A stretch of DNA of 64,000 nt from positions 434,001-498,000 of the forward strand of contig JAHBUC010000002.1 in NCBI GenBank assembly GCA_019638275.1, written 5' to 3'. The notes under the pieces are model-generated. The model was not told the DNA's origin. It ran no database searches and worked only from the letters and a program-made list of their open reading frames with translations. Within the stretch, counting starts at the first letter, position 1; every line of letters starts with the position of its first letter. The translations under genes and the position numbers were made by a program. This document shows, piece after piece, positions 1 through 64,000 of the stretch. The DNA is from Cyclobacteriaceae bacterium (GTDB lineage Bacteria; Bacteroidota; Bacteroidia; Cytophagales; Cyclobacteriaceae).

Positions 1-1
1 A

Positions 2-931
2 GAGAGAAACTTCCCGTTTGATGAGTTGTACTTAGTGGCCTCTGCCAAATCGGTAGGGCAAAAAATTTCCTTTAAAGGAAAAGAATACGAGATCAAAAGC
101 ATTGAAGAAGCTTGCAAGCTGGCTCCAGACATCGCTATTTTCTCAGCGGGTGGAAGCACGTCATTGGAATGGGCGCCCCGTTTTGCTGAAATGGGTAGCA
201 TTGTCATCGACAATTCTTCGGCCTGGCGGATGGATCCAACCAAGAAACTGATCGTTCCCGAAATCAACGGGCACGAGCTTATGATTGATGACCGCATCAT
301 CGCCAACCCGAATTGCTCCACGATTCAAATGGTGATGGCGCTTGCCCCGCTACATGTTAAATATAAGTTGAAACGCATTGTTGTTTCTACTTACCAGTCG
401 GTAACGGGTACCGGTAAGGATGCTGTGCAACAGCTGAATGATGAGCGTGCGGGAGTGAAGGGCAATAAAGTATATCCGCACAAAATTGATATGAATGCGT
501 TGCCACATATTGACGTGTTTTTGGATAACGGATATACCAAGGAAGAAATGAAAATGGTTAACGAAACCCGTAAAATTCTGGGTGACCAAACCATTGCCGT
601 TACCTCAACTACCGTGCGTGTTCCTACCATTGGTGGGCATGCTGAGGCGGTGAACGCAGAGTTCCACCACGACTTCACATGCAGCGAAGCGCGCGCAATT
701 CTGGCCAACACTCCGGGAATTATTGTCCAGGACGATCCGAAAAACAACATCTACCCCATGCCGATCAACGCACAGGGGCGTGATGAGGTATTTGTTGGTC
801 GAATTCGCAGAGATGAATCGCAACCCAACACGCTTAACTTGTGGATTGTAGCTGACAACCTACGCAAAGGCGCAGCTACTAATGCGGTGCAGATTGCTGA
901 GTTTATGTTGGAGAAGAGTTTAGTATATTGA
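2..931 (+). CDS. asd: Aspartate-semialdehyde dehydrogenase, 5' end cut by the window
   Basis: Asd reduces aspartyl phosphate to aspartate semialdehyde with NADPH in the cytoplasm, the branch point to lysine, threonine, methionine and diaminopimelate. The reading frame is open from base 2 (ERNFPFDELYLVASAKS), so the gene starts before the window; the roughly 20 missing residues would carry the glycine-rich nucleotide loop. The catalytic cysteine lies in ANPNCSTIQM and the active-site histidine region in TIGGHAEAVNAEF. The C-terminus, GRIRRDESQPNTLNLW followed by DNLRKGAATNAVQIAE, is typical of the family. About 309 residues are visible, against roughly 330 for a full protein. A TTG at 26 is not the true start because homologous sequence continues upstream of it. 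A terminator follows directly. Confidence 0.95.
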   Translation, partial: ERNFPFDELYLVASAKSVGQKISFKGKEYEIKSIEEACKLAPDIAIFSAGGSTSLEWAPRFAEMGSIVIDNSSAWRMDPTKKLIVPEINGHELMIDDRIIANPNCSTIQMVMALAPLHVKYKLKRIVVSTYQSVTGTGKDAVQQLNDERAGVKGNKVYPHKIDMNALPHIDVFLDNGYTKEEMKMVNETRKILGDQTIAVTSTTVRVPTIGGHAEAVNAEFHHDFTCSEARAILANTPGIIVQDDPKNNIYPMPINAQGRDEVFVGRIRRDESQPNTLNLWIVADNLRKGAATNAVQIAEFMLEKSLVY

Positions 932-956
932 TTTGCCTATCGATTTAAACATAAAG

Positions 957-979
957 AAGCCGAAGTGATTCGGCTTTTT
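957..979. terminator. Bidirectional intrinsic terminator between asd and the BaiN-like gene
   Basis: An 8-bp stem, AAGCCGAA and TTCGGCTT, around a GTGA loop is followed by TTTTTATTTT on the + strand and preceded by an A-rich stretch. It sits between two convergent genes and overlaps the minus-strand stop codon at 978, so it can serve both. Confidence 0.75.
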
Positions 980-2198
980 ATTTTCCAGCAATTTTCTGTG
1001 CCGCTACCCACGCGGTCGTCCATGCTGCCTGAAAATTAAACCCACCGGTTTCACCATCCAGGTTCAACACTTCGCCCGCAAAAAATAAACCGGGTGTCTT
1101 TTTGCTTTCCATCGTTTCAATGTTCACTTCGGTCAGATCGACTCCTCCACATGTCACAAACTCTTCTTTATAGGTTGTTTTGCCTTTCATGTGAAACGTA
1201 CAGCGGATAAGCTGTTCGGTCAACTTATTTATCTGACGGTTACTCATCTCTCCCCAAACTTTGCTCTCCTCTATTTCTGATTCTTCGCACAGTTTAATCC
1301 ACAAGCGATTGGGTAATTTAAATTGGGCTTCATTGTATACTTTCAATTTCGGTCGTGCTTGCTTTAAAGATAATAACATGGTGCGAACCTCTTCTTCCTT
1401 CACATCACCGATCCAACTTACCAAAACCGTAAACTCATATTTCTTTTCATGAAGCCACTCAGCCGCCCAGGCCGAAAGTTTAATCACAGCCGGGCCGCTT
1501 AATCCCCAATGCGTTATCAACACCGGACCTGCTTGTGAAAATTTAGTGCCCGCAATTTTTACCAATGCCTGATCAACAGAAACGCCCATTAATGGTACAA
1601 ACCGTTTCGATGAATCATTGAATGTAAACAGCGAAGGAACGAGTGGTGTTATCGCATGACCAGCATCTTCAAGCCATTGATAAGATTCGCGCTGCGGATG
1701 GCCACCAGTTGCGACCAAAATTTTTCGTGCGTAAAGTTTTTCTCCGATTTGTGTGGTTACACACAGTCCGTCTTGTGTCTGCTCAAGTTTAGCGGCAGTA
1801 GTGTGCTGCCTGATTTCAATTTTCAATTTCGTTGCTTCTTGTAAAAAACAGTCAATGATCGTTTGTGATGAATCTGTAATTGGAAACATCCTTCCGTCTG
1901 GCTCCGCTTTTAATGCTATGCCTCTTTCCGCAAACCAGTCTACCACATCTTTTGTCTGAAATTTTTGAAACAGCGAGCGGAGCATTTTTTCGCCTCGCGG
2001 ATAGTGGTGCGCCAATGCCTTGGGCTGAAACTCATGGTGCGTAACATTGCATCTCCCTCCACCCGAAACTTTTACTTTCGCCAACAGTTTGGATGACTTT
2101 TCCAGGATCAGCACGTTCATGCCGGCTTTGATCGAGGCCGCCTGAATTGCCCCGAAAAAACCCGCTGCACCTCCACCAACTACAATCAAATCAAACAT
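978..2198 (-). CDS. BaiN/YhiN (HI0933) family FAD-dependent oxidoreductase
   Basis: A 406-residue flavoprotein of the HI0933/YhiN/BaiN family. The N-terminal dinucleotide-binding motif is VVGGGAAGFFGAI, followed at about residue 45 by the family signature VSGGGRCNVTH, and near the C-terminus by FFAGEVLNLDGETGGFNFQ, which closes the FAD site. A second glycine pair (ATGGHPQ) is near residue 165. BaiN members act on bile acid intermediates in gut clostridia, but most bacterial homologues have no assigned substrate, so only a general oxidoreductase call is justified. Full length. It is convergent with asd and has no operon partner here. Confidence 0.9.
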   Translation of the reverse strand: MFDLIVVGGGAAGFFGAIQAASIKAGMNVLILEKSSKLLAKVKVSGGGRCNVTHHEFQPKALAHHYPRGEKMLRSLFQKFQTKDVVDWFAERGIALKAEPDGRMFPITDSSQTIIDCFLQEATKLKIEIRQHTTAAKLEQTQDGLCVTTQIGEKLYARKILVATGGHPQRESYQWLEDAGHAITPLVPSLFTFNDSSKRFVPLMGVSVDQALVKIAGTKFSQAGPVLITHWGLSGPAVIKLSAWAAEWLHEKKYEFTVLVSWIGDVKEEEVRTMLLSLKQARPKLKVYNEAQFKLPNRLWIKLCEESEIEESKVWGEMSNRQINKLTEQLIRCTFHMKGKTTYKEEFVTCGGVDLTEVNIETMESKKTPGLFFAGEVLNLDGETGGFNFQAAWTTAWVAAQKIAGK

Positions 2199-2289
2199 GC
2201 CGACAAATTAGTTTTTCTTGTGAACATGTGTCGACCGATCACACTTTTACTTTCGATCCTGATCCCTTTACCTTACTTTTAGATCAGTT

Positions 2290-2814
2290 ATGAAAACAGT
2301 CAGCATTTACTTCTTTCTTCTTAGCGCTTTTCTGTCATTTGGTCAAAAGCAAGTAACAAATGAGGAGGGAGGTTATCACATTACCATTCCCGATTCATGG
2401 GGCGTGAAAAAAGAAGCAACGGTTACGGATGTATACTCTCCGGATGAAGGGGGCCAGGATGTGTGGCAGGAGTACCTCGGCATCAGCACCGGTGAGGCGA
2501 ACGGCCTCTCCCTTGATGAAGCTTTCGACTACTATATCAAAACAGATTTTCCAGATTACTATCCGAATTTTAGTGTTATCAATTCAGGCAAGGAAACCGT
2601 TAGCGGGTTGCCCGTACGCTGGGCCCTTTGTTCATATCGTGCCGATGGCGCTGCAAACAATGAAAGTAAGTCGGCTGTGATTTACAACCTCTTCTACCTA
2701 TTTCTCAAAGGTGATGTGCTATACTTTTTAAACGGTATTGCTGTGGAAAGTGAGTACCCGCGGTTTGAGGAACCGTTTCGTCAAATTGCCCGGTCATTTT
2801 CCGTTTCAAAGTGA
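2290..2814 (+). CDS. Secreted protein of unknown function, possible PsbP/DcrB-like fold
   Basis: 174 residues, starting with a signal peptide (MKTVSIYFFLLSAFLSFGQ, cleavage probably after SFG). The mature part begins GGYHITIPDSWG and ends FEEPFRQIARSFSVSK. This arrangement, a short beta strand with a tryptophan at the start and a last helix reading FxxIxxSF, recalls PsbP/DcrB-type small exported proteins. That likeness is by eye only. Predicted location is the periplasm or outside. The next gene starts inside its stop codon (GTGA overlap at 2811-2814), so the two are probably co-transcribed. Confidence 0.75.
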   Translation: MKTVSIYFFLLSAFLSFGQKQVTNEEGGYHITIPDSWGVKKEATVTDVYSPDEGGQDVWQEYLGISTGEANGLSLDEAFDYYIKTDFPDYYPNFSVINSGKETVSGLPVRWALCSYRADGAANNESKSAVIYNLFYLFLKGDVLYFLNGIAVESEYPRFEEPFRQIARSFSVSK

Positions 2815-4013
2815 TCCCGCGTATTGCTTCTGAAGTTGTGCAGCAATACATCTTCGATCACGAACACGAAGATGAACGCAAGCTTGCGCTTAGTAAAAAA
2901 GAGATCTTAGGTATACCCCCAGCCGTATTGGCTGAGCAAATTCGTGGAAGAAAGAAAACCAAAGAAAAACTTCCATCTTATTATCACACACGAGGAATTG
3001 TCTATCCTCCGGGAATTAATCTTGAGCAATGCTCCTCCGAACAAACCGCAGCTTTCAAAGTAACCATTATTCAAAAACGCCTGGGCACCAAACTGCCTTT
3101 GTGTGCCGACTTAACCGGTGGATTTGGAATTGACTCGCTCTTCTTCAGTAAAATTTGCAACACAGTGCATGCGGTTGATCCAAATGAAAGCCTGCTTGAA
3201 ATTGCGAAGCATAATCATACCCTTCTGGGGGCCACAAACATTTTTTATCACAGCATAACAGCTGAAAATTTTTTGCTGCAAAGCGAGGGTAGATTTGATT
3301 TCATTTATATTGATCCTTCGCGCAGGGGAAGTGCCAACCAACGCGTTTTTAAATTTTCAGAATGCGAACCGAACGTTGTTGATTTGTTCGGCCAATTGAT
3401 GAACAAATCCGATGTGGTTTTGGTAAAAGCTTCTCCGCTTGTTGATATTACACAAGGTTTACTGGAGTTGCCGCATGCGCAGCATGTTTACATTGTGTCT
3501 GTAAACAATGAATGTAAAGAGGTGCTTTTTCTGTGCTCATCAAAGGCTGACCAAAAGCCAACAATCCATGCCGTAAACCTGACTCATGCAAAGGTGCATG
3601 AGTTCTTGTTCACCCAGGAAGAGGAAAAGAAATCAACCCCAACATTTTCAGCGCCCTTAACTTACCTATACGAGCCAAATGCCTCCATTCTTAAAGCAGG
3701 CGCATTCAAGCTGATAGCAACCCAATTTAAATTACACAAAGTACATGTGAACACCCACCTATACACCAGTGATGAATTGGTTCCGGATTTTCCCGGCAGG
3801 ATCTTCAGAATAGAAGCCACTGTAAAGCCTGATGTAAAATCCATCAAACTCCATCTTCCCGAAGAAACCGCGAATGTGATTACGCGCAATTATCCGTTGA
3901 CACCCGATACCCTCAGGAAAAAAATCGGCTTGAAAGATGGGGGAGAAAAGTATGTCATTGGGTTTACGGCCATCGGCAAACGGCTGGTAGTTATCGCAAA
4001 CAGACTAGCTTGA
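2811..4013 (+). CDS. Class I SAM-dependent methyltransferase with THUMP-like C-terminal domain
   Basis: A 400-residue protein of the Bacteroidetes family that joins an N-terminal ferredoxin-like region, a Rossmann methyltransferase and a C-terminal THUMP-like domain. Motif I is CADLTGGFGIDSLFF near residue 100, then VHAVDPNESLLEIAKHN binds the SAM ribose, and the catalytic-type motif is FIYIDPSRRG near residue 165. The last 70 residues (FRIEATVKPDVKSIKLH to RLVVIANRLA) form the THUMP-like part. An RNA substrate is likely but not proven. The GTG start at 2811 overlaps the upstream TGA by 4 bases, a translational coupling pattern that decides the start. Confidence 0.85.
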   Translation: MIPRIASEVVQQYIFDHEHEDERKLALSKKEILGIPPAVLAEQIRGRKKTKEKLPSYYHTRGIVYPPGINLEQCSSEQTAAFKVTIIQKRLGTKLPLCADLTGGFGIDSLFFSKICNTVHAVDPNESLLEIAKHNHTLLGATNIFYHSITAENFLLQSEGRFDFIYIDPSRRGSANQRVFKFSECEPNVVDLFGQLMNKSDVVLVKASPLVDITQGLLELPHAQHVYIVSVNNECKEVLFLCSSKADQKPTIHAVNLTHAKVHEFLFTQEEEKKSTPTFSAPLTYLYEPNASILKAGAFKLIATQFKLHKVHVNTHLYTSDELVPDFPGRIFRIEATVKPDVKSIKLHLPEETANVITRNYPLTPDTLRKKIGLKDGGEKYVIGFTAIGKRLVVIANRLA

Positions 4014-4069
4014 TTTTTGCACCTGAACAAATGCTATACAATTGTTATTTTTGTTTTATCATAAATACA

Positions 4070-4276
4070 ATGGCAAAGAAAGCTGTTTTAGTGCCCCTTG
4101 ATAAAAAAGATAATGATCGGATGTGGGCAGATATTAACCGATCAACAGAGGATCGCATTAAGGTCATGTTTGATTTAATGCGAATGGCTTTCATGTTCTC
4201 TAAAGAAAGTCGTGAGGTGAAAAACGAGAAGGATGACCATCTTTGGTGGACCCTTAAACGAATTCGAAATGTTTGA
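4070..4276 (+). CDS. Small protein paired with a nucleotidyltransferase remnant, possible antitoxin
   Basis: 68 residues from the ATG at 4070 (MAKKAVLVPLDKKDNDRMW). An in-frame TTG upstream at 4010 would overlap the previous gene and gives an unlikely cysteine- and tyrosine-rich extension. The protein is charged, has no membrane segment, and ends DDHLWWTLKRIRNV. Its last 8 bases overlap the start of the broken nucleotidyltransferase at 4269, the spacing expected of a two-gene unit. Small proteins of this type commonly sit directly upstream of such nucleotidyltransferases in Bacteroidetes, and an antitoxin or accessory role is inferred from that. The gene itself looks intact although its partner is broken. 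Confidence 0.6.
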   Translation: MAKKAVLVPLDKKDNDRMWADINRSTEDRIKVMFDLMRMAFMFSKESREVKNEKDDHLWWTLKRIRNV

Positions 4277-4731
4277 GGAAGAACTTCGAAAACTGTGTGT
4301 GTTCCTGAATGAGCAAGTTGTTGAGTATTTATTTATTGGAGGATACGGTAGTAAACTTTCATGGATTTCAAAGAGCAACTGTTGACCTGGATATTTAGTA
4401 CAATCCAGCAAAACAAAACTTCGATAAGCTGATAAAAGCCATTAAATCTTTTGGCTTCGAAGTTCCTTCTGAATTAGAACAAGCAAACTTTGAAAATGCC
4501 TTCATTCGGTTACCTATTGGAGAAATGAAAATTGAATTAATGGGAAAAATCGATGGAAAGTTCTCCTTTGAAGAAGCCTGTCTGGCGGCTGTTGGAACAT
4601 CTTTTCGAGAGGTTCCGGTAAAAGTAATAAGCTATGAGTTCCTTATTGAAAACAAGATTATGTCAAGAAGGCCAAAAGATATACTTGACATACAGGAGTT
4701 GGAGAAGCGTAAAAATTTAAATCGTGGATAA
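4269..4731 (+). pseudogene. Nucleotidyltransferase (AbiEii/DUF6036-like), frameshifted and with a nonsense codon
   Basis: Reading from ATG 4269 gives MFEEELRKLCVFLNEQ, then EYLFIGGY, and then loses homology. From 4348 a different frame (+1) continues VVNFHGFQRATVDLDI, meets an in-frame TAG at 4396-4398, and then runs YNPAKQNFDKLIKAIKSFGF to the stop at 4731. Joined, the pieces form the pattern IGGY...HGxxRxTxDLDI(W)YN of the nucleotidyltransferase fold, with the two catalytic aspartates in DLD. So there is one frameshift near 4347 and one stop where the family usually has tryptophan (TGG to TAG). Two independent lesions argue for true decay rather than a sequencing error. Related enzymes serve as toxins or phage-defence factors. 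Confidence 0.75.
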
Positions 4732-4736
4732 TTTTC

Positions 4737-4928
4737 CTAGTTGACCAGCAACAAACTCAAATAAACCACATAGCTCAACAACGCTACGCTACCATAAACC
4801 TTAATCACCTTTCTTCTGTTCTGCACATCTTCCCACCACAATAGCAACCAGGGTTTAAACAAGCCCGCCACCATAAACATCAAACTGGCCAGGCTCATCA
4901 ATAAAAAGAACAGGCATACATTGTCCAT
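4737..4928 (-). CDS. Small membrane protein of unknown function
   Basis: 63 residues with two hydrophobic helices: residues 4-30 (CLFFLLMSLASLMFMVAGLF) and residues 45-62 (GSVALLSYVVYLSLLLV). They are separated by a polar loop PWLLLWWEDVQNRRKVIKVYG. The loop resembles the LIKPxxVLxW...RxKVxxxYG pattern found in several small bacterial membrane proteins, which supports a real gene. It is convergent with the pseudogene and divergent from mfd. Function unknown. Confidence 0.6.
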   Translation of the reverse strand: MDNVCLFFLLMSLASLMFMVAGLFKPWLLLWWEDVQNRRKVIKVYGSVALLSYVVYLSLLLVN

Positions 4929-4961
4929 GTATTAAAAGTAAGGATTTTTCAGCATGTGCTT

Positions 4962-4992
4962 TTTGATGCAGGTGTGCATAGGCTTACCTTTA
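4962..4992 (+). promoter_or_regulatory. Bacteroidetes-type promoter of mfd
   Basis: TTTG at 4962-4965, then exactly 19 bases, then TACCTTTA at 4985-4992. This matches the phylum -33/-7 consensus TTTG-N19-TAnnTTTG except for the last base. It lies inside the longest open frame of mfd and therefore argues that translation starts downstream of it. Confidence 0.55.
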
Positions 4993-5018
4993 CGCCTCGC
5001 TTACGCGGCTTTTTGATT

Positions 5019-8000
5019 TTGAAGGCGAATGAGTTTCTGAATCTGTACTGCGCGGATGGTTTGGTAAAGACCGTAGCCGCAGGGATAGCTGCGCAAAACC
5101 CACACATTCGGATTAAAGGATTGGCCGGCAGCCTAGATGCCGTGCTGGTGGCAGCCTCGTTTGCGCTGCATCCGCAGGATTACCTGATTGTGCTACAGGA
5201 TAGGGAAGAAGCTGCCTATTTTCAAAATGACTTGCAGAGTTTGTTGGGGCAGGAGATTCTGATGTTCCCCATGTCGTACAAGCGGCCGTATGAATTTGAC
5301 GAAACCGAAAACGCCAACATTCTGATGCGAACCGAAGTGCTCAATGCACTTGCGGCTAAAACCACACCGCTGCTGATTGTTACCTACCCGGAAGCCTTGC
5401 CCGAAAAGGTAATCAACAAACGCTCGCTTTCTTCCAATACCTTTTCGGTTAAAAAAGGTGAGCGGCTCGACATTGCCTTTCTTGAGGAGTTTCTTCACGG
5501 CTACGATTTCGAAAAAACCGACTTCGTATATGAGCCGGGACAGTTCGCGGTGCGCGGAGGAATTATCGATGTATTTTCGTTTGCGCACGAATATCCATAT
5601 AGAATTGAGTTATTCGGTGATGAAGTGGACAGCATCCGCTCGTTTGATCCGGGTTCACAACTTTCTGTGGAGGCTGTTGACTCCATTAACATTCTTCCGG
5701 ATGTACAAACCCGCCTGATGCAGGAGGAACGTCAATCCTTTCTTGAATTTATTCCACACGAAACACGCATCTGGTTTAAAGATGTGCAGCTAGCGGTGGA
5801 TGTTGTACAAAAATCTTTTGAAAAAGTTACCACCTCGTTTCATAAAGTAGTTGGAGTAAGTAACGCACAGGTCATTCTTAGTCCGGAAAAACTTTTTGAT
5901 GATGGTGACGCCTTTGAAAAACTACTTTCTGGTTTTACCCAAATTGAATTTGGAAATCGTTTCGTGTTGGAGAATCCTGTAATCTACGAATGGACTTCAT
6001 CCGCACAGCCGACTTTCAACAAAAATTTTGAATTGCTGGCCAACAACCTGGTGGATCATCAGTCGCAAGGCTATGTAAATTTTATGGCTGCCGATGTGCC
6101 CAGGCAGCTTGACCGCCTTCGCGGAATTTTTGAAGAGATCTATCCGGAACTTCACTTCACCGGTCTGGAATTTTCACTTCGGCAAGGGTTTGTTGATTCT
6201 TCCTTAAAATTTCTTTGCTATACCGATCACCAGATCTTTGAACGTTTTCACCGCTACCGGGCTCGGGAAAAATTTTCAAAATCAAAAGCACTAACGCTTC
6301 GTGAATTGCAAGCACTCCAACCCGGAGATTTTGTAACGCACATCGACTACGGCATTGGAAAGTTTGCCGGCCTTGAAAAAAAGGAGGTTAACGGACATGA
6401 GCAAGAAGCCATCCGGCTGGTGTATCGCGATGATGATATTTTATACGTGAGCATTCACGCATTACATAAAATATCCAAGTATTCAGGGAAAGATGGGGCG
6501 CCTCCGGCCATCAGTAAACTGGGTTCGCAGGAATGGGAAACAAAAAAATCGAAGGCCAAGAAGCGTGTAAAGGATATTGCGAAAGAACTCATTGAGCTTT
6601 ATGCCAAACGCAAAACTGCCCCCGGTTACGCCTTTGCTGCCGACAGTTACTTGCAGGCCGAACTTGAGTCATCTTTCTTATATGATGACACGCCCGACCA
6701 GGCCAAGGCCACCGAAGATGTGAAGCACGACATGCAGCAACCGCACCCGATGGATCGACTGGTGTGCGGTGACGTTGGCTTTGGTAAAACCGAAGTGGCC
6801 ATTCGGGCGGCATTCAAATCTGCTACGGAAGGAAAGCAGGTTGCCGTGCTGGTGCCCACTACCATTCTGGCCATGCAGCACTTCCGCACATTTAAAGACC
6901 GGTTGAGCAATTTTCCTGTATCGATCGAATACATTTCACGATTCCGCACAACGAAGGAAATCAAGGACATCGCTAAAAAAGTAAGTGAAGGAAAGGTTGA
7001 CATTTTGATTGGCACACATAGGATTGTGAGTAAAGATGTGGTATTCAAAGATCTCGGACTTTTGATTGTTGATGAAGAGCAAAAGTTTGGCGTAAAAGTT
7101 AAGGACAGGCTAAAAGAACTTAAGCACAATGTTGATGTGCTTACGCTTACCGCCACACCTATTCCGCGTACCCTTCATTTTTCATTAATGGGCGCTCGCG
7201 ACCTGAGCATCATTGCCACGCCCCCTCCAAACCGGCAACCGGTTACTACGGAACTGCACACCTTCAACGAAACTATTATTCGCGATGCGGTGAGTTTTGA
7301 ATTACGCAGGGGAGGCCAGGTGTTTTTTGTGCACAATCGCGTTAGCGACATTGAAGAAGTTGCCAACATTATTTTCAAACTTGTTCCTGATGCGCGCATT
7401 GGTATTGCACACGGCCAAATGGATGGCGACAAGTTGGAGAAGGTGATGCTGAAATTTATTGATGGCGAATATGATGTGCTGGTTTCCACAAACATCATTG
7501 AGTCGGGGTTGGATATTCCCAACGCCAACACCATCATCATCAATCAGGCGCACATGTTTGGCTTATCTGATCTGCACCAGATGCGCGGACGCGTGGGCCG
7601 ATCGAATAAAAAGGCCTTCTGTTTTTTGCTCACACCTCCTGCCTCCTTGTTAACCTCCGATTCGCGAAAGCGATTGGCATCGCTGGAAGAATTTTCTGAT
7701 TTAGGTGATGGCTTTAAAGTGGCGATGCGCGACCTTGACATTCGGGGAGCTGGTAATTTGCTAGGCGCTGAACAAAGTGGTTTTATTAATGATCTTGGTT
7801 TTGAAACGTACCACAAAATTCTGGATGATGCCATACAGGAATTGAAAGAAACCGTTTTCAAAGATTTGTTTGCTGTTGAGCTTGCCGAAAAGGCGAAGCT
7901 TATCGTTCAGGATTGTGTGATTGAAACCGACCTTGAGATTCTGATTCCCGAAACATACATAAACAACACCAGTGAACGCCTGCAACTCTATGCCCGACTA

Positions 8001-8390
8001 GACAACATCAAAAATGAAGATCAACTGGCAAAGTTCATAACCGAATTGCGCGATCGGTTTGGTGAGTTTCCGGAGTCGGTTCAGGAACTGATCAACTCCG
8101 TTCGTTTGCGCTGGTTGGGTGAACGGGTTGGTTTTGAAAAGCTTTCGCTGAAAGGCGGGAAAATGCGCGGCTACTTTGTTTCAAACAAAGACGAGTACTT
8201 TAACTCGCCCATGTTCAGCAACGTGTTAAAATACGTTCAGGCGCATCCAAGAAATTGTAAACTGCGTGAGCAAACCGGAAAACCCTTGCTCGTGGTTGAC
8301 CCGGTTGAACACGTTAACCAGGCCATTGAGCTATTGCACTACATGAGTGGCTTGGAGTATAAATCGGCCAGCGAAATTTTATCCAGATAG
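5019..8390 (+). CDS. mfd: Transcription-repair coupling factor Mfd
   Basis: Mfd removes stalled RNA polymerase and recruits the UvrABC excision system. Domains in order: UvrB-like N-terminal part; CarD-like polymerase-interacting domain near residue 470 (LQPGDFVTHIDYGIGKFAGL); helicase with Walker A GDVGFGKTEVAIRAAF, DEEQ box (LLIVDEEQKFGV), TATPIPRTL motif, ESGLDIPNANT and QMRGRVGRS; and a C-terminal TRCF domain. The frame is open back to a GTG at 4956, but the family usually begins close to the EFLNLY segment and a promoter lies at 4962-4992, so a TTG at 5019 (or 5013) is preferred. That gives 1123 residues, near the E. coli length. The 3' end overlaps a convergent small gene by 52 bases. 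Confidence 0.95.
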   Translation: MKANEFLNLYCADGLVKTVAAGIAAQNPHIRIKGLAGSLDAVLVAASFALHPQDYLIVLQDREEAAYFQNDLQSLLGQEILMFPMSYKRPYEFDETENANILMRTEVLNALAAKTTPLLIVTYPEALPEKVINKRSLSSNTFSVKKGERLDIAFLEEFLHGYDFEKTDFVYEPGQFAVRGGIIDVFSFAHEYPYRIELFGDEVDSIRSFDPGSQLSVEAVDSINILPDVQTRLMQEERQSFLEFIPHETRIWFKDVQLAVDVVQKSFEKVTTSFHKVVGVSNAQVILSPEKLFDDGDAFEKLLSGFTQIEFGNRFVLENPVIYEWTSSAQPTFNKNFELLANNLVDHQSQGYVNFMAADVPRQLDRLRGIFEEIYPELHFTGLEFSLRQGFVDSSLKFLCYTDHQIFERFHRYRAREKFSKSKALTLRELQALQPGDFVTHIDYGIGKFAGLEKKEVNGHEQEAIRLVYRDDDILYVSIHALHKISKYSGKDGAPPAISKLGSQEWETKKSKAKKRVKDIAKELIELYAKRKTAPGYAFAADSYLQAELESSFLYDDTPDQAKATEDVKHDMQQPHPMDRLVCGDVGFGKTEVAIRAAFKSATEGKQVAVLVPTTILAMQHFRTFKDRLSNFPVSIEYISRFRTTKEIKDIAKKVSEGKVDILIGTHRIVSKDVVFKDLGLLIVDEEQKFGVKVKDRLKELKHNVDVLTLTATPIPRTLHFSLMGARDLSIIATPPPNRQPVTTELHTFNETIIRDAVSFELRRGGQVFFVHNRVSDIEEVANIIFKLVPDARIGIAHGQMDGDKLEKVMLKFIDGEYDVLVSTNIIESGLDIPNANTIIINQAHMFGLSDLHQMRGRVGRSNKKAFCFLLTPPASLLTSDSRKRLASLEEFSDLGDGFKVAMRDLDIRGAGNLLGAEQSGFINDLGFETYHKILDDAIQELKETVFKDLFAVELAEKAKLIVQDCVIETDLEILIPETYINNTSERLQLYARLDNIKNEDQLAKFITELRDRFGEFPESVQELINSVRLRWLGERVGFEKLSLKGGKMRGYFVSNKDEYFNSPMFSNVLKYVQAHPRNCKLREQTGKPLLVVDPVEHVNQAIELLHYMSGLEYKSASEILSR

Positions 8391-8641
8391 GGCTCCAGGC
8401 CGCGCTGTTCTTCAAAGGCATTTATCATTAACACCTTCTGGTATTTGGTGGAATAATAGACCTCAATAAAAAAGTTGTCAGAGTGATATAAGAACACCTT
8501 ACAATCGCCCATTTTTCTATAGGTAAGGTAGTGGCCGTTATACGTTACCAGGTCACATTTCTTCTCAAAAGGCAAAAACCTGAATTCCTGAATAGAAAGC
8601 ATTCCTAAAAATTTGAAAGGCATATAAAAATTCCATGCCAT
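8339..8641 (-). CDS. Conserved-looking small protein of unknown function
   Basis: About 100 residues, no signal peptide or membrane helix. It has balanced aromatic and charged composition (YNGHYLTYRKMGDCKVFLYH, then FFIEVYYSTKYQKVLMINAF), which looks like a compact alpha/beta protein rather than a chance frame. Its 3' end overlaps the 3' end of mfd on the other strand. The start may be the first ATG (8641) or the methionine in MPFKF a few codons later. I do not recognise the family. Confidence 0.55.
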   Translation of the reverse strand: MAWNFYMPFKFLGMLSIQEFRFLPFEKKCDLVTYNGHYLTYRKMGDCKVFLYHSDNFFIEVYYSTKYQKVLMINAFEEQRGLEPYLDKISLADLYSKPLM

Positions 8642-8867
8642 CAGTTTGACACCGGCTAAATGCCATTGAACGGGTGTTTTTGGTTACTTGTCGGGCGAGG
8701 TTCTTCCGCTTTTGGGATTAGACTATCTCAAAACAATACCGGTGCCGTAAAGGCGTTCTTACGTGACCTTTGGTATTGGATTAATGATTTATGAATAAAA
8801 TTGCTTCTGCTTGGAAAACATGTATTTATGTATCTATATTAGCAGTTGCTTTAAAATCAATGTTACA

Positions 8868-10118
8868 ATGAATAATTATCTTAAGGCTCTTTTGGTATTA
8901 GCTGCCGGATCTGTTGTTTTATCAGCATGTTCACTTTTTGGTGGCGGAGGCGGCAGGCCTACTGCCTCGAACCCCGGACAGGTAAGTACGGCTACTGGTC
9001 TTGCATTTAATGATGAAGACGCGGGTGGTTTTATGGTTAATGCCTATAAGGGCCAGCCCGATGCCCCCAATATGGTGTTTATTGAAGGTGGGCGTACCGT
9101 GATGGGATCTTTTGAGGAGGATGTTATGTCCTATCGCGATAACATTGAAAGAACAGTTTCTGTGGCTTCGTACTACATGGACGAGACCGAAATTGCCAAT
9201 ATTCACTGGTTAGAATACCTGCATTACCTGGCCCGCGATTCTTCTCAGGAGGTTTATCAGGCGGCCTTGCCCGATACTACGGTTTGGGTTGGAAAGCTTG
9301 CTTTCAACGATCCTTACGTTGATCATTATCTCCGCTATCCAGGTTTCCGCTATTTCCCGGTAGTGGGTATAAGCTGGACACAGGCTTCAAATTATTCAGT
9401 ATGGAGAACACGCGCGGTAAACATTCAGTTAGCTGAAAAGGCCGGCACTGAATATGCCGAAACGGATGGCCGCATTCCTTTGGAATCAGGGATTGTAATT
9501 CCTTCTTATCGCCTGCCAACAGAAGCAGAGTGGGAGTATGCTGCACAGGCCATGATCGGAACACAATGGCTCGAAGAAATGCAAACCCACCAACGCGTAT
9601 ATCCGTGGGATGGTCACGCTGTGCGTAATCCGTATGGCAAACAGATGGGCTTTATGCTGGCTAACTTCAAGCGTGGTCGCGGTGACTATGCCGGTATTGC
9701 AGGCCGCCTAAATGATGGTGCGCTCATCACATCTTATATTTATGAATTCCCTCCCAACGATTATGGCTTATACAACATGGCCGGTAACGTTAGCGAGTGG
9801 GTGCAAGATGTTTATCGTCCGCTTTCTTTCCAGGATGTGGATGATCTGAACCCGATCCGCAGGGATGGTTTCCTGGATGATTCCCGTGGATACAATAATA
9901 ATGTCATCAAAGATCCTGCAACCGGTGAATGGACTCAACGTAATGCCGAAAGCTTTACTTCTTTGATCACTGATCGTGCACGTGTGTACAAAGGGGGCAG
10001 CTGGAAAGATGTTGCCTACTGGATGTCACCCGGTACGCGCAGGTTCCTTGATCAGGATAGCGCTACTGCGACAATCGGTTTCCGTTGTGCTATGATTCGT
10101 GCCGGTTCCAATTATTAA
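8868..10118 (+). CDS. gldJ: GldJ-like gliding motility / type IX secretion lipoprotein (SUMF1 fold)
   Basis: The 416-residue product starts with a lipoprotein signal (LAAGSVVLSAC), so it is probably anchored in the outer membrane on the periplasmic side. After a short linker comes a formylglycine-generating-enzyme-like domain: MVFIEGGRTVMGSFEEDVMS, SYYMDETEIANIHWLEYL, PVVGISWTQASNYSVWR, RLPTEAEWEYAAQA, GLYNMAGNVSEWVQDVYRP, ending VYKGGSWKD and IGFRCAM. The phrases TGLAFNDEDAGGF and ALPDTTVW...DPYVDHYLRYPG fit GldJ better than GldK, in which related GldJ proteins support the GldKLMN motor and SprB secretion. ATG 8868 is chosen because it precedes the signal peptide; an earlier ATG frame adds a non-homologous stretch. 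The gene stands alone and ends at a terminator. Confidence 0.8.
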   Translation: MNNYLKALLVLAAGSVVLSACSLFGGGGGRPTASNPGQVSTATGLAFNDEDAGGFMVNAYKGQPDAPNMVFIEGGRTVMGSFEEDVMSYRDNIERTVSVASYYMDETEIANIHWLEYLHYLARDSSQEVYQAALPDTTVWVGKLAFNDPYVDHYLRYPGFRYFPVVGISWTQASNYSVWRTRAVNIQLAEKAGTEYAETDGRIPLESGIVIPSYRLPTEAEWEYAAQAMIGTQWLEEMQTHQRVYPWDGHAVRNPYGKQMGFMLANFKRGRGDYAGIAGRLNDGALITSYIYEFPPNDYGLYNMAGNVSEWVQDVYRPLSFQDVDDLNPIRRDGFLDDSRGYNNNVIKDPATGEWTQRNAESFTSLITDRARVYKGGSWKDVAYWMSPGTRRFLDQDSATATIGFRCAMIRAGSNY

Positions 10119-10142
10119 TTGATACTTTAAATCTCTACTTGC

Positions 10143-10170
10143 AAAAGCCTTCCTCTCGGAAGGCTTTTTT
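10143..10170. terminator. Bidirectional terminator between gldJ and comF
   Basis: An 11-bp arm AAAAGCCTTCC pairs with GGAAGGCTTTT around a TCTC-type loop (10143-10153 with 10158-10168), followed by a T-run on + and preceded by A on the same strand. The two neighbouring genes converge on it. Confidence 0.85.
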
Positions 10171-10867
10171 ATTCTGCGGCATAAGCAATGCCGGCAACAC
10201 AAAGCGCAGAACAGCCGGCTTCAAACAAAGGTTGGCCACAAGCCTCAAGTGTTGCACCTGTTGTAATCACATCATCAACCAACAACAGTTTTCTATTAGC
10301 AATTTGACCGGCATCCGTTACCATAAATACATCGGCTACATTTTGCCAGCGCTTCAACCTGGATTTTTTTGTCTGAGTTTCCGTTGCCTTTGAACGAACC
10401 AAAACATCCGATAAAATGGGTTTTTGAAGTCGCTCGCTCAACCCCTTTGCAAATTCTTCGCTTTGGTTGTAGCCCCGCCTTTTCAATTTACTTTGATGAA
10501 GCGGTACGGGTAAAATGGCTTCAAAATGATCGGAAAAGCCACTTTTCTCCAGGTCTTCAGCATATACCCTGCCCAAAACGTTGCCGATCTCCGGCTTGTT
10601 GTTGTACTTAAACTCATGCAGCAGGTTCTGTACAGCTCCCTTTTTGTGAAAATGCAAAAAAGCCGCACCTGAGTGAATTGGAAGTCTGCCATAGAGCCGA
10701 TTGAATACAGCATTTTCTTTCACCAGGTGAAAATTTGTTCGAGGCAATTCATGTATGCACCGGCTGCATAGAATATCCTCGCCCTTAACCAGTCCTTCCA
10801 TACACGCCACACAATACCGCGGGTACACCAGCGAGATAAAGTCGGTAAACAATTCCGGCAGATTCAT
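10169..10867 (-). CDS. comF: ComF family phosphoribosyltransferase-like protein
   Basis: 232 residues. The N-terminal zinc finger has paired cysteines CVACMEG and ILCSRC (residues about 18-36), followed by a phosphoribosyltransferase domain with the PRPP-binding motif LLLVDDVITTGATLEACG near residue 195. ComF works in the cytoplasm on incoming single-stranded DNA during natural transformation in Firmicutes and gammaproteobacteria; many Bacteroidetes carry it without proven competence. The segment LPVPLHQSKLKRRGYNQSEEFA is also diagnostic. Full length, single gene. Confidence 0.88.
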   Translation of the reverse strand: MNLPELFTDFISLVYPRYCVACMEGLVKGEDILCSRCIHELPRTNFHLVKENAVFNRLYGRLPIHSGAAFLHFHKKGAVQNLLHEFKYNNKPEIGNVLGRVYAEDLEKSGFSDHFEAILPVPLHQSKLKRRGYNQSEEFAKGLSERLQKPILSDVLVRSKATETQTKKSRLKRWQNVADVFMVTDAGQIANRKLLLVDDVITTGATLEACGQPLFEAGCSALCVAGIAYAAE

Positions 10868-10886
10868 TTTCAGAACTTCCCCGTAT

Positions 10887-10894
10887 TACATTTG
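10887..10894 (+). promoter_or_regulatory. Possible -7 promoter element for the AhpD-like gene
   Basis: TACATTTG matches TAnnTTTG exactly and lies 41 bases upstream of the ATG at 10936. No clear TTTG is seen at the -33 position, so this is a weak call. Confidence 0.35.
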
Positions 10895-10935
10895 TTGTCT
10901 GAAATTAAGATAATTCACTTTAACCTTTACTAACC

Positions 10936-11277
10936 ATGGGGCTCGTTCAGGATTTCAATGCATACCGAAGTAAAATGAATGAAAAAATCATGGCTTCGGA
11001 TAGTCTGATTATAAAGCGCATTTTCAACCTGGATACCAACGCCTACGCAGAAGGAAGCCTGGATGTAAAAACCAAAGAGCTAATCGGGCTTACTTGCTCG
11101 CTGGTACTTCGCTGTGACGATTGCGTAAAGTATCATCTTGGAAAATGCAAAGAGGTTGGTTTGGATACAAATCAGGTTCAGGAAGCTATGGGGGTGGCCA
11201 CCCTGGTGGGCGGTACAATTGTTATTCCGCACCTTCGCAGAGCATTTGAGTATTGGGAAGAACTTAACCATGTTTAA
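10936..11277 (+). CDS. Carboxymuconolactone decarboxylase family (AhpD-like) protein
   Basis: 113 residues, all-helical AhpD/CMD fold. The redox motif is RCDDCVKYHLGKC at about residues 54-66, with the CxxC and downstream histidine that AhpD-type proteins use for peroxide or alkylhydroperoxide reduction. The N-terminus MGLVQDFNAYRSKMNEKI and the segment TKELIGLTCSLVLRC are typical of the Bacteroidetes subfamily. A member that keeps the CxxC more likely acts in thiol redox chemistry than as a true decarboxylase. It overlaps the next gene by 8 bases, so both are likely translated from one transcript. Confidence 0.87.
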   Translation: MGLVQDFNAYRSKMNEKIMASDSLIIKRIFNLDTNAYAEGSLDVKTKELIGLTCSLVLRCDDCVKYHLGKCKEVGLDTNQVQEAMGVATLVGGTIVIPHLRRAFEYWEELNHV

Positions 11278-11647
11278 GCGCGATCTTGAGTTGGAACGTA
11301 GCTGGCAACAGCTGCTTGGCTTCATTGAGCAATCTTTGGGCAAAAAGCCAAAAGACCTTAACGGTGTTTTGTTTCTCATTGGCGTACAGGAGCTGGGTCA
11401 GGGCTATCGGCTTTTTTCAAAAGAAGAAAAACAGGACCTGCTGCATATTGCCATTTGCAAAGTGCTGAGCTTTTCAGGCTACTATGAGCTGGAAGGCATT
11501 GATCAGCAGGGGTGGCCACACTGGAAAGTGATTAAAAAACTTCCGCACTTTGATTTGCTGGAGCAAGAGAAACTGCTGAAGATGGCCGTAATAGAATATT
11601 TTGAGTTGGAACATCAGTGGATTGTCCGTCCCTCCGCGCCAGAATAA
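11270..11647 (+). CDS. Conserved protein of unknown function, coupled to the AhpD-like gene
   Basis: 125 residues from ATG 11270, which overlaps the upstream stop; a longer frame from 11138 lies wholly within the AhpD-like gene and is rejected as the start. No signal peptide or membrane segment. Readable blocks are PKDLNGVLFLIGVQELGQGY and FSKEEKQDLLHIAICKVLS, suggesting a small helical cytoplasmic protein. It looks like a conserved uncharacterised Bacteroidetes protein, but I cannot name the family. Its tight coupling suggests a shared role with the thiol redox partner. Confidence 0.7.
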   Translation: MFKRDLELERSWQQLLGFIEQSLGKKPKDLNGVLFLIGVQELGQGYRLFSKEEKQDLLHIAICKVLSFSGYYELEGIDQQGWPHWKVIKKLPHFDLLEQEKLLKMAVIEYFELEHQWIVRPSAPE

Positions 11648-11665
11648 CTTTCATATATTTTCGAA

Positions 11666-11696
11666 TTGCTTGCGTGCCCTTCAGCGACTATCTTTA
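11666..11696 (+). promoter_or_regulatory. Promoter of the DUF4175-ybeY-mnmG run
   Basis: TTGC at 11666-11669, 19 bases, then TATCTTTA at 11689-11696, close to TTTG-N19-TAnnTTTG. The start codon at 11753 is about 56 bases downstream, leaving room for the palindrome at 11713-11727 in the leader. Confidence 0.45.
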
Positions 11697-11712
11697 GTGT
11701 GCTGCAAACCTT

Positions 11713-11727
11713 TGTTTACAGTAAACA
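11713..11727. promoter_or_regulatory. Perfect 15-base palindrome in the leader, candidate operator
   Basis: TGTTTAC-A-GTAAACA is a perfect inverted repeat of 7 + 1 + 7 bases just downstream of the putative transcription start of the long DUF4175 operon. Its size and symmetry fit a binding site for a dimeric repressor. No cognate regulator is visible in the window. Confidence 0.35.
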
Positions 11728-11752
11728 CGTTTTCAACTTATAACCGGGGCAA

Positions 11753-14700
11753 ATGGGAAGCGGACAGGATCGGATCAGGGAAAACATCAGTGCCTTCAGA
11801 AAAAGGTATTACACAAACCTTTTGGTTAAAGGTGTTTTGTTAACACTCAGTGTTGTGCTTGCCTATTTTGTGTTGGCAGCCATTTTCGAATACGCCTTCT
11901 GGTTAAACCCCTTAGTAAAAACATTGGTGGTGGTGGTATTCATTGCCACCATTGGGTATTGCGCATACCGGTTTCTTCGTGATCCCATTCAATTCTGGCT
12001 GGCACGAAGAGGAATGGGTGACGAGGAGAGTGCGCGAATTATCGGCAATTATTTTCCGCAAATACAGGACAGACTTCTAAACCTCATTCAACTACTCAAA
12101 GTCAAACAAGACTCAACCCTTGCTGTAGCGAGTGTTGAACAAAAATCCACTGAATTTGAACCCATCCGGTTTGAATCTGCGATTGACCTATCGGGAAATA
12201 CCCGCTATCTGAAGTACCTGGCAATACCTGTGGGGATCATGTTGTTGTTAATCCTGTTCAACAAAAACATCATTACCCAAAGCACACATCGTCTGGTTCG
12301 TTTCAACCAGACGTTTACGCCACAGGCCCCGTTTTTATTTACGATTCAAAACAAATCGCTTGTCGGTTTTTTTAATGAAGATTTTATTCTTTCGCTTTCG
12401 CTGGAAGGAAACGCCATACCCGATGCCTGTTACATTCATATCAATGGGCAGCGATTGAAAATGGAAACGGCTGGGGTTGGAAGTTTTCAATACGTTTTTG
12501 AAAAACTCCAGGAAAGTAAGCAGGTTCGTTTCGAAGCTGCCGGATTTTTTTCTTCAGGATTTGAACTCACTTTGGCCAATCGCCCTGAGCTAACCCAATT
12601 GGAACTGAAGTTGGAGTACCCCCGATACCTGCAGCGCTCATCCGAACGAATGGTGAATGCCGGGACCATTGAAATTCCTGAAGGAACTATAGCCACCTGG
12701 AACGTGCGCACCGCATACACCAACATGGCCCAGATCCGCTTTTCAGATGGCCAATCAGAACCTTTACAATTAACTGACAATCAGAATTTTATATATAAAA
12801 AGGGCTTTCAAAACCCTGACCAATATGAAATCATTCTGGAAAACGAACATAGCCAAAACAAGGAACGCATCAGCTATCGGATTGACGTAATCAAAGATCA
12901 ACATCCGCAAATTCTGGTAAACAATTTTCGCGACTCTGTTTTGTACAAGCGAATTGTTTTGGGTGGAGTTGTATCAGATGATTATGGCTTGAGTAAACTT
13001 CAGTTGATGTTTCATGTGAAAAACTCCAGTCAGCAAAAAATTGTTGAGCGCGCTGTAAGCATACCGATTGGAGTCAATCAGCAACAGCAGAGCTTCTTTT
13101 ATAACTGGTCACTTGATTCGTTGTCGCTCAAGCCGGGCGAATACCTGGAGTATTACCTGCAGGTTTGGGATAACGATGGTGTTAACGGACACAAGTCAAC
13201 CCGCTCATCGGTGTATACATTCTTCGTACCCGACAAGGATCAGCTGGTTACCGATATTTCACGGTCGCAATCACAAACGGAACAAAAAATTGAACAGAGT
13301 GCTGCTAAGGCGCAAGAGTTGAGTAAGCAGATAAATGATGCACAACAAAAACTAAAGGGCAAACAATCGCTCGACTGGCAAGACAAGAAGAAGCTTGAAG
13401 ACATTCTTGAACAAAAGAAAACTCTTGAAAAGTTGTTGAATGAATTGAAAGATCAGAACAAACAGCTTGAACAGAAAAAAGATGCATTCACCGAGCAAGA
13501 TGAACGTCTTCGCGAGAAAGCTCAACAAATTCAAAAACTCATGGAAGAGTTGTTGGATGATGAAACCCGGAAACTGCTGGAGGAGCTCGAAAAACTTTTA
13601 AAGGAAAATACAGATACCAATCAGATGCAGCGGCTGCTGGACAAGCTTAACAAAAACTCAAAAAATCTAGAAAAAGAGCTTGAGCGAATTTTAGAAAACT
13701 TCAAACAAATGAAGTTTGATTTTCAGGTTGACCAGGCGGCTAAAGATCTTGAGCAGATAAAAGAGAAACAGCAACAGCTTCTGGAAAAGACAGAAAATCT
13801 GGAACAGGAGATGAAGGAAAACCAAGGCAAATCGAAGAATAAGGAGCAAGCTGAGAAAGCCAAAAATGAAGCTGGTGAAAAGGCTAACGATTTGGCCAAG
13901 GAACAGGAAGATTTAAAGGAAGAATTTAAAGAAGCAGAAGAAAAACTTCAGGAGCTACGTGACATGTCGAAGGAACTGAATTCTGAAGAAAGTATACCTG
14001 ATCAGGAAGACAGCAAGGAGGTTCAGGATTCGCAGCAAGACAGTCAGGAAAATCTTGAAAACCAAAAGCCAGGTGAATCGAAAGGTGCGCAGCAAAAGGC
14101 CATTCAAAAGATGCAGCAAATGCAGGAGCAGATGCAAAGCATGCAAAATGCCATGAGCATGCAAATCGATATGCAGAACCTGGAAACGTTGCGTCAAATC
14201 ATTCACGGGCTAATCAAGCTCTCGCACGATCAGGAAGGAATCATGAATGAGTTCACCGAGTTGCAGTCCAGCGACCCACGGTTTAACCAACTTGCTCAGC
14301 GACAGTTAAAGATCAAAGATGATGTTAAAGTATTGGAAGACAGCTTGTTAGCGCTTGGAAAGCGTGATCCGATGATGGGCTCTTTTGTAACACGCGAAGT
14401 GACTGAACTAAATGATAGGCTGGATAAAGCCATTGAAGCATACCGGGAAAGAAGAAGGCCCCAGGTTTCCACTGAAATGCAATTCAGTATGACCTCCATT
14501 AATAACCTGGCGCTCATGCTCGACAGCCATTTTGATATGTTGATGCAGATGATGGCAAATGCCAAGGCCTCCGGCAAAAAGGGCAAGCAGAAGGGGAGTC
14601 AGCCCAATCTTAGCCAAATGCAGCAACAGCTCAATAATAAGATTGAACAACTTAAAAATAGCGGAAAAGGTGGCCGCGAACTTTCTGAGGAACTGGCAGA

Positions 14701-15103
14701 AATGGCTGCAGAGCAAGAACGCATAAGAAGAGCCTTACAGGAAATGGAGAGAAAGCTACAGGAGCAAGGCGGAAAGCTCCCCGGAAGTGATCTTACCGAA
14801 AAGATGGAGGATACAGAAATTGACCTGGTTAATAAGCGCCTGACTGAACAATTGATACAACGCCAACGCGACATTCTTACACGCTTGCTGGAGGCCGAAC
14901 AATCATTACGAGAGCAGGATATGGATGAAGAACGCAAAGGGGAATCGGCCAAAGACTATGAAAAAGAAATGCCCAAGGCCATTGAGGAATATTTACGATT
15001 AAAGGAAAAAGAAGTAGAATTGTTGAAAACTGTACCCCCTAAATTGTACCCGTTTTATAAGAAAGAAGTAAACGAATATTTTAAACGCTTACGCGAAAAC
15101 TAA
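11753..15103 (+). CDS. DUF4175 family membrane-anchored giant coiled-coil protein
   Basis: 1116 residues. Two membrane helices near residues 25-48 and 52-72 and a third near 150-170 (YLAIPVGIMLLLILF) anchor the protein. Residues about 180-480 are beta-rich and presumably periplasmic (LTLANRPELTQLELKLEYPRYLQ is part of it). From about 500 to the end the sequence is almost entirely charged coiled coil, rich in Gln, Glu and Lys, with dense repeats such as EKQQQLLEKTENLEQEM and MQQMQEQMQSMQNAMSMQ. The family has no established role; the tethered coil suggests a scaffold in the cell envelope. It is the first gene of a tight + strand run with an RsbW-like ATPase, ybeY and mnmG. Confidence 0.8.
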   Translation: MGSGQDRIRENISAFRKRYYTNLLVKGVLLTLSVVLAYFVLAAIFEYAFWLNPLVKTLVVVVFIATIGYCAYRFLRDPIQFWLARRGMGDEESARIIGNYFPQIQDRLLNLIQLLKVKQDSTLAVASVEQKSTEFEPIRFESAIDLSGNTRYLKYLAIPVGIMLLLILFNKNIITQSTHRLVRFNQTFTPQAPFLFTIQNKSLVGFFNEDFILSLSLEGNAIPDACYIHINGQRLKMETAGVGSFQYVFEKLQESKQVRFEAAGFFSSGFELTLANRPELTQLELKLEYPRYLQRSSERMVNAGTIEIPEGTIATWNVRTAYTNMAQIRFSDGQSEPLQLTDNQNFIYKKGFQNPDQYEIILENEHSQNKERISYRIDVIKDQHPQILVNNFRDSVLYKRIVLGGVVSDDYGLSKLQLMFHVKNSSQQKIVERAVSIPIGVNQQQQSFFYNWSLDSLSLKPGEYLEYYLQVWDNDGVNGHKSTRSSVYTFFVPDKDQLVTDISRSQSQTEQKIEQSAAKAQELSKQINDAQQKLKGKQSLDWQDKKKLEDILEQKKTLEKLLNELKDQNKQLEQKKDAFTEQDERLREKAQQIQKLMEELLDDETRKLLEELEKLLKENTDTNQMQRLLDKLNKNSKNLEKELERILENFKQMKFDFQVDQAAKDLEQIKEKQQQLLEKTENLEQEMKENQGKSKNKEQAEKAKNEAGEKANDLAKEQEDLKEEFKEAEEKLQELRDMSKELNSEESIPDQEDSKEVQDSQQDSQENLENQKPGESKGAQQKAIQKMQQMQEQMQSMQNAMSMQIDMQNLETLRQIIHGLIKLSHDQEGIMNEFTELQSSDPRFNQLAQRQLKIKDDVKVLEDSLLALGKRDPMMGSFVTREVTELNDRLDKAIEAYRERRRPQVSTEMQFSMTSINNLALMLDSHFDMLMQMMANAKASGKKGKQKGSQPNLSQMQQQLNNKIEQLKNSGKGGRELSEELAEMAAEQERIRRALQEMERKLQEQGGKLPGSDLTEKMEDTEIDLVNKRLTEQLIQRQRDILTRLLEAEQSLREQDMDEERKGESAKDYEKEMPKAIEEYLRLKEKEVELLKTVPPKLYPFYKKEVNEYFKRLREN

Positions 15104-15117
15104 CTTTTACGGTTAAG

Positions 15118-15519
15118 ATGAACACTATTAGCATTCAGGTTCCCTCCATTATTGAAAACATTCGAATGATCGAAAGCTTTATTGACAACGCCAAAGAGCG
15201 TTTTCATTTGGATGAGGATATTTACGGGAACATTATGATTGCTGTAACGGAGGCCGTGAACAATGCAATCAAGCACGGAAACTCTGGCAACTCCTCGAAA
15301 AACGTTTACCTGAGCCTTTTGCTTAATGAGAACTTACTGAAGTTTGTGATTAAGGACGAAGGCCCCGGCTTTGACTATCACCACCTTCCTGATCCTACCG
15401 CTCCTGAAAACCTTGAAAAGCCTGGCGGCAGGGGAATATTTCTTATGAAACACCTGTCTGACGAGGTTGAATTTAAGGATGGCGGAAAAGTTGTTGAGCT
15501 CAGCTTTTACATGTCGTAA
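15118..15519 (+). CDS. ATP-binding protein, RsbW/SpoIIAB-like anti-sigma factor kinase domain
   Basis: 133 residues, a stand-alone HATPase_c_2 domain. The N box is AVTEAVNNAIKHGN, the G1 box IKDEGPGFDYHHLPD, and the G2 region GGRGIFLMKHLSDEVEF. Proteins of this class either hold anti-sigma activity or phosphorylate an anti-sigma-factor antagonist. No STAS partner or sigma factor lies beside it, so its target is unknown. It is 14 bases downstream of the DUF4175 gene, and its stop codon directly abuts the ybeY start, which indicates one operon. Confidence 0.88.
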   Translation: MNTISIQVPSIIENIRMIESFIDNAKERFHLDEDIYGNIMIAVTEAVNNAIKHGNSGNSSKNVYLSLLLNENLLKFVIKDEGPGFDYHHLPDPTAPENLEKPGGRGIFLMKHLSDEVEFKDGGKVVELSFYMS

Positions 15520-15936
15520 ATGGCCTCGATTCATTTCTTTTCCGAGAAAGTCTCTTTTACCCTTCCTACACCAAGAAAAACCAGCAATTGGTTAAAGAAA
15601 GTAATCACCGCTGAAAACCAGGGGCTGAACGAGGTTAATATTATTTTTTGCTCAGACAGCTATTTACTGAAGATCAACAAAGAGTACCTCAATCACAATA
15701 CGCTAACAGATATAATCACCTTCGATTATTCAGCAGAATCCGGAATTTCAGGAGATATCTTTATAAGCACCCAACGTGTAAAGGAAAACGCTAAGTATTT
15801 TGGTGTTTCATTCGATTCTGAGCTACACAGAGTAATGGTTCACGGAACTCTTCACCTGCTTGGCTATAAGGACAAATCTGCTCGCCAAAAAGCAGTCATG
15901 CGAAGAAAAGAGGACGCTTACTTATCTTTGCGGTAG
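15520..15936 (+). CDS. ybeY: Endoribonuclease YbeY, rRNA maturation factor
   Basis: 138 residues. YbeY is a single-strand endoribonuclease needed for 16S rRNA 3'-end maturation and ribosome quality control. The metal motif reads MVHGTLHLLGYKDKSARQ: the first two histidines of the usual HGxLHLxGYDH are kept, and aspartate stands where the third histidine normally is, a form I associate with Bacteroidetes members. Upstream, LTDIITFDYS and GDIFISTQRVKENA are further family signatures. The ATG follows the previous stop without a gap. Confidence 0.92.
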   Translation: MASIHFFSEKVSFTLPTPRKTSNWLKKVITAENQGLNEVNIIFCSDSYLLKINKEYLNHNTLTDIITFDYSAESGISGDIFISTQRVKENAKYFGVSFDSELHRVMVHGTLHLLGYKDKSARQKAVMRRKEDAYLSLR

Positions 15937-15941
15937 AGTCT

Positions 15942-15957
15942 TGTTCCACGTGAAACA
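15942..15957. other. parS-like ParB binding site
   Basis: TGTTCCACGTGAAACA is identical to the 16-base bacterial parS consensus described for Bacillus Spo0J. It lies in the 112-base gap before mnmG and is the first of two sites there. ParB clamps would load here for chromosome segregation. Confidence 0.8.
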
Positions 15958-16027
15958 CAGATTGTGGAAATTTTTGTGGAATTGTGGATATCCGGTAAAT
16001 AGTGATTAAGAATTCCAAATACTAAAG

Positions 16028-16043
16028 GGTTCCACGTGGAACA
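16028..16043. other. Second parS-like site upstream of mnmG
   Basis: GGTTCCACGTGGAACA contains the perfect 14-base palindrome GTTCCACGTGGAAC and differs from the symmetric parS consensus only in the first base. It ends 5 bases before the mnmG start codon, 86 bases from the first site. Confidence 0.72.
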
Positions 16044-16048
16044 ACGCT

Positions 16049-17911
16049 ATGTTTAAAGAGTATGATGTAATTGTTGTGGGGGCGGGGCATGCCGGCTGTG
16101 AGGCGGCTGCGGCTGCGGCAAACATGGGGTCAAAGGTTCTGCTTATAACCATGAATATGGGCACAATCGCCCAGATGTCGTGCAACCCGGCTATGGGTGG
16201 CGTTGCAAAGGGGCAAATTGTGCGTGAGATAGATGCTTTGGGTGGGCTTTCTGGAATAATCTCCGACAAGTCCATGATTCAGTTCAGAATGCTGAATCTT
16301 TCAAAAGGACCGGCCATGTGGAGCCCACGTACACAAAATGACCGAATGAGGTTTGCAGAGGAGTGGAGGCTTGCGCTTGAAGCGGTTAAAAACATCGACT
16401 TCTGGCAGGAAATGGTTAGTGGGTTGGTTATTGAGGACAATCGGGTTGTGGGGGTGAAAACGGCTCTGGGCATTGAGATCAGGGGCAAGGCTGTTGTGTT
16501 AACCAACGGAACCTTTCTAAATGGAAAAATTCACATTGGTGAGAAGAACTTTGGCGGAGGAAGAACAGGCGAAAAATCGGCAACGGGCCTAACAGAGCAA
16601 CTGGTGTCGCTTGGATTTGAATCCGGGAGAATGAAAACCGGAACGCCACCGCGTGTGGATGGCAGGTCACTGGACTACTCCAAAATGGAGGAGCAGAAAG
16701 GGGACGAAAACCCGGGCAAATTTTCATACACCGGAACCAAGCCGCTCGACAAGCAACTCAGCTGCTGGATTACTTACACCAATGATGCAGTTCACGATAC
16801 CCTAAAGTTAGGGTTCGAGCGATCCCCGATGTTCAGTGGAAGAATCAAGGGTTTAGGTCCCCGGTACTGTCCCTCAATTGAAGACAAAATCAATCGGTTT
16901 GCAGAACGCGAACGCCACCAGATTTTTGTAGAGCCTGAAGGCTGGAACACCGTTGAAATATATGTTAACGGGTTCTCTACTTCACTGCCCGAAGATATTC
17001 AGCATCAAGCGCTTACAAAGATAAAAGGCTTTGAAAATGCCAAAATGTTCAGGCCAGGATATGCTATTGAATATGACTTCTTTCCACCCACTCAGCTAAA
17101 ACTCACTTTAGAGACTCAACTAATTGATAATCTGTATTTTGCGGGCCAAATCAATGGAACCACGGGGTACGAAGAAGCCGCCTGCCAGGGACTAATGGCT
17201 GGAATAAACGCGCATAACAAAATACATCAAAAAGAGCCTTTTGTGCTGAAGCGGTCAGAGGCCTACATCGGTGTATTGATTGACGACCTTGTAAACAAGG
17301 GCACCCAGGAACCCTACAGAATGTTTACCTCGCGTGCTGAATACCGTGTTCTGCTACGGCAGGACAATGCCGACATCAGGCTAACAGAGCTTGGCCACAA
17401 ATTGGGACTTGCATCTGATGAACGGCTGGACCGGGTGCTTGACAAAAAGAATGGTGTTAATCAGCTAACCGAACTGCTTGAAAAAACTAAAATTGATCCG
17501 ACCAACGTGAATGAAGAACTTACGCAGATGAATACGGCTACCATAAGAGAGAGAGTAAATGTTTCAAGTCTGTTAAAGCGACCCGAGATCAGTATGCGAG
17601 AAATCAAATCTCTGAACAGCGAACTTGCTCAAACAATCAACGGGTATAGTGAAGAAGTGCAGGAACAAGTAGCGATTGAAATAAAATACCAAACCTATAT
17701 CGAGCGAGAAAGAAAACTTGCTGACAAGATCGGGTCATTGGAGAACTTCAAAATAAAATCCGACTTCGATTACGACCGGGTTAAAGCTTTATCGTCAGAA
17801 GCGCGGGAGAAATTAAAGAAGGTTAAACCAGAAACGATAGGGCAGGCCTCACGCATAAGCGGAGTATCGCCATCAGATGTCTCTGTACTTACGGTTTACA
17901 TGGGCAAATAA
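16049..17911 (+). CDS. mnmG: tRNA uridine-5-carboxymethylaminomethyl modification enzyme MnmG (GidA)
   Basis: 620 residues, the expected length. With MnmE it forms the cmnm5 modification at U34 of tRNAs that read purine-ending codons. The FAD-binding motif is VIVVGAGHAGCEAAAAAANM at the N-terminus, followed by MSCNPAMGGVAKGQIVREID. Further family blocks are NGTFLNGKIHIGEKNFGGGR, MKTGTPPRVDGRS, and FAGQINGTTGYEEAACQG. The C-terminal helical domain (YIERERKLADKIGSLEN to ASRISGVSPSDVSVL) binds MnmE and tRNA. mnmG is a classical neighbour of replication origins, which matters for the parS sites just upstream. The stop overlaps the next start by one base. Confidence 0.96.
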   Translation: MFKEYDVIVVGAGHAGCEAAAAAANMGSKVLLITMNMGTIAQMSCNPAMGGVAKGQIVREIDALGGLSGIISDKSMIQFRMLNLSKGPAMWSPRTQNDRMRFAEEWRLALEAVKNIDFWQEMVSGLVIEDNRVVGVKTALGIEIRGKAVVLTNGTFLNGKIHIGEKNFGGGRTGEKSATGLTEQLVSLGFESGRMKTGTPPRVDGRSLDYSKMEEQKGDENPGKFSYTGTKPLDKQLSCWITYTNDAVHDTLKLGFERSPMFSGRIKGLGPRYCPSIEDKINRFAERERHQIFVEPEGWNTVEIYVNGFSTSLPEDIQHQALTKIKGFENAKMFRPGYAIEYDFFPPTQLKLTLETQLIDNLYFAGQINGTTGYEEAACQGLMAGINAHNKIHQKEPFVLKRSEAYIGVLIDDLVNKGTQEPYRMFTSRAEYRVLLRQDNADIRLTELGHKLGLASDERLDRVLDKKNGVNQLTELLEKTKIDPTNVNEELTQMNTATIRERVNVSSLLKRPEISMREIKSLNSELAQTINGYSEEVQEQVAIEIKYQTYIERERKLADKIGSLENFKIKSDFDYDRVKALSSEAREKLKKVKPETIGQASRISGVSPSDVSVLTVYMGK

Positions 17912-18789
17912 TGATAGCTGTTAATAAGTGCCCAGTTTGTTCATGTGCAGATTTGCAAAGCTTTCTTACCTGTGAAGATCACACTGTTTCACATGAAACC
18001 TTTCAAATTAAAATATGTGTCAATTGCCAGCTTGGCATAACTTCTCCCCGTCCATCGGATGATGACCTTAATCGATATTACTTATCGGATGAATACATCT
18101 CTCACTCGGGCAACTCATCGGGGCTAATTGGAGCACTCTATAAATCAGCAAGAAAAGTCACGCTCGGTTGGAAGCAAAAGTTAGTTGAGTCACACGCCTC
18201 CAAATCAAACATCCTGGATTACGGCTGCGGAACAGGTGAATTTCTGAAGCACATGCAATCGAATGGCTGGGGAATTGCGGGGGTTGAGCCGTCTAAACTA
18301 GCCCGTGAAAAGGCAGAGTCGCTTACGAAAATAAAAATCTCTGAAACCCCCTATCACGATCAAAAAAAATTCGCAGCTATTACACTATGGCATGTGCTTG
18401 AACATGTACCCGATTTGAACCACACCCTAAAACAATTCGGTCAACTTCTTGATAAAAGTGGCACTGTTTTTATTGCTGTACCAAACTATAAATCACCAGA
18501 TGGGGAACATTACAAAAAGTATTGGGCAGGCTTTGATGTGCCCAGGCACCTCTGGCATTTTTCATCAACGAGCATGAGCCATCTGTTGGAGGCTAATGGA
18601 TTTAACGTGGTTGCAATAAAGCCAATGATGCTGGATGCGTTTTATATTAGTTTGCTCAGTGAAAAGTACAAGGGAAGTGGACCACTTAAACAATATGTGG
18701 CAGCAGTTATAAACGGGTTTCGTTCAAACTGGCGTGCCAAAAAAAACACTAACTTTTCAAGCCTCATTTACATCGCCCGGCTAAAATGA
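17911..18789 (+). CDS. Class I SAM-dependent methyltransferase with N-terminal zinc ribbon
   Basis: 292 residues. Two cysteine pairs at the N-terminus, NKCPVCSCA and KICVNCQLG, form a zinc-ribbon-like knuckle, followed by SAM motif I ILDYGCGTGEFLKHM near residue 105 and LWHVLEHVPDLNHTL near residue 165. This layout matches methyltransferases of the Methyltransf_23 type, which act on small molecules, sugars or polyketide-like substrates. The substrate is unknown. It overlaps mnmG by one base and the next gene by four, so it belongs to the same transcription unit. A degenerate parS-like sequence lies within codons 25-30. Confidence 0.85.
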   Translation: MIAVNKCPVCSCADLQSFLTCEDHTVSHETFQIKICVNCQLGITSPRPSDDDLNRYYLSDEYISHSGNSSGLIGALYKSARKVTLGWKQKLVESHASKSNILDYGCGTGEFLKHMQSNGWGIAGVEPSKLAREKAESLTKIKISETPYHDQKKFAAITLWHVLEHVPDLNHTLKQFGQLLDKSGTVFIAVPNYKSPDGEHYKKYWAGFDVPRHLWHFSSTSMSHLLEANGFNVVAIKPMMLDAFYISLLSEKYKGSGPLKQYVAAVINGFRSNWRAKKNTNFSSLIYIARLK

Positions 18790-20492
18790 AAGATTCGTTC
18801 CATTTTCTATTCTTTGCCATCCTCATCATATTGGCGGGTTGTGCTAAACAAACTACACCAACCGGTGGCGAAAAAGATGAAATTCCGCCCAAGCTCCTGA
18901 AATCAAATCCGCCAAACAAACAGACAAACTTTAACAAAAATGAGATCGAGCTCACCTTTGATGAGTTAGTCCAGGTAAACAACGCTCGCGATCAAATTAT
19001 CATCACCCCATCAATCGGTAAAAAGTTTGAAGCTGAGGCCAGAAAAAGCAAGGTGATTCTAAAGCTTAACGGAGAGCTAAAAGAAAACACTACATACACC
19101 ATAATGTTCAGGGATGCGGTACAGGATCTTACAGAACGAAACCCTGCTCAAAATTTAAAACTCGCTTTCAGTACCGGTAGTCTCATCGACTCCCTCTCAA
19201 TAACGGGTACAGTCTCCAGCCTGCTTGAAGATAAACTTTTGAAGAATTATACAGTCGGCCTGGTTCCATATCACGACACAACAAATGTCTTCAAGCACGA
19301 AGCACAGTGGATTACGATTACAAACGACAAGGGAGAATATCAACTCGATAACCTGAAAGCGGGAAGCTACCTGTTGTATGCGTTTGACGACAAGAATAAA
19401 AACCTGGTCGTTGACAGCCGCACCGAGGCCTTCGCTTTCAAGGCTCAACCCATTCAACTGGATTCGTCTGTATCAAACATCCTTCTCAAAACCGTTTTGC
19501 TTGATCAGCGCGAATTCAAACTTATTTCAGCCCGGCCGATTGCACGATACTTCAATGTGAGAACCACAAAAGGAATAGCTGAGTATAAAGCTACATCAGC
19601 TGTGGATTCCATAGCTGTCTCCTCATTTCTGGAGGATGCCTCAACCGTTCGCATCTACAATACGTTTCCTCAATTGGATAGTCTTCCTGTAAATTTTCAT
19701 TTTGTTGATAGTGCAACAAATACCATCGACACACTCCTGTATATAAAATTCGATACACGAACATCCACAAAAGAAAATTTCACCACGAAGATTGAGTTTT
19801 GCGATTTCCTTCAGAACAAATCACTTCTTAAAGCTGAAATCAATACCAACAAACCCGTTGCTTCCATTGAATGGGATAGCATTTACATTCAACTTGACTC
19901 TGTAAACAGAATAACGTTTGCAACGGAAGATATTCAATTCAGCTCCGATAAAAGAAAACTTTATCTCTCCAAAAAGCTACCAAAAGAAACAGATTTTACA
20001 AACAAACCGACAACGTCCAGAACAGTAAGGGAACGAGGAGAACCAACCAAAGAAGCTAAGCCCAAAGAAGAAGAAAAACCTGCACCAATTCCACTCAATA
20101 ACCTGATACTTTCTAAAAACGCGCTTATCTCAATTGAATCAGATTCTTCTGCAGATATTAAGTCAACAATAAAAACAATAACGCCAGAGAACTCAGGGTT
20201 GATAACAGTGGAAGTAAAAACAACAGAAAATATTATCGTCCAGGTTCTGAACAAAAGCTTCAAAGTAATACAGGAATCTTATACACATCTGACCCGCTTT
20301 GAAAATCTACCTCCTTCAGAGTATTACATTCGTGTGATCCTCGACAAAAACAACAATCAGAAATGGGATGCCGGTAATTTCTTTAACAAAACAGAACCTG
20401 AACGCGTGATCTTTTTCAAATCCGAAAAAGGCGTTCCTACTACCAACCTAAAGGCCAATTGGGAGGTTGGTCCTTTGTTGATAACCCCCTGA
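18786..20492 (+). CDS. Ig-like domain lipoprotein (Big_5 type)
   Basis: 568 residues. The lipoprotein signal ends at ILAGC (residues about 15-19), followed by a bacterial Ig-like domain: PPKLLKSNPPNKQTNFNKN, IELTFDELVQVNN and KENTTYTIMFRDAVQDLTER are the usual Big_5 blocks. A carboxypeptidase-regulatory-like beta sandwich follows (ITNDKGEYQLDNLKAGSYLL). Around residues 410-435 there is a lysine, glutamate and proline-rich linker, and a second sandwich near the C-terminus (LPPSEYYIRVILDKNNNQKW). It is probably a surface or periplasmic structural lipoprotein. It starts in an ATGA overlap with the methyltransferase. Confidence 0.8.
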   Translation: MKDSFHFLFFAILIILAGCAKQTTPTGGEKDEIPPKLLKSNPPNKQTNFNKNEIELTFDELVQVNNARDQIIITPSIGKKFEAEARKSKVILKLNGELKENTTYTIMFRDAVQDLTERNPAQNLKLAFSTGSLIDSLSITGTVSSLLEDKLLKNYTVGLVPYHDTTNVFKHEAQWITITNDKGEYQLDNLKAGSYLLYAFDDKNKNLVVDSRTEAFAFKAQPIQLDSSVSNILLKTVLLDQREFKLISARPIARYFNVRTTKGIAEYKATSAVDSIAVSSFLEDASTVRIYNTFPQLDSLPVNFHFVDSATNTIDTLLYIKFDTRTSTKENFTTKIEFCDFLQNKSLLKAEINTNKPVASIEWDSIYIQLDSVNRITFATEDIQFSSDKRKLYLSKKLPKETDFTNKPTTSRTVRERGEPTKEAKPKEEEKPAPIPLNNLILSKNALISIESDSSADIKSTIKTITPENSGLITVEVKTTENIIVQVLNKSFKVIQESYTHLTRFENLPPSEYYIRVILDKNNNQKWDAGNFFNKTEPERVIFFKSEKGVPTTNLKANWEVGPLLITP

Positions 20493-20800
20493 ACACATTG
20501 TGGACAAACACATCATTTATACACACAAAGCAAGATTTAAGCAAAACTCAGGAAAACACTGTATGAAATGTGCAAAACCACCCTGCTAACAAAAGCTTTC
20601 AACAACACGTTTAATAAACAATTGCGAACTTAAAATCATCAACATAATGTTGATAACTGAGCTAAACCACTGATAACTAAATGCATCTTTTCCATAAAAA
20701 ATTAACGTACCTTAAACACTCTAAAATACAGTTCGTTTTGTCCACATATCCACATGACTAATAACAATAATAATAAATATATATATATACTATTATTAAT
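20476..20800. other. Candidate chromosomal replication origin (DnaA-box cluster plus AT-only tract)
   Basis: Six 9-mers one mismatch from the DnaA box TTATCCACA: TTATCAACA (minus, 20476-20484), TTGTCCACA (minus, 20499-20507), TTATACACA (plus, 20517-20525, which fits the relaxed consensus TTATNCACA), TTATCAACA (minus, 20648-20656), TTGTCCACA (plus, 20738-20746) and ATATCCACA (plus, 20746-20754). The last two are back to back and lead into a tract with TAA-type triplets and an ATATATATAT run (20758-20800), resembling DnaA-trios and an unwinding element. By simple counting, one-mismatch boxes on either strand should appear about 0.06 times in 280 bases of even composition. mnmG and two parS sites lie 4.5 kb upstream. 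Confidence 0.6.
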
Positions 20801-22730
20801 AATACCCTCGGTATTGTGTAGCCTTTCCTTGTTTGCTCAAAATCAACAAGACATTCAGCTGGCCAATGAATATTTATTAAAAGGAGATAAACAAAAAGCA
20901 ATTGAGTTATATAGGGACCTGGCGAAATCAGATATTAATATTCCATATATTCACAACAATTACCTGAGTGTACTGCTGGATCTGGGCGACAGTGAAGAAG
21001 CGCACAACTACATGAAACGATTATTGCGCAAAGACCCGGAGAATATTCAATACCGCACAGATGTTGGAATAATCTATGCCCGCACGGGTGAACTCGCAAA
21101 AGCTGACAAGTATTTCAAGGAATTAATTCAAACCTACAAGAGTAATATTTCGCGCATTAAGATGATTGCGGATTATTTGTCCGGAAAATCATTGGCCGAG
21201 TATTCGATTATTGCATTGAATGAAAGCCGGCAAACTGTAGGTAACCCGTATTTGTTTTGCCTTGAGCTGGCCATGCTTTATCGCATAAAAGGCGAGAAGG
21301 ATAAAATGGTGCAGGAATACCTGAATTACGTTACCCAAAACTCAGCGAATATTCAATATGTAAAAAATGTAATGCAGGCCCTGCTTACAAAACCGGATGA
21401 GTTGGAAAGCCTAGAGAAAATTCTGTACGAGAGGACTCAGAAATATCCGGATGTTGATGTGTACTCCGATCTGCTCATTTGGGTCACCATGCAACAAAAG
21501 AATTTTTATGCATCTTTTATTCAGGCGCGTGCATATGACAAGCGATATAAAAAATTTGGCGAGCGGTGTATGGAAGTGGCTCGTGTTGCGCTCGACAACG
21601 AAGATTATGACAATGCCTTCAGAAGCTACAGCTATGTTGTAAAGGAATATCCTACGGGACCGTACTACCTGCAGGCAAGGTTGGGTTTGGTAAAGACCCG
21701 CGAAGCGCGAATCAAAAATATATTTCCGGTTAATGCCGATTCGGTGCGAAACCTGATAGCCGACTATAATCAGTTCATTGAGTCATACCGCGACAATCCG
21801 AATGCACACGAAGCGCAACGCAGTGAAGCGCTCCTGTATGCCAACTACCTTGACGAGAAAGAAAAAGCGATTGAATTGCTGAACAATCTCATTGAAAACC
21901 CCAGGGCATCGCTTCAGATAAAATCAAAATCAAAACTGGACCTTGGCGATATTTATTTGCTGAAAGGAGAAACCTGGGAATCATCTTTACTCTACTCACA
22001 AGTTGAAAAGGCTTTAAAAGAAAGTCCACTGGGGTATGAAGCAAAACTTAAAAATGCCAAGCTGTTTTATTACCGCGGCAATTTCAGGTTGGCGCAGGAG
22101 CACCTGGATATTTTGAAAGAAGCCACAACCCGCGAAATAGCCAATGACGCGATGGAGCTGAGTATGCGCATTAAAGAAAATATTGCGTTTGATTCGGTTG
22201 GACTTGCATTAAAAGCGTATGCAGGAATTGAATTGTTACTGTATCAGAATAAAACTACTGACGCACTGAATGAGCTAAAGGAATTGCGTGAGGGATATGT
22301 TATTATTCCCATATATGATCATAAAATCATAGTTTCATACGATTGGGAGGCGACACTTTTCAATGCCAAATTAGGAGACACCATTGAGGTAGCGGGACGT
22401 GCCATAAGGAGACCGGTTTCCAACCACACCATTCTCGATGATGTATATTGGCTTGAGGCCAACATCCGGATGAAGAAAGGTGAATTTGATACATCGCTTG
22501 GCCTGCTTCAAAAAATACTCACCGATTACCCTGATGACATTCTTGCTGATGATGCGTTCTTTCTCCAGGGCGAGATTTACGAACGTCAATTGGCCGATAA
22601 AGACAAAGCCATGGAAATCTACCGGGAGTTTCTTAACAAATTCCCGGGCAGTGTTTATGCAGCCGAGGCCCGAAAGCGCTTCCGCGTTTTGCGTGGCGAT
22701 TTTTCTGATGTTGCGCAGCCACAATTATAG
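20754..22730 (+). CDS. Exported tetratricopeptide repeat protein
   Basis: 658 residues. The N-terminus reads MTNNNNNK and then a signal peptide (YIYILLLIIPSVLCSLSLFAQ). The rest is helical repeats: ANEYLLKGDKQKAIELYRDL, then EEAHNYMKRLLRKDPENIQY and DVGIIYARTGELAKADKYF are clear TPR units, and the C-terminal part (LADDAFFLQGEIYERQLADK, AMEIYREFLNKFPGSVYAAE) resembles YbgF/BamD-type repeats. It is likely a periplasmic scaffold or adaptor. The string of five asparagines is encoded by the AT-only tract beside the DnaA-like boxes, so this end of the protein may be shaped by the DNA rather than by protein function. Confidence 0.85.
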   Translation: MTNNNNNKYIYILLLIIPSVLCSLSLFAQNQQDIQLANEYLLKGDKQKAIELYRDLAKSDINIPYIHNNYLSVLLDLGDSEEAHNYMKRLLRKDPENIQYRTDVGIIYARTGELAKADKYFKELIQTYKSNISRIKMIADYLSGKSLAEYSIIALNESRQTVGNPYLFCLELAMLYRIKGEKDKMVQEYLNYVTQNSANIQYVKNVMQALLTKPDELESLEKILYERTQKYPDVDVYSDLLIWVTMQQKNFYASFIQARAYDKRYKKFGERCMEVARVALDNEDYDNAFRSYSYVVKEYPTGPYYLQARLGLVKTREARIKNIFPVNADSVRNLIADYNQFIESYRDNPNAHEAQRSEALLYANYLDEKEKAIELLNNLIENPRASLQIKSKSKLDLGDIYLLKGETWESSLLYSQVEKALKESPLGYEAKLKNAKLFYYRGNFRLAQEHLDILKEATTREIANDAMELSMRIKENIAFDSVGLALKAYAGIELLLYQNKTTDALNELKELREGYVIIPIYDHKIIVSYDWEATLFNAKLGDTIEVAGRAIRRPVSNHTILDDVYWLEANIRMKKGEFDTSLGLLQKILTDYPDDILADDAFFLQGEIYERQLADKDKAMEIYREFLNKFPGSVYAAEARKRFRVLRGDFSDVAQPQL

Positions 22731-22926
22731 CATTCGGTTTAACGCTTATACAGGCATCGATAAACAAGATCACCCGCAGGACTCACCGGGCATCACAGCT
22801 CACTCCGAAAATATTGCAACTCACTCCGGATAAAGGCCCGATCACAGGCAAACGAATATCAATTCGTACGATTTCGTGGTTTATGGATTGTTGAAAGTTT
22901 AAACAATAACCATAAACAAACCTCGT

Positions 22927-24348
22927 ATGAATTCAGAGCAAACAATCAAGACAAACTGGTTTTCAAAAGCCAGAATCGCCCTGCTTTCGTTAGCGATTGT
23001 AACGCTTACGATAACAGCCTGCGATGATGATGACAACGGATCCACTCGTCCTACGCAAAGCATTGTTGCTTTGGCGCAAGGTAACAGCAACCTGACCAGC
23101 CTGGTTGCAGCACTCACCAAATTTCCTGATCTGGTAACAACGCTCAGCGGATCAAGCACCAGCTTTACTGTTTTTGCACCAACCAATGCTGCGTTTGCTT
23201 CACTGTTGGATGCAATCGGTCAGGAGAGCCTAGATGATATTCCGGAAAGCGTGTTGCGCGATGTGTTGGAGTACCACGTAATTGCTGGCGCTGCCGTAAG
23301 ATCAACTCAACTTACTGCGGGCCCGGTACCAACTGTTGGCGGTGAAAACATCACCGTGTCAACAGCTGGTGGCATACGCCTTAATGGAAGCGTAAGTGTG
23401 GTTACTGCCGATGTTGAGGCCAACAACGGCATTGTACACGTAATTGATGCAGTGCTTGTGCCACCAACCATCACACCGATTGTTGGTACCATCGTAGCTC
23501 CTGCCTATTTCAACAAAAACTTCACTACGCTAATAGCAGCGGTTAATGCTGCTTCTCCTTCGGTGCTCCAGGCATTGCTGGCTGCAGGCGATAAAACATT
23601 GTTTGCACCAACCAACGCGGCCTTCGCTGAAGCGGGCATCACTACATTACCTAACCAGGCCACGCTGAATGCCGTATTGCAGTACCACGTAATTGCTGGT
23701 GCAGAAGTTTTTGCAGCCGATATTGCTAATGGAAGTTCATCAGCTGAAACACTTAATGGCAACATATACTTAAGCAAGAGTGCAGCGGGAGTGTTTATAA
23801 ACGGAACAACTGAAGTAATTGCTACAGACATTACAGCATCAAACGGTGTGGTGCATGTGATTGACAGAACATTGCTCCCTCCATCTAAAACAATTGCCGA
23901 CATCGCCATTGAGTTTTCACAGGCAACTCAGCCCCAATTCACTCAGCTTGTTGCGGCACTTTCTAAAGTTCCGTCATTGCTTGAGGCAGCCGACTCTGAA
24001 GGCAACCTGACCGTATTTGCACCAACAGATGCGGCTTTTCAGACACTTTATGCTGCCCTTGATGTTGAAAACATGAACGAACTTGAAGCGGCTATAGGAA
24101 ATCAGAAACTTGCTGAAGTGTTACAACACCACATTGTAGGGGCCCGCGTGTTCTCTACCGATTTAACTTCAGGTCCTGTAGCTACACTGAATCAGAACAT
24201 TACCATTAACGTGGCTAACCTTACCATCACGGATGGAAACGGAAGTACTCCGGCAACAGGTCTTGTGCCTTCGTTGTTGAACGTACACGCAACCAATGGT
24301 GTGATTCACGTAATCGATAAAGTGCTGATCCCAGACGGAATCTTGTAG
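22927..24348 (+). CDS. Lipoprotein with three fasciclin (FAS1) domains
   Basis: 473 residues. The signal ends in a lipobox (VTLTITAC) followed by an acidic DDDDN stretch. Three FAS1 domains follow, at about residues 45-180, 185-325 and 330-473. Each shows the H1 block (FTVFAPTNAAFASL, TLFAPTNAAFAE, LTVFAPTDAAFQTL), a middle YHVIAG-like block (EYHVIAGAAV, QYHVIAGAEV, QHHIVGARV) and an H2 end (NGIVHVIDAVL, NGVVHVIDRTL, NGVIHVIDKVL). FAS1 proteins mediate adhesion or matrix binding, so this is a probable surface adhesin. It has its own terminator. Confidence 0.92.
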   Translation: MNSEQTIKTNWFSKARIALLSLAIVTLTITACDDDDNGSTRPTQSIVALAQGNSNLTSLVAALTKFPDLVTTLSGSSTSFTVFAPTNAAFASLLDAIGQESLDDIPESVLRDVLEYHVIAGAAVRSTQLTAGPVPTVGGENITVSTAGGIRLNGSVSVVTADVEANNGIVHVIDAVLVPPTITPIVGTIVAPAYFNKNFTTLIAAVNAASPSVLQALLAAGDKTLFAPTNAAFAEAGITTLPNQATLNAVLQYHVIAGAEVFAADIANGSSSAETLNGNIYLSKSAAGVFINGTTEVIATDITASNGVVHVIDRTLLPPSKTIADIAIEFSQATQPQFTQLVAALSKVPSLLEAADSEGNLTVFAPTDAAFQTLYAALDVENMNELEAAIGNQKLAEVLQHHIVGARVFSTDLTSGPVATLNQNITINVANLTITDGNGSTPATGLVPSLLNVHATNGVIHVIDKVLIPDGIL

Positions 24349-24370
24349 GATGAGGGGTTGGTTTAGGAGT

Positions 24371-24401
24371 GAAGAGTCCCGCGTAAGCGGGACTTCTTCT
24401 A
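24371..24401 (+). terminator. Terminator after the fasciclin gene
   Basis: AGTCCCGC (24375-24382) pairs with GCGGGACT (24387-24394) around a GTAA loop, followed by TCTTCT. The stem can extend outward through GAAG/CTTC with one bulge. The T-tract is imperfect. Confidence 0.6.
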
Positions 24402-24415
24402 TTCTATCGAAAGTT

Positions 24416-24423
24416 TAATTTTG
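24416..24423 (+). promoter_or_regulatory. -7 promoter element of the LytS/LytTR pair
   Basis: TAATTTTG matches TAnnTTTG exactly and lies 24 bases upstream of the GTG at 24447, which supports that unusual start. No good -33 TTTG is seen. Confidence 0.45.
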
Positions 24424-24446
24424 TAAAACACTCAAAATCGAAAGTC

Positions 24447-25472
24447 GTGTTCGGGGTACGCTATCGATATTTTTTTATACTGGCACTATCGGTCTATTCG
24501 TATGTCAACATCCGATATACGGTAGGCGATAAGCTGTTTGATTTCCCCATTTCTCAAGTTGTTCTTTTTTTGGCGCTTGCATTGGTGGTGTTGGCCGTTT
24601 GGGAGTTAAACCGGTTTGCTGAAGCCCGCCTGGATAAAATCGCATCATTTTTTCACAAGAGAATTCATCCCCTGATCTTATTGTTTGGCATTAGCCTTTT
24701 AAACGTTGGTGTGGTTTGCTTTCTGGTGATGGAGGGATTATATGCGGTTCTCAACATGCCGATCCGGGTAAACACCGCTCACCTCACATTGCTCATGGCA
24801 TTCGGTTTTAGGGTCAACTTATTTCTCAATTGCATCAATGCAATTGTGTACTACATGAACAAACTGAAAAAGACTCAGGTTGAAGCGGAGCAGTTCAAAA
24901 AGATTTCTGTGGAGGCCAGGTTTGAAGCGTTACGAAATCAAATCAACCCACATTTTCTTTTCAATAGCTTTAATGTTCTTTCAACGCTGGTGTATAAAGA
25001 TCAGGACACGGCAGCAAGATTTATCGAGCAGCTATCCAATGTTTATAGGTATTTACTGTATAACCAGGAGCGAAAAGTAGTACCCCTTAAGGATGAGCTG
25101 GCATTTATTGAATCGTATATCTATTTGTTGAAAATTCGTTTTGGTGAAAATCTTTCTGTTAAAAACGAGATCACGAGAAACGGTGAGCAATTTTACGTGG
25201 CTCCAGCCGTATTGCAGATGCTGATTGAAAATGCAATCAAGCACAATGTGGTTTCGCGCAAAAACCCATTGGAAATTGTGTTGCGATCGGAAAATGGCAG
25301 CATTGAAGTGATAAATAACCTCCAGGAAAAGGAAATCAAGGAAGAATCCACACAAACCGGGCTAAAGAACATTCAGGACAGATATCTGTTTTTAACAGAG
25401 CGGCAGGTAAAAATCGAAAAATCGCCTTTGCGGTTTACGGTTAAAATACCGCTGCTTGAATTAGCGAAATGA
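24447..25472 (+). CDS. LytS/YehU-type sensor histidine kinase
   Basis: 341 residues, GTG start. Four hydrophobic helices in residues 8-150 form a membrane sensor; then a short coiled segment leads into the His_kinase domain (PF06580 type): RNQINPHFLFNSFNVLSTL holds the phospho-accepting histidine, and the ATP-binding N box is LQMLIENAIKHNVV near residue 265. The G box region is short (TQTGLKNIQDRYLF), as usual for this family. It forms a two-component system with the next gene, whose ATG overlaps its stop (ATGA at 25469). The signal is unknown. Confidence 0.9.
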   Translation: MFGVRYRYFFILALSVYSYVNIRYTVGDKLFDFPISQVVLFLALALVVLAVWELNRFAEARLDKIASFFHKRIHPLILLFGISLLNVGVVCFLVMEGLYAVLNMPIRVNTAHLTLLMAFGFRVNLFLNCINAIVYYMNKLKKTQVEAEQFKKISVEARFEALRNQINPHFLFNSFNVLSTLVYKDQDTAARFIEQLSNVYRYLLYNQERKVVPLKDELAFIESYIYLLKIRFGENLSVKNEITRNGEQFYVAPAVLQMLIENAIKHNVVSRKNPLEIVLRSENGSIEVINNLQEKEIKEESTQTGLKNIQDRYLFLTERQVKIEKSPLRFTVKIPLLELAK

Positions 25473-26230
25473 ATGTACTCATTGCTGAAGACGAACCCCT
25501 TGCGGCCGAGCGGTTAACAGACCTTTTACAGGAATGTGACCCGACTATACGGGTTGCAGAGCAAGTGGATAGCGTGAAAGACCTTGCCCGCTTTTTTGAA
25601 AGCGGTAAAACGGCCGATTTGCTTTTGCTTGACATTCAGTTGGCAGATGGCAAAAGCTTTGAGGCATTCAATAAAGTAAATGTATCCGCTCCCATTATTT
25701 TCACAACCGCATACGATCAATATGCCATTCAGGCGTTTAAGCATTTCAGCATCGATTACCTGCTAAAACCCATTCGGAAAAGTGAGTTGGCTGGCGCGTT
25801 GAAAAAATTCAACCAGATCCGTCAGCCTTGGGGCAATGAGCAATTAAGCGTACTTAAGGAACTGTTGGATCAGCAAAGCGCAAAGAAATACAAAGAACGT
25901 TTTCTAATTAAATCGGGGAGCAAGCTTCAGTACAAAGCAACTGACGAAGCCGCATATTTTTTTGCAGATGGAAAACTTTGTTATTTCGTAACGAAAAGGG
26001 ATAGCAAAAAATTTCTGATCGACCATACGCTTGAAGAATTGGAGACAACGCTTGATCCCAAAAGCTTTTTTCGGATCAGCAGAAAGTTCATTCTGCACCT
26101 GGATGCCATTCATGAGATTAAAGGATCAATAAGCGCACGCATGGAAGTAAAACTCTCGCAACCGTGTGAGCATGAGCTTGTGGTTAGCCGTGACCGTATT
26201 CAGGCATTCAAAACTTGGTTGGATCGCTAA
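25469..26230 (+). CDS. LytTR-family response regulator
   Basis: 253 residues. The N-terminal receiver has acidic residues in NVLIAEDEPLAAERL, the phospho-acceptor aspartate in DLLLLDIQLADGKSF (about residue 53), the switch threonine in FTTAYDQYAI and the lysine in YLLKPIRKSE. A linker leads to a C-terminal LytTR DNA-binding domain (about residues 145-250) with the typical KRDSKKFLIDHTLEELE and FFRISRKFILHLDAI blocks. It is the partner of the LytS-like kinase. Targets are not evident. Confidence 0.92.
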   Translation: MNVLIAEDEPLAAERLTDLLQECDPTIRVAEQVDSVKDLARFFESGKTADLLLLDIQLADGKSFEAFNKVNVSAPIIFTTAYDQYAIQAFKHFSIDYLLKPIRKSELAGALKKFNQIRQPWGNEQLSVLKELLDQQSAKKYKERFLIKSGSKLQYKATDEAAYFFADGKLCYFVTKRDSKKFLIDHTLEELETTLDPKSFFRISRKFILHLDAIHEIKGSISARMEVKLSQPCEHELVVSRDRIQAFKTWLDR

Positions 26231-26246
26231 ACGCTTATTATCTTAG
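26215..26246 (+). promoter_or_regulatory. Weak promoter for the small secreted protein gene
   Basis: TTGG at 26215-26218, 20 bases, then TATCTTAG at 26239-26246, about 17 bases upstream of ATG 26264. One mismatch in each box. Confidence 0.35.
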
Positions 26247-26263
26247 CGAATTCAGATTCAACT

Positions 26264-26611
26264 ATGTCCCGATTAATACTTTCCATCTTGCTCCTTTGTT
26301 TGTCAGCAGATTTGCTGGCACAGCAAACACCATACGAAAACCTTGATTCGTTGAAGAAGGAAATCCTTGAGCTTCGTGCTGATGTAGATCAGATTCAGTT
26401 AAATCTGAAAACTTCACAGAATAAATTCAAACGGGGCATTGCAATAGCCACCATCGGGTACAGCGTAACCATTGCTGGCGGACTTATGCTTGGGCGTAAG
26501 AATGACGAACTTGGTAAAGGTTTGTTGATTGCGGGAGGGGCAACCGGTGTTACCGGAACCATCTTAATGGTGGATGCCTTTCGGCATCTCACCAAAAAAA
26601 GACCGAAGTAA
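26264..26611 (+). CDS. Small exported protein with coiled coil and membrane helix
   Basis: 115 residues. A signal peptide (LILSILLLCLSADLLAQ) is followed by a short coiled coil (NLDSLKKEILELRADVDQIQ) and a glycine-rich hydrophobic stretch (IAIATIGYSVTIAGGLMLG, then GLLIAGGATGVTGTILMV) that probably forms two short membrane helices. It ends in a basic tail. I do not recognise the family. It is convergent with the permease gene, 8 bases away. Confidence 0.65.
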   Translation: MSRLILSILLLCLSADLLAQQTPYENLDSLKKEILELRADVDQIQLNLKTSQNKFKRGIAIATIGYSVTIAGGLMLGRKNDELGKGLLIAGGATGVTGTILMVDAFRHLTKKRPK

Positions 26612-26619
26612 TTTTAACA

Positions 26620-29331
26620 TTATTCGCTTCTCAACGAATTCACCGGATTGCTCACGGCCGCTTTTATGGATTGGAAACTCATGGTTAACAATGCAATCAC
26701 AAAAGCTGCCAGCCCGGCCACTGCAAACAAAGACCAGCCCAGCGTAATTTTATATTGGTAATCCTCCAACCATTTGTTTACGGCCCACCAGGCTACAGGC
26801 GAGGCAATTACAAATGCAATAAGAACCAGTTTACCAAACTCCTTAGAGAGCAGCACCACAATACTGGCTACGCTTGCGCCCAAGACTTTTCGAATACCAA
26901 TTTCTTTTGTTCGCTGTTCGGCAGTGAATGCGGTAAGTGCGAATAGGCCTAGACAAGCAATGATGATGGCAAAACCGGCAAAAATGGCGAACATCTTCCC
27001 GAGCCGCATTTCGGCAGCATACATGTTGCCAAATCGTTGATCCAGGAAAGTATATGTAAACGGTTGATCAGGAGCTATCTCTTTCCACTTCGATTCCAGC
27101 AGGTCGATAACGGCTTTGGTGTCTTGCGATTGAAACCGGAATGAAATGTATCCCTGCGGGCGTTTGCTCAGGAACAACATAACGGAACCCACATTTTCTT
27201 TAAGAGACTCGAAATGAAAGTTTTCAACAATACCAATTACAGTTAAAGATTCTGTTTCATCTGGATTGACTCCTTGTTCATCACCTTGAAAGGTTAAAAT
27301 CTTTTTGCCTATCGGGCTTCCATCGAAAGAGAAATTCTTTGCGGCCGTTTCATTCAGAATAACAGCTGATGAATCAGATGTAAAATCCTCAGAGAAATCG
27401 CGGCCATCCTTAATGGTCATGCCTAGTGTTTTCAGGTAGTCGTAATCAACGGCCCAGTTTTGAAGACTCACCATGTTTTCAGATTGCGATGGATTTTTTC
27501 CTTCTGCCCACCAGGGACTATCGCTGCGCCAGGTGCCCGACACTGGCAAAAATCCGCTGAATGTTCCATTTACAATCATGTTGTTCTTTAGTATTTCATT
27601 TTTGTAAGCAATCCGATTGTTCCCCAGCGCATCAGCATCTTCAACCATAATTACCTGATCTTTATTAAATCCTATTTTTTTGGTTTGGATGAAATTCAAT
27701 TGATTAAACACCGCCAACGTTGAAATAATAAGAACAATGGAAATAGAAAATTGAAACACCACAAGCGAACTACGGATAAATCCACTCTTCATACCCAACG
27801 AGACGTTGCCCTTTAGTACATTCACAGGTTTGAAAGCCGAAAGAAAAAATGAAGGATACATACCTGCAAGCAGACCCGTTATCATGGCACCACCGATGAG
27901 GAGCAAATAGAAAGGAATGGACTGGAACGGAATGGAAAGTTGACGACCGGCCAGATCGTTGAAAACGGGAAGCAGCAAATAGGCAATACCAATGGCGATA
28001 ATAAAGGATAAGAAACTCAGCAGAATAGATTCACTTAGAAACTGACGCACCAGGTGCGAACGAAACGAGCCCATTACTTTTCGTACTCCAACTTCTTTGG
28101 CGCGGTTTGCAGATCGTGCGGTTGATAAGTTCATGAAATTGATACAGGCAATAGCCAGGATGAACAACGCTACAGCGCCAAACAAATAAACGTAGGCCAT
28201 GCTGAAGTTGGGTTCAAACTCTCCTAATAAATCGCTTTTTAGGTGAATATCGGTTAATGGCTGCAAGGTGTACTCGATTTTGTTACCCGACTCTTTAAAC
28301 TTATCAATGGTGAAATCATCCCCAAACACTTGCGTGATTTGAGGCGCTACCTGATCCATCACCAATTTCATCAGTTTATCCTCAACAGCTTTCGGATCGG
28401 CATCAGGATGCAGCAACATGTAAGTTTGAAAATTGTTGCTGAGCCAACTCGGGCTTTTTGCTTCACTAAGCCCAGCCATAGAAAGAATAAGATCAAAATG
28501 AAAGTGACTGGTGACAGGCATATCTTCATATACACCCGTTATTTTAAAGTTCCATTTATTATCAAGTATCAACGTTTGTCCCAGGGCGCTTTCTCCTGGA
28601 AAAAACTTTTCAGCGGTGCGTTTGCTGATGGCCATGGTGTTTGGCTCTTCAAGACTTTTTTCGGGGTTGCCTTCGAGCATAGGCACTGTGAAAATTTTGA
28701 AGAAATCATTTCCAGCCCAGATCACATTTTTTTCTTTGATGTTTTCTGTTTCCCGCTTCACCAGGTATGAACCTCGTTCACGGAAATGTACAGCCGCTTC
28801 TACTTCTGGAATTTCCAGTGGCAATGTTGCAGCCATCGGAGCTGGCGCATAGGTCATGTTCCAATGGTTTCCACCAAAAATAATTTCAGACTTAATCCGG
28901 TAGATGCGATTGGCATGCTCATGATGTTTGTCGTAACTGATTTCGTGGAGCACAAAAAAGACGATGATCATACAAACCGCCACACCAACGGATAATCCAA
29001 GAATGTTGATGAATGAATAGAAACTGTGTTTGCGCAAATTGCGCGCAGCTATAGTAAGGTAATTTTTAAGCATGATTTTGGTTTTAAAATTTTCAGAGCG
29101 TAAAACTTCTTTTTGGGTTTCTCTAAGACCCTGTGTGTGTCCAAATGATTTCAATACACGGTTATAGGCATCAATAAACCGATCCCCCAGTTGCATCCGT
29201 TCTTCGGTTGCTGAGCAAACATGATCAACCAATTCATCCTGTAAGCCTTCTGCTACAATTCCACGATAGTGAAGGTCTTTAATGATGTAGGTGATATGTT
29301 CTGCGTTTAGTTGCATGGTATAAATACTCAC
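26620..29331 (-). CDS. FtsX-type ABC transporter permease with N-terminal prefix domain
   Basis: 903 residues. The first 80 or so (LNAEHITYIIKDLHYRGIV, then ELVDHVCSATEERM) form the permease prefix domain seen in PadR-linked transporters. Then comes a duplicated MacB/FtsX arrangement: helix 1 (FINILGLSVGVAVCMIIVFF), a large periplasmic domain, three helices (VALFILAIACINFMNLSTARS and following), a second periplasmic domain and a final three-helix block (IFAGFAIIIACLGLFALTAF onward). Such permeases export or release peptides or lipids with a separate ATPase, not present here. The start may be the GTG at 29331, in a GTGA overlap with the padR stop, or the ATG at 29316. The upstream PadR gene is its likely regulator. 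Confidence 0.88.
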   Translation of the reverse strand: MSIYTMQLNAEHITYIIKDLHYRGIVAEGLQDELVDHVCSATEERMQLGDRFIDAYNRVLKSFGHTQGLRETQKEVLRSENFKTKIMLKNYLTIAARNLRKHSFYSFINILGLSVGVAVCMIIVFFVLHEISYDKHHEHANRIYRIKSEIIFGGNHWNMTYAPAPMAATLPLEIPEVEAAVHFRERGSYLVKRETENIKEKNVIWAGNDFFKIFTVPMLEGNPEKSLEEPNTMAISKRTAEKFFPGESALGQTLILDNKWNFKITGVYEDMPVTSHFHFDLILSMAGLSEAKSPSWLSNNFQTYMLLHPDADPKAVEDKLMKLVMDQVAPQITQVFGDDFTIDKFKESGNKIEYTLQPLTDIHLKSDLLGEFEPNFSMAYVYLFGAVALFILAIACINFMNLSTARSANRAKEVGVRKVMGSFRSHLVRQFLSESILLSFLSFIIAIGIAYLLLPVFNDLAGRQLSIPFQSIPFYLLLIGGAMITGLLAGMYPSFFLSAFKPVNVLKGNVSLGMKSGFIRSSLVVFQFSISIVLIISTLAVFNQLNFIQTKKIGFNKDQVIMVEDADALGNNRIAYKNEILKNNMIVNGTFSGFLPVSGTWRSDSPWWAEGKNPSQSENMVSLQNWAVDYDYLKTLGMTIKDGRDFSEDFTSDSSAVILNETAAKNFSFDGSPIGKKILTFQGDEQGVNPDETESLTVIGIVENFHFESLKENVGSVMLFLSKRPQGYISFRFQSQDTKAVIDLLESKWKEIAPDQPFTYTFLDQRFGNMYAAEMRLGKMFAIFAGFAIIIACLGLFALTAFTAEQRTKEIGIRKVLGASVASIVVLLSKEFGKLVLIAFVIASPVAWWAVNKWLEDYQYKITLGWSLFAVAGLAAFVIALLTMSFQSIKAAVSNPVNSLRSE

Positions 29332-29663
29332 GAAGTCATTTGTACGTTCAGCACATTTCCCATGGTTCTTATAAAATCCACAAACTCGGCCACGCGCTCT
29401 TTTGCCTCAACTTTGCCGGGGGCAGTTAAGGCATAATACTTGCGCATACGCTTCCCAATGTTTACGATTTCTGTTTTCAATAAACCTTCAGCTTCAAGTT
29501 TGTGAAGGGTGGGATAAAGAGCGCCTTCGGTGAGTAAAATCCGGTCGGCCGAGAGTTCTTTTACCCGATGGGTTATTTCGTAGCCGTACATTTTTCCATG
29601 ATCTTTCAGAACCTTCAGCACAATGGTCTGCAGAGTTCCTTTTAGGAGTTCGGGTGAGTGCAT
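29328..29663 (-). CDS. PadR family transcriptional regulator
   Basis: 111 residues. It has the PadR winged helix: LLKGTLQTIVLKVLKDHG and MYGYEITHRVKELS, then LLTEGALYPTLHKLEAEGLL at about residues 43-65 (recognition helix and wing), with a C-terminal dimer helix. PadR proteins repress nearby transporter or stress genes and respond to small molecules. It is translationally coupled to the FtsX permease, so that gene is its most likely target together with its own promoter. Confidence 0.93.
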   Translation of the reverse strand: MHSPELLKGTLQTIVLKVLKDHGKMYGYEITHRVKELSADRILLTEGALYPTLHKLEAEGLLKTEIVNIGKRMRKYYALTAPGKVEAKERVAEFVDFIRTMGNVLNVQMTS

Positions 29664-29755
29664 AAGAACCTAATACATAATTGTCTTAGGCATAAGACGC
29701 AACGACACAACCGATGGTTGCATGGCGGGCAAGAAAATCTTTAGAAGGGTGAAAT

Positions 29756-30841
29756 TCAGTCTTTTTTAGTGGCTTCGCTGATCATCAGAAATTCAGCCAC
29801 GTTTTCGGTATCCAGCATACCAACTAAAGTAGAACCCGAAAAAACGGGTGCAGCCGACTTCTGTTTGGTGCGCATGGTTGTCCAGGCCTCTTCAAGCGGC
29901 TGGTTCAGTTGAAGGGATAGAAAATCGCGATCCATAAACCCCTCAATTGATTCAGCTCCTTTTCCTTCACGCAAGGCGCGTATAATCTCATCACGACTTA
30001 GCGTGCCCAACACGTTGTCATGATCAACAACCAGAAAATTTTTGTTTTGTGAGGCCAGCAGTTGATCGGAAGCAGAATCGACCGTGTCTGTAGTTTTTAG
30101 TGCAGGGATCTGTTTCATAACAGCATTTGCAACCGTGTATCCGGAAAGTAAGGACCGTGCTTGTGCATACTGCGCCTCACCCTGTGCACCAAGAAAAATA
30201 AATACACCAATGAATATCAGGAAGGGATTGGAGAAAAATCCGATAAACACAAACCCGATGGCCAGCAATTGTCCGATGGAAGCAGCAATACGTGTGGCCA
30301 CGTGGCGCTCGAACTTGAAGGAAAGCAATGCACGTAATACACGACCACCGTCCATTGGAAAAGCCGGAATCATATTGAACACCGCCAGCCAGATGTTCAC
30401 AACCATGAGTGAGGGTAAAAAGTTATGATGACTGAACCGCGTTACATCGAGATCATCGAGTCCGCCACTTAAACTTAACACAGGAAAGAGCAACCCTGCG
30501 ATTACCACATTTACCAAGGGGCCGGCCAGCGCAACCACTAATTCTTCTTTTGGTTTTTCGGGCATGGATTCAAGCTGCGCCACACCACCAATGGGTAGCA
30601 AGGTGATGTTGGCAGTTTTAATGTGGTATCGCCTGGCCGCAAGCGCATGACCCAGTTCGTGCAGGGTTACGCAGGCAAACAAAGTAAGAATGAAAAAGAT
30701 ACTCCACAGGATGTCAATTGTATCCATACCTTGTTTCAGGTTTGCGTAAACAATATACCCGATCAGGATCAGGAATGTCCAGTGAACAAAAACCTGTATA
30801 CCTGCAATACGACCTAGCGATAACGAGTACTTCATTTTCAT
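29756..30841 (-). CDS. Site-2 protease family membrane metalloprotease with CBS domains
   Basis: 361 residues. About six membrane helices in the first 215 residues carry the zinc motif LHELGHALAARRY (about residues 62-74) and the second ligand region IPAFPMDGGRVLRALL (about 157-172). The C-terminal half has two CBS units (residues about 235-355: TDTVDSASDQLLASQ and LDTENVAEFLMI). This is the SpoIVFB-like group of intramembrane proteases, which cleave membrane-held regulators, with CBS domains sensing adenine nucleotides. The substrate is unknown. It is followed on the same strand by an alpha/beta hydrolase 12 bases upstream in the genome. Confidence 0.9.
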   Translation of the reverse strand: MKMKYSLSLGRIAGIQVFVHWTFLILIGYIVYANLKQGMDTIDILWSIFFILTLFACVTLHELGHALAARRYHIKTANITLLPIGGVAQLESMPEKPKEELVVALAGPLVNVVIAGLLFPVLSLSGGLDDLDVTRFSHHNFLPSLMVVNIWLAVFNMIPAFPMDGGRVLRALLSFKFERHVATRIAASIGQLLAIGFVFIGFFSNPFLIFIGVFIFLGAQGEAQYAQARSLLSGYTVANAVMKQIPALKTTDTVDSASDQLLASQNKNFLVVDHDNVLGTLSRDEIIRALREGKGAESIEGFMDRDFLSLQLNQPLEEAWTTMRTKQKSAAPVFSGSTLVGMLDTENVAEFLMISEATKKD

Positions 30842-30853
30842 AGAGCAAAGATT

Positions 30854-31681
30854 TTATTTTTCGGCAGGTGTAGAATGATTTCCATCATCTTTCACATGAC
30901 TAATAAATTTTTCAAGTATGTTGTTCACCTCATCGGGTTTTTCAATGGTTGAGCTATGACCTGCGCCCGATATAATTTCCAGCACCGAGCCATTGATTTG
31001 TTTATGGATACGTTGTGCCTTTTCCGGTGTGGTGGCCACATCCTCATCACCCACCACAATCAGCGTAGGTTTTTCGATGGATTTGATTTCTTCAAACACG
31101 CCACTTCGGCTGATCACTCCGCTTACAGCACGCGTTACAGTTTTAGGTATAGCCATCATTTTATTTTCCCAATAAAGTCTGTCTTCAATGCGTTCCGGAT
31201 CATTCATAAAACTTTTTCCAAAAAGAATGTGCATAATCTTTTTATAGATTGGTTTGCTACCCGCAACCTTGAAGATGAGGTTAAGTACACTATACTTCAG
31301 CTTATTCACTTCGGTATCCGCAGAGGTTTCCATCAACGTAAGGCTTTTTACCAAATGCGCCTTTCGTGAGGCCAGGCGCATACCCACAAACCCACCCATG
31401 CTTAAACCAACAAAATGAACAGGCCCTAACTGTAAATTTTCAATAAGTGCAGCGGCATCCAAAAACAGGCCATCCATATCGTAACCCGTTTTGGTTATTT
31501 CGCTTTGGCCCTGGCCGCGATGGTCATAGGCAATGCATCGATACCGGCTTTTGAAGAAGTCGATTTGTGCACGAAACATTTCATGTGAAAACAGAAGTCC
31601 GTGTGAAAACACGATGGTTTCCGCTCCTGCACCTTCATCGATGTAAAACAAACTGGCGTTATTGCAATTAATGTGCGGCAT
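30854..31681 (-). CDS. Alpha/beta hydrolase
   Basis: 275 residues. The nucleophile elbow is VHFVGLSMGGFVGMRLA (serine near residue 96), the acid is in LIVVGDEDVATTP and the histidine in SGAGHSSTIEKPDEV, and the oxyanion HG is in FSHGLLFSHEMFRAQ. Size and sequence fit the proline iminopeptidase/haloalkane dehalogenase/lactonase-like superfamily, with a cap domain near residues 130-190. The substrate cannot be told. It is directly upstream of the protease gene on the minus strand and probably in one operon with it. Confidence 0.87.
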   Translation of the reverse strand: MPHINCNNASLFYIDEGAGAETIVFSHGLLFSHEMFRAQIDFFKSRYRCIAYDHRGQGQSEITKTGYDMDGLFLDAAALIENLQLGPVHFVGLSMGGFVGMRLASRKAHLVKSLTLMETSADTEVNKLKYSVLNLIFKVAGSKPIYKKIMHILFGKSFMNDPERIEDRLYWENKMMAIPKTVTRAVSGVISRSGVFEEIKSIEKPTLIVVGDEDVATTPEKAQRIHKQINGSVLEIISGAGHSSTIEKPDEVNNILEKFISHVKDDGNHSTPAEK

Positions 31682-31697
31682 GGCAAAGAGGTTTAGC

Positions 31698-31821
31698 TAG
31701 AAGCCATCTCAAAAATATCCCATAATGTCAGGTTGAGCTTGTCGAAACCGATTTGGTAACTCGAAATAGCCTTCGACAAGCTCAGGCTGACATTTGAAAC
31801 AGATTTTTGAGATGGCTTCTA
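31698..31821. repeat. 124-bp MITE-like palindromic element
   Basis: Perfect 19-bp terminal inverted repeats: 31698-31716 (TAGAAGCCATCTCAAAAAT) and its exact reverse complement at 31803-31821. Inside is a second inverted pair of 23 bases, 31724-31746 and 31772-31794, with two mismatches and the core TTCGACAAGCTCAG. The whole unit can fold into a long hairpin and carries no gene. The same core recurs at 47709-47722. It sits between the alpha/beta hydrolase and the DinB gene. Confidence 0.75.
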
Positions 31822-31931
31822 AATGTATTACACAAAAAGAAGTATTTCAAGGACATTTGTCAGGTCTCGCTTTAAAACCGTAGCTTTTATAAAATCACAC
31901 TTAATCGTATTTTCACCACATATCACAAAGA

Positions 31932-32405
31932 ATGAAGAGCGAACTTTTTGCACACCAGTATGAGATGGTACAATCATCACGAAAAGTGGTGCTGAATTTT
32001 TGTGAATCTTTTCGAGAAGGAGATTATACCAGGGGCATAACATTTGATGGTAAAAGCATCTGCAAGCTGCATGTACATACCGCCAATACGTATCAAGGTT
32101 GGATCATGACGATCGCGCGAAAACTTCAGGTGGAACGTTATAAAGAATCGGACTATCAATCTATTCATTCTGTTAAAAAATTATTTCAGCAAATAGACGA
32201 TATGGTGCTTAGTTTTATTCAGGACAGTTCGCATAGTTGGTTGGAAACCCCGGAAGCAGAGATTAGAAACAAGAAGTATATTCTTACACACGCTCAGATT
32301 TTTACACACGTAATCACACACGAATTCCATCACAAAGGACAAGTATTGATGTTGGCCAGGCAGATGGGATACGCGCCTCCTGATACAGACATTATCCGAA
32401 TTTAA
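31932..32405 (+). CDS. DinB family protein
   Basis: 157 residues, four-helix bundle of the DinB/YfiT type. The metal ligands are histidines in LHVHTANTYQGWIM (about residue 48) and in VITHEFHHKGQVLML near residue 135, the HxxxH pattern kept. DinB-like proteins include bacillithiol or mycothiol-dependent transferases and uncharacterised metalloproteins; the exact reaction here is unknown. The last residues, YAPPDTDIIR, are common in the Bacteroidetes subfamily. It stands just after the MITE-like element. Confidence 0.87.
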   Translation: MKSELFAHQYEMVQSSRKVVLNFCESFREGDYTRGITFDGKSICKLHVHTANTYQGWIMTIARKLQVERYKESDYQSIHSVKKLFQQIDDMVLSFIQDSSHSWLETPEAEIRNKKYILTHAQIFTHVITHEFHHKGQVLMLARQMGYAPPDTDIIRI

Positions 32406-32433
32406 ACAAGCAAAACCAGTGAAGTAATTTTCA

Positions 32434-32464
32434 TTGGCTAAAGCTGACCTTATTCGTACCTTCC
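32434..32464 (+). promoter_or_regulatory. Promoter of the S9 peptidase gene
   Basis: TTGG at 32434-32437, 19 bases, then TACCTTCC at 32457-32464. The spacing matches the phylum consensus. It lies in the longest open frame and so favours ATG 32491 over the earlier 32434 start. Confidence 0.45.
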
Positions 32465-32490
32465 CGAAAGCCAAGCTAAAAACCTATACC

Positions 32491-34866
32491 ATGAAAGTTG
32501 CTAGTTGTGAAACGAGAAAGTTACCCTTTCATTTTCTACTCATTTTGATAACCCTGTCGTTCTCATGTACTGAGAAGCGGGAAGTTACCCTGGAAGACTA
32601 CCAGCGGGCGGAAAAATTCTTAGCCGTCAATACCAATCCCCTGGTTTATGGAATGGTTTCATCTCCAGAATGGCAGAAGAGTGATTGGTTGATCTATAAA
32701 AATTCCGTACCTAATGGTGCTGAGTTTATACGGGTCGATCCGCAAGCAAAATCAAAGGAAAAACTTTTCGACCATGAAAAAGTTGCTGCACTGCTCTCAG
32801 ACCTGAGTGGTGAAGAAGTAAAGCCATTGGAAATAGAACTCTCTCAACCAGTGCTTTCATCGGATCAACTGCAGTTTGAATTTTCTTTTAAAAGAAAGCG
32901 GTATGTACTCAACCTGTCCGACTACACATTAAATCAAAGGAAACCAAAGGTGCTTCCAAACGAGTATCTCTCTCCTGATGGTTTAAAAGCCGCTTACATA
33001 AAGGATTATAACCTCTGGATACGCGACACCCAAACAAACAACCATACGCAGCTTACCTTTGATGGAAAAGAAGACTATGGTTATGCTACGAACAATGCCG
33101 GCTGGACAAAAAGAGATTCTCCGGTGCTGTTATGGTCTCCGCAATCTGATAAAATTGCAACATTCCAACATGATGGCCGTGGTGTTGGTGAAATGTATTT
33201 ATACAACACACAAGTGGGTCATTCCAAGTTAGAACGCTGGAAATACCCATTGCCTGGCGACAGCTTGATTTTCAGAATTGAACGTGTTGTCATTCACCTG
33301 ACACCGAAACCAAAACTGGTTCGATTAAAAATGCAACCGGATGCGCACCGATCAACAATCAGTGATCATATTGCCGGGCGTGACGGTCAGTTTTTAGATG
33401 TTGAATGGAGCGATGATGGTTCACAGCTTGCATTCGTATCCTCTTCCCGCGACCATAAGGTCGCCAATCTTCAGGTAGCGGATCCTAATTCGGGTGACGT
33501 ACGTTCGGTTTTGGTCGAGTCTGTTGAAACATATTTTGAATCAGGAAACCGGATGGTGAACTGGCATGTGTTAAAGGAGACCGATGAAGTAATCTGGTTT
33601 TCGGAACGCAACAATTGGGGACACTTATACTTGTTTGATTTAAAGACGGGCACATTGAAGAATCAAATAACAGATGGAGAGTGGGCTGTTCAACAGGTTC
33701 ATCATATTGATAAGGAAGCACGAACGATTTACTTTATCGGATCAAACAAAGAGGAAGGCGATCCATATTATCAATATTTATACAAAATAAACTTTGATGG
33801 AACAGGCTTACAGCTACTGACTCCAGAACCTGCAAATCATGTACTTACATGGTCAGCCTCAAGGAAATTTATTCTGGATAGTTACTCAACGCCAACCACG
33901 CCACCGGTTACAGTAATCAGGAGTCTGAGTGGCGAAGTAATCATGAAGTTGGAGGAAGCCGATATTACTGCTTTGGAAAATAATGGATGGGTGGCACCTA
34001 TACCGTTTAGTGTAAAGGCCCGCGACAATAGCACTGATCTTTTTGGATTGATGTATAAGCCCTCTAATTTTTCTTCTTCAAAGAAATATCCCATTCTAAA
34101 CTACCTCTACCCAGGCCCGCAGTCGGGTAGTGTGGGCAGTCGTTCGTTTATGCCCTCAAGAGGGGATAAGCAGGCTTTGGCAGAGTTGGGGTTTATTGTT
34201 GTTGAAGTGGATGCGATGGGAACACCAGGTCGCTCAAAGTCTTTTCACGATGCATACTATGGTAACATGGGCGATAACGGTCTGCCCGATCAGATAGCAG
34301 CGATAAAGCAATTGGCAGAACAAAATACCTGGATGGATATCGATCGGGTTGGTATTTGGGGTCATTCCGGTGGAGGCTTTGCGTCAACAGCGGGTATTCT
34401 TCGCTATCCGGATTTTTATAAGGTAGCTGTTTCGGGTGCAGGTAATCATGACAACAGGAATTATGAAGATGATTGGGGTGAAAAGTGGCACGGCCTCTTG
34501 GTGAGGTACTCCAAAGAAGTTAATGAAGCAGGGCAAGGTGAGAGCTTGAACCGAGAGGTTCAAAAGACGCCCGAAGAAACCAACTACGATCGTCAGGCGA
34601 ATCAGCTTTTGGCAAACAATCTGAAAGGGAAGCTGTTGATTGCACATGGTATGATGGATGGCAACGTGCCACCCACAAATACATTGCTTGTGGTTGATGC
34701 ACTCATTGCAGCCGATAAGGATTTTGATATGCTTGTTCTGCCCAATGCGGGTCATGGTTTTGGTAATTCCCGGTACTTTATGAAAAGAAGATGGGATTAC
34801 TTTGTTCGGCATTTGAAAGATGCTGAACCTCCAGCAGATTTTATTTTTAAAGAGAACATCCGATAA
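32491..34866 (+). CDS. S9 family dipeptidyl peptidase (DPP IV-like) lipoprotein
   Basis: 791 residues from ATG 32491. The signal ends in a lipobox (LITLSFSC). The first half is an eight-bladed beta-propeller (YGYATNNAGWTKRDSPVLLW, then WSDDGSQLAFVSSSRDH), and the second half an alpha/beta hydrolase domain with the catalytic serine in GIWGHSGGGFASTA, aspartate in AHGMMDGNVPPTNT and histidine in LPNAGHGFGNSRY. It trims Xaa-Pro dipeptides from the N-terminus of peptides in the periplasm or on the surface. The ATG is chosen over the frame opening at 32434 because it sits directly before the signal peptide and 26 bases below a promoter. Confidence 0.92.
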   Translation: MKVASCETRKLPFHFLLILITLSFSCTEKREVTLEDYQRAEKFLAVNTNPLVYGMVSSPEWQKSDWLIYKNSVPNGAEFIRVDPQAKSKEKLFDHEKVAALLSDLSGEEVKPLEIELSQPVLSSDQLQFEFSFKRKRYVLNLSDYTLNQRKPKVLPNEYLSPDGLKAAYIKDYNLWIRDTQTNNHTQLTFDGKEDYGYATNNAGWTKRDSPVLLWSPQSDKIATFQHDGRGVGEMYLYNTQVGHSKLERWKYPLPGDSLIFRIERVVIHLTPKPKLVRLKMQPDAHRSTISDHIAGRDGQFLDVEWSDDGSQLAFVSSSRDHKVANLQVADPNSGDVRSVLVESVETYFESGNRMVNWHVLKETDEVIWFSERNNWGHLYLFDLKTGTLKNQITDGEWAVQQVHHIDKEARTIYFIGSNKEEGDPYYQYLYKINFDGTGLQLLTPEPANHVLTWSASRKFILDSYSTPTTPPVTVIRSLSGEVIMKLEEADITALENNGWVAPIPFSVKARDNSTDLFGLMYKPSNFSSSKKYPILNYLYPGPQSGSVGSRSFMPSRGDKQALAELGFIVVEVDAMGTPGRSKSFHDAYYGNMGDNGLPDQIAAIKQLAEQNTWMDIDRVGIWGHSGGGFASTAGILRYPDFYKVAVSGAGNHDNRNYEDDWGEKWHGLLVRYSKEVNEAGQGESLNREVQKTPEETNYDRQANQLLANNLKGKLLIAHGMMDGNVPPTNTLLVVDALIAADKDFDMLVLPNAGHGFGNSRYFMKRRWDYFVRHLKDAEPPADFIFKENIR

Positions 34867-34876
34867 TTGGTGCTGC

Positions 34877-35542
34877 TTGAGCTCAAGGTTATTTCAAAAA
34901 ATAAAAAGCTTTGTCTCAGACGACATAATTGAAACACGCCCAAGCACCATTAGTGGCGAGCTGGAGGTATGGTACCAAAACGGTAAATACGTTTTGCACT
35001 CTCCGGACGCCAATTATTCATTTGATACGCTTCATCGTGTTTTTCAAAAAGCATTTAAGCGATTTGAGGTAAAGAAGAGAAATCCCAAAAATGTTTTGGT
35101 GTTGGGTTTTGGTGCGGGTAGTGTGGCCACCATTTTATGTGATGAATTAAAGCTCTCGCCCCACATCACCGGTGTCGAACTCGACCCCGAAGTAATTGCG
35201 CTGGCAAAAAAGTATTTTGATTTAGATCGGTTCTCTAAACTATCCTTACACCTCGGTGATGCAGCCGAATTTGTTCAACAGGAAAAAACCTTGTACGATC
35301 TGATTGTTAGTGATGTTTTTGTAGATAAGCACATTCCTGAAAATCTTATCCAGGAATCTTATATCGAAAATCTGATTCGGCTTACAGCAATTGGTGGGTT
35401 GGGCATGATGAATATCATTGTTGAGACGAAGTCGCAACGTGAAGCCCAGAAACAGATAATCCAATGGTTCAACGATCGGGGAGTTCACACGGAGGCATTT
35501 CGTGTCTCCTCAATCAATCAGTTATTGGTTTGGAGGCGTTAA
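34877..35542 (+). CDS. Spermidine synthase-like (PABS) methyltransferase-fold protein
   Basis: About 221 residues from a TTG at 34877. The protein begins with a beta-hairpin region (STISGELEVWYQNGKYVLHS), then a nucleotide-binding domain: NVLVLGFGAGSVATIL near residue 75, TGVELDPEVIALAKKY, and DLIVSDVFVDKHIPEN. The fold is that of spermidine synthase-like proteins, but the DDA-type catalytic end is not clear, so the polyamine role is uncertain. No ATG exists near the expected N-terminus; the frame is open back to 34820, which would overlap the S9 gene. A TTG start is my best guess. Confidence 0.7.
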   Translation: MSSRLFQKIKSFVSDDIIETRPSTISGELEVWYQNGKYVLHSPDANYSFDTLHRVFQKAFKRFEVKKRNPKNVLVLGFGAGSVATILCDELKLSPHITGVELDPEVIALAKKYFDLDRFSKLSLHLGDAAEFVQQEKTLYDLIVSDVFVDKHIPENLIQESYIENLIRLTAIGGLGMMNIIVETKSQREAQKQIIQWFNDRGVHTEAFRVSSINQLLVWRR

Positions 35543-35574
35543 CGAAAGCGGCTGACAAAGGTCACCACACGTGT

Positions 35575-35640
35575 TGATCCGTATCATACCACGGGTAGCA
35601 TAACCATGCTACATTACCCGCATATCTAGATAACGGATCA
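35575..35640 (+). promoter_or_regulatory. Structured leader of the universal stress protein gene
   Basis: Nested inverted repeats in the 97-base gap: an outer arm TGATCCGT (35575-35582) with ACGGATCA (35633-35640), an inner stem GTAGCAT (35595-35601) with ATGCTAC (35606-35612) and an alternative CGGGTA/TACCCG pair. The outer arm ends on the first base of the ATG at 35640, so folding would occlude the start. TATCTAGATA at 35623-35632 is a further palindrome. Confidence 0.4.
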
Positions 35641-36452
35641 TGAAAAAAATTCTTGTTCCTACGGATTTTTCTGTGTGTGCAGACAATGCCGTACAGGTGG
35701 CGCTGGAAATAGCCGGTAAATTTCAGGCTGAAATTATTTTTCAGCATTTGTATGATGACCCTTCCGGCAGCGCACATACGCTACAGGGAACAGCTAAACA
35801 ACATGAGCTGGGACATATAAAAGCTATGCTGGATGCATTGGTGCATAAAGCAGAGCATGCGGGTTTATCTGCGCGCCAGTTGCTCGTACTTAGTAAGGGT
35901 GCTGATAAAATTGAAAACTATATTGAGCCGTTGAATATTGATCTGGTAGTGATGGGCTCACACGGAGCTACAGGAATACGCGAAAAAATATTAGGCTCCC
36001 AAACACAGCGTGTAGTTCGTCAGTCGGTTGCACCGGTTTTGGTTATCAAGCACAAGCCCGAAAGAAAAGGATTCAAGAACATTTTGTTTGCCACCACATT
36101 CCATGAAAATCCTGAAAGAGTAATTGAGCCGGTAATTAAACTGGCGTCCGCTTATTCAGGGAAAGCGCACCTGTTGTATGTAGGACTTGAAAAGGACACC
36201 CAAACAAAGGCAGAGGTTGAGGAGAAAATGCAACGGCTGGAGCAGCAGTTTCCAAAGGCAATGTTTACACGAAACTTTATTACCACAAATGATCCGGAAT
36301 GGGGCATTCAATATGTTGCGAAAGATGTTGCCCCGGATGCCATTGCCCTGACTACCCAACTTAAAGTTGGCAAATTTATTTTTAGCCACAGCCTGGCCGA
36401 GGACCTGGTGAATCACGAAAACCGCCCTGTGCTGGTTATTAATCCGAAATAA
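35640..36452 (+). CDS. Universal stress protein with two Usp domains
   Basis: 270 residues. Domain 1 (residues 1-140) begins MKKILVPTDFSVCADNAVQV and holds the ATP-binding signature VVMGSHGATGIREKILGSQT; domain 2 (about 145-270) begins FKNILFATTFHENPERV but lacks the GxxGxG loop (ALTTQLKVGKFIFSHSLAED), so only one half probably binds nucleotide. The two-domain form is common in Bacteroidetes and Archaea. Likely role is tolerance of starvation or redox stress; no direct target known. It stands alone behind a strongly structured leader. Confidence 0.92.
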   Translation: MKKILVPTDFSVCADNAVQVALEIAGKFQAEIIFQHLYDDPSGSAHTLQGTAKQHELGHIKAMLDALVHKAEHAGLSARQLLVLSKGADKIENYIEPLNIDLVVMGSHGATGIREKILGSQTQRVVRQSVAPVLVIKHKPERKGFKNILFATTFHENPERVIEPVIKLASAYSGKAHLLYVGLEKDTQTKAEVEEKMQRLEQQFPKAMFTRNFITTNDPEWGIQYVAKDVAPDAIALTTQLKVGKFIFSHSLAEDLVNHENRPVLVINPK

Positions 36453-36521
36453 GTGTATAAGCGGTTTTAAAACTTCGTGCAGCAGTTGACATCGAGTGAG
36501 GGTTGATGGAAATTTGTATGC

Positions 36522-36926
36522 ATGAGCATTACTGAGCCTCCGGTACGGGCCCGTCCGTTTATTGATACAGATGTATTGTTTGCCGTTCATCCGGAATGGT
36601 TGCACGATTCGTATGTATATGTGCACGCACACATGAGCGAAACAAATCAGGAGATGCTCGTTCGAATCTGGAAGTCTACCTTTTTGATCGATAAGGGTTC
36701 TGGTAATAAGTCAGCTTTGGTGCATGCCGAGAACATAACTTTTGCACCGGTGTGGACAATTGTGCCCCAAAATTTTTCCTACACATTTCTGTTGATCTTT
36801 CATGCATTACCAAAATCCTGTACGGTTTTTGATTTGGTAGAACAGATTCCACAACCGGGTGGGTTCTATATTCCGGATATTATGCGAAACAAGTCGGATG
36901 TTTATCACCTGAACCTAGCTTTCTGA
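36522..36926 (+). CDS. Conserved-looking protein of unknown function
   Basis: 134 residues, no signal or membrane helix. Strongly aromatic (HPEWLHDSYVYVHAHMSETN, then APVWTIVPQNFSYTFLLIFH) and ending NKSDVYHLNLAF. The composition suggests an all-beta protein of the cytoplasm. It lies 3 bases before the redoxin gene, so the two are probably co-transcribed. I do not recognise the family. Confidence 0.65.
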   Translation: MSITEPPVRARPFIDTDVLFAVHPEWLHDSYVYVHAHMSETNQEMLVRIWKSTFLIDKGSGNKSALVHAENITFAPVWTIVPQNFSYTFLLIFHALPKSCTVFDLVEQIPQPGGFYIPDIMRNKSDVYHLNLAF

Positions 36927-36929
36927 AAT

Positions 36930-37487
36930 ATGGCCGCAACACCTTCTACGATGGTTTCATTAGGAACCCCCGCCCCAGCGTTTACACTCACCGATGTGGT
37001 TTCCGGAGAACCAATTTCTATTCCACATCATAGTGGAAAAACAGCCACGGTAATTATGTTTATCTGTAACCATTGCCCGTATGTAAAACACATTAATCAG
37101 GCATTGGTGAAACTGGCAAATGATTATCAGCATCACGGCATCACTTTTATTGCCATCAGTTCAAACGATGCAACAAAATACCCGGAAGATGGTCCTGAGA
37201 AAATGAGAGAAATGGCACGCTATCTCAAGTGCCCGTTTCCATATCTCTACGATGAAACACAGGAAGTTGCCCGCGCTTTTGATGCAGCATGCACACCCGA
37301 CTTCTTTGTGTATAACAGCAATTTGAAACTCGCATACCGCGGGCAATTCGATGACTCACGTTCCGGTAACAACATTCCGGTTACGGGTCATGATCTCCGC
37401 CAGGCGCTTGATAGTCTTGTTTCAGGTAAACCAGTTCCGGAGCAACAGAAGGCCAGCATTGGTTGCAACATTAAGTGGAAGCAGTAG
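36930..37487 (+). CDS. Thioredoxin-fold redoxin (AhpC/TSA-like)
   Basis: 185 residues. Starts with the AhpC/TSA signature (LGTPAPAFTLTDVVSG) and has the redox centre CNHCPYVKHINQAL near residues 49-62, where the usual CxxC is kept as CNHC. The rest (FIAISSNDATKYPEDGPEKM and YDETQEVARAFDAACTPDFF) matches the group of thioredoxin-family proteins that includes DUF899-type and resolvase-like redoxins. No signal peptide, so it is probably cytoplasmic and reduces peroxides or thiols. It is coupled to the upstream small gene. Confidence 0.88.
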   Translation: MAATPSTMVSLGTPAPAFTLTDVVSGEPISIPHHSGKTATVIMFICNHCPYVKHINQALVKLANDYQHHGITFIAISSNDATKYPEDGPEKMREMARYLKCPFPYLYDETQEVARAFDAACTPDFFVYNSNLKLAYRGQFDDSRSGNNIPVTGHDLRQALDSLVSGKPVPEQQKASIGCNIKWKQ

Positions 37488-37567
37488 CATCAAACGGACA
37501 TTCAGCAGAAATAAATGGAACTGTTCCAAAACATCAGTAAATTATCGCTCAACCATAATGATAGCCC

Positions 37568-38923
37568 ATGAAAGTACCAATTGCCGCTCTGCTTCTATGT
37601 TTAGCCTTTACTTGCACTGCACAAAAGAGCAACACAACAGGCACCAAACTTTTTAACGGAAAAGACCTAACCGGCTGGAAGGTGCTGAACGGCAAAGCAA
37701 AATTTGAAGTGAAGGACGGCATGATCGTGGGTACCACAGTAGCCAATGAGCCAAACTCCTTTCTGGCGACAGAAGAACTGTTTGGTGATTTTATTCTGGA
37801 GCTGGAGTTTAAGGTTGCCGATGGAACAAACTCGGGCATACAGTTTCGGAGCGAAAGCAAGCCCGATTACCAGAATGGCCGCGTGCATGGGTATCAATTT
37901 GAAATTGATCCTTCATCACGTTCCTGGACAGGAGGGATTTATGATGAGGCGCGAAGAGAATGGCTCTACACCCTTGAGTATAACGGCAAAGCCAAGGAAG
38001 CCTTTAAGCCCAACGCTTGGAATGTGGCGCGTATCGAGTGCATTGGTAACACCTTACGCACATTTATTAATGGCGTTCCGGCTGCACATGTTGTGGATGA
38101 TATGACTCCACGTGGTTTCATTGCTCTTCAGGTGCATTCGGTAGGAAGTCTTGCTGAAGCAGGTCGCAACGTGTATTGGCGTAACATCAACATTCAAACA
38201 AAGGATCTGAAGCCAGCACCCTGGGATGAGTTGTTCGTGGTAAATCTTATTCCGAATACACTTTCAAAGCAAGAGGAAAAAAATGGTGTGCGTTTGTTGT
38301 GGGATGGAAGCACCACCAACGGTTGGCGCGGAGCATACAAGTCGGGCTTTCCGGAAAAGGGCTGGTCAATTCATAACGGTGTGCTCAGCGTGCAGAAATC
38401 CGGAGGAGGAGAATCAACACATGGTGGCGACATTGTTACAACAGAAGAGTATGCCGCTTTTGATTTACAGTTTGAATTCAAACTAACAGAAGGCGCCAAC
38501 AGCGGTGTTAAATATTTTGTAACAGAAAGCGAAGGAAACAAGGGATCGGCTATTGGGTTGGAGTACCAGATACTTGATGACGCACGCCATCCGGATGCCA
38601 AAGAGGGTGTTGTGGGAAACCGAACATTGGCATCGTTGTATGATCTTATTCCTTCCGTAAAAATTTCCCGCGGTCAGCGAAAAATCGGGGAATGGAATCA
38701 TGGAAGAATTGTGGTTTATCCCGACAACCGCGTTGAACACTGGCTCAACGGATACAAGGTTGTAGAATATCAACGGGGCACACCAATCTATCAGGCATTG
38801 GTTGCCAGAAGCAAATATGCGTTGTGGGAAAATTTTGGAATGGCCGAACGCGGACGGATATTGTTGCAGGATCATGGTGATGAGGTTTCGTTCAGGAGCA
38901 TTAAAATCAAAACGCTGAAGTAA
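37568..38923 (+). CDS. Exported protein with two DUF1080 (3-keto-disaccharide hydrolase-like) domains
   Basis: 451 residues. A signal peptide ([16 protein letters not shown]) is followed by two DUF1080 beta-sandwich domains. The first (residues about 30-215) begins [16 protein letters not shown] and contains [20 protein letters not shown]; the second (about 235-450) begins [18 protein letters not shown] and contains [20 protein letters not shown]. The family includes 3-keto-glycoside hydrolases that work in the periplasm after 3-oxidation of sugars. The next gene, a TAT-exported Gfo/Idh/MocA oxidoreductase 13 bases away, is a fitting oxidation partner. Confidence 0.87.
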
Positions 38924-38936
38924 ACACAAAGAACTT

Positions 38937-40283
38937 ATGAAAAACTCCAGACGATCATTCATTAAGCAATCAGCCATTGTCGCTGCCGGAGCGCTTGCGT
39001 TCAGTGCAAAAAGTTATGCCCGCATTATTGGAGCCAATGATCGTGTACGTGTGGGTGTAATCGGGTTTTCCGATCGACTTAAATATTCCCTGCTCCCTTC
39101 CTTCATGAATCACAGCAAGGAACTGAATTTTGAGATCAGCGGAGTTTCGGATATCTGGAAATTGAGAAGGGAGGAAGGCGCACAATTTTTAAAAGAAAAA
39201 TTGGGTTATGAGGTCAAATCATATGTCAACAATGAGGCCTTGTATGCCGCAAAAGAATCCGATGCCGTCATCATCAGCACATCTGATTTTCAACATGCCC
39301 TTCATACCATCGAAGCCGTGGAAGCCGGGTGCGATGCGTATGTAGAAAAACCTTTTGCGGAAACCATGGAAGACAACCGCGCAGCCCTGAAGGCAGTAAA
39401 GAAAAGCGGAAAGATTATACAAATCGGATCACAGCGGAGAAGTGGTGCAAACTATCATGCCGCGGCAGATTTTATTCAGCAAGGAAAGTTTGGCGCCATT
39501 ACCATGGTTGAATTAACGTGGAATGTTAACCAGCCCGGCCGCTGGAGACGCCCCCAACTGGTGGCGCAAATGAAAGAAACCGAAACCGACTGGAAAAGAT
39601 TTTTGATGAACCGGCCATTCGAACCGTTTGATGCGCGCAAACATTTGGAGTATCGCCTGTTTTGGCCATACTCTTCGGGCATACCCGGTCAGTGGATGAG
39701 CCACCAGATAGATACCATTCATTGGTTCTCAGGATTGGAGCATCCGCGAAGCGTAGTAGCCAACGGAGGCATCTACATGTGGAAAGATGGAAGAAAAAAC
39801 TGGGACACCATGACTGCCGTGTTTGATTACGGACCAAAAAATGATTTGGCATCGGGTTTCCAGGTGGTGTTTAGTTCGCGCATGCACAATGGTGAAGAAC
39901 GCCCAACAGAAATTTATTACTCGAATGGAGGAGAGCTGAACCTGATCACCAATAAGGTAACACCAGGCGGTGGGCTTGCGGAACATCATGCAAAGGCAAT
40001 GAATATGCAACCGAACCTGCTGCCCGAGGTTATGTTGGAAGATTCATCTATACAAACGGTATCTAGTGCCAATACCGGTGGGGACATCACCACATCAAAC
40101 CACATGCGCAACTGGATGGAATGTGTTCGTTCGCGCAAACAACCCAATGCGCCTGTTGAGGCAGGTTATCAACACTCCATTGCCTGCATCATGACTACAG
40201 CCGCATCGCGCACAGGGGAGAAGGCAACGTTTGATGACGCAAAACAGGAAGTGATGGCCGGAGGAAAAGTTTTTAAATATTAA
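38937..40283 (+). CDS. TAT-exported Gfo/Idh/MocA family oxidoreductase
   Basis: 448 residues. The N-terminus carries a twin-arginine signal: SRRSFIKQSAIVAAGALAFS, so the folded NAD(P)-bound enzyme is exported. The nucleotide-binding domain (DRVRVGVIGFSDRL; DAVIISTSDFQHALHTIEA) has the typical EKPFAETMEDNRAALKAV motif near residue 140. The C-terminal half is the substrate-binding sandwich. Members oxidise sugars or sugar alcohols at C3 or related positions. The gene is 13 bases downstream of the DUF1080 gene and most likely in one operon with it. Confidence 0.9.
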   Translation: MKNSRRSFIKQSAIVAAGALAFSAKSYARIIGANDRVRVGVIGFSDRLKYSLLPSFMNHSKELNFEISGVSDIWKLRREEGAQFLKEKLGYEVKSYVNNEALYAAKESDAVIISTSDFQHALHTIEAVEAGCDAYVEKPFAETMEDNRAALKAVKKSGKIIQIGSQRRSGANYHAAADFIQQGKFGAITMVELTWNVNQPGRWRRPQLVAQMKETETDWKRFLMNRPFEPFDARKHLEYRLFWPYSSGIPGQWMSHQIDTIHWFSGLEHPRSVVANGGIYMWKDGRKNWDTMTAVFDYGPKNDLASGFQVVFSSRMHNGEERPTEIYYSNGGELNLITNKVTPGGGLAEHHAKAMNMQPNLLPEVMLEDSSIQTVSSANTGGDITTSNHMRNWMECVRSRKQPNAPVEAGYQHSIACIMTTAASRTGEKATFDDAKQEVMAGGKVFKY

Positions 40284-40299
40284 TGCTTGTACTGGATTT

Positions 40300-40326
40300 T
40301 AATTAAGTGTGCACCTGATGGAGGAA
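40300..40326 (+). repeat. Left copy of a 27-base direct repeat flanking the unknown secreted gene
   Basis: TAATTAAG followed by TGTGCACCTGATGGAGGAA. It matches 41979-42007 with one extra base and two or three substitutions. The right copy is part of the 3' end of the orphan sensor gene, so the left may be a fragment left by a duplication. Confidence 0.5.
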
Positions 40327-40396
40327 GTTGGTTCATTAACGATTGCCTAGACAGAAGAAATGATTGTTCCAACCTTTTAACTAAACACCCAATCAA

Positions 40397-40404
40397 TATC
40401 TTTG
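40397..40404 (+). promoter_or_regulatory. -7 promoter element of the unknown secreted gene
   Basis: TATCTTTG fits TAnnTTTG exactly and lies 22 bases above ATG 40426; it also sits in the longest open frame and so favours that ATG over 40402. Confidence 0.45.
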
Positions 40405-40425
40405 CACCCAAATTTTAGGAAACTC

Positions 40426-41892
40426 ATGAATAGAATTCTCACACTTGTATTTGTATTAACCATTATCTTCGCCACTGCTCAGGACGTTAAACTCACATTC
40501 GGTCCTGCCATCAAAGGAAGCTATGCCCGTCCGTTTTTTAACAACACCTTAAAGACAGGGTATATCGTCAATGCCGCTGGCGAAAAAATTTCGATAACCC
40601 CACTGGAAGGGTATCTCAAACCAGGAACTTCAAAAACAGTGACCGCTGAAACACTAACTGTTAACAATGCGTACCTCGAAGGAACCATGGTAGTTAACGG
40701 CAAAAATTATCTGATCTACTCGTTAATCGATAAAAAAAGTGATGTGATCACCGTATACTCACAAGAACTTAGTGCCAACATGGTGTTGCTTGGCTCGGCC
40801 ATCAAAATAGCAACGTTCAAAGGAGCCAAATCAAGCACGGGTGTAATTGTTATCGGTCAAGGGATGCTCCGTTTAACCGAAATAACAATCGTCAAACCCC
40901 AAAGTCAGGATCACATTGTGATGGTGAAAGAAAGGGATCATGCAATAGAGATGAAAGCATTTAGTCCTGAAAAAGGAGAGCTTTGGTCAAAAACATTTCA
41001 ACTCGACAAGGACTTAACCTACAGGCTGAAAAACATCCGCGTAGCTGAAAACGGAAATGTGTACATTCTGGGTACGTATTATAAAGGCAATCTCATGAAC
41101 GACCCAACCATGAAAGATCCATTTCTAATTGCGTATGCCCCCACCACAAAAACGGAAAAAATTCATACCATCAGTTCAGGCGATAAAATCAATGATATGG
41201 GTTTTGCCCTGGAGTTTTTGAATGACGAAACTCCGGTGCTGGCCGGGTTATTTTATGAAAAAGGAAAAACGGAAATCAGCTACCAGATTTTGAAAGTAAA
41301 CACAACTACACTGCAACTCGAAAAAATGACTGCAACACTTATAGAGAAGGAGTATAGCGACATCATGTTTAAAAGGGCATACGATCCAAAGTATTTCTCT
41401 GTTGAGAACATTGCTCAACTTGAGAATGGAAACATCGTATTTTCTGTTGATGGTGGACTTGTTAGTAGCGGAAAGCATTCATCAACAACTTGGGGCGCGG
41501 CTGCTTACGTTGTAGCCGTTAACAGTGCAGGCATTGAGCAATGGAATACCATAATCAATAAATATCAAGTTACACCTTATAGTTCAGCCCTTATTGGTCA
41601 CACTTTTTTTATCCGTGGTAATAACGTTTACCTGATGTACAATGACAACTCCGAAAACTTCGATCTCTCTCCAGCCGAAAAACCAAAGGAAAACTTGCTG
41701 AAGAAAAAAATGTATGTATGCACCATTGAGATTGATGAAACTGGTAAGGCTACGAAATTAAAGTTGGTAACAACCAAGAAAGAACAAATTTCGTGGTTTA
41801 GTCCTGCAACAACTACAAGAATTGAGAAAGGACTTTACCACTTTAAATTTTACATAGGCGAAACATCTAAATACGCCACGTTTTCCAATTGA
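40426..41892 (+). CDS. Secreted protein of unknown function
   Basis: 488 residues from ATG 40426. The signal peptide is ILTLVFVLTIIFATAQ. The mature protein is beta-rich, with repeated strand-turn pairs such as VTVYSQELSANMVLL and GNVYILGTYYKGNLM and a segment NIVFSVDGGLVSSGKHSST. The pattern resembles a beta-propeller. I do not recognise the family. It is flanked by two copies of a short direct repeat (40300-40326 and 41979-42007), which raises the possibility of a local insertion or duplication. ATG 40426 directly precedes the signal peptide and follows a -7 element. Confidence 0.7.
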   Translation: MNRILTLVFVLTIIFATAQDVKLTFGPAIKGSYARPFFNNTLKTGYIVNAAGEKISITPLEGYLKPGTSKTVTAETLTVNNAYLEGTMVVNGKNYLIYSLIDKKSDVITVYSQELSANMVLLGSAIKIATFKGAKSSTGVIVIGQGMLRLTEITIVKPQSQDHIVMVKERDHAIEMKAFSPEKGELWSKTFQLDKDLTYRLKNIRVAENGNVYILGTYYKGNLMNDPTMKDPFLIAYAPTTKTEKIHTISSGDKINDMGFALEFLNDETPVLAGLFYEKGKTEISYQILKVNTTTLQLEKMTATLIEKEYSDIMFKRAYDPKYFSVENIAQLENGNIVFSVDGGLVSSGKHSSTTWGAAAYVVAVNSAGIEQWNTIINKYQVTPYSSALIGHTFFIRGNNVYLMYNDNSENFDLSPAEKPKENLLKKKMYVCTIEIDETGKATKLKLVTTKKEQISWFSPATTTRIEKGLYHFKFYIGETSKYATFSN

Positions 41893-41977
41893 GACTAGAT
41901 TTTTAAGTTCATTTGGATGCTGCGCTTTATTATTTGATAATGACCAGGATTGCTCCATGTTTCGCCAAAACATTTGA

Positions 41978-42604
41978 CTAATTAAGCTGTGCACCTGATG
42001 GTGGCAATGTCTTTGGTAACGTTTTGGATGTAAATACAAGTGCCTGTAGTACCACCAAAATGATGATCGTGATACCAAATGCGAATTGTGATGCTACCTT
42101 ACCGGATATGTATAGCTCTTCAACCTGTTTCATAATCAATTTCGATTCCTCCAACTGAATCGAAGATAATTCATTCAACAACACGAGCGCCTGATTGGCC
42201 AACTCCAGCTTATCTTCATCGCTTTGTGAAGCGGAGGCTTCAAATTTGTTCAAGGTACTGAGCAGTTCGGCAAACGTTACATCTTCGTCTTTGGTAAATT
42301 TTGTTTTCAGGTAAGCTTCACTCAATCCATCGATGTGAGAGAGTAACGCGGTAACCTGACCGGCCGAAGGTTCACCGCCCCGCCCCGCAACATGCAAGGC
42401 TTGCTTAATTTCATAAATATCGATTGTCATTTTTAAAATATAGTCTTCCACAATCAACCGGTCTTCATACAAGGTGCTGATGGAGTTTTTAACATTGTTG
42501 GTATGATCACGGTCAACATAATTGCTAAACAACACCAAAACACAGAGCGTAAGGAGCACACCGGAAGCAGTCAGTTTGTTTTGTATGCTGTAGGTCCATT
42601 TCAT
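41978..42604 (-). CDS. Orphan four-helix-bundle sensor domain (MCP ligand-binding type)
   Basis: 208 residues. Helix 1 is at residues 11-32 (ASGVLLTLCVLVLF); then a periplasmic helical bundle about 140 residues long (SISTLYEDRLIVEDYILKM, LLNELSSIQLEESKLIMKQ); a second membrane helix (FAFGITIIILVVLQALVF) near 172-190; and a short tail PKTLPPSGAQLN. This is the 4HB_MCP layout with no HAMP or signalling domain, so it cannot signal alone in the usual way. It could be a truncated receptor or a small membrane sensor. The tail coincides with the right copy of a direct repeat, which may mark where the coding sequence was cut. Confidence 0.7.
   Translation of the reverse strand: MKWTYSIQNKLTASGVLLTLCVLVLFSNYVDRDHTNNVKNSISTLYEDRLIVEDYILKMTIDIYEIKQALHVAGRGGEPSAGQVTALLSHIDGLSEAYLKTKFTKDEDVTFAELLSTLNKFEASASQSDEDKLELANQALVLLNELSSIQLEESKLIMKQVEELYISGKVASQFAFGITIIILVVLQALVFTSKTLPKTLPPSGAQLN
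41979..42007 (+). repeat. Right copy of the direct repeat
   Basis: TAATTAAGCTGTGCACCTGATGGTGGCAA shares most bases with 40300-40326. Read on the minus strand it encodes the tail of the orphan sensor gene. Confidence 0.45.
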
Positions 42605-42699
42605 AAGCTGAGATTAGTTTTCCTTGACGGATGAATATAACACGGATTATCTGAGTAATAAAGCAGTCACTACTATTTCTATATTACAGGAGATTATTC

Positions 42700-43503
42700 T
42701 TAGAACAACGAAAGCTGAATCTCCTGCACAACATGCTGCTCGTGGATATGAAAAACTTTTGTTTCACGGTATCGGGAAGCAATAACAATGTTGGTATCTC
42801 CAGCCACTGTTTTAAACAAGCGCTCAACAAGAAGGGGTGCGTTGTTATCTTTTGAAAGGTGCGACAAAAATAAATGACTCATAAACGCAGGCCGATGCTG
42901 GTTGAATAATTCCAATGCCTGCGTATTTGATAAATGACCCTTATCACCCCTGATTCTGTTTTTCAAATGAAGCGGATAAGGTCCGGTCTCCAGCATGTGA
43001 TCATCGTAATTCGCTTCCAGAAAGGCCGCATGGCATTGCTTAAAGTGATGCACAACGTTATCGCACGCAACACCTAAATCGGTGAACACACCCACCTTCA
43101 CGGTATCATTTGAAATAATAAAACTGTGCGGGTCGGTAGCGTCATGGAATTTAGGAAAACCCGTGATGGTAAGTTTTCCAATGCTCACCGGCTCATGTGC
43201 TTTGAAAGGAAAAATTAAATGTTTCTTCACGCGCAAGCCGCGGTGTTGAAGGGTAGAAGGTGTAACGTAAACAGGCAATTTGTATTTTTTCGAAATGCCG
43301 GCAACGCCCTTGATGTGGTCGGAGTGCTCGTGCGAAACAAAAATGGCTTTCACCCTTTTCATCGGGAGGTTGAGCCGATTCATGCGAAGCTCCGTTTCGC
43401 GGCAGGAGATGCCCGCGTCAATTAAAACAGCCTCATGATGGTTACCAACGTAGTAGCAGTTGCCGTTGCTTCCTGAATTCAATGAGGCTACAAATAATGA
43501 CAT
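42700..43503 (-). CDS. MBL-fold metallo-hydrolase, WalJ/YycJ-like
   Basis: 267 residues from the ATG at 43501-43503, which precedes the family start MSLFVASLNSGSNGNCYYVG; a longer frame to 43542 adds a weak stretch. The metal motif is FVSHEHSDHIKGV near residue 58, with further ligands in FHDATDPHSFI, GVFTDLG and LSHLSKDNNA. WalJ/YycJ-type enzymes are exonuclease-like and linked to cell wall and DNA metabolism in Firmicutes; the Bacteroidetes role is not settled. Full length. It stands alone on the minus strand. Confidence 0.88.
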   Translation of the reverse strand: MSLFVASLNSGSNGNCYYVGNHHEAVLIDAGISCRETELRMNRLNLPMKRVKAIFVSHEHSDHIKGVAGISKKYKLPVYVTPSTLQHRGLRVKKHLIFPFKAHEPVSIGKLTITGFPKFHDATDPHSFIISNDTVKVGVFTDLGVACDNVVHHFKQCHAAFLEANYDDHMLETGPYPLHLKNRIRGDKGHLSNTQALELFNQHRPAFMSHLFLSHLSKDNNAPLLVERLFKTVAGDTNIVIASRYRETKVFHIHEQHVVQEIQLSLF

Positions 43504-43653
43504 GCCCGAAAGTATGAAAAATCGCCCGACTACTTGTGACACTAATTTTATCTTTTTCCGGTTTCGATAAGCCGGTAAGAATAACCATTCAAGAGGTTGT
43601 TACAAGTTTCTTTTTTGCTGATGAGCAATTCCCTGTTGCATGCTCACCAGAAT

Positions 43654-43707
43654 GGTATACTTTTGTTTGTAACTTATAACGGTATACTTTTGTTTGTAAC
43701 TTATAAC
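43654..43707 (+). repeat. Perfect tandem duplication of a 27-base promoter unit
   Basis: 43654-43680 and 43681-43707 are identical. Each copy holds TACTTTTG (-7 type) and TTTG, so the duplication creates TTTG at 43662-43665 with TACTTTTG at 43685-43692, separated by exactly 19 bases. The ATG of the next gene is at 43715. Confidence 0.8.
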
Positions 43708-43714
43708 AAGGAAT

Positions 43715-43987
43715 ATGGCACTATTTAATCCATTGCAAGTAAAGGAAATCAACGAACTCATTGCCGAGATCGCCAAAGTTGTTAAGCCCAAGGATGAAAT
43801 TGGCGCCCACGATAAAATGTTGCTGTCGGCCTTACTTAAAACGCATGACCCCAAGAAGAAGGCCACGTACTTCAAGTGCAAGCGCGAGTACTCTGACGCT
43901 ATCGTTACGCATTTTGTGAAGGAGAAAGGTATTGCCAAAAGCCGGTTTCATAAGAATAGCCAGGCGTACATTTTTATCGTAAAATGA
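43715..43987 (+). CDS. Small basic protein of unknown function
   Basis: 90 residues, no membrane helix. Starts MALFNPLQVKEINELIAEIA and ends HKNSQAYIFIVK, with many lysines and a stretch KKKATYFKCKREYSDAIVTH. The high positive charge and the strong duplicated promoter fit a nucleic-acid-associated or stress protein, but no family was recognised. Eleven bases after its stop the next unit begins. Confidence 0.7.
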   Translation: MALFNPLQVKEINELIAEIAKVVKPKDEIGAHDKMLLSALLKTHDPKKKATYFKCKREYSDAIVTHFVKEKGIAKSRFHKNSQAYIFIVK

Positions 43988-44009
43988 TTTAACTAAACCC
44001 ACCTGAACA

Positions 44010-44234
44010 ATGGCAGCTACGAAAATCACCGTTAACAATAACGGCTCTCTCAAAATAGAAGGCGACTTTGAAATAGTGGATATGCAGGGAAACACCTACG
44101 GCTTGCAAGGAAGAACATTGGTTTCCCTTTGTCGATGTGGATTGTCAAAGAATAAGCCTTTTTGCGATGGCTCACACAAAGGCCACCTGGAGCACGAGGC
44201 AAAAGCTTTTGATCTGCCACCAAGAAAAGTGTAG
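44010..44234 (+). CDS. CDGSH iron-sulfur domain protein
   Basis: 74 residues. The [2Fe-2S] signature is [20 protein letters not shown], with cysteines in CxC and FC and the histidine in DGSH (about residues 44-60). CDGSH proteins (mitoNEET-like) transfer clusters or electrons and bind pH- and redox-sensitive [2Fe-2S]. N-terminal strands [20 protein letters not shown] form the rest of the fold. Cytoplasmic. Confidence 0.93.
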
Positions 44235-44296
44235 CCACAAACGGATTTGGGTTTGGAATTTTTTAATTTTCCTAAACCAACCAAACCCCCCATCCA

Positions 44297-45274
44297 ATGA
44301 AAAAACTTTTCAAGTACATCGGCTACTTGCTACTCATTCTTATTGTAGCTGTGGCCGCCTTACTCACGTATGTAAAACTTGCTTTGCCCAATGTAGGCCC
44401 CACAGAAGAACTTACAATTGACTATACTCAGGAGCGCATTTCTCGTGGGCATTACCTGGCCAATGCGGTTATGCTTTGTATGGATTGCCATGCGGAACGC
44501 GATTGGTCAAGATTTTCGGGCCCGCCAAAAGATGGAACACTTGGGGCTGGAGGAGATGAGTTCAATCGTAATGATGGTTTTCCAGGAGTGTTTTATGCGA
44601 AGAACATTACACCCACCGGTATCAGTAGTTATACAGACGGTGAACTTTTCAGGGTAATCACTACGGGTGTAAATAAAGATGGTAAGGCTATGTTTCCCAT
44701 AATGCCCTACTTGTATTATGGCAAAATGGATCCGGAAGATATCTACAGTGTGATTGCCTACATTCGTTCGCTTGAACCGGTGCAGCGTGAAGTCCTCGAG
44801 TCGAAAGCTGATTTTCCTTTCAACTTTATCATGAACCTTATTCCACAAAAAGCGCAACCTCAAACGCGACCAGACAAATCGGATTGGATTGCATATGGCG
44901 CATATATGACCAACGCATCCGGATGTATAGAATGCCATACCGATGTGAAAGATGGCCGGATAATTACTGAGCAAGCGTATAGTGGTGGCAGGGCATTTCA
45001 GTTTCCGGATGGATCGATTGTGCGCACAACTAATTTAACACCGCACGCAACAGGTCTTGGTTCATGGACGGAAGAAATGTTTGTTCAACGATTCAAGCAG
45101 TATGCCGATTCAACGTATGTGTTGCCATCGGTAAACCCGGGCGAGTTTAATTCAATAATGCCGTGGACCATGTATGCACACATGGAAGAAGATGACCTTA
45201 AAGCAATTTTTGCTTACCTGAAAACTGTTAAACCGATTGAGAACATTGTAGAGCGGTTTACACCAAAAGAATAA
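44297..45274 (+). CDS. Membrane-anchored dihaem cytochrome c
   Basis: 325 residues. The N-terminal helix (YLLLILIVAVAALLTYVKL) anchors the protein to the inner membrane. Two haem-binding motifs are present: CMDCH at about residue 62 and CIECH at about residue 213. Each lies in a cytochrome c domain, with methionine ligands likely in KAMFPIMPYL and FNSIMPWTMYAHM. Electron transfer in the periplasm, donor and acceptor unknown; alcohol- or aldehyde-dehydrogenase partners are common for this type. Confidence 0.88.
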   Translation: MKKLFKYIGYLLLILIVAVAALLTYVKLALPNVGPTEELTIDYTQERISRGHYLANAVMLCMDCHAERDWSRFSGPPKDGTLGAGGDEFNRNDGFPGVFYAKNITPTGISSYTDGELFRVITTGVNKDGKAMFPIMPYLYYGKMDPEDIYSVIAYIRSLEPVQREVLESKADFPFNFIMNLIPQKAQPQTRPDKSDWIAYGAYMTNASGCIECHTDVKDGRIITEQAYSGGRAFQFPDGSIVRTTNLTPHATGLGSWTEEMFVQRFKQYADSTYVLPSVNPGEFNSIMPWTMYAHMEEDDLKAIFAYLKTVKPIENIVERFTPKE

Positions 45275-45283
45275 AGGAGTACG

Positions 45284-45487
45284 ATGGTTGCGCTTGTAGT
45301 CAGGTTATTGCTGGTGGTTATTGTTGTGGGATTGGCTTTCTTCATCATTAAATCATTTTTGTCACCATCAAATACAGTACGTTGTTCACGTTGTGAAGGC
45401 AAGGGCTTTTGGTATGGAGCACGTGGCAAAGAAAAGTGTGATTGGTGCAAGGGCTCTGGGCACTTGCCTCATGAGACCGGGAGATAA
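45284..45487 (+). CDS. Small membrane protein with DnaJ-type zinc finger
   Basis: 67 residues. A membrane helix (ALVVRLLLVVIVVGLAFFII) is followed by two CxxCxGxG motifs, RCSRCEGKGFW and KCDWCKGSGHL, the zinc-binding unit of the DnaJ central domain. A good Shine-Dalgarno-like AAAGGAG lies 4-5 bases before the ATG, which is rare in this phylum. It follows the cytochrome gene after 9 bases and is probably co-transcribed; a role in assembly or folding is possible. Confidence 0.75.
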   Translation: MVALVVRLLLVVIVVGLAFFIIKSFLSPSNTVRCSRCEGKGFWYGARGKEKCDWCKGSGHLPHETGR

Positions 45488-45513
45488 CAACGATTGAAGA
45501 TGTAGCAGACAGC

Positions 45514-46041
45514 TTATTTTATAATCGGGGCCAACTCAGCTTTTAATTTTTCAAACTCTTGTTGAGTTATAAGGCCAAGATCAAGTTTGTCTTTTGCTCT
45601 TTTCAATTCGGCCAGTGCTTCATCGCTGGTCATTACAGATGATCGGATTTCTCCTGTTGCCAAGGCATTTTCAATGTTGATTACAAATGTTGAAGGCCCC
45701 CAAATTCCTTTTGTCCAAAACATGACTGCGTAACCAATGCGCTTGTTGCCCCCAACACGAATGCGCTTTATCTCCGTTTCAAATCCGCTATAGCCGGCTG
45801 GTAAGCTTGCTGTTCCGGTTAATGCATCCTGTTCAGTAATATACATGAAGGTTTGAGCAACCGATGAGGGCCTTCCGATTTTGATGCGATCGCCCACGTT
45901 AAATACGATGTTGTCTTTGCTCACATAGGTGGTATATTGCTTTTCAAATTTTTTGATTGAGTTCAAGTCCGAATGATTTATTTGTTGCGCGTGCACGGTA
46001 AGGCCCACAAACAAACACAGAAACAATAGAGCAAATTTCAT
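45514..46041 (-). CDS. Secreted protein with C-terminal SHOCT-like segment
   Basis: 175 residues. Signal peptide (FALLFLCLFVGLTVHAQ), then a beta-rich domain (YTTYVSKDNIVFNVGDRIKI, then NKRIGYAVMFWTKGIWG), ending in a short helical hairpin ALAELKRAKDKLDLGLITQQ which is the SHOCT pattern common as a C-terminal linker domain. Function unknown. It is followed on the same strand by another secreted protein gene after 20 bases. Confidence 0.7.
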   Translation of the reverse strand: MKFALLFLCLFVGLTVHAQQINHSDLNSIKKFEKQYTTYVSKDNIVFNVGDRIKIGRPSSVAQTFMYITEQDALTGTASLPAGYSGFETEIKRIRVGGNKRIGYAVMFWTKGIWGPSTFVINIENALATGEIRSSVMTSDEALAELKRAKDKLDLGLITQQEFEKLKAELAPIIK

Positions 46042-46061
46042 AAGATATAAGCGATTAAGCG

Positions 46062-46997
46062 TTAGTTCTTTTTGGTAAACAGATTAGGCGCAGGAATGGT
46101 CTTGTAGTGGATCACACTTAAAAAACCTTTCTCGGATGCTCTTTTGATTTCCAACTTTATTACATCGCCCTTTTTGACTCCACCCAGTTCTACTGCCCTT
46201 TGAGCCACTAATGTAGCCGTACAACCTTTCCAGGTGAGCTTATAATCTTCTTTTAGCTTTCCGTCTGAATCATATTCGCTGTATCGATTGGTGGTGACAA
46301 CAGCTTTTACTTCTCCTAAAATTGTTTCCATTGCGTATTCCCCCAAGATGAGTTTGTTGCAGCCATCCTTTATAGCCGGAAATGCTTTGAATCTTTTAAT
46401 GTTCTCATCTTCACCAAGCGACTCACATTGGTCAACTAAAGCAAGAGCAATGTCTACGCCCATTAGCGTACCCATCTTAAATACGTCATCAATTCCCTGA
46501 TCTTTATAATGTGCCGTAAGCCGTGTTTCCAAAACATCTTCATTGGCATTCATCACTCGCGACATACATTCACTCCAGTCTTTTTCTTTGGTAATTTCCA
46601 CACACCGGCAAATCGCATCCGACAAACCAGAAATGATTTCTGTGTTATTGTTAACCTTCAGTAGTGCCGGATCAACTTCGATTTTCTCGCGTTCTTTGTT
46701 CAGGCGCTCAAATTCTTCCGGGCACTTCTTGTAAGCCTCATCCCGGATCGCGATAGCGGCCTCAAAGGGTTCATCCTTGAAAGTTCCTTGCTTTTTAAGT
46801 TCTGCTTCTACAGCCTCTCTGTGCGTGGTAAGGCAGTTTAGTATTTTGAAACTTACCTGGGTTTCGGTGAATTCTTCTGGCTTAAGCGCTTTCATACAGG
46901 CACAGCCTTCTTCGGCTGCTGCGGTTATCACATCCTGTGCGTTGAGGAGAGATGACAGCAATGAGAAGCAAAAGGCAAGTGATATGAATTTTCTCAT
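46062..46997 (-). CDS. Secreted cysteine-containing protein of unknown function
   Basis: 311 residues. Signal peptide (ISLAFCFSLLSSLLNAQ), then a helical half with cysteines in EEGCACMKAL, ILNCLTTHREAV, KKCPEEF, CRCVEITKEKDWSECMSR and others, which suggests disulphide-held repeats. The C-terminal half is a beta domain (YAMETILGEVKAVVTTNRYS, WKGCTATLVAQRAVELGGV). I do not recognise the family. A -7-type TACCTTTA lies on the minus strand at 47016-47023, about 18 bases before the start. Confidence 0.7.
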   Translation of the reverse strand: MRKFISLAFCFSLLSSLLNAQDVITAAAEEGCACMKALKPEEFTETQVSFKILNCLTTHREAVEAELKKQGTFKDEPFEAAIAIRDEAYKKCPEEFERLNKEREKIEVDPALLKVNNNTEIISGLSDAICRCVEITKEKDWSECMSRVMNANEDVLETRLTAHYKDQGIDDVFKMGTLMGVDIALALVDQCESLGEDENIKRFKAFPAIKDGCNKLILGEYAMETILGEVKAVVTTNRYSEYDSDGKLKEDYKLTWKGCTATLVAQRAVELGGVKKGDVIKLEIKRASEKGFLSVIHYKTIPAPNLFTKKN

Positions 46998-47120
46998 AAA
47001 GGGTTAGATTTTAAGTAAAGGTAGAATCAAGTAATCTCAGATTTTCCCCCATAATGATGGGGTAAAACAGGCATGGTTACTCAGAAACCTTGATTTGCTC
47101 CCGATTCCAAACTTTTACGC

Positions 47121-47160
47121 TGCATGCATAATATTTTTTAGTTAGTATGCATGCATAATA
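47121..47160. promoter_or_regulatory. Candidate MarR operator: duplicated TGCATGCATAATA
   Basis: The 13-mer TGCATGCATAATA occurs at 47121-47133 and 47148-47160, 27 bases apart. The second is part of the perfect 12-base palindrome TATGCATGCATA (47146-47157). It ends just before a -7-type TATATTTC at 47170-47177, so a bound dimer would overlap the -33 region of the marR promoter. Confidence 0.55.
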
Positions 47161-47243
47161 AAATTTTGCTATATTTCGAATCCTGTTTCGGCAGGGTATT
47201 GTTCTGCCCGAATCAGAAAAACGCCTATTGAGTTTGGCAGGTT

Positions 47244-47693
47244 ATGAAAAGAGAAGAAACCGTTGACCATCATATTCGTTCGGCCTGGCACGCCATAGCC
47301 CGCATGTATAATCAGCGTGCGGCTAAGTATAATGCCACCATGGCCATCGGTTTTGTGCTGTTGAATATTGATGTTGACGAGGGCACCCCGGCCACCAAAA
47401 TAGCGCCACTGATGGGGCTTGAACCCAGAAGCCTGACGCGCCTGCTTAAATCACTGGAGGAACAAGGCGCCATTTACCGCGAAGTAGACAAAACCGATAA
47501 GCGGTCGGTAAGAATATTTTTGACCGAAGAGGGAAAGAAAGGGCGGGAGCGGGCAAAGGAAACCGTGCTTCGGTTTAACGAGGCGGTGCGCGATGAAATT
47601 CCGGAAGCGAAACTGAACGTATTCTTCGATGTGATCCAACAAATTAATAAGATCATTGAACGAAATAATATTTACGAAACAGTAAACAATTAA
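47244..47693 (+). CDS. MarR family transcriptional regulator
   Basis: 149 residues. Winged helix-turn-helix with recognition region LMGLEPRSLTRLLKSLEEQG (about residues 55-75) and wing with REVDKTDKRSVRIFLTEEGK. The N- and C-terminal helices form the dimer. It is directly upstream of the beta-oxidation genes and of a duplicated palindrome, so it probably controls its own promoter and that cluster, perhaps in response to an acyl-CoA or fatty acid. Confidence 0.9.
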   Translation: MKREETVDHHIRSAWHAIARMYNQRAAKYNATMAIGFVLLNIDVDEGTPATKIAPLMGLEPRSLTRLLKSLEEQGAIYREVDKTDKRSVRIFLTEEGKKGRERAKETVLRFNEAVRDEIPEAKLNVFFDVIQQINKIIERNNIYETVNN

Positions 47694-47694
47694 C

Positions 47695-47740
47695 TTTCAT
47701 TGTCATGCTTCGACAAGCTCAGCATGACATAAAAATGAAA
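47695..47740. repeat. REP-like extragenic palindrome with TTCGACAAGCTCAG core
   Basis: TGTCATGCT (47701-47709) and AGCATGACA (47721-47729) are perfect complements around a short spacer, and TTTCAT/ATGAAA extend the symmetry to 47695 and 47740. The same core is in the MITE-like element at 31698-31821. It lies between marR and the 3-hydroxyacyl-CoA dehydrogenase gene, so it could also act as an attenuator or processing site within the cluster. Confidence 0.65.
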
Positions 47741-47751
47741 CTGATATAACT

Positions 47752-50151
47752 ATGAAACGATCTATCCGCAAAGTTGCCGTGCTTGGTTCTGGTGTAATGG
47801 GTTCATCCATTGCCTGTCATTTTGCAAACATTGGTTGCGAAGTATTGCTGCTCGACATCGCACCAAAAGAATTAACCGAAGAAGAGAAAGCAAAAGGACT
47901 TTCACTTGATAGCAAAGTGGTTAAGAACAGAATTGTTCTATCATCATTTGATAAATGTGTGAAGTCTTCACCTGGTCCGCTGTACAGCAAGAAGTTTATT
48001 TCGCGCATCTCACTCGGCAACTTTGATGATGATTTTTCGAAGATCAAAAACTACGACTGGACCATAGAAGTGGTAGTGGAAAATCTGGAGATCAAGAAGA
48101 AAGTTTACGAACAAGTAGAGAAATACAGAACCCCCGGAACACTAATTACATCCAACACTTCGGGCATTCCTATTCACCTGATGGCCGAGGGCAGAAGTGC
48201 CGATTTCAAGAAGCATTTTGCGGGCACTCACTTCTTTAATCCGCCCCGTTACCTGCGTTTGTTTGAAGTAATCCCTACTGCGGATACCGATCCGGAGATA
48301 ACCAAATTCTTACTGCATTATGGAGATCTGTACCTGGGTAAAGTATCCGTACTGTGTAAAGACACCCCTGCCTTCATCGGAAACCGGGTAGGTGTGTGGG
48401 GCCTGCTCAAGGTGATTGACTCCATGCAGAAATACGACCTGAATGTGGACGAAATTGACAAGCTCACAGGCCCTGTAATTGGCCGCCCGAAGTCGGCAAC
48501 TTTCCGTACTTCCGATGTAGTTGGTTTGGATACTCTCGTGAAAGTAGCCAACAATTTATACGCAGGTTTACCCAACGATGAAGCAAGAGAAATTTTTAAA
48601 CTGCCTGATGTAGTTAACAAGCTTGATGAGAACAAATGGCTTGGTGATAAAACCGGTCAGGGCTTTTATAAAAAATCGAAAAACGAAAAAGGACAAACTG
48701 AAATTCTTACGCTCGATTTAAAAACACTCGAGTATAAGCCGAAAGCAAAAGCAAAGTTTGCCACACTTGAAACAACGAAGACGATCGACAACCTACGCGA
48801 TCGCTTCAAGGTGTTGTTGGCGGGCAAAGACAAAGCCGGTGAATTTTATCGCGATTGTTTTTACGGATTGTTTCAATATGCATCGAACCGCATTCCTGAA
48901 ATCAGCGATGAATTGTTTCGCATTGATGATGCGGTGTGTGCGGGCTTCGGTTGGGAACTCGGTCCGTTCGATACATGGGATGCGCTCGGGGTAGAGAAAA
49001 CCGTTCAGGCTATGGAAGGCTTGAACTATAAACCTGCGCAGTGGGTGTACGACATGCTCGCGGCCGGCAACAAATCGTTTTACAAAGTTGAAGGTGGCCA
49101 GCGCAAGTACTACGACATTCCTTCTAAATCATACAAATCCATATCAGGCAAAGAAGGCTTTATCATTCTTGAAAACCTCAGCGATAAAGTCGTATGGAAA
49201 AATGCCGAAAGCAAAGTCACCGACCTCGGTGATGGGGTGATCAACTTCTCCTGGAGCAGCAAGAGCTATACCCTGGGCAGCGCGGTAATTGAGGGCTTAA
49301 ATAAGGCCATCGATTTGGCCGAAAAGGACTACCGGGGGCTGGTTGTAGGCCACCAGGGACCCGATTTCTCGCTTGGGGCCAATCTGGGGCTGGTTTTCAT
49401 GTATGCGATTGAGCAAGATTATGACGAAATCGACTTTATGGTGCGCATGTTCCAGAACTCGGTTATGCGTTTGCGCTATTCTTCTGTACCGGTAGTAGTT
49501 GCCCCACAAGGCCGCACGCTGGGCGGGGGTTGTGAAATGACCATGCATGCAGATGTGGCCGTAGCCGCTGCGGAAACGTATATCGGTTTGGTTGAGGTTG
49601 GGGTGGGTTTGATCCCTGGCGGAGGCGGAACAAAGGAATACACAAAGCGTGTAAGCGATCGCTTTTTGGAGGGCGATGCTGAAATGAATGCGTTGCAAAG
49701 CGCCTTCATGAACATTGCCACAGCAAAAGTTGCCTTGTCGGCAGAAGAGGCACGTGAAAATGGCGTACTCCGCGATCTTGATCGCATCACCGTAAATAAG
49801 GACAGACAAATTCTGGATGCAAAATCAGCCGTGATAGAATTAGCTGACGCAGGATATACCATGCCAGTGCAGGCAAAAAATATTCGTGTGCAGGGAAGAA
49901 CCGGACTGGCCTTGTTTGCCGCTGGTGTTAACGGTATGAAAATGGGCCGCTACATCTCCGAACACGACATGAAAATCGCCATGAAGATCGCCAACGTCAT
50001 GTGCGGTGGAGATCTAACATCACCTCAGGAAGTAAGCGAACAATACTTACTTGACCTGGAACGCGAAGCGTTTGTTTCGCTGTGCGGTGAGCGGAAGACG
50101 CTGGAAAGAATACAGTCAATATTGACTGGAGGAAAACCTTTAAGAAATTGA
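47752..50151 (+). CDS. 3-hydroxyacyl-CoA dehydrogenase / enoyl-CoA hydratase fusion
   Basis: 799 residues. The NAD-binding half comes first (VAVLGSGVMGSSIACHFANI at residue 8, then SNTSGIPIHLMAEGR, HFAGTHFFNPPRYLRLFEVI), followed by a C-terminal helical domain and then a crotonase half (about residues 500-690: GANLGLVFMYAIEQDYDEID, GGCEMTMHADVAVAAAETYI, EVGVGLIPGGGGTKEYTKRV). This order is the reverse of FadB. Together the domains carry out two steps of beta-oxidation: hydration of enoyl-CoA and oxidation of the hydroxyacyl-CoA. It forms a cluster with the thiolase and acyl-CoA dehydrogenase that follow. Confidence 0.93.
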   Translation: MKRSIRKVAVLGSGVMGSSIACHFANIGCEVLLLDIAPKELTEEEKAKGLSLDSKVVKNRIVLSSFDKCVKSSPGPLYSKKFISRISLGNFDDDFSKIKNYDWTIEVVVENLEIKKKVYEQVEKYRTPGTLITSNTSGIPIHLMAEGRSADFKKHFAGTHFFNPPRYLRLFEVIPTADTDPEITKFLLHYGDLYLGKVSVLCKDTPAFIGNRVGVWGLLKVIDSMQKYDLNVDEIDKLTGPVIGRPKSATFRTSDVVGLDTLVKVANNLYAGLPNDEAREIFKLPDVVNKLDENKWLGDKTGQGFYKKSKNEKGQTEILTLDLKTLEYKPKAKAKFATLETTKTIDNLRDRFKVLLAGKDKAGEFYRDCFYGLFQYASNRIPEISDELFRIDDAVCAGFGWELGPFDTWDALGVEKTVQAMEGLNYKPAQWVYDMLAAGNKSFYKVEGGQRKYYDIPSKSYKSISGKEGFIILENLSDKVVWKNAESKVTDLGDGVINFSWSSKSYTLGSAVIEGLNKAIDLAEKDYRGLVVGHQGPDFSLGANLGLVFMYAIEQDYDEIDFMVRMFQNSVMRLRYSSVPVVVAPQGRTLGGGCEMTMHADVAVAAAETYIGLVEVGVGLIPGGGGTKEYTKRVSDRFLEGDAEMNALQSAFMNIATAKVALSAEEARENGVLRDLDRITVNKDRQILDAKSAVIELADAGYTMPVQAKNIRVQGRTGLALFAAGVNGMKMGRYISEHDMKIAMKIANVMCGGDLTSPQEVSEQYLLDLEREAFVSLCGERKTLERIQSILTGGKPLRN

Positions 50152-50192
50152 CAGTTGACAATAGGCAAATAGATAACAAAAAATTGAACAAC

Positions 50193-51368
50193 ATGGACGC
50201 ATACATCGTAGCAGGTTACCGTACCGGAGTAGGTAAAGCAAAAAAGGGAGGCTTTCGTTTTGTGAGGCCTGATGATTTGGCGGCAGATGTGATCAAGCAT
50301 CTGGTTAAATCTGTTCCTGGTTTGGAAAACAACATGGTTGATGATCTGATTGTGGGCAATGCCGTACCCGAAGCCGAACAAGGCATGCAGATGGGAAGAA
50401 TGATTTCTCTTCTCGCGTTGGGCCTTGATGTGCCCGGCATGATTGTGAACCGCTACTGCGGATCAGGTGTGGAGACTATCGCGATAGCAAGTCAACGTAT
50501 ACAGGCTGGCATGGCTGATGTGATCATTGCGGGAGGAACGGAGTCGATGTCGCTTGTGCCGGTGATGGGAATCAAGACTGCGCTCAATTATAAGATTGCC
50601 ACCGAGAATCCCACCTACTATACCAGCATGGGCTTAACGGCAGAGGAAGTTTCAAAGCAATTTGGAATTTCGCGTGAAGAGCAAGATCGGTTTTCATATG
50701 AGTCGCACATGAAAGCTGCGGCCGCGTGGAAGGACGGAAAGTTCAAGGATGAAGTAGTGCCGATTACGGTAAAGGAAGTTTACGTAGACGAGAGCGGAAA
50801 AAAGAAAACCCGCGAGTTTACAGTCGCGACCGATGAAGGTATTCGTACGGATACAACTGTTGAAGGATTGGCAAAGTTGAAGCCGGTGTTTGCTATGGGA
50901 GGAACTGTAACTGCGGGTAACTCTTCACAAACTTCTGATGGCGCTGCCTTTGTGGTGGTGATGAGCGAACGCATGGTGAAACAATTAAATGTAAAACCAA
51001 TAGCGCGCATGGTAAGCTATGCTGCGGCAGGCGTTGATCCGCGCATCATGGGTATTGGTCCGGTGGCCGCTATTCCAAAGGCACTGAAGTTAGCCAACAT
51101 GAAACTGGATGACATTGATTTGATTGAACTCAACGAAGCCTTTGCCGCACAGGCATTGGCCGTAGTGAAAGAGTTGGGCATCGATCGTAAGAAATTGAAT
51201 GTTAACGGAGGCGCGATAGCTGTGGGGCACCCACTCGGATCATCCGGGGCAAGACTTTCTGTGCAACTATTCAATGAATTACGCAGACAGAATAAAAAAT
51301 ACGGCATGGTTACAGCGTGTGTTGGTGGAGGACAGGGCGTAGCGGGGATTTATGAAATATTAAAGTAG
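50193..51368 (+). CDS. Acetyl-CoA C-acyltransferase (thiolase)
   Basis: 391 residues from ATG 50193 (MDAYIVAGYRTGVGKAKKGG); the frame extends back to 50148, but the family begins here. The nucleophilic cysteine is in MIVNRYCGSGVETIAIAS (about residue 88), and the C-terminal active residues are in NVNGGAIAVGHPLGSSGARL and TACVGGGQGVAGIYEI. This catalyses the last, thiolytic step of beta-oxidation. The preceding gene supplies its 3-ketoacyl-CoA substrate. Cytoplasmic, tetrameric in relatives. Its stop codon overlaps the left arm of an extragenic palindrome. Confidence 0.94.
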   Translation: MDAYIVAGYRTGVGKAKKGGFRFVRPDDLAADVIKHLVKSVPGLENNMVDDLIVGNAVPEAEQGMQMGRMISLLALGLDVPGMIVNRYCGSGVETIAIASQRIQAGMADVIIAGGTESMSLVPVMGIKTALNYKIATENPTYYTSMGLTAEEVSKQFGISREEQDRFSYESHMKAAAAWKDGKFKDEVVPITVKEVYVDESGKKKTREFTVATDEGIRTDTTVEGLAKLKPVFAMGGTVTAGNSSQTSDGAAFVVVMSERMVKQLNVKPIARMVSYAAAGVDPRIMGIGPVAAIPKALKLANMKLDDIDLIELNEAFAAQALAVVKELGIDRKKLNVNGGAIAVGHPLGSSGARLSVQLFNELRRQNKKYGMVTACVGGGQGVAGIYEILK

Positions 51369-51433
51369 GCAAAAGGCAATTTGCAATAGGCAAGGCTAAT
51401 CCTGTTGCCTACTGCTTTTTGCCTATTGCCTAC
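51365..51433. repeat. Extragenic imperfect palindrome between the thiolase and acyl-CoA dehydrogenase genes
   Basis: Arms 51365-51393 and 51405-51433, 29 bases each, five mismatches, loop of 11. Both arms are made of units GTAGGCAA/GGCAAAAGGCAA and their complements. A similar fragment AATAGGCAA occurs at 50160-50168, in front of the thiolase. No gene is inside. It could slow RNA decay or differentially regulate the two genes. Confidence 0.65.
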
Positions 51434-51473
51434 TTCAGGATTTATAGAAACAAGAAATTTTAAAAAGAAAAAA

Positions 51474-53276
51474 ATGGCAACCGAAGTAGCAACAAAAAAC
51501 GCAATCAAAGGAGGGGAGTTCCTGATTCGCGAAACGCAGGCACACGAAATCTTCATTCCTGAAGAATTCAATGAAGAACAATTGATGATCAAGCAGCAGT
51601 GCGAGGATTTTTTGAAAAAAGAAATTCATCCACGGCTGGATGAAATTGATTCGATGAAGCATCCGGAGTTGATGCCATCGTTATTGGATAAGGCCGGTGA
51701 ACTGGGTTTGCTGGGTACGTCCGTTCCGCAAGAGCTTGGTGGCTTTGGTATGGATTTCAACACGGCTATGCTTATTGCAGAAGTGTTGGGCGCTGGTCAT
51801 TCATTTGCAGTAGCAATTTCTGCTCACACCGGTATCGGCACGTTGCCAATTCTTTATTATGGAAATGAAGAGCAAAAGAAAAAATACATTCCGAAGTTAG
51901 CTTCAGGTGAATTTAAAGCAGCTTATTGCTTAACCGAACCTGACTCTGGTTCGGATGCCAATTCCGGAAAAACAAAAGCGACACTTACGGCTGACGGAAA
52001 GCATTACATCATCAACGGACAAAAAATGTGGATCACCAACGGTGGCTTTGCCGATGTGTACGTGGTGTTTGCAAAAATCGATAATGACAAAAACCTGAGT
52101 GCGTTTATTGTGGAGAAAGCTTTTGGCGGCATCACCATGAATGAAGAAGAGAAGAAAATGGGTATTAAGGGATCATCAACCCGCCAGATTTTCTTTAACG
52201 ATTGTAAAGTTCCGGTGGAGAATTTACTGAGTGAGCGCGAAAATGGTTTCAAGATTGCTGTTAATATTCTGAACATCGGAAGGATAAAATTGGGTGTTGC
52301 CGCTGTGGGTGGTAGCAAGATGTGCATTTCAACCGCGGTAAATTATTCAAAAGAGCGTAAGCAGTTCGGAACATCAATCGCAAACTTTGGGGCGATCAAA
52401 CACAAAATAGCCGAAATGTGTACGAAGGTGTTTGCATCCGAATCGGCACACTATCGGGCTTCGCAAAATATTGAAGATGCCTATCATGCATTTATCGCGG
52501 GTGGTATGGAGCCTGGAAAAGCAAGGTTGAAATCACTGGAGGAGTTTGCTATTGAATGTGCCATTCTGAAAGTACACGGATCGGAAGTGCTTGACTTTAC
52601 CGTTGATGAAGGTGTTCAGATTTACGGAGGCATGGGCTTTTCGGCTGAAGGCCCGATGGATCGCGCGTACCGCGATGCCCGCATTAACCGGATATTTGAA
52701 GGCACCAATGAAATCAACCGACTGCTTACCATCGATATGATTTTGAAACGCGCCATGAAAGGTTCACTCGACCTGATGAATCCTGCTATGGCGGTTCAGA
52801 AGGAATTAATGTCTATTCCGGATTTTGGCGCGAGCGAAGAAGAGGGCGTTTTTGTGAAGGAGAAAAAAGTACTGGCCAATTTGAAGAAAGCCGGACTGAT
52901 GGTGGCGGGTGCAGCCGTACAAAAGTTCATGATGAAACTTTCTGACGAACAGGAAATACTGATGAACCTAGCTGATATGCTTATTGAAGGATATGTTGCC
53001 GAGTCAACGTTGCTGCGCGTAGAAAAGCTGATCAGTCAGCGCGGAGAGCAGGCGTGCGAACTGCAGAAGGAAATGGCGCTGATTTACCTGCACCATGCTG
53101 TGAACAAGGCGGCCTCAGCAGGTCGTGAGGCCATTGCCTCGTTTGCCGAAGGCGATGAGCAACGCTTAATGCTGATGGGATTGAAGCGCTTCACCAAAAC
53201 AGAAGCCTATAACCTGAAAGAGGCAAGAAGAAAGGTTGCCAATCACGTGATCGAAAAGGGCGCGTATCCTTTCTGA
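51474..53276 (+). CDS. Acyl-CoA dehydrogenase, VLCAD/ACAD9-like
   Basis: 600 residues, longer than the usual 380 because of a C-terminal extension. The dehydrogenase domain holds YCLTEPDSGSDANSGKTKAT, INGQKMWITNGGFADVYVVF and the catalytic glutamate in INRIFEGTNEINRLL near residue 420. The C-terminal 170 residues (helical) are typical of the very-long-chain type, which interacts with membrane or electron-transferring flavoprotein. Start MATEVATKNAIKGGEFLI is taken at ATG 51474; the upstream open frame lies in the palindrome. It carries out the first step of beta-oxidation. Confidence 0.93.
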   Translation: MATEVATKNAIKGGEFLIRETQAHEIFIPEEFNEEQLMIKQQCEDFLKKEIHPRLDEIDSMKHPELMPSLLDKAGELGLLGTSVPQELGGFGMDFNTAMLIAEVLGAGHSFAVAISAHTGIGTLPILYYGNEEQKKKYIPKLASGEFKAAYCLTEPDSGSDANSGKTKATLTADGKHYIINGQKMWITNGGFADVYVVFAKIDNDKNLSAFIVEKAFGGITMNEEEKKMGIKGSSTRQIFFNDCKVPVENLLSERENGFKIAVNILNIGRIKLGVAAVGGSKMCISTAVNYSKERKQFGTSIANFGAIKHKIAEMCTKVFASESAHYRASQNIEDAYHAFIAGGMEPGKARLKSLEEFAIECAILKVHGSEVLDFTVDEGVQIYGGMGFSAEGPMDRAYRDARINRIFEGTNEINRLLTIDMILKRAMKGSLDLMNPAMAVQKELMSIPDFGASEEEGVFVKEKKVLANLKKAGLMVAGAAVQKFMMKLSDEQEILMNLADMLIEGYVAESTLLRVEKLISQRGEQACELQKEMALIYLHHAVNKAASAGREAIASFAEGDEQRLMLMGLKRFTKTEAYNLKEARRKVANHVIEKGAYPF

Positions 53277-53302
53277 TATTATCGTAGAACAAACAAAAAA
53301 TG

Positions 53303-53338
53303 GGGATGCGTTTCTGATTCAGAGCGCATCCCTTTTTT
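53303..53338. terminator. Bidirectional terminator after the beta-oxidation cluster
   Basis: GGGATGCG (53303-53310) pairs with CGCATCCC (53325-53332), followed by TTTTTT. Genes on both sides converge on it. The A-run before the stem serves the minus-strand gene. Confidence 0.85.
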
Positions 53339-54998
53339 ATTGGGAGGACCCAATCAAAGCTTTGATATCTGCTTCGCGTATGGGTTCAGTAAAATCATGA
53401 TGTGCTGATTCAAACGGTTCTCCATGCTTATTTAGCAGAACAAACGAGGGTGTTTTTTTTATTCGGAATTCCTTTGCCAGATCGGATTTACTGCCAATGC
53501 GATAGTTGATTATGCCGTCAGCAAAATGATTGTATCGTAAAACAAACTGATTCCACAACGTTGAATCGTCTTCTACCGAAAGCATCACCACGGTAAGGTT
53601 ATTCCGGTACAGGCGTTGAAGTCGTTTTGCCTCTTCCAATTGCCGTATGCAGGTCAGGTCACAGGAAGAACTCCAAAACACGAGGTAAAGCAATTGCTCG
53701 CCCCGGTTGAAATTTCGGAGCCACGCAAATTTTTCTTCACTGTTGTTCCCTCCATCTGATGTGCTCCACTCATATTTCTGATACCGAACAAACTGAGCAT
53801 TTAACGAAGCGCCACCTCCCAGGTCGCGGATAATTTCATCTTCCAGCGGAGTGGTTTTGAGTATGGTGGCGTTCTTCCAAAAGGCTGAGTCATACGGAAT
53901 TTTACGGAGCTCTTCTTTGCCTGGTAATTTTCCAACAAAGCTTTGCTGCGGGTCGTGTAGAATTTCGGTTGAGACCAATTCAACATGGTATACGTGTGAG
54001 CCACCATCAGGAAAATGACTTTCACCTTCCTGAATGAAATGGTAGGGATAATATTTGTCTTCGTATTTTCGGTAAAAGGCAGCCGTTTCAATGGTGTGAG
54101 CGCCAAATGTTTTCTTTTGTTCAGCTTTAACGATGGCGTGTGTATCGGTAGTAATGTAGAGTGTTCCGGTTGCGTGCGGTCGTTTGAGGTATCCAGAAGT
54201 AGTAAGCACAGAATCTTCTTTGCTGGTGTATCCGATCAGGTAAACTTCCTGCCCATCGTGAACGGTAATCGCATCATAGGAAAAGGTGTAATAATTAAAA
54301 TCTACCTTGAGGTTACTCACCGTGTTATAAAAATCAATTTGTTCCTTTTTCTGGCGATGTTGATAGCCGACTATATCGGCATGAAGAATATTTCCGATGC
54401 CGATGGGTTCGTGGCCTTGTGCCGCTATTGTTTTATCCAGACTTCTGCGCAGTTGTGTTACGCGTATTCCTTCCCGCTCGCCTGCTGTTGTTTGTGAGCC
54501 CTTGTAGCCAGAGGGCTTCCACACATCTACAAAAGCTTCAATCAGCCGGCCATACGCAGCGTCATCCTTACAGTAATGCCGATAGAAAAATTTTTGCAGG
54601 TGTGGCTTGTTATCGTAATTGTGTTGGGTGCTGGCAAGTGCTTTTCGTACAATCCTTGCAGGATCAACCGGTTTGCGTTTGGTTACGATGATTTCGCGCA
54701 GTTGAATAATGGTGGGCTTCAGTTCAATCACCACCAAGTCTTCAACAGAATTAATGAGTTGTGACTCATACCCGACACAGGAAATTTTTATAGAAAAGGG
54801 CTCGGTAATGTTCAGTGAAAATTGTCCGTTCAGGTTTGAGCTTGTTCCCTTTGACGTACCCACAATACCGATAGATGCAAAAGGCACCGGCTCACCCGTT
54901 TGTTTGTCGACCACACGGCCTTCAATTACCTGCTGCGAAAACGCAGGTGAACTGATAACCAGGATTAGCAGTAACCAACGGTACATAGTTCTTCTCAA
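53337..54998 (-). CDS. Carboxypeptidase-regulatory-like / thioredoxin fusion protein
   Basis: 553 residues. Signal peptide (WLLLILVISSPAFSQ), then a carboxypeptidase-D regulatory-like domain (VIEGRVVDKQTGEPVPFASI; SSNLNGQFSLNI), a middle region of the kind found in DUF5686/TonB-plug-associated Bacteroidetes proteins (KRKPVDPARIVRKALASTQH), and a C-terminal thioredoxin fold (about residues 410-553) with YLVFWSSSCDLTCIRQLEEA. The redox cysteines are spaced CxxxC, as in Sco proteins, rather than CxxC as in TlpA. The cis-proline loop is IKKTPSFVLLN. Location: periplasm or outer membrane. Start MRRTM or MYRW is undecided. Confidence 0.8.
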   Translation of the reverse strand: MRRTMYRWLLLILVISSPAFSQQVIEGRVVDKQTGEPVPFASIGIVGTSKGTSSNLNGQFSLNITEPFSIKISCVGYESQLINSVEDLVVIELKPTIIQLREIIVTKRKPVDPARIVRKALASTQHNYDNKPHLQKFFYRHYCKDDAAYGRLIEAFVDVWKPSGYKGSQTTAGEREGIRVTQLRRSLDKTIAAQGHEPIGIGNILHADIVGYQHRQKKEQIDFYNTVSNLKVDFNYYTFSYDAITVHDGQEVYLIGYTSKEDSVLTTSGYLKRPHATGTLYITTDTHAIVKAEQKKTFGAHTIETAAFYRKYEDKYYPYHFIQEGESHFPDGGSHVYHVELVSTEILHDPQQSFVGKLPGKEELRKIPYDSAFWKNATILKTTPLEDEIIRDLGGGASLNAQFVRYQKYEWSTSDGGNNSEEKFAWLRNFNRGEQLLYLVFWSSSCDLTCIRQLEEAKRLQRLYRNNLTVVMLSVEDDSTLWNQFVLRYNHFADGIINYRIGSKSDLAKEFRIKKTPSFVLLNKHGEPFESAHHDFTEPIREADIKALIGSSQ

Positions 54999-55243
54999 AA
55001 ATTTAGGTTAGGCTTAAGCGCCATTGCAATATGGCAAATGTTAACCGATTAAAAATCGTTCAACATACAAGCGGGTTAATGATTAAAATCAGCGGGCGCC
55101 TCCCACAAAAGCGTACATATGAGGTGTTCAAATGCGAACGAAAATCGCCTGTGTGAGTCTGAATTTCCTTTAAAATCGGGCGCAAAGCGTATTTTTTAAA
55201 AGTGGAAGGATTTTGGCAGGCCAATCATCAAACTCAAACACCT

Positions 55244-55570
55244 ATGGCCAAATCAACCTCAACCGCGCTCATTGTTATTGTATTGATACTCACGTTTCCG
55301 ATATGGATCGGACTGGCCGGAGGCATATTCGGTTTGGTTGTTGGGTTGTTCGGTGCAGCGATTGGAATTATTGCTGGAATTTTTGGCGCAATAGGTGGGA
55401 TACTCGGTGCCATCGTTGGCATTATTGGAGAATTGTTCGGCTGGATTTTTGGCGGAATATTCAATTGCGATTTTTATTACCCGCACGTTTCTTTTCCGCG
55501 GCCGCTAACCTTGCTGGTGATCATTCTGGTAGTGGTGCTGATTACCCGATCGAAAAAAGCTCAGGGTTAA
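55244..55570 (+). CDS. Glycine-zipper membrane protein of unknown function
   Basis: 108 residues from ATG 55244; the frame continues upstream to 55202, but the signal-like start is here. Almost the whole sequence is hydrophobic and glycine-rich: GLAGGIFGLVVGLFGAAIGI, then IAGIFGAIGGILGAIVG, with glycines every 3-4 residues (GxxxG ladders). A second helix (PLTLLVIILVVVLI) follows a short polar loop with one cysteine. Glycine zippers drive packing of helices into channels or bundles. No family recognised. It overlaps the next (minus) gene by 4 bases, tail to tail. Confidence 0.65.
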   Translation: MAKSTSTALIVIVLILTFPIWIGLAGGIFGLVVGLFGAAIGIIAGIFGAIGGILGAIVGIIGELFGWIFGGIFNCDFYYPHVSFPRPLTLLVIILVVVLITRSKKAQG

Positions 55571-55953
55571 GTAGACGGGTGTTTGTTGTAAAGCGCGGGG
55601 TTTAAAAAGTAGTGGCTGTATACGGGATACCGTCTGATAGCTTTTAATACAGGACGTTTCCCTTCAGCAAACTCAACTACGTAGTAAAATTCAAATCCTT
55701 TTTCCACCCGGATTTCCTTGCGCACCATGTACCACTCCTTATCATACGGGTTAAGCACTTTTACCTCAACCTTGAATAACCCGGGGTTGCTTTTAATGCG
55801 CACAAATTTTTCAGGTTGTTTGTTGTACAGCTTTCCGTTTACATACACCTGCATGGTGGAGGCTTTTGCAGTTTGAATGGCAATACTGGAGGAGTATGCC
55901 AACAACGATAGGGAGCTTGCCATCAGGGTCATCATCAATACCAACTTCTTCAT
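55567..55953 (-). CDS. Small exported protein of unknown function
   Basis: 128 residues. A signal peptide (MMTLMASSLSLLAYS) is followed by a beta-rich domain: MQVYVNGKLYNKQPEKFVRI, then LFKVEVKVLNPYDKEWYMVR and EFYYVVEFAEGKRPVLKAIR. Many aromatic residues. It is convergent with the glycine-zipper gene. No family recognised. Confidence 0.65.
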   Translation of the reverse strand: MKKLVLMMTLMASSLSLLAYSSSIAIQTAKASTMQVYVNGKLYNKQPEKFVRIKSNPGLFKVEVKVLNPYDKEWYMVRKEIRVEKGFEFYYVVEFAEGKRPVLKAIRRYPVYSHYFLNPALYNKHPST

Positions 55954-56077
55954 AATCCACGTATTTGTTTAGGTTCTGCAAGCATCATGCCAGCGCCAAA
56001 GTCATTCATTTTTGATTACAACGAGGGAATCAAAAAGTAAGTTGCGGTCTTTCAGGAAGCTGCATGTATGATCTTAA

Positions 56078-57052
56078 TCATTCTATGCGTAATTCCCGCT
56101 TGAAACCAACAATAAAGTTGCGAAGAGCCTGTTGCCAGGTTACATCGGCATCCCATTTTGTTCCTAAAAACACATTATTAAACTCAATTTGGCGCGCATA
56201 AAATTTATAAACCGGTGTTTCGGCAGGTATGGTTTTTAACTGTTCGGCACCATTTGGATAGGTTACCGAAACCAATGCTGTTTCAGCTTCGCGAACTTCA
56301 TAGCCCAAAAGTTCTTTGGCTACCGGCCCGCGTGAATGCACAAACCGCAGGATGTAAAACATACCCTGTTTTCGTAACTCGGGTTCAGGAACAGAAGCGT
56401 CAACCAGTGAATATTTGAACGGATACAATTTCATGATCTCTTCAAGCTCACCATCGCGCTCGTCTCCGAATTTTTGTACGGCTAACCGGTCAACTTTCAA
56501 ATCAGTAGCAAAAGCTTCTGTACGCCTGGCCGTAAGTACAGTTACCGACAACCGCAATTCCGGTCTTTCACTGATTAATAAATTTTCCTTTTTATAAGAA
56601 CCTACCGCAGTGCTATACAACACCCGAAGCGGCTCTTTCAGGTAAGCATCCGAAGCGGTCCATGCACCTTGTCCGGCCTCAACAAAAGTGGGCTTACCAT
56701 TGAATGTGGTTATTTTCAGGTGATAGGCATTATTGGCTTTGCTGAAGAGAACAAGACAATTGATTTCCCGATTCGTAAAATACTGACTGAAAGCCGATGA
56801 AACATCTGCTCCGGCAAACACCCGGTCGGTTTCGAAATACACAACGGCATCAACTCCAGCCCGGATCAAGCCTGCATGTATTTCGTTAATCTCTTTTGCG
56901 GTGAATGAAGGATCGTAGATAACGGCCGAACGGGTGCTTAGAATTTTTTCAGGCAGCGGGGCATTGGGTGTTAAGTTTTCGAGAGCAGCCCGATTACCCA
57001 CTTGCGCTGCTGCAAGGAATGAGACAAATACAAAAAACAGCGTAACCTTCAT
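56078..57052 (-). CDS. Exported protein of unknown function
   Basis: 324 residues. Signal peptide (VTLFFVFVSFLAAAQ), then a domain that starts ENLTPNAPLPEKILSTRSAV and has alternating strands and helices (FTAKEINEIHAGLIRAGVDA, EINCLVLFSKANNAYHLKIT). The last part (VSVTYPNGAEQLKTIPAETP, then TWQQALRNFIVGFKRELRIE) is beta-rich and ends in a helix. I do not recognise the family. It lies next to the Rieske protein gene on the same strand, 38 bases apart. Confidence 0.7.
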   Translation of the reverse strand: MKVTLFFVFVSFLAAAQVGNRAALENLTPNAPLPEKILSTRSAVIYDPSFTAKEINEIHAGLIRAGVDAVVYFETDRVFAGADVSSAFSQYFTNREINCLVLFSKANNAYHLKITTFNGKPTFVEAGQGAWTASDAYLKEPLRVLYSTAVGSYKKENLLISERPELRLSVTVLTARRTEAFATDLKVDRLAVQKFGDERDGELEEIMKLYPFKYSLVDASVPEPELRKQGMFYILRFVHSRGPVAKELLGYEVREAETALVSVTYPNGAEQLKTIPAETPVYKFYARQIEFNNVFLGTKWDADVTWQQALRNFIVGFKRELRIE

Positions 57053-57090
57053 GGCTTCAATAAACGAAAAAATATAACGTATAGTACACC

Positions 57091-57414
57091 TTAAAAAATA
57101 CCGATAAACAATCCGTTGCTTTCAACTTTAACCGGATAGGTTATCAGATCGGCTGAGCGGGAAGAACACTCCCTGCCGTTTTGCAGTGAAAACCTGTAGT
57201 TGTGCCAGGGGCAGATCACTTCGCCCAGGTAATTTACCATGCCCTTGCTTAGCGACTCGCCATTGTGCGTGCACCTATCCTGCACGGCAAAAAACTGATT
57301 TTGTCGTTTCACCAAGCATATGCGTTTTTCACCGATCAGTACCAGTTGTGGTTTGTCGGACTGAATACGCGACTGGGCTTCTTCCATGCTGCTGAAAATT
57401 TTAATCCACTGCAT
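57091..57414 (-). CDS. Rieske [2Fe-2S] ferredoxin
   Basis: 107 residues. Cluster ligands: CTHNGESLSKG (C and H) and CPWHNYRFSL (C and H) near residues 49-76, matching CxH-x16-CxxH. No signal peptide, so it is a soluble Rieske ferredoxin such as those serving small-subunit nitrite reductases or oxygenases. The N-terminal WIKIFSSMEEAQSRIQSDKP is a regulatory-free entry strand. Partner enzyme not found nearby. Confidence 0.9.
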   Translation of the reverse strand: MQWIKIFSSMEEAQSRIQSDKPQLVLIGEKRICLVKRQNQFFAVQDRCTHNGESLSKGMVNYLGEVICPWHNYRFSLQNGRECSSRSADLITYPVKVESNGLFIGIF

Positions 57415-57424
57415 ACAAATCAGC

Positions 57425-57455
57425 TTTGGCGAAGATCACCTTTTTTCTATCTTGA
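57425..57455 (+). promoter_or_regulatory. Promoter of the M20 hydrolase gene
   Basis: TTTG at 57425-57428, 19 bases, then TATCTTGA at 57448-57455, 19 bases above ATG 57475. Two of eight -7 positions differ from consensus. Confidence 0.5.
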
Positions 57456-57474
57456 TTCAAATCCAAACATACCT

Positions 57475-58776
57475 ATGATGAAATTTGTACCGATTGCTGT
57501 GTTGTTTGTCGTTACCCTTACCCTTCACGCACAAACACCCGCCAAGCTCCAAACCAAGATTGATCAACAAGCTGTTTCGCTTGAGCAAAAAGTAATTGAG
57601 TGGCGCAGGCATTTTCATCAATATCCTGAACTTTCAAACCGTGAAACGAAAACCGCACAAAAAGTTGCGGAACATTTAAAAGCCCTGGGCCTTGAAGTAC
57701 AAACCGGTGTGGCGCACACAGGCGTGGTTGGGTTGTTGCGCACCGGTAAGCCGGGACCGGTAATTGCGCTTCGAGCCGATATGGATGCGCTGCCGGTTAC
57801 GGAACGCAACAGCTTGCCGTTTGCCTCGAAAGAAAAGGCAGTTTTCAACGGACAGGAGACCGGTGTAATGCATGCTTGCGGTCATGATACACACGTTGCC
57901 ATTTTGATGGCCGTTGCTGAAATATTATCGAAGAACAAAAGTGAACTGAAGGGCACCATTAAATTTATTTTTCAACCGGCTGAAGAAGGCGCACCTGCCG
58001 GTGAAGAAGGTGGTGCGGATTTGATGGTGAAAGAAGGTGTGCTGGAAAACCCAAAACCCGATGTGATCTTTGGTTTGCACATTAACTCCATTACTCCGTT
58101 GGGTATGATTACGTATCGGCCCGCAGGCACCATGGCCGCATCGGATTGGTTTTCTATAAAAGTAAAAGGTGTTCAGGCACACGGAGCCTACCCGTGGAAA
58201 AGCGTTGACCCGATTGTGGTTTCGGCACAGATCATTACCGGGTTACAAACCATTGTGAGCAGACAAACAGAACTTACCAAAGAAGCGGCTGTGATTACCA
58301 TTGGAAGAATTCAGGCAGGTATTCGCGAAAACATTATTCCGGAAGAAGCATTCATGGCCGGTACCATCCGCACACTGGATGAGGGTATGCAGGATAACAT
58401 TCATGAGAAGATACGATTAACCGCTACCAAGATTGCGGAGAGCGCAGGTGCAACAGCGGAAGTGAACATTACCAAAATGACACCGATCACGTACAACGAT
58501 CCAGCCCTGACAGAAAAAATGGTAGGCAGTTTACAAAAGGCAGCGGGAGTAGATAAGGTAGTACGCATCAATGCAGTAACTGGCGCAGAAGACTTTGCGT
58601 TCTATCAGAAAAAAATTCCAGGATTTTTCTTTTTTATAGGAGCCATGCCACCCGATCAGGATCCGGCTAAAGCACCCGCACACCACACGCCCGACTTCAT
58701 GATTGACGAACGCGCCATGCTTACCGGACTAAAGGCAATGCTGAACGTGACGGTGGATTATATGTATGCGAAATAG
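57475..58776 (+). CDS. Exported M20 family amidohydrolase
   Basis: 433 residues from ATG 57475 or 57478. The signal peptide is VPIAVLFVVTLTLHAQ. The metal and catalytic motifs are IALRADMDALPVTERN, MHACGHDTHVAILMAVAEIL and IFQPAEEGAPAGEEGGADLM, typical of IAA-amino acid hydrolase or hippurate hydrolase-like enzymes; the dimerisation domain contains GVQAHGAYPWKSVDPIV. These hydrolyse N-acyl or amide-linked amino acids, here probably in the periplasm. The open frame continues upstream to 57265 but overlaps the promoter and the Rieske gene. Confidence 0.92.
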   Translation: MMKFVPIAVLFVVTLTLHAQTPAKLQTKIDQQAVSLEQKVIEWRRHFHQYPELSNRETKTAQKVAEHLKALGLEVQTGVAHTGVVGLLRTGKPGPVIALRADMDALPVTERNSLPFASKEKAVFNGQETGVMHACGHDTHVAILMAVAEILSKNKSELKGTIKFIFQPAEEGAPAGEEGGADLMVKEGVLENPKPDVIFGLHINSITPLGMITYRPAGTMAASDWFSIKVKGVQAHGAYPWKSVDPIVVSAQIITGLQTIVSRQTELTKEAAVITIGRIQAGIRENIIPEEAFMAGTIRTLDEGMQDNIHEKIRLTATKIAESAGATAEVNITKMTPITYNDPALTEKMVGSLQKAAGVDKVVRINAVTGAEDFAFYQKKIPGFFFFIGAMPPDQDPAKAPAHHTPDFMIDERAMLTGLKAMLNVTVDYMYAK

Positions 58777-58813
58777 TTGATGATGAACTAAGGTGCTATA
58801 TACACGCGAGGCA

Positions 58814-58844
58814 TTCTTTGCGCCTCAGCGTCTCTGCGGTAAAG
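58814..58844 (+). repeat. Dispersed-type repeat TTTGCGCCTCAGCG + TCTCTGCGGTAAAG
   Basis: A short sequence of the type CTTTGCGCCTCAGCGTCTCTGCGG is common as a dispersed intergenic repeat in many bacterial genomes. Only one copy lies in this window, so the call rests on recognition. It is between the M20 and the lipoprotein gene. Confidence 0.4.
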
Positions 58845-58870
58845 ATGAAACCAGCTAAGTTTCGATTACG

Positions 58871-59248
58871 TCAATTCGTAGGCGTAAAAACTGCCTCCTT
58901 AACACACGTAATCTTCACCGTTTTTCCAGCCATACACACGGTAGCAAAATCGTTTCGTTCTTCATAACCAATCATAACCATCTTGCCATCCACGTAATCA
59001 AAATTGTATAGCGGATCTTCCGTTACTTCTTTGGGCAGCGGAGGGGTGCCACACCAACCGATATCCCAAACGGGAATTAATCGTGTGCCGTCATTCAGTT
59101 CAAACACAAACCCGCAACCATCCAATCCGGTAAGATCACGAACCACAGCTGGTACCGTACAACCTTCAGGCATAGGATCTGTGCCGCATTGAAAGGCCGT
59201 TCCCATTAACGTGCTCAGGAGTATAATCGCCAGACTTAAACGTTTCAT
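58871..59248 (-). CDS. Small lipoprotein of unknown function
   Basis: 125 residues. The signal ends at a plausible lipobox (MGTAFQC). The mature part has six or so cysteines (EGCTVPAVV, LDGCGFVF, GWCGTPPL, TVCMAGKTVKITCVKEA) and the phrase LTGLDGCGFVFELNDGTRLI. The cysteines suggest disulphide bonds in the periplasm. I do not recognise the family. Confidence 0.7.
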   Translation of the reverse strand: MKRLSLAIILLSTLMGTAFQCGTDPMPEGCTVPAVVRDLTGLDGCGFVFELNDGTRLIPVWDIGWCGTPPLPKEVTEDPLYNFDYVDGKMVMIGYEERNDFATVCMAGKTVKITCVKEAVFTPTN

Positions 59249-59306
59249 AGATTTTCCGTTTGAGCTTTAGACACAGGAAGGGTGAGTAAAGTTGTAAGAA
59301 GCAGCT

Positions 59307-60491
59307 TTACACCACATAAAGTACCAACCCCTTCAGGTATTCACCTTCCGGGTGACTCATGGAAACAGGATGATCGGCAGGTTGTGAAAGCAGATGCAAC
59401 ACTTTCACTTCGCGACCCGCTTGAATCGCAGCTGAAGCAACCGTATCGTAAAACAATTGTTTGTCGACTACTTGTGAGCAGGAGAACGTAAAAATAATGC
59501 CACCGCTTTTAATCACTTTCATCGCCTCAGCATTGAGGCGTTGATACCCTTTTACTGCCTGGTGGCGCGCATCGCGGTGCTTGGCAAAGGCAGGCGGATC
59601 AAGAATAATTAAGTCGTATTGATTTTCTTTTCCTTTCAGAAAGTCGAAGGTATCCGTAGCCACGCAGGCATGTTGTTCAGCATCGAAACCGTTGAGTTCA
59701 ATGTTTTTTCGGGTGAGGTCGATTGCTTTTTCGGAAGCATCAACGGAATGCACCAGGTTGGCTCCGGCCTTTAATGCGTACACCGAAAATCCACCGGTGT
59801 AGCAAAAGGTATTCAACACATTTTTTCCGTTGACAAACTCACCCAGCAGTTTTCGGTTTTCACGTTGGTCGAGGAAGAAGCCGGTTTTTTGTCCTTCCAC
59901 AAAATCGACAAGAAATTTATGATTGTGTTCGAGAATAATTTGCTGACCGGAAATTTCGCCAAATAAAAAACCATCTTGTTGTGCAGCTTTCACTTTATCG
60001 GGCAACGTGGCACGACTCTTATAATAGATAGCTTGCAGACGATCAGCGAAAATTATTTTCAACGCCTCAGCAATACGTTCACTGTCTTTGTGCATGCCTG
60101 ACGAATGCGCCTGCACCACCGCAACCCGATCGTATACATCAACGATGAGTCCGGGTAGTCCGTCACCTTCTCCATGAATCAAGCGAAAGGCATTTGTATG
60201 CGTAGCTGGTAACCCTACACTTTTTCTTAACGAAAGCGCACCACTGAATTTTTCGATCCAGAAATTTTCGGTTGGCTTATCTGAACCAAACAACAAAATG
60301 CGAATGGCAATGCTGCCTTGCTGATAGTGACCAAAGCAAAGTGTTGATCCTTTGTGATCGCACACTTCAACCCAATCACCTTCTTGTACGCTGGAGTCAA
60401 GCTGATGAATGCCTCCTGAAAAAATCCACGGATGCTTGCGCAGTACAGATTGCTCCCTTCCTTTTTTTAAAACTACTTTTCCGCTTATCAT
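59307..60491 (-). CDS. RlmI-like 23S rRNA cytosine C5-methyltransferase
   Basis: 394 residues. The N-terminal PUA-type domain (GKVVLKKGREQSVLRKHPW, then VEVCDHKGSTLCFGHYQQG) binds RNA, followed by a Rossmann methyltransferase: FCYTGGFSVYALKAGANLVH near residue 230, LIILDPPAFAKHRDAR and GIIFTFSCSQVVDKQLF. The DPPAF motif and the final cysteine are the RlmI/YccW signature; the E. coli enzyme makes m5C1962 of 23S rRNA. Its start overlaps the stop of the neighbouring DUF6265 gene by 4 bases. Confidence 0.9.
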   Translation of the reverse strand: MISGKVVLKKGREQSVLRKHPWIFSGGIHQLDSSVQEGDWVEVCDHKGSTLCFGHYQQGSIAIRILLFGSDKPTENFWIEKFSGALSLRKSVGLPATHTNAFRLIHGEGDGLPGLIVDVYDRVAVVQAHSSGMHKDSERIAEALKIIFADRLQAIYYKSRATLPDKVKAAQQDGFLFGEISGQQIILEHNHKFLVDFVEGQKTGFFLDQRENRKLLGEFVNGKNVLNTFCYTGGFSVYALKAGANLVHSVDASEKAIDLTRKNIELNGFDAEQHACVATDTFDFLKGKENQYDLIILDPPAFAKHRDARHQAVKGYQRLNAEAMKVIKSGGIIFTFSCSQVVDKQLFYDTVASAAIQAGREVKVLHLLSQPADHPVSMSHPEGEYLKGLVLYVV

Positions 60492-60955
60492 TTTTGTGAA
60501 GGGTTGACGCGTTCAAATGGAAACGGAATTGATTTTCCGTCACCGGAGATGGAGGCCATCAGGCGCTGTGTTTGAGGTTGATATTCGTAAGCAATCATCT
60601 TGGGAAAATCGTGGTCGGGATTTTCGGCCACAAAACTGGTTGCATCAAACGCGGTTAGCTTGAAACGGATCGGCCCTTGCGGACCGGCCACATCGGGAAT
60701 GTAAAAATAGGCTGCGTCTTCGCGAACAAATTTTATTTCTTCTGTTATCAGTGTATCGCCAGCCGGTGAAATTCTAAAAGCAATGCCTTGAAGCAAAATT
60801 TCTCCTTCGCCCTTTTTCCAAACTTCAAACACTTGCTTGTCGGGGCGTTTCCATGTTCCCTCCAGCCAGGCAAATGGATGATCGGGCGTTTGCGCGATTG
60901 CGGGTGCTCCAAGTATGAGCAGTATAGCAAGCCGGAGTGATTGCATAACATGCAA
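60488..60955 (-). CDS. DUF6265-like secreted protein
   Basis: 155 residues from 60955, or 152 from a second ATG at 60946. Signal peptide (SLRLAILLILGAPAIAQ), then a compact beta-barrel-like domain with FAWLEGTWKRPDKQVFEVW and IRFKLTAFDATSFVAENPDH. This looks like DUF6265. It is translationally coupled to rlmI (4-base overlap), although the functions appear unrelated. Confidence 0.75.
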   Translation of the reverse strand: MHVMQSLRLAILLILGAPAIAQTPDHPFAWLEGTWKRPDKQVFEVWKKGEGEILLQGIAFRISPAGDTLITEEIKFVREDAAYFYIPDVAGPQGPIRFKLTAFDATSFVAENPDHDFPKMIAYEYQPQTQRLMASISGDGKSIPFPFERVNPSQK

Positions 60956-61064
60956 AGATGCTCTATATTACTCGACTTAAACAGCCCCAGGTAAACCAAA
61001 TTGCCGGGAAATGCGTAGTTAGTATATCCGTAGAACAAGAAGGCGTTGAACAGGATTCAGGCAC

Positions 61065-61091
61065 ATTTTGACAATCTAAAACTGACAAAAT
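61065..61091. promoter_or_regulatory. Inverted repeat upstream of the Deg protease gene
   Basis: ATTTTGACA (61065-61073) and TGACAAAAT (61083-61091) pair with one mismatch around 9 bases. A further ATTTTG-type half follows. It lies in a 220-base gap upstream of a stress protease, so a regulator site is plausible. Confidence 0.35.
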
Positions 61092-61176
61092 TTCTTAAAA
61101 ACAGCTCATTTTGTGCTGATTTGGCCTTTTTGCCGGGTTTTTGCTTGCCTATGAACAAAACTAAAGGAGATACACT

Positions 61177-62664
61177 ATGAAGCGATTTGCAACACTTTTT
61201 ATTGCCGCTATTTTGGGAAGCTTGCTTACCCTGGGTGGCTACGAGTATTTTAAGAAAGATGAAGGGGTGAAAATTCAATACGTTGCAGAATCCCCGATTT
61301 CAAAAGTCAATTATTTGAGCGGAGCCTCATCGGAAGTGCCTACCAGTTTTGCTGATGTGGCCGAGAAGGTGACACCGGCAGTGGTGCACATTCGTTCAAC
61401 GCAGCGGGCTACGCGCCAGGATAATTCGGCTGATCCGTTCCGCGAATTTTTTGGCATACCGCGCAACTATGGTCCGAGCCAGAGCTCAGGCTCAGGCGTA
61501 ATTGTGAATGCAAGCGGATATATCGTTACCAACAACCACGTGGTGCAAGGTGCCGATATGGTTGATGTAACCTTGAATGATAACCGTACTTTCAAAGCGG
61601 AAGTAATTGGAACCGATCCGGATACGGATCTTGCCCTTATAAAAATTAATCAAACGAATTTGCCTTTTCTTGCCTTTGTAGATTCTGATCATGCACGTGT
61701 TGGCGAGTGGGTGCTTGCTGTTGGCAATCCGTTTAACCTTACATCAACCGTTACAGCGGGTATCATCAGTGCGAAAGGGAGAAACATCAACATCATCAAC
61801 AACAACCGCAGCGTAGAAGAATTGCAGGCACAGGGAAACACCGCGATTGAATCATTCATTCAAACCGATGCCGCGATCAACCCCGGTAACAGTGGTGGTG
61901 CGTTGGTGAACATGAATGGTGGCTTGCTGGGTATCAACACGGCAATTGCCAGTCCTACTGGCGCATACTCCGGTTACGGGTTTGCCGTACCTTCCAACAT
62001 CGTAAGCAAAATTGTAGAAGACCTGATCAAGTTCGGTGTAGTGCAACGCGGTTGGTTGGGTGTGATGGTTGGCAGTGTGAATAGTGCCCTGGTAAAAGAG
62101 TATGACCTGGAAGTGAATGAAGGTGCGTTGATCACAGGCTTTGCTGAAGATGGCAAGAGTGCGGCCAAGGCAGCGGGCATTAAAGAGAATGACGTAGTTG
62201 TAAAAATTGATGACACACCCATTCGCTCAAGCGCAGCCTTGATTGAAACCATTGGTCGTCATCGCCCGGGCGATAAAGTGATGATTACCGTAAACCGTAA
62301 AGGGAAGGAAATTACCTATCCGGTAGTGCTGAAAAACCGCGATGGCAATGAAGATGTGGTGAAGCTGGAAGAGCGCAGTGGCATTGCAGCACTTGGCCTG
62401 GATGTGGAAGAAGTGGACGCCAAGGTGCTGAAGCAACTGGATATCAAAAACGGAGTGCGCATCAAAAAATTAGGCAACGGTAAACTGGCGCGGAGCACCG
62501 ACATCCGCGAAGGATTTATTGTAACTAAAGTAAACGATGTGCCTGTGAAATCTGTTAAAGAGTTTAACGAAGAAATAAAAAAGAAGAAAGCAGGGGAACT
62601 CGTAATCCTAACGGGAACGTACGATGACTTTCCACGCGAGTTCAACTATGCCTTCAGAATGTAG
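61177..62664 (+). CDS. degP: Deg/HtrA family serine protease with PDZ domains
   Basis: 495 residues. An N-terminal membrane segment (FATLFIAAILGSLLTLG) anchors or exports it. The catalytic triad is histidine in VTNNHVVQGADMVDVT, aspartate in DPDTDLALIKINQTN and serine in INPGNSGGALVNMNGGL. Two PDZ domains follow (about residues 285-370 and 400-495). The enzyme degrades or refolds misfolded periplasmic proteins. A canonical Shine-Dalgarno (AAAGGAG at 61161-61168) lies near the ATG, unusual for this phylum, and suggests strong translation. Confidence 0.93.
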   Translation: MKRFATLFIAAILGSLLTLGGYEYFKKDEGVKIQYVAESPISKVNYLSGASSEVPTSFADVAEKVTPAVVHIRSTQRATRQDNSADPFREFFGIPRNYGPSQSSGSGVIVNASGYIVTNNHVVQGADMVDVTLNDNRTFKAEVIGTDPDTDLALIKINQTNLPFLAFVDSDHARVGEWVLAVGNPFNLTSTVTAGIISAKGRNINIINNNRSVEELQAQGNTAIESFIQTDAAINPGNSGGALVNMNGGLLGINTAIASPTGAYSGYGFAVPSNIVSKIVEDLIKFGVVQRGWLGVMVGSVNSALVKEYDLEVNEGALITGFAEDGKSAAKAAGIKENDVVVKIDDTPIRSSAALIETIGRHRPGDKVMITVNRKGKEITYPVVLKNRDGNEDVVKLEERSGIAALGLDVEEVDAKVLKQLDIKNGVRIKKLGNGKLARSTDIREGFIVTKVNDVPVKSVKEFNEEIKKKKAGELVILTGTYDDFPREFNYAFRM

Positions 62665-62682
62665 AACTAAACCCAAGTGTAC

Positions 62683-62856
62683 ATGAGAAAACTGTTTAGA
62701 AAAGGTGAGCGTGTGCGAAGCAAAATTGACGGAAAAGTGATGGAAGTGTTGCGCTACCTGAAAAACAATGTAGTGGAAGTGATGACGTTCGATCTGGAAT
62801 CGAAGGAAGTGAGGAAGAAGCAGGTACGAGAAGACAAATTATCAAGAGCGGCCTAA
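62683..62856 (+). CDS. Short protein of unknown function (57 residues)
   Basis: 57 residues: MRKLFRKGERVRSKIDGKVM and then EVLRYLKNNVVEVMTFDLES, ending DKLSRAA. The frame is short but has a balanced composition and an SH3- or KOW-like beta-strand pattern (GERVRSKIDGKVMEVL resembles the FKKGDVVxLKSGGPxMTV of DUF2158-type proteins). It starts 18 bases after degP in the same direction and probably shares its transcript. A hairpin without T-run lies at 62872-62896. Confidence 0.65.
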   Translation: MRKLFRKGERVRSKIDGKVMEVLRYLKNNVVEVMTFDLESKEVRKKQVREDKLSRAA

Positions 62857-62924
62857 AGCTGATTTGTGTTGCGGGCGCAGCATAAACCTGTGCCCGTAAT
62901 CATAAATACGAAAGAACTAATTGA

Positions 62925-62932
62925 TACCTTTG
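62925..62932 (+). promoter_or_regulatory. -7 promoter element of ispH
   Basis: TACCTTTG fits TAnnTTTG exactly. It lies 31 bases before the proposed ATC start at 62963, giving a leader of about 20 bases. No TTTG is seen at the -33 position. Confidence 0.5.
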
Positions 62933-62962
62933 CGGTTATTAGCATACTAAAGATTAACCGCC

Positions 62963-64000
62963 ATCAAAAAGTTTGACATACCCGCCTACTACCGGTCATC
63001 AGTTACTGGTAAAATAAAGGAGGCCCGCAGGGCAAAAGATCCGCGTAAGCAAGACTTTGCCCCGGTGTACATCGATTTTGGACCCGTAGGATTTTACATT
63101 GCCCGTCATTTTGGTTTTTGCTATGGTGTGGAAAACGCCATTGAGAAAAGTTATAAGGCGCTGGAAGAAAATGCAGGCAGGAATGTTTACCTGCTCAGCC
63201 AGATGATCCACAATCAGGAAGTAAACCAGGATTTACAAAGCCGAGGCATTCAGTTTATTATGGATACGGACGGCACACAGTTTATTCCGTGGGAGAAAAT
63301 CGGCAAAGACGATGTGGTAATCGTTCCGGCTTTTGGTACTACGCTGGAAATTGAACACTTGCTGCTCGACAAAGGCGTTGATGTGCAAAAATACAACACC
63401 ACCTGCCCGTTTGTTGAAAAGGTATGGAACCGTGCTGAAAAACTGGGGCGTGAAAATTTCACCATCATCATTCACGGCAAACCGAAACACGAGGAAACGC
63501 GTGCCACGTTTTCGCACAGCGCCAGCACAGGTGCATCTGTAATTGTGCGCGACATGGAGGAAGCGAAACGATTAGGTGCCTACCTTACCGGAACTAAACC
63601 AAAAGAAGATTTTTACGAAGAGTTTACTGGAAAATTTTCGGAAGGCTTTAATGTGGAACGCGATTTACAACGCGTAGGTGTGGTGAACCAAACCACTATG
63701 CTGGCTTCCGAAACGCAGGCCATTGCCGAATATTTTCGTTCGTTGATGATTGACAAGTATGGCGAAGAAAACCTGAAGCAACATGTGGCCGACACCCGCG
63801 ATACGTTATGCTACGCCACCAACGACAATCAGGATTCGACCTACGAGTTACTCGAAACCGATGCCGACCTTGCCTTGGTGGTAGGCGGTTACAACAGTTC
63901 CAACACCTCACACATTGTGGAGTTGTGCGAACGGAAGTTTCCCACCTACTTCATCAACTCCGAAAATGAAATAAAATCACCAGAAGAAATTCATCACTTC
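62963..64000 (+). CDS. ispH: 4-hydroxy-3-methylbut-2-enyl diphosphate reductase IspH, 3' end cut, probable ATC start
   Basis: IspH makes IPP and DMAPP in the last step of the MEP pathway, using a [4Fe-4S] cluster. The three cluster cysteines are in ARHFGFCYGVENAI, NTTCPFVEKVW and RDTLCYATNDNQDST; the catalytic glutamate motif NTTCP and later NSSNTSH are also present. Family members in this phylum start with a block like KKFDIPAYYRSSVTGKIKEA, which is present in frame, but there is no ATG, GTG or TTG upstream of it: the codon before KKF is ATC at 62963. An internal GTG at 63065 would remove about 34 conserved residues. The frame runs off the window end at 64000. Confidence 0.9.
   Translation, partial: MKKFDIPAYYRSSVTGKIKEARRAKDPRKQDFAPVYIDFGPVGFYIARHFGFCYGVENAIEKSYKALEENAGRNVYLLSQMIHNQEVNQDLQSRGIQFIMDTDGTQFIPWEKIGKDDVVIVPAFGTTLEIEHLLLDKGVDVQKYNTTCPFVEKVWNRAEKLGRENFTIIIHGKPKHEETRATFSHSASTGASVIVRDMEEAKRLGAYLTGTKPKEDFYEEFTGKFSEGFNVERDLQRVGVVNQTTMLASETQAIAEYFRSLMIDKYGEENLKQHVADTRDTLCYATNDNQDSTYELLETDADLALVVGGYNSSNTSHIVELCERKFPTYFINSENEIKSPEEIHHF

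Follow-up and report, generated by a model that had tools for sequence, protein, structure and literature searches.

The window analysed here is a stretch of 64,000 nucleotides from a Cyclobacteriaceae bacterium, and it contains a MITE of 120 bp. The element is dispersed in its genome, has inserted at TA with duplication of that dinucleotide, and has ends that match those of IS5-family elements with two ORFs. Between species that share an insertion, the words near the hairpin tips differ. We consider it very probable that this is a MITE with IS5-type ends which is mobilised in trans into TA, which carries REP-like passengers, and whose tip words are exchanged by gene conversion. The MITE itself mostly follows a known pattern, it is the exchangeable palindromic interior that deserves attention. 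The modular interior, and the fact that this genome and most related ones lack a partner transposase, lie beyond the view of the initial annotation, which was made from the letters of the window.

The initial annotation described a 124-bp element with perfect 19-bp inverted ends, an inner repeat of 23 bases with two mismatches and, from both, a long hairpin. The 124 bases at 31698-31821 do consist of two nested inverted repeats. The outer arms (31698-31716 and 31803-31821) are 19 nt long and 100% complementary, and the inner arms (31724-31754 and 31764-31794), which are 31 nt long and 84% complementary, contain the 23-base repeat. The whole 124 nt folds into one long hairpin that is far stronger than shuffled sequence, with -66 kcal/mol as RNA against -24.1 +/- 3.5 in 200 shuffles (z -12.0), and -41.9 as DNA against -10.4 when shuffled (z -11.8). 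The length has to be revised: each perfect 19-base arm comprises 17 bp of element plus TA, and the outermost TAs are target DNA.

The MITE proper (31700-31819) has no coding capacity. Its left terminal inverted repeat, GAAGCCATCTCAAAAAT (31700-31716, plus strand), is an end also found on IS5-family insertion sequences elsewhere, and its right terminal inverted repeat (31803-31819, minus strand) was located by the inverted-repeat search. Between them are two hairpin units placed head-to-head. Unit 1 (31726-31749, plus strand) is REP-like, reads TGTCAGGTTG-AGCT-TGTCGAAACC and has its TGTC tag outward; unit 2 (31769-31792, minus strand) reads TGTCAGCCTG-AGCT-TGTCGAAGGC on the complement. AGCT, here called word A, forms the tip of both units (31736-31739, plus strand, and 31779-31782, minus strand). 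Other copies have a hairpin word (word C) at the tip of unit 1, or TCCCGATAATTATCGGGA (word B) at the tip of unit 2.

The ORFs show no transposase frame within the 120 bp, as the annotation had stated, and the element falls within the usual description of a MITE, that is 70-300 bp, non-coding, with inverted repeats of 15-30 bp. It lies between two divergent genes, an alpha/beta hydrolase gene (PF00561; 30854-31681, minus strand), the start codon of which is about 18 bp from the element, and a DinB-family gene (PF05163; 31932-32405, plus strand). A scan for promoter and terminator consensus sequences gave two and one sites respectively, which is near the shuffle level, and none of these is inside the element.

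The insertion can be seen by comparison with a sister species, G001, whose genome is a single contig. The window is otherwise largely collinear with this genome, in which the same two genes flank an exact empty site with one TA, gtttagcTAaatg, where the window genome has gtttagcTA[120 bp]TAaatg. The TA is single when the site is empty and paired when it is filled, the target is therefore TA (31698-31699 on the left) and it has been duplicated (31820-31821 on the right), which leaves 120 bp for the element proper.

The MITE is present many times in its own genome (G000). A 141-base query gives 56 matches there; since a palindromic element matches on either strand, several of these are one place counted twice. 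Paired ends are found at 22 places; one copy is 100% identical to that of the window over the whole element, and two others match almost all of the query at 98% identity. Of the 22 copies, 15 have TA on both sides and 20 have it on one side or both. Two deletion forms of about 57 bp are also found. The end pattern AGAAGCCATCTCAAAA, with up to two mismatches, has 55 sites in the own genome compared with 6 for the reversed control, and the 18-base end pattern is found in nine of 17 genus genomes compared with one control hit across all 17. On contig C16 of G007, three element-end matches (135153, 135277 and 135401) are exactly 124 bp apart, possibly as a tandem array of the element or of part of it.

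All but one of the 22 copies overlap no frame of at least 120 aa, the exception (L025) is at the edge of a 138-codon frame. According to the ORF calls eight of the 22 start exactly at the end of a gene, with TA and the first base of the element forming the stop codon. As the element starts with G, TA followed by this base makes a stop wherever the element lands in frame at the end of a gene, a likely reason why insertions next to genes survive. The strong hairpin may plausibly affect the transcript.

For 26 copies the corresponding site was looked for in 2.4 Mb (58%) of G001; 14 gave both flanks and L003 gave one, ten gave none, and L026 gave only weak, probably false flank matches. The insert is absent from G001 at eight of the 14 sites (L001, L009, L011, L013, L015, L017, L018 and L019). 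G001 has a single TA at L011, L017 and L018 and, less cleanly, at L019, while the junction is unclean at L009, L013 and L015. Three of the 14 inserts (L007, L012 and L025) are common to G000 and G001. At L008, G001 has a separate insertion across a terminator-like stretch, at L014 it has unrelated sequence, and L024 is a core-only copy for which the comparison is unclean. The L011 insert is present in both G000 and G007 (L082) and is missing in G001 (L268), where one TA remains. By flank identity G001 is nearer to G000; precise excision from G001, or another history, is possible.

The left end was also sought in a genome collection of 257 billion bases. GAAGCCATCTCAAAAAT is present in at least 116 stretches; among the matches listed, a partner end lies at most 260 bp away in 49 of the 116, and in 67 it does not. 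About 30 exact 17-mers are expected by chance in a collection of this size, so many of the 67 may be chance matches, from which the 49 partnered stretches are exempt. TA is found on both sides in 28 of these 49 among the matches listed. Judged by their titles, the partnered stretches belong to Bacteroidota, deltaproteobacterial groups and others, and their interiors are quite different and, by eye, palindromic.

Four insertion sequences in other genomes, L156, L163, L184 and L216 (871, 894, 838 and 874 bp), share the 17-base ends of the MITE, each end with 0-2 mismatches, and have TA on either side. In the three that were scanned, L163, L184 and L216, ORF1 contains PF13340 (DUF4096) and the overlapping ORF2 contains PF01609 (DDE_Tnp_1); the frames of L156 look broken. 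All six ORFs, each of which makes up half of the protein, are best matched by the NCBIfam model NF033580, 'IS5 family transposase'; three score above its whole-protein cut-off of 110 bits and the others 102-109. L163, L184 and L216 have the features of the IS427 group (about 830-890 bp, two overlapping ORFs, DUF4096 and DDE domains, TA duplication), and on size, ORF layout and TA the partner elements probably belong to this group. The accessible part of a study of Paracoccus (PMC3281130) describes IS5/IS427 elements of 832-865 bp with two overlapping ORFs and a frameshift motif, and 10 of 11 IS5/IS427 rows considered from its Table 2 have a 2-bp duplication. The initial annotation had proposed to look for further copies, target-site duplications, a transposase with matching ends and empty sites in relatives, and its reading of the element as a MITE holds on all four counts; a lone sequence conserved at the same site in all relatives is the opposite of what was found.

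An autonomous partner with the same ends is found in other genomes and not in the own genome. No DUF4096 (PF13340) transposase was detected in the own genome or in 16 of the 17 genus genomes, and the one positive genome, G013, has short matches only. With DUF4096 in one of 17 genomes and not in its own, the family looks orphaned and must borrow a transposase. The own genome has no PF01609 gene, and PF01609 is absent from six of seven end-bearing genomes tested. These include G004 and G014, which are single contigs, so a collapsed assembly repeat is not the reason for its absence there. G001 has three PF01609 genes, in longer frames (415, 415 and 487 aa). As the partner transposase is missing from most hosts, the MITE seems to have been spread by a transposase since lost, or by a visiting one. 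The copies look young, yet no partner is at hand, and this counts against IS5-type mobilisation, as does the location of all four complete insertion sequences outside the own genome.

Another transposase that recognises similar ends might move the MITE instead, and the genus does contain a candidate. The 487-aa PF01609 frame in G001 belongs to an element (L382) that we take to be IS1182-like by its ends and size; its ends, GAGGCTGTCTCAAAA, differ from those of the MITE at 3 of 15 positions. However, no TA pair flanks L382, the own genome is without a PF01609 gene, and the match to the ends is better in the IS5-family elements, which are also flanked by TA. The one IS1182-family element in Table 2 of PMC3281130, in the accessible part of that study, has a 4-bp duplication. 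Movement by L382 or a similar element is very improbable. In the mechanism that we favour, an IS5-family two-ORF transposase supplied in trans would move the MITE and join its ends to TA, and this transposase would since have become absent from most genomes of the genus. The interior, a head-to-head pair of REP-like hairpins, would be carried as passengers, and words would be swapped by short-tract gene conversion among the many copies that have the same arms.

At least four unrelated pairs of hairpins are found between the MITE ends in the genus. Pair 1, TGTCAGCC..GGCTGACA, is found in the own genome, G001 and G007. Pair 2, AACCACAAAG..CTTTGTGGTT, is a longer inverted pair found in G004, G006, G014 and G015, pair 3, CGTCATTGCGA..TCGCAATGACG, is found in G004, G007 and G015, and pair 4, TGTCATTCCGGG..GCGATGACA, is found in G009. 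Pairs 1, 3 and 4 resemble by eye the REP dimers in head-to-head order described by Di Nocera et al. (2013, PMC3733652), as these are presented in the accessible text of that paper. CGTC/TGTC REPs are defined by a stem of 8-9 bp starting with AT, a loop of 4-5, a CCA-like tail and head-to-head dimers. The inner hairpins have the tag and the head-to-head order, being short TGTC/CGTC-tagged hairpins separated by a spacer. By eye, cores 3 and 4 fit the definition better, they start with CGTCATTG and TGTCATTC and have AT first in the stem, whereas the window's core 1 departs from it in detail, its stem being about 4-5 bp long and beginning with AG. The dimers described here further differ from the published REPs in that they travel inside IS5-type ends. 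The accessible text of PMC3733652 reports no dedicated transposase for CGTC REPs and leaves open what mobilises CGTC-type REPs.

Alternatively, the inner hairpins might themselves be the mobile unit, as REPs moved single-stranded by a tyrosine (Y1/HUH) transposase, with the outer repeat merely a favoured target palindrome. Some inner hairpins are indeed not bounded by the outer ends (47701-47729 in the window, L024 and L267), the own genome has one Y1 transposase, and the accessible text of PMC3733652 places REP dimers inside longer palindromes in A. variabilis and H. neapolitanus. However, the empty site in G001 contradicts this for the window copy: it is without any outer repeat, which shows that the outer and inner parts arrived together, with TA duplication. 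In addition, one kind of outer end bounds four unrelated interiors. The sole Y1 gene (L088) has no end or core sequences within 3.3 kb. With no repeats of the MITE family near L088, the Y1 transposase was rejected as the mover, and the inner hairpins are very unlikely to be the mobile unit. The Y1 gene (G000 C1:432234) is surrounded by several GC-rich hairpins that by eye are of its own type, for example GAAGTCCGAAGGACTTC and CACCCGAGTATCGGGTG.

The initial annotation had noted that a core of the element, TTCGACAAGCTCAG, is found again at 47709. It is indeed present at 31772 and 47709, and four occurrences are found with up to two mismatches compared with 0.38 expected by chance. The second occurrence lies in a lone hairpin, TGTCATGCTTCGACAAGCTCAGCATGACA (47701-47729, plus strand), which has the same tip word and no outer ends. 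This hairpin is at the same place, unchanged, in G001, and so is not a second copy of the MITE. Its orthologue in G016 has word B instead.

Retention of the sequence for a function, as a structured RNA or a transcription terminator rather than as a mobile element, would suit the very strong fold, the intergenic position of 21 of the 22 copies (by overlap with frames of at least 120 aa) and the several copies that abut gene ends, but it is extremely improbable because unrelated flanks, the exact empty site and TA duplication show insertion, the window copy is between divergent genes and not behind a gene, eight of the 14 compared sites have no insert in G001, and no Rfam family matches the element at gathering score. 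The Rfam search of the region gave nine sub-threshold matches, which were dismissed and put down to chance for a long palindrome.

The element can be compared with several known systems. It is like the IS5 family, the IS427 group and the MITEs derived from them in its shared ends, in the two-ORF elements of 838-894 bp and in TA (PMC3281130, in the part accessible). Unlike IS427-derived MITEs, its interior has no visible remnant of an insertion sequence, four unrelated interiors are found in one genus, and the partner is absent from most hosts of the family. The BrickBuilt MITE of Porphyromonas gingivalis (PMC4596501) is also from Bacteroidota, is also intergenic and has an interior that varies by copy; in the accessible text of that report BrickBuilt varies by a 23-nt tandem repeat, whereas the element of the window varies by replaced palindromic words. 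MITEPye1 of Paracoccus yeei is likewise non-autonomous and intergenic, with insertion-sequence ends and a long stem-loop, but differs in belonging to the IS1182 family and in having 1-3 chromosomal copies (PMC11578231, accessible text). A search of the openly accessible literature found no paper describing this element.

The words between the fixed arms (TGTCAGCCTG/TGTCGAAGGC or TGTCAGGTTG/TGTCGAAACC) fall into three kinds. Word A is AGCT or a near variant, word B is as given above, and word C is a hairpin word of 24-26 bp that contains AGCT or a near variant. The combinations A/A, C/A, A/B and C/B are all present among the 22 copies, three of which were assigned partly by eye. Word B is always in the GGC hairpin, and word C is in the GGTT hairpin except in L012.

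Shared inserts differ in their words. The L007 site has A/A in G000 and G007 and A/B in G001, the L011 site has C/A in G000, A/A in G007 and is empty in G001, and the L025 site has C/B in G000 and A/A in G001. In each of these three, shared private mutations in the ends mark one insertion event. The words also differ at L012, where the G000 element aligns better with that of G001 when flipped in place. All four shared inserts therefore differ in words while the remainder aligns, a small number drawn only from sites with flanks available. The inserts at L012 (G000 C1:173987) and L260:5088 (G001) appear to be the same MITE insertion, inverted in place, and the breakpoint of the inversion is probably in the terminal repeats.

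These differences are explained most conservatively by gene conversion. The four word combinations are as recombination between left and right hairpins would give, and the presence of word B on the same side in all carriers is as homologous transfer predicts; gene conversion accounts for both observations. What conversion through shared arms leaves unexplained is that the same class of palindrome is found in unrelated hairpins. G000 has 18 places with the 18-bp palindrome TCCCGAT-N4-ATCGGGA and G001 has 16, and the backward pattern is matched in none of the 17 genomes. All eight AATT-form copies in G000 are MITE tips. By our own reading, the contexts at 29 distinct places comprise 3 in core 1, 8 in CGTCATTGCGA hairpins, 1 in the 47709 orthologue, 6 in truncated tRNA copies, 2 in another conserved hairpin and 9 elsewhere.

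In the six tRNA cases a truncated copy, the 5' half of a tRNA, lies shortly upstream of an intact gene (tRNA-Ala, -Asp, -Thr or -His) and has the palindrome where the D-loop would be. These cases are in G001 (L286:12920, L323:2989 and L348:6526; Ala, Thr and Asp) and in G008 (L386:1501, L397:1501 and L397:1577; Thr and His). ARAGORN detects only the intact tRNA genes and not the truncated copies. It is conceivable, though on balance we doubt it, that tip words are mobile or copied units that enter hairpin loops whatever the surrounding sequence. If true, a process acting on hairpin loops would add a third layer of mobility, with a word of about 18 bp nested in a REP that is itself nested in a MITE.

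The family shows what appears to be recent spread of a MITE in genomes where no partner transposase is found. Several unrelated REP-like dimers are enclosed by the ends of one IS5-type MITE with demonstrated insertion at TA, which makes REP mobilisation directly testable. Because words differ at orthologous inserts, the tip sequence is no basis for dating or classifying such repeats, and the differences are a natural record of sequence exchange over very short tracts.
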